NCBI GenBank assembly: GCA_002780065.1 | Contig: PEWQ01000143.1 | Location: 1 to 9,239, forward strand | Length of the DNA stretch: 9,239 bases | Direction: 5' to 3' | Source of the DNA: Candidatus Hydrogenedentes bacterium CG07_land_8_20_14_0_80_42_17 | Lineage (GTDB): Bacteria; UBA8481 | Shown here: piece after piece, positions 1 through 9,239 of the stretch | Layout of the letters: each line of letters opens with the position of its first letter | Numbering within the stretch: the stretch's first letter is position 1 | Notes under the pieces: generated by a model | What the model was told of the DNA's origin: nothing | Seen by the model: only the letters and a program-made list of their open reading frames with translations | Databases searched by the model: none | Position numbers and translations under genes: made by a program

Positions 1-871
1 TATCTGCGTCAATCTCGTCCACATTAAACGGAGGATTGGCCATCACAAAATCGGCTTTTTTATACAGATTATGCGGGTCTTCGTAATAGCTTATGGCTTT
101 TTTTATATCACCTACCAAGCCATGCACCGCCAAATTCATTTTGGCTAAATCAATCGTTGTGCCGTTCTTTTCCAATCCATAGAAATTTAATTTGTCGTTT
201 GGATTCTGGTGCAGATTTTCAACAAAACGGGCGCTCTGGACAAACATTCCGCCGCTGCCGCAGGCCGGATCTAGTACGGTGCCTTTTTTGGGTTCTAACA
301 CATTCGCAATGAGTGAGACCAGGGAAACCGGCGTAAAAAATTCTCCGCCGTCATGCGCTTTCTGGTCGGCAAACTGAGTAAGAAAATATTCATAAATCCT
401 GCCAAACACATCACCTGTAACCTTTTTGAGTTCTTCAGGATTTAATGCCCGGAGCAGTTGGCCTAATATTTCATTGTCCAATTCGCGATATTCTTTTTTT
501 GGCAATACACCGCGCAGTGTTTCATAATCTCCTTCAATCGATTCCATCGCATCAATAACTGCTTTGGCGCGGTCCTCACTGTCTTTGAGCGCTACCAGAA
601 AATCAAATTGAGCTTCGGGCTGTAAGAAAATTGCGGATTTTTTACTGAAATCCTTTTTCGTCAACTTCGGAGTTTTGCCTCCGCGGGTCGGCAGGCTGGC
701 AATGATTTCATCTTTTACAGCTAAATACCGGCTATAGGCATGGCGCAAAAATACCAAACCCATCACCGGCATAAAATATTCATTGCTGGCATAATTTGAG
801 TTTGCCCGAAGCGTATCCGCCGCGCTCCAAAGCCGTTTTTCAATCGCTTCAATGTTTTCAAGTTGTGACAT
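1..871 (-). CDS. hsdM: Type I restriction-modification DNA methyltransferase subunit HsdM (3' end off the window)
   Basis: The frame is open from an ATG at 871 to the left edge, giving the first 290 residues of a protein usually about 500 long. The start MSQLENIEAIEKRLWSAAD and the following segment (NEYFMPVMGLVFLRHAY) are the typical HsdM N-terminal helical domain. The SAM-binding motif DPACGSGGMF lies at residues 201-210 and the catalytic NPPF motif of N6-adenine methyltransferases at 279-282. FxRIYEYFLTQFA and GGEFFTP just before motif I are also HsdM hallmarks. In type I systems HsdM methylates adenine in the target site chosen by HsdS, and with HsdR forms the restriction enzyme. hsdS and hsdR would be expected beyond the left edge but cannot be seen. 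The start is supported by AGGAG 7 nt upstream, which overlaps the stop codon of radC. No frameshift or internal stop was found on hand translation. Confidence 0.95.
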   Translation of the reverse strand, partial: MSQLENIEAIEKRLWSAADTLRANSNYASNEYFMPVMGLVFLRHAYSRYLAVKDEIIASLPTRGGKTPKLTKKDFSKKSAIFLQPEAQFDFLVALKDSEDRAKAVIDAMESIEGDYETLRGVLPKKEYRELDNEILGQLLRALNPEELKKVTGDVFGRIYEYFLTQFADQKAHDGGEFFTPVSLVSLIANVLEPKKGTVLDPACGSGGMFVQSARFVENLHQNPNDKLNFYGLEKNGTTIDLAKMNLAVHGLVGDIKKAISYYEDPHNLYKKADFVMANPPFNVDEIDAD

Positions 872-878
872 AGAGTTT

Positions 879-883
879 CTCCT
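879..883 (-). promoter_or_regulatory. hsdM ribosome binding site overlapping the radC stop codon
   Basis: On the minus strand AGGAG precedes the hsdM ATG by 7 nt and overlaps the radC TAG stop (884-882). This fixes the hsdM start and suggests translational coupling of the two genes. Confidence 0.75.
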
Positions 884-1556
884 AAAAAAGCAATCCTTTT
901 TCTTTAAAGCTGACATATCCGTCATCAGCAATGACAAGGTGATCTAAAACTTCAATATCAAGAATCGCGCCCGATTGAATCAATTTTTCGGTGAGCTTAA
1001 TATCTGCGTCTGACACTTCCATATTTTTTGACGGATGGTTATGCGCCAATATGACAGCAGAAGCAAAATGCCGAATTGCGGGCTCAAACACTTCCCTCGG
1101 ATGCACCAGAGTTTCTGTAAGCGTGCCAATGGAAACAGTTTCTTTATGAATGAGCTGTTTGCGGGCATTGAGATACAGCGCTACAAAATATTCCTTTTGT
1201 TTGCCTCTTAAATCAGCAAGCTGAGCAACCGTTTCTTTTACGGAATCAAGGATAGGCAGAGAATTATTAAATAACCCCACCGCACGCCTGCCGAGTTCCA
1301 AAGCCGCCTTGATAGTAATGACTTTTGTATTCTCCAATCCCTTGATAGCGGTCAGCTCCTCTTGAGTGGCGGCTAAAAGTTTTGATATGGGATATTTTTT
1401 TAAAGTTTCCTTTGCAATATCCAAAGAACTCTTACCGGCACGACCGGTCCGAATCAGGATTGCCAAAAGTTCGACATCACTTAAGTTTTCCGCGCCTTTT
1501 TCAGACAGCTTCTCTCGTGGTCTCTTATGTTTTGGTAAGTCTTTAATTTTTGCCAT
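882..1556 (-). CDS. radC: RadC-family JAB/MPN-domain protein
   Basis: A full-length 224-residue RadC homologue, the family's usual size. Residues 1-92 form the helical N-terminal domain with helix-hairpin-helix character (KRPREKLSEKGAENLSDVELLAILIRTG, then AIKGLENTKVITIKAALELGRR). Residues about 100-224 form the JAB/MPN domain. Its metal-binding JAMM signature is visible as H172-N-H174-P-S176 followed by D183. RadC was first named as a DNA-repair protein, but that role is not well supported and the biochemical function is uncertain. Family members are very common in genomic islands, plasmids and near restriction-modification genes. Here it lies 10 bp upstream of hsdM and is probably cotranscribed with it, so a role in the same accessory module is likely. 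The ATG at 1556 has a weak purine-rich AAAGAGAG about 10 nt upstream. A possible minus-strand -10 box (TAAAAT, 1586-1581) has no convincing -35. Confidence 0.93.
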   Translation of the reverse strand: MAKIKDLPKHKRPREKLSEKGAENLSDVELLAILIRTGRAGKSSLDIAKETLKKYPISKLLAATQEELTAIKGLENTKVITIKAALELGRRAVGLFNNSLPILDSVKETVAQLADLRGKQKEYFVALYLNARKQLIHKETVSIGTLTETLVHPREVFEPAIRHFASAVILAHNHPSKNMEVSDADIKLTEKLIQSGAILDIEVLDHLVIADDGYVSFKEKGLLF

Positions 1557-1611
1557 ATTTATTTTTCTCTCTTTGCGTAAATTTTAGAGAAGTGTCCGTA
1601 TTAAACATTGC

Positions 1612-1636
1612 TGAAGTGTACCCCATTGATTTGGCA
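1612..1636 (+). repeat. Left terminal inverted repeat of the IS relic
   Basis: 25 bp starting TGAAGTGTACCCCA. It matches the reverse complement of 2042-2066 at 18 of 25 positions without gaps, and the first 14 positions differ at only one. Confidence 0.75.
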
Positions 1637-1698
1637 AAAAACAGGCTGAGTTAAAGTGTAATCGCGCCGTTGAATTTTGTCGACTTTGTTTCTGTTCA

Positions 1699-1715
1699 TT
1701 CCATTAGAAATGGAA
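1699..1715. repeat. Short perfect hairpin in the IS relic tail
   Basis: TTCCATT (1699-1705) and AATGGAA (1709-1715) form a 7-bp stem with a 3-nt loop inside the non-coding tail of the IS relic. No function can be assigned. Confidence 0.35.
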
Positions 1716-1763
1716 AGACCGCGCACCGGATTGGCGTGACGATCGCCCGTCTCTTTTTTTGCT

Positions 1764-1800
1764 AAGTTGATTTTCTCAGCTTCATCGAGAAAATCAACTT
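1764..1800 (+). terminator. Perfect 14-bp hairpin with a T-rich tail on the plus strand
   Basis: AAGTTGATTTTCTC (1764-1777) is the exact reverse complement of GAGAAAATCAACTT (1787-1800), with a 9-nt loop. On the plus strand the stem ends in TT and is followed by TTATTTTCTG, so it resembles an intrinsic terminator pointing rightward. On the minus strand the stem begins directly after the OrfB stop codon but lacks a U-tract. It could shield the IS from incoming plus-strand transcription or mark the transposase mRNA 3' end. Function is inferred from shape only. Confidence 0.5.
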
Positions 1801-1996
1801 TTATTTTCTGTTCCAATATGCCTCCTCCGGTGTTTGCAAGCCGTGAGCGCTGTGCGGGCGTTCCTTTTGTCGATCAATTTCATCAGCCTCAAATTCTCTT
1901 CCGACTCGCTGGCGTGTTCGAAATAGAACGTCGACCGCGAAATGGTAAAAAGTTCGCACTGTACCAGTGCCGTTACCAGTGCCGTTGTTTTTTCAT
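1801..1996 (-). pseudogene. IS3-family transposase remnant (OrfB N- and C-terminal pieces fused out of frame)
   Basis: Two minus-strand pieces are recognisable. One frame, from about 1990 to 1867, reads TALVTALVQCELFTISRSTF then YFEHASESEENLRLMKLIDK, like the region of IS3 OrfB just before the integrase core. The second, 1866-1801, is shifted in frame and reads KERPHSAHGLQTPEEAYWNR then K and stop, the classic OrfB C-terminus after the last catalytic Glu. The junction lies near 1864-1870. The catalytic DDE residues between these pieces are all missing. An orfA-like start survives upstream (ATG at 1996, AGGAGG 8 nt before it), but only seven codons follow before a stop. I infer at least two internal deletions in a once-complete element. 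Confidence 0.78.
1963..1986. repeat. 12-bp tandem duplication in the transposase remnant
   Basis: ACCAGTGCCGTT occurs twice in a row (1963-1974 and 1975-1986). On the minus strand it duplicates the residues TALV in the OrfB piece. It looks like slippage in a decaying gene. Confidence 0.8.
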
Positions 1997-2041
1997 GCCT
2001 TTCTCCTCCTAAGATTCGGCGATTCTACCACCTTAAGGGCG

Positions 2042-2066
2042 TGTCCAGTTTTTGGGGTGCACTTCA
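2042..2066 (-). repeat. Right terminal inverted repeat of the IS relic
   Basis: Read on the minus strand it starts TGAAGTGCACCCCA and ends CTGGACA, a form common at IS3-family ends. It pairs with 1612-1636 at 18 of 25 positions. It is the promoter-proximal end for the transposase remnants. Confidence 0.78.
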
Positions 2067-2194
2067 AACAAACCAAGGGTCATCCGAAGGTAACTATGTG
2101 AACTGGTTCAAACATCAATTACAGTATAAACGTAAGAAGAAGAAATTAAATAAAAAATCCTCTTCACATGAAAAAAATATGTGATAGGGTTCTA

Positions 2195-2231
2195 ACAACC
2201 TTAGCGACGGTTGTCAGCTATGACCGGCTGA
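2195..2231 (+). promoter_or_regulatory. Two adjacent hairpins in the rpsO leader, possible S15 control site
   Basis: ACAACC (2195-2200) pairs with GGTTGT (2209-2214) around an 8-nt loop. Directly after it TCAGC (2214-2218) pairs with GCTGA (2227-2231), extendable by a T-G wobble. The two stems share position 2214 and lie 45-80 nt upstream of the rpsO start. S15 represses its own translation through leader structures in several bacteria, but these structures are not conserved in sequence, so the assignment rests on position and foldability only. The rest of 2067-2276 holds a TCACAT/ATGTGA inverted repeat (2164-2169 and 2179-2184) and no clear promoter. Confidence 0.3.
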
Positions 2232-2276
2232 TATTCTGTTGTAGAGGCGATTTATTTTTTAGGAGGTATCACACAA

Positions 2277-2549
2277 GTGGTCACAAGCAAGGATTCCGAC
2301 AAGAGCGGAATCATGTCAAAGTTACAAAGGCACGAGAAAGACACGGGTTCGCCTGAGGTTCAAGTCGCGCTTTTAACAGAACGCATAAATTCGCTCAGTT
2401 CGCATTTTGAAATACACAAGAAGGATCATCATTCACGAAGGGGACTTTTAAAGATGGTAGGCCGCAGAAGAAAGCTTCTCGATTATCTAAAGAAGACCGA
2501 CTTTGCAAAATATCAGAAGACTCTGAAGGAACTTGATCTCAGGAAATAA
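2277..2549 (+). CDS. rpsO: 30S ribosomal protein S15
   Basis: 90 residues, matching the usual 88-89. The core signatures are unmistakable: [19 protein letters not shown] at residues 19-37 and [20 protein letters not shown] followed by LLDYLKK at 47-73. S15 is a primary binder of the central domain of 16S rRNA and helps form the small-subunit platform and an intersubunit bridge. The start is a GTG at 2277 with a perfect AGGAGGT (2261-2267) about 9 nt upstream. An internal ATG at codon 13 would cut into the first helix and has no Shine-Dalgarno. The gene is followed by pnp in the same direction, the classical order. A weak start codon behind a strong ribosome binding site fits a gene under translational control. 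Confidence 0.97.
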
Positions 2550-2565
2550 GTGAAAACTAATTTCG

Positions 2566-2571
2566 TAATAT
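2566..2571 (+). promoter_or_regulatory. Possible -10 box of an internal promoter upstream of pnp
   Basis: TAATAT lies 9 nt before the first base of the large stem at 2580, so a transcript from it would start almost exactly at the foot of the structure. No good -35 hexamer lies 16-18 nt upstream, which keeps confidence low. In E. coli pnp also has a promoter of its own between rpsO and pnp. Confidence 0.3.
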
Positions 2572-2579
2572 GATTCAAA

Positions 2580-2757
2580 GAGGCAGGGAATTTAATATAT
2601 TGCATAAGTCCCCGAAAAACGATAAGCGCCGCGCTCGAAATCGAATTCATCTATATCGATCTTCGTCGGCAATTTCAATCAGCACCAACCAGTGCGAAGC
2701 GCGACTCTTCTCGTTTTTTCGGGACTCAAATCAACTAACTAATTAAATTCCCTCCTC
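2580..2757 (+). promoter_or_regulatory. Large structured RNA in the rpsO-pnp intergenic region (candidate PNPase autoregulatory leader)
   Basis: Nested complementary arms define a rod about 178 nt long. Outer stem: GGGAATTTAAT (2586-2596) pairs perfectly with ATTAAATTCCC (2742-2752), and continues outward with A2585-T2753 and, past a bulged C2584, 2580-2583 with 2754-2757, for 16 bp. Middle stem: 2607-2622 (AGTCCCCGAAAAACGA) pairs with 2711-2726 (TCGTTTTTTCGGGACT) as 15 bp with one bulged base on each side. Inner stem: CGCGCT (2630-2635) pairs with AGCGCG (2698-2703). The tip can form small hairpins (ATCGA/TCGAT at 2640-2644 and 2656-2660; GCAC/GTGC at 2682-2685 and 2692-2695). In E. coli the pnp leader carries an RNase III-cleaved stem through which PNPase represses itself; position and double-stranded character suggest the same role here. 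It lacks a U-tract after the outer stem, so it is not a simple terminator. Confidence 0.6.
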
Positions 2758-2765
2758 ACTATTCA

Positions 2766-2790
2766 GGCGCAGAACTGCGCCAAAGGGAGG
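2766..2790 (+). promoter_or_regulatory. Hairpin followed by the pnp Shine-Dalgarno
   Basis: GGCGCA (2766-2771) pairs with TGCGCC (2776-2781) around the loop GAAC. The strong Shine-Dalgarno GGGAGG (2785-2790) follows 3 nt later and lies 7 nt before the ATG at 2798. A stem this close to the binding site may tune ribosome access. GGAGG (2786-2790) is also complementary to CCTCC at 2751-2755 in the preceding outer stem. Confidence 0.55.
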
Positions 2791-2797
2791 CATAGAC

Positions 2798-5137
2798 ATG
2801 CCTATTAACAAAGTGGAACGCGTCATAGACGGCGTTACTTATTCAATCGAGACCGGCCGAGTAGCCAAACAGGCTCACGGTTCAGTCACAATTCAAGCAG
2901 GCGGCACAATAGTGCTCGTTACAGCAGTGGTTTCTCCGGAGCCTAAAACTGACACGGATTTTCTACCGTTGACAGTGGATTACCGCGAACAATATTACAG
3001 CGTTGGAAAAGTTCCGGGCGGTTTTTTCAAGCGTGAGTCAAGGCCTGACGAAAGGCAAACGCTCGTTGCAAGGCTCATCGACCGTCCAATTCGTCCTCTG
3101 ATCCCCAAAGGCTTTTACAACGAAATAGTTGTCACCGCTCTAGTCATTTCAGCTGACGGAATTCATAAGCCTGATATTCTTGCAATGAACGGAGCATCCG
3201 CAGCGCTCTCACTTTCGAACGTTCCATTCAACGGTCCTATTGGCGGAGTTCGACTTGGCAAAATAGACGGAAAATTCGTAGTCAATCCATCTCAAGCTCA
3301 GCTTGCCGAAAGCGAATTGAACATAATCGTTGCGGCAACAAAATCTGCTATCTGCATGGTTGAAGCCGGAATGGAAGAGATGAGTGAAGACTCGGCGATC
3401 GAAGCTATAGAATACGGAAAAAAAGTAGCCGGCGAATTCATTTCGTTGATTGACGAATTGACGAATTCAGCCGGAAAAGAAAAATTATCCGTTCCTACGC
3501 CGAAAGAAAATGCCGAGCTCGAATCTGAAATACGTTCTCTCGCAACGGAAAAAATTAAATCTGCATCTTCTAATTCAGACAAGGTTCTGCGCCAAGCCGC
3601 AATGGAAAAAATCATTAGCGAAGTTGTTGCAGGATACAAAGAAAAACTCGGAGATGAGATTATTCCTGAAGTTAAAGCGATTCTTGAAACGATCGAAGTC
3701 GAGATTGTTAGAAGCGACATTATTGTGAAGGGCATTAGACCCGACGGCAGAAAGCTAGACGAGATCCGTCCGATCTCAATCGAAATCGCGCCTCTCCCCT
3801 GCGCTCACGGTTCTGCAATTTTTACAAGAGGACAAACTCAGGCGCTCGGAGTGACAACGCTTGGAACATCGCGGGACAGAAGGCGTAGAGACGACATCGA
3901 AAGCGAAGAAGAAGAGAGTTTTCTTTTCCATTACAACTTTCCTCCATTTTCTGTCGGAGAAGCCAAACCGATTCGAGGAACAGGCAGACGCGAAATAGGG
4001 CATGGAGCGTTAGCAGGAAGGGCTTTAGAGCCGCTATTGCCATCTGAAAAAGAATTCCCATACATGATCCGAGTAGTTTCCGACATTCTGGAATCAAACG
4101 GATCGTCATCAATGGCTTCAGTATGCGCAGGTTCTCTCTCTTTGATGGATGCAGGCGTTCCGATAAAGGCGCCGGCCGCAGGAATAGCAATGGGACTGAT
4201 TACAGATGAAAAAGGCGGAGCGGCAGTTCTGACTGATATTCAGGGTTTGGAAGATCATTTTGGCGACATGGATTTTAAGGTTGCAGGAACTCGAAATGGA
4301 ATTACATCTTTGCAGATGGACATAAAAATATCAGGGCTGACTGTTGAGCTAATGCGCCGCGCTTTAGAGCAGGCAAAAAAAGCTCGCATCGAAATTCTGG
4401 ACAAGATGGATGCAGTGCTCGCAGCTCCGAGAAAAACTCTCCCAAATAATGCTCCGCGACTGATAACAATTCAGATTCCGGAAGATAAAATCAAAGATGT
4501 TATCGGACCGGGCGGAAAAATCATCAAGAAGATTCAAGCCGAATCCGGAGCAGAGCTCGATCTCGATGATAAAGGATTATTGACAATTGCGGCATGGGAC
4601 GAGGTTTCAGGCGGTAAAGCTAAAGAAATGGTTGACGCTATAATTGCCGATCCTGAAGTCGGAACCGTGTATGAAGGCAAAGTGGCTAGGCTCATGAAGT
4701 TCGGAGCGTTTGTCGAATTTATGCCGGGGCATGACGGTTTAGTTCACATTTCTCAACTTGATATAGTGCAACCGAAAAATGTTGAAGACGTAGTTAAAGA
4801 GGGCGACACAATTAAAGTAATGGTAGTCGAGAAAGACCGCATGGGAAGATTCAATCTTTCCAGAAAATCTGTTCTTCTTTCAGAGCAAGGATTATCTCAT
4901 GAAGAAATCGTAAAGCAATTCGGATCTGATATGTCCGATCGAGGGCCAAGCCGCGGAGGTTCAGGCGGATCACGAGGCGGAAGAAGCGGCGGATTCAGCA
5001 GAGACAGAGACAGCAGAGATAGAGGCAGCAGAGACAGAGGCGGAAGAGATCGCGGTTCGCGCGGGCCAAGAGAACATTCTGATAAAGGCAGAGAAAGCCA
5101 CGGCGACAAATATTTTAAGGAAGAGGATTTGGATTAA
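2798..5137 (+). CDS. pnp: Polyribonucleotide nucleotidyltransferase (PNPase)
   Basis: A 779-residue PNPase, longer than the roughly 700-710 typical of the family because of its tail. PNPase is a trimeric 3'-5' phosphorolytic exoribonuclease that releases nucleoside diphosphates and can also add tails. Order of domains: first RNase PH domain (about 5-145; YREQYYSVGKVPGGFFKRES), helical linker (about 150-300), second RNase PH domain from GIRPDGRKLDEIRPI (312-326) to about 545, KH domain (about 553-612; VIGPGGKIIKKI at 568-579) and S1 domain (about 622-690; GTVYEGKVARLMKFGAFVEF). The active-site signatures are intact: SNGSSSMASVCAGSLSLMDA for phosphate binding (433-452) and EDHFGDMDFKVAGT (485-498), with D486 and D492 at the same numbers as in E. 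coli. Residues about 715-765 form an Arg/Gly/Asp/Ser-rich low-complexity tail with RGG and RDRGSRD repeats, ending in an acidic KEEDLD. The start at 2798 has a strong GGGAGG 7 nt upstream. Confidence 0.97.
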   Translation: MPINKVERVIDGVTYSIETGRVAKQAHGSVTIQAGGTIVLVTAVVSPEPKTDTDFLPLTVDYREQYYSVGKVPGGFFKRESRPDERQTLVARLIDRPIRPLIPKGFYNEIVVTALVISADGIHKPDILAMNGASAALSLSNVPFNGPIGGVRLGKIDGKFVVNPSQAQLAESELNIIVAATKSAICMVEAGMEEMSEDSAIEAIEYGKKVAGEFISLIDELTNSAGKEKLSVPTPKENAELESEIRSLATEKIKSASSNSDKVLRQAAMEKIISEVVAGYKEKLGDEIIPEVKAILETIEVEIVRSDIIVKGIRPDGRKLDEIRPISIEIAPLPCAHGSAIFTRGQTQALGVTTLGTSRDRRRRDDIESEEEESFLFHYNFPPFSVGEAKPIRGTGRREIGHGALAGRALEPLLPSEKEFPYMIRVVSDILESNGSSSMASVCAGSLSLMDAGVPIKAPAAGIAMGLITDEKGGAAVLTDIQGLEDHFGDMDFKVAGTRNGITSLQMDIKISGLTVELMRRALEQAKKARIEILDKMDAVLAAPRKTLPNNAPRLITIQIPEDKIKDVIGPGGKIIKKIQAESGAELDLDDKGLLTIAAWDEVSGGKAKEMVDAIIADPEVGTVYEGKVARLMKFGAFVEFMPGHDGLVHISQLDIVQPKNVEDVVKEGDTIKVMVVEKDRMGRFNLSRKSVLLSEQGLSHEEIVKQFGSDMSDRGPSRGGSGGSRGGRSGGFSRDRDSRDRGSRDRGGRDRGSRGPREHSDKGRESHGDKYFKEEDLD

Positions 5138-5141
5138 AGAG

Positions 5142-5173
5142 ACGCAGGGGCGAACCAATGTGTTCGCCCTCGT
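5142..5173 (+). repeat. Intergenic palindrome between pnp and uppP
   Basis: GGGCGAAC (5148-5155) pairs perfectly with GTTCGCCC (5162-5169) around a 6-nt loop. G5147-T5170 and ACG (5142-5144) with CGT (5171-5173) extend it past a two-base bulge. It starts 4 nt after the pnp stop. Only two T residues follow on the plus strand, so it is a poor intrinsic terminator. It may act as a 3' stabilising stem for pnp mRNA or be a member of a dispersed REP-like palindrome family. Confidence 0.55.
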
Positions 5174-5207
5174 TAAAATATGAGACGTAAAACAGGATAG
5201 AGATTCT

Positions 5208-6026
5208 ATGAATGCTTTCGAATCAATTATACTTGGAATGGTTCAAGGGCTTACTGAGTTTCTGCCGATATCTTCAACCGCGCATTTGAGAATCATTCCG
5301 GCATTAATGTGCTGGAATGATCCAGGCGCCGCATATACCGCTGTCATTCAGCTTGGAACAGTTATTGCTCTTTTGATTTATTTCAGAAGAGACCTGTTAG
5401 TCATTGCAAAAGATATGTGGGACGATTCTGTTTCAGGAAGATGGAACGGCTCAGGCATTAAGTTAGGCGGCGGAATAATAGCAGGAACATTTCCAATCGC
5501 AGTACTTGGTCTTTTGTTCAAAGATGAAATAGAGAATGAATTGCGCGGTCTGAATTACATCGCAATTTCGCTTATACTTTTTGGAATTCTGCTCTGGCTG
5601 TCAGAGCGGAGCAAAAAGCGCGAGCTAATAATAGAGAAGCTTGGATTCTGGCAGATTCAAATTATCGGGCTGGCGCAAGCATGTGCGCTCATACCCGGAG
5701 CTTCAAGGTCGGGAGTCACTCTGACAGCGGCTCTATTCATCGGTATGAATCGAGCGGAAGGCGCGCGATTTTCTTTCCTGCTTGGAATACCCGCAGTCAC
5801 TGCCGCCGGAATATTTGAACTCAAAGATTTTCTTTCAGCCAATTCTCAAATTCCCATTTCGATACTTTTGCTTGGAATAATCTCCGCTACAATCTCAGGA
5901 CTCTTCGCAATAGATATTTTGATTAAGTTTTTGAAGACTAAAACCACAACCATCTTTTCCGTATATCGAATACTTCTCGGAGCCGCAATGTTTATCTATT
6001 TCGGTTCTGCAATCGCAAATATGTGA
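5208..6026 (+). CDS. uppP: Undecaprenyl-diphosphatase UppP (BacA)
   Basis: A 272-residue multi-span membrane protein, equal in length to the E. coli enzyme (273). It removes a phosphate from undecaprenyl pyrophosphate at the cytoplasmic membrane, regenerating the carrier for peptidoglycan and other surface polymers; overproduction gives bacitracin resistance. Motif 1 is QGLTEFLPISSTAHLRI (13-29), fitting the family's (E/Q)xxxE pattern with Q13 and E17, and with H26 matching the conserved His. Motif 2 is PGASRSG (163-169) with R167 as the conserved Arg. Hydrophobic segments occur at about 42-58, 87-103, 115-131, 152-164, 187-203, 216-238 and 250-270. The SSTAHL form (not SSTGHL) is a known subgroup variant. 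The start ATG has a modest AGGA about 11 nt upstream. The 3' end overlaps the convergent methyltransferase gene by 31 bp. Confidence 0.95.
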   Translation: MNAFESIILGMVQGLTEFLPISSTAHLRIIPALMCWNDPGAAYTAVIQLGTVIALLIYFRRDLLVIAKDMWDDSVSGRWNGSGIKLGGGIIAGTFPIAVLGLLFKDEIENELRGLNYIAISLILFGILLWLSERSKKRELIIEKLGFWQIQIIGLAQACALIPGASRSGVTLTAALFIGMNRAEGARFSFLLGIPAVTAAGIFELKDFLSANSQIPISILLLGIISATISGLFAIDILIKFLKTKTTTIFSVYRILLGAAMFIYFGSAIANM

Positions 6027-6769
6027 TCCGCAAAAAAAAGTTTGAATACAGGTGCAAGGTGAACAAATTTGTAAACAGCGCTTGCAGAATCAGGAATGAT
6101 ATGTTCAACCCAAACCTTTGAAAGAAATCCGGTCATTTTCAAATCATGTTTCAGCGAAAAAACACTTTGCTCATTTATATGCATAATCTCGTCATGAGGT
6201 TTTCTAGGGCTTTTAGGTTTTTTTATACCAATGAATGAAAGAATTATTCTGGCAAGAGGATACGAAAAATGAGTATGCCAGCGATTGGGCCAAGTGTGAA
6301 TAATCAAACGGCCGCCGGGCTTTAAGCGCATTTTAATATCAATGTAAAGTTTTTGCAATTGCAAATCAGTCAAATGCTCAACTATATCCGCAAGAATAAC
6401 CGCATCGAATTTTTCATTCGGAAGATTAGAAACATCTCCGAGAATAAATTTAGCTGAAGCGCCGTGATGTGCGGCGCCAAGACGTTCTGCGGACTCGACA
6501 GCAAGCTGATGTGCAGATTCAGAGTAATCAATTCCAACCGCTTCCGCTCCGCGCAAAGCCGCATGAATAACAAGCTCTCCGCAGCCACAGCCGATATCGA
6601 ATATTCTTCTCCCCTTTTCCGGCTGAGCTAATTCTAAAATACGAGAATGAATAGCAGAAAGTTCCTTTCCACCGCTTCTTGAAAATTCATCGGAACCTTG
6701 TCGGCATTTAAGATAATACTCTTTTGTATAAACTTCTTGCGGTACCGGCTTCAAATCTTTTTTATTCAT
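5996..6769 (-). CDS. Class I SAM-dependent methyltransferase, substrate unknown
   Basis: 257 residues from the ATG at 6769. Motif I is FDIGCGCGE (57-65), with the acidic ribose-binding D81 at the end of strand 2, D112 in FILGDVSNLP, the post-motif FDAVILADIVEHL (121-133) and LKPGGRL (149-155): the standard Rossmann-fold small-molecule methyltransferase layout (Methyltransf_11/UbiG-like). Nothing in the remaining 100 residues identifies a substrate; methylation of a quinone, lipid, sugar or small molecule is equally possible. The frame extends upstream to an ATG at 6856, but that would add 29 hydrophobic residues, overlap the start of the divergent PBP gene and put its start codon inside that gene. 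I prefer 6769, although no clear Shine-Dalgarno precedes it. It is convergent with uppP (31-bp overlap) and divergent from the PBP gene, so it is probably its own transcription unit. Confidence 0.85.
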   Translation of the reverse strand: MNKKDLKPVPQEVYTKEYYLKCRQGSDEFSRSGGKELSAIHSRILELAQPEKGRRIFDIGCGCGELVIHAALRGAEAVGIDYSESAHQLAVESAERLGAAHHGASAKFILGDVSNLPNEKFDAVILADIVEHLTDLQLQKLYIDIKMRLKPGGRLIIHTWPNRWHTHFSYPLARIILSFIGIKKPKSPRKPHDEIMHINEQSVFSLKHDLKMTGFLSKVWVEHIIPDSASAVYKFVHLAPVFKLFFADHIFAIAEPK

Positions 6770-6772
6770 AGC

Positions 6773-6800
6773 TGTACATATTATTGTCGCGTAATATAAT
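6773..6800 (+). promoter_or_regulatory. Candidate promoter for the PBP1A-type gene
   Basis: A perfect TATAAT (6795-6800) lies 16 bp after TGTACA (6773-6778), which matches the -35 consensus at four positions. A start near 6807 would leave a leader of about 15 nt. The 52-bp gap between the divergent genes must also hold the methyltransferase promoter, for which I see no clear candidate. Confidence 0.45.
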
Positions 6801-6821
6801 TTAAGTGTAAAATAAATTGTT

Positions 6822-9170
6822 ATGGAAAAAAGAAATATTAAAAGGAATTCAAACAAAAGAGGCGGATGCAGACGGTTTTTGAGAATTATCGAATTCGGTT
6901 TTTACGCATCAGCATTCATCTGTGCATTGGTTTTTTCAGCTCTAGCGCTTCTCTTCTTCATATACAGTAAAGATCTGCCGTCACTTAATTCGCTCGATTT
7001 TTATTCTCCATCATCGGGAAACACCCCTGATTCCAAATGGAGTCAGGCAACCCAGATTCTTGCCAGAGACGGAAGTGTTATAGGCGAGTTTTACGAAGAA
7101 GACAGAGTCATTTTGGAAATAGAAAAGACTCCGGATGTAATGAAGAAAGCAATCATAGCTGTAGAGGATGAGCGTTTCGATAAGAATCATCCTACAGCAT
7201 GGATACGAAGATGCGGTATTGATCCAATCGGAATTATTCGAGCCTCAATTAAAAATTTTATTACTCGTAGAACAGTTCAAGGCGGCTCTACAATAACTCA
7301 ACAGCTTGCGAAAAATCTTTTTCTGACTCGTGAACGAACATTGAAACGCAAAATTCAAGAGATTATTCTCGCATATAAAATTGAAGCTAACTATACGAGG
7401 GATGAAATACTGGAGAGATATCTAAATAAAGTTTTTTTTGGAAATCATGCTTATGGAGTTGCTTCGGCCGCGTCCCGATACTACGGAATTGATCTAAGAA
7501 AATCCGGTTCAACTCTGACTCTAGGGCAGGCGGCAATGCTTGCCGGTCTTGCTAAAGCTCCGACAGCTTATGCTCCGCATAAATATCCTGACAGAGCTAA
7601 AGCTCGACAAAAAATTGTGTTGCAACGCATGGTGGATTGCGGCTACATATCTGAAAGCGATATCGATTCAGCAATCGAAGTATTTAGGAAAGATTTTGAT
7701 CCTAAAAAAGTAAATGTTCCGGAAAATGATTCTGCTACATTCGAATTGAAAGTGACTCAGGCAGGCTACTTTCTTGAATATGTAAGGCAAGAGCTTCTTA
7801 AAATTTACACTGACGATCAGATAAAGCGCGGAGGGCTCATTGTTCACACCACTCTTGACCCCAGAATGCAAACTCTTGCCGAGGCCGCAGTTTCAAGAGG
7901 TCTTCTAGAGTTGACAAAAGAAGTTAAAGCTAACCGAGTTAGTCTTGCTAAAGGGCCTCTTGAATCCGCACTACTTTGTATAAATCACAAAACCGGAGAG
8001 ATACTCGCAATGGTCGGAGGCAGTTCGTGGGGGGAAAATAATCAGTTCAACAGGGCCGTGCAAGCTAAACGGCAAGTGGGATCGGCTTTCAAGCCTTTAG
8101 TTTATTATACAGCTTTATCAGAGACTGCGACATTAGCAACGGTTATTCGAGACGAACCGATAACTATAGATGGATGGACACCACACAATTACGATGCAAG
8201 ATATCACGGGCCGGTTCTTCCACGCACTGCAATAGCTCACTCATATAATGTATCTGCGGTTCAGATGCTTTTGATTGCAGGAATTCAAAATGTTATTAAC
8301 ACTATTGGAAAAGATTTTGGAATAGATAACTCAAAGATGCAACCTTATCCTTCACTTGCTCTTGGAGCATTCGAAGTGTCTCTGCTTGAAATGACGTCGG
8401 CATACTCAGCATGGGCAAATGGAGGCATTAGATACACACCTTATCCTATCGAATTCGTTGAGGACCGGATAGGCACTAGCAAAACACCCTTTATTTCGTC
8501 AAATAACGAAATATCGAAGCCGGAAGTTTATTACCTTATGACGTCGATTCTTCAAAGTGTTGTCAGGAATGGAACTGCGGCTTCAAGTGTCGGACGTGTG
8601 ATAGGAAATATTCCTGCCGCCGGAAAAACCGGAACGACTGACGATTACGCTGACGCGTGGTTCATCGGATACACACCGACTGTGACTTGCGGAGTGTGGG
8701 TAGGCTTTGACGAGAGAAGAACAATGGGAAGAGGAATGACCGGAGGAAGAGCCGCAGGCAGAATATGGGCCAACTTTATTAAGAGCGTATTCAAAGATAC
8801 AAAGCCAGGTTCATTCCCAAATCCTTCCTTGAAAAATATTTCCAGCGTATCAATCTGCGCATTGTCCGGATTGAGGCCTTCTCCGGATTGCATCGATATT
8901 ATAACAGAACTCTTTCTGCCGGGAACTGCTCCAACTGATATTTGTTCCATTCATTCGGATCCTTCCCGACTACAGGAATTTTTGTATGGCGCTTCTGCGG
9001 CATCAGATACCGAAGTTTCGCTCTGGCCTGATCAAGTAAACATTGGCGCTCAGCAAAAGCCGCTCTCCGCTGAACGGCAGGCTCTTATGGAATTGATTGA
9101 TGCTGAGGCCGGCCCGTCTCCTGTGCGGAGAGACAGCCCGAGCATACCGATACAACATAATGCTTTTTGA
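6822..9170 (+). CDS. Class A penicillin-binding protein (PBP1A-type transglycosylase/transpeptidase)
   Basis: 782 residues. A basic N-terminus (1-22) precedes one membrane anchor (about 24-48); the rest is extracytoplasmic. The GT51 glycosyltransferase domain spans about 75-255: motif 1 AVEDERF (113-119, catalytic E115), motif 2 GGSTITQQLAKN (154-165), motif 3 KRKIQEIILAYKIE (175-188, E180), motif 4 EILERYLNKVFFG (195-207) and motif 5 AAMLAGLAKAPTAYAP (237-252). The transpeptidase domain has S421-A-F-K424, S474-Y-N476 and K602-T-G-T605. The C-terminal region carries C679, C690 and C708 in a CALSGLRPSPDC...GTAPTDIC pattern seen in many PBP1A proteins. It polymerises lipid II and crosslinks the peptides. 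Seven or eight extra residues (PTAWIRRC, 124-131) sit between H123 and the usual GIDPIG. No Shine-Dalgarno precedes the ATG, but no better in-frame start exists before the membrane anchor. Probable symbols would be mrcA or pbpA; I leave it open. Confidence 0.94.
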   Translation: MEKRNIKRNSNKRGGCRRFLRIIEFGFYASAFICALVFSALALLFFIYSKDLPSLNSLDFYSPSSGNTPDSKWSQATQILARDGSVIGEFYEEDRVILEIEKTPDVMKKAIIAVEDERFDKNHPTAWIRRCGIDPIGIIRASIKNFITRRTVQGGSTITQQLAKNLFLTRERTLKRKIQEIILAYKIEANYTRDEILERYLNKVFFGNHAYGVASAASRYYGIDLRKSGSTLTLGQAAMLAGLAKAPTAYAPHKYPDRAKARQKIVLQRMVDCGYISESDIDSAIEVFRKDFDPKKVNVPENDSATFELKVTQAGYFLEYVRQELLKIYTDDQIKRGGLIVHTTLDPRMQTLAEAAVSRGLLELTKEVKANRVSLAKGPLESALLCINHKTGEILAMVGGSSWGENNQFNRAVQAKRQVGSAFKPLVYYTALSETATLATVIRDEPITIDGWTPHNYDARYHGPVLPRTAIAHSYNVSAVQMLLIAGIQNVINTIGKDFGIDNSKMQPYPSLALGAFEVSLLEMTSAYSAWANGGIRYTPYPIEFVEDRIGTSKTPFISSNNEISKPEVYYLMTSILQSVVRNGTAASSVGRVIGNIPAAGKTGTTDDYADAWFIGYTPTVTCGVWVGFDERRTMGRGMTGGRAAGRIWANFIKSVFKDTKPGSFPNPSLKNISSVSICALSGLRPSPDCIDIITELFLPGTAPTDICSIHSDPSRLQEFLYGASAASDTEVSLWPDQVNIGAQQKPLSAERQALMELIDAEAGPSPVRRDSPSIPIQHNAF

Positions 9171-9239
9171 AAATAATTTTTATCCGGAATCATGTAAGTC
9201 GATATTGAAAACTGGATTTTCCCGAAAAAATAAAACTTT
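9171..9239. other. Window end with no identifiable feature
   Basis: The 69 bases after the PBP stop are AT-rich. The only stem seen is GAAAA/TTTTC around CTGGA, too weak to call a terminator. No gene start is visible. Confidence 0.4.

Follow-up and report, generated by a model that had tools for sequence, protein, structure and literature searches.

A long nested RNA structure between rpsO and pnp in a Candidatus Hydrogenedentes bacterium: a probable lineage-specific target of RNase III in the autocontrol of PNPase

Repression of polynucleotide phosphorylase (PNPase) that depends on RNase III has been described in E. coli, B. burgdorferi, S. coelicolor, S. pyogenes and C. jejuni (PMC8708148). 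In E. coli, where Portier and colleagues, as cited in PMC10362022 and PMC8708148, described autocontrol through the rpsO-pnp leader by RNase III and PNPase, the enzyme digests a short RNA that protects the pnp mRNA from RNase E, and other routes of repression operate too (PMC10362022). In Streptomyces, RNase III cuts a hairpin in the rpsO-pnp intergenic region (PMC5872136). Here we consider the equivalent gap in a 9,239-nt stretch of DNA (the window) from Candidatus Hydrogenedentes bacterium CG07_land_8_20_14_0_80_42_17. This gap probably encodes a long RNase III-type hairpin, carried within an rpsO-pnp transcript, by which PNPase would limit its own synthesis, as judged from the modelled fold and from analogy with the systems above. 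The features of the locus are as follows.

2277..2549, + strand: rpsO, ribosomal protein S15, GTG start (TIGR00952, E 6.5e-37, above cut-off)
2580..2596, + strand: outer stem, 5' arm, 16 bp, C2584 bulged (pairing probability 0.98-1.00)
2607..2635, + strand: middle and inner stems, 5' arm, 15 + 3 + 1 + 6 bp (25-bp chain, pairing probability 0.86-0.97)
2636..2665, + strand: apical hairpin, 9 bp with a bulge (pairing probability 0.77-0.80)
2682..2695, + strand: apical 4-bp hairpin (pairing probability 0.99)
2698..2726, + strand: middle and inner stems, 3' arm (computed pairing)
2742..2757, + strand: outer stem, 3' arm, containing CCCTCC at 2750-2755 (pairing probability 0.98-1.00; motif from sequence)
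2766..2781, + strand: 6-bp hairpin GGCGCA-GAAC-TGCGCC, between the element and the Shine-Dalgarno site (pairing probability 0.97)
2785..2790, + strand: pnp Shine-Dalgarno site GGGAGG, 7 nt before the ATG at 2798 (from sequence)
2788..2803, + strand: 6-bp hairpin AGGCAT-AGAC-ATGCCT (pairing probability about 0.95)
2798..5137, + strand: pnp, polynucleotide phosphorylase (TIGR03591, E 2.7e-287, above cut-off)

The outer stem pairs 2580-2583 with 2754-2757 and 2585-2596 with 2742-2753, and its foot lies 40 nt before the pnp AUG. Within it, the middle stem (2607-2612 with 2721-2726 and 2614-2622 with 2711-2719; 15 bp with one mismatch, pairing probability 0.86-0.91) and the inner stem (2630-2635 with 2698-2703; 6 bp, 0.97) are linked by short runs of 3 and 1 bp, the whole forming a near-continuous chain of 25 bp. 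An earlier sequence-only reading had named rpsO and pnp as the neighbours, as the family matches confirm, and had placed three nested stems of 16, 15 and 6-8 bp over 178 nt (2580-2757); its positions are exact, with pairing probabilities of 0.86-1.00. Absent from its description were the two hairpins that precede pnp, at 2766-2781 and 2788-2803, the second of which covers the 3' half of the Shine-Dalgarno site together with the pnp AUG.

The structure is real, strong and non-random. The same reading had held that arms of this length are unlikely to arise by chance and had proposed a thermodynamic fold as a check, and in both respects the calculations agree with it: positions 2578-2760 fold at -60.7 kcal/mol as against -32.8 kcal/mol for shuffled sequence (z = -7.6, none of 500 shuffles being as stable), and the longer segment 2560-2800 (241 nt) folds at -73.9 as against -48.7 kcal/mol (z = -5.9, none of 200 shuffles). 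The duplexes formed by the outer and the middle arms add up to -58.7 kcal/mol, the best of 1000 shuffles reaching -37.1 kcal/mol, and an inverted repeat of 12 perfect bp with a loop of 100-200 nt, comparable to the outer foot, which here encloses 145 nt, appeared in 1 of 4000 shuffles. Among 200-nt slices of the window, only one on the + strand is stronger than 2601-2800 (z -4.0). Of 62 co-directional gaps in the bacterium's own genome (61 drawn from 60 contigs, about 650 kb, plus the rpsO-pnp gap itself), only two have a more extreme z than the rpsO-pnp gap; one of them holds what looks like a palindromic repeat-like element, and the other was judged tRNA-like from a reading of its sequence.

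When the E. coli K-12 gap was given the same treatment, the two loci proved alike in gene pair and order, in gap length (246 nt in E. coli and 248 nt here), in the z of the whole gap folded against shuffles (-5.3 in both), in having a long helix upstream of pnp and in encoding RNase III. They differ in the build of that helix: in E. coli 37 bp span 97 nt with the foot 56 nt before pnp, whereas here the longest near-continuous helix has 25 bp, the span is 178 nt, the pairing is divided into stems by internal loops, and no sequence similarity is recognisable. The suggestion that this would be a larger version of the E. coli element consequently holds for its span and fails for its longest helix. 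The Streptomyces hairpin likewise lies between rpsO and pnp, a likeness of location, but there an rpsO terminator and intergenic promoters are present (PMC5872136), neither of which was recognised here.

A scan for intrinsic terminators found no separate one on the + strand of the gap, unlike the situation in E. coli, which is consistent with co-transcription of rpsO and pnp. The same observation, together with the stability of the fold, would also suit a processing or stability element without autocontrol, which would protect the rpsO 3' end, there being no other + strand terminator-like hairpin after rpsO, or would separate the rpsO and pnp messages through RNase III cutting. The two explanations would look alike in sequence; what is documented for such hairpins at this position, however, is PNPase repression, in several bacteria (PMC8708148), and we regard a purely processing function as unlikely. 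Further upstream, at about 2184-2276 before rpsO, no Rfam S15 leader family was matched, although the same library did find the E. coli leader; a terminator-like stem occurs at 2212-2233 in this stretch.

The antisense strand of the element folds about as unusually as the sense strand (z = -7.05), and for this reason the strand assigned to it here is argued from gene orientation only. Unusual folding of both strands might also be taken to indicate that the gap gives rise to a small RNA of its own, be it a stable fragment of the sense strand, as the sequence-only reading had offered as an alternative, or an antisense RNA like SraG, which in E. coli occupies the same intergenic location on the opposite strand. 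A near-perfect palindrome gives an antisense fold automatically, however, and an Rfam scan of the window up to E 1 gave no match, including to SraG (RF00082), which the E. coli gap does match. Promoter-like matches around the gap number 3, where 1.9 would be expected by chance, and the promoter earlier suggested at TAATAT (2566-2571) finds no support: it is accompanied by no -35-like hexamer and was not called. The stable small RNA has no support of its own, and we think a separate small RNA of either kind decidedly improbable.

Turning to the enzymes that autocontrol would require, RNase III is encoded in the bacterium's own genome (251.9 bits, cut-off 166.25), and the two members of the phylum compared here, this bacterium and its sister genome G001, both encode RNase III and RNase Y. 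In neither was a match to the RNase E/G family found, the genomes being 87% and 94% complete. The locus accordingly combines a pnp leader placed after rpsO, in what is presumably a shared transcript, with a long, stable, near-continuous helix and an encoded RNase III. With the flanking genes confirmed and the E. coli gap alike, a lineage-specific RNase III element in the pnp leader, as the sequence-only reading had proposed, is the best-supported reading, and we would place the element, by its modelled structure and by analogy, in the known kind of system in which an RNase III target serves PNPase autocontrol.

A putative pathway can be outlined on this basis. Once rpsO and pnp were co-transcribed, the 178-nt element would fold as computed, and RNase III would cut within the 25-bp middle and inner helix, the likeliest site for this enzyme. 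The 16-bp outer stem would then keep the two ends created by the cut paired, the 3' end of the rpsO-side fragment with the 5' end of the pnp message, until PNPase, by analogy with E. coli, digested the rpsO-side fragment in the 3' to 5' direction. The freed 3' arm would then leave the pnp mRNA open to decay, which may proceed via RNase Y rather than by an RNase E route; as no RNase E/G was found in the phylum, the decay step must differ from that of E. coli. The net effect would be that high PNPase leads to lower PNPase.

The freed 3' arm may have a further consequence, since its CCCTCC (2750-2755) is complementary to the pnp Shine-Dalgarno sequence GGGAGG. As long as the leader is intact, the first two G of this site are computed to be mostly unpaired (accessibility about 0.7-0.86, from figures reported for positions 2786-2791), whereas in an RNA starting within the 3' arm their accessibility falls to about 0.1 and the GGG is paired at about 0.85. 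Pairing of the arm with this GGG is thus a computed result, and added translational repression could follow from it. The effect amounts to about 2 kcal/mol only and varies with the exact position of the cut, and the pnp start codon already lies inside the hairpin 2788-2803 in both states. The E. coli leader, under the same treatment, shows no drop in Shine-Dalgarno accessibility, and no such pairing is seen there; other leaders go either way, and a general Shine-Dalgarno switch across pnp leaders was rejected. We therefore treat covering of part of the pnp Shine-Dalgarno site by the freed arm as a possible, modest addition and not as the main claim. A stronger version, namely a two-state switch in which the CCCTCC, freed after the RNase III cut and removal of the 5' arm by PNPase, closes the Shine-Dalgarno site and couples PNPase to translation, and not to RNase E decay, in a phylum without RNase E/G, appears improbable.

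The element has no recognisable sequence homologue. The pnp genes found in a search of contigs for relatives were all distant, at about 45-53% identity and without usable alignment, and the sister locus gave no Rfam match at the gathering threshold. The sister genome has the same rpsO-pnp order, with a gap of 545 nt that is purine-rich, shares no recognisable sequence similarity with the gap studied here and cannot be aligned to it; folded whole, it behaves like shuffled sequence (z -0.89). It does contain a perfect 12-bp pair, AAAGGAAGGAGA/TCTCCTTCCTTT, enclosing 124 nt, although this pair was picked post hoc, after inspection of the sequence, from a purine-rich gap whose shuffles yielded some 12-bp pair in 41 of 4000 cases and, where a loop of 100-200 nt was required, in 13 of 4000. 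The presence of 12-bp feet in both genomes is suggestive of a shared plan, in a comparison that was itself chosen post hoc.

These comparisons bear on whether the element could instead be a mobile palindrome of MITE-like or REP-like type, decayed or solitary, that was inserted in the gap and plays no part in pnp control. Its nested inverted arms would be in keeping with such an origin; repeat-like palindromes also exist in the same genome (for example at L169 8550-8640) and seem to lie behind some of the strong pnp gaps elsewhere. A REP or MITE repeat would require several genomic copies, however, and one copy was found at E <= 0.001 in the assembly (2.39 Mb, 207 contigs, 87% complete), so that this class was rejected. 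The gap length, moreover, matches that of E. coli, and the sister gap carries a comparable arm pair of different sequence. We consider insertion of a mobile element to have only a slim probability.

Evidence from more distant phyla points, weakly, towards a role as a pnp leader. There, the folds of rpsO-pnp gaps 80 nt or longer are more stable than those of the other gaps at these loci (median z -2.4 as against -0.9), and z falls below -5 in 9 of 38 rpsO-pnp gaps as against 3 of 86 others (p 0.001); rpsO terminators, and repeat-like palindromes that can be seen in the folds, account for part of this excess. Long helices are not enriched in number in rpsO-pnp gaps across these phyla, and the long-helix count was dropped as a cross-phylum marker.

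Should PNPase autocontrol of the kind proposed operate here, structured-leader control of PNPase would extend to a barely sampled phylum in which RNase E/G was not found. The agreement in gene order and gap size between unrelated sequences would then suggest an architecture that is retained as its sequence turns over, in which event such elements would be hidden from Rfam-type searches.

Several other structures were noted in passing. In an Omnitrophota locus (L056) the pnp leader between rpsO and pnp is taken up by a near-perfect 47-bp hairpin with a span of 108 nt (z below -13), which may be a repeat-like palindrome. The palindrome at L169 8550-8640 of the bacterium's own genome (contig C101) is near-perfect, AAGGTGCCTGTCTTATAGTTATATAG.../...CTATAAGACAGGCACCTT, in a gap of z -12, and looks repeat-like. 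Within the window, the strongest 200-nt fold outlier on the + strand is 7001-7200 (z -5.35; a slightly different slice gave z -3.3), inside a PBP1A-family gene at 6822-9170, and positions 1764-1800, in a stretch with no confirmed gene, form a perfect 14-bp hairpin, AAGTTGATTTTCTC/GAGAAAATCAACTT, with a 9-nt loop.
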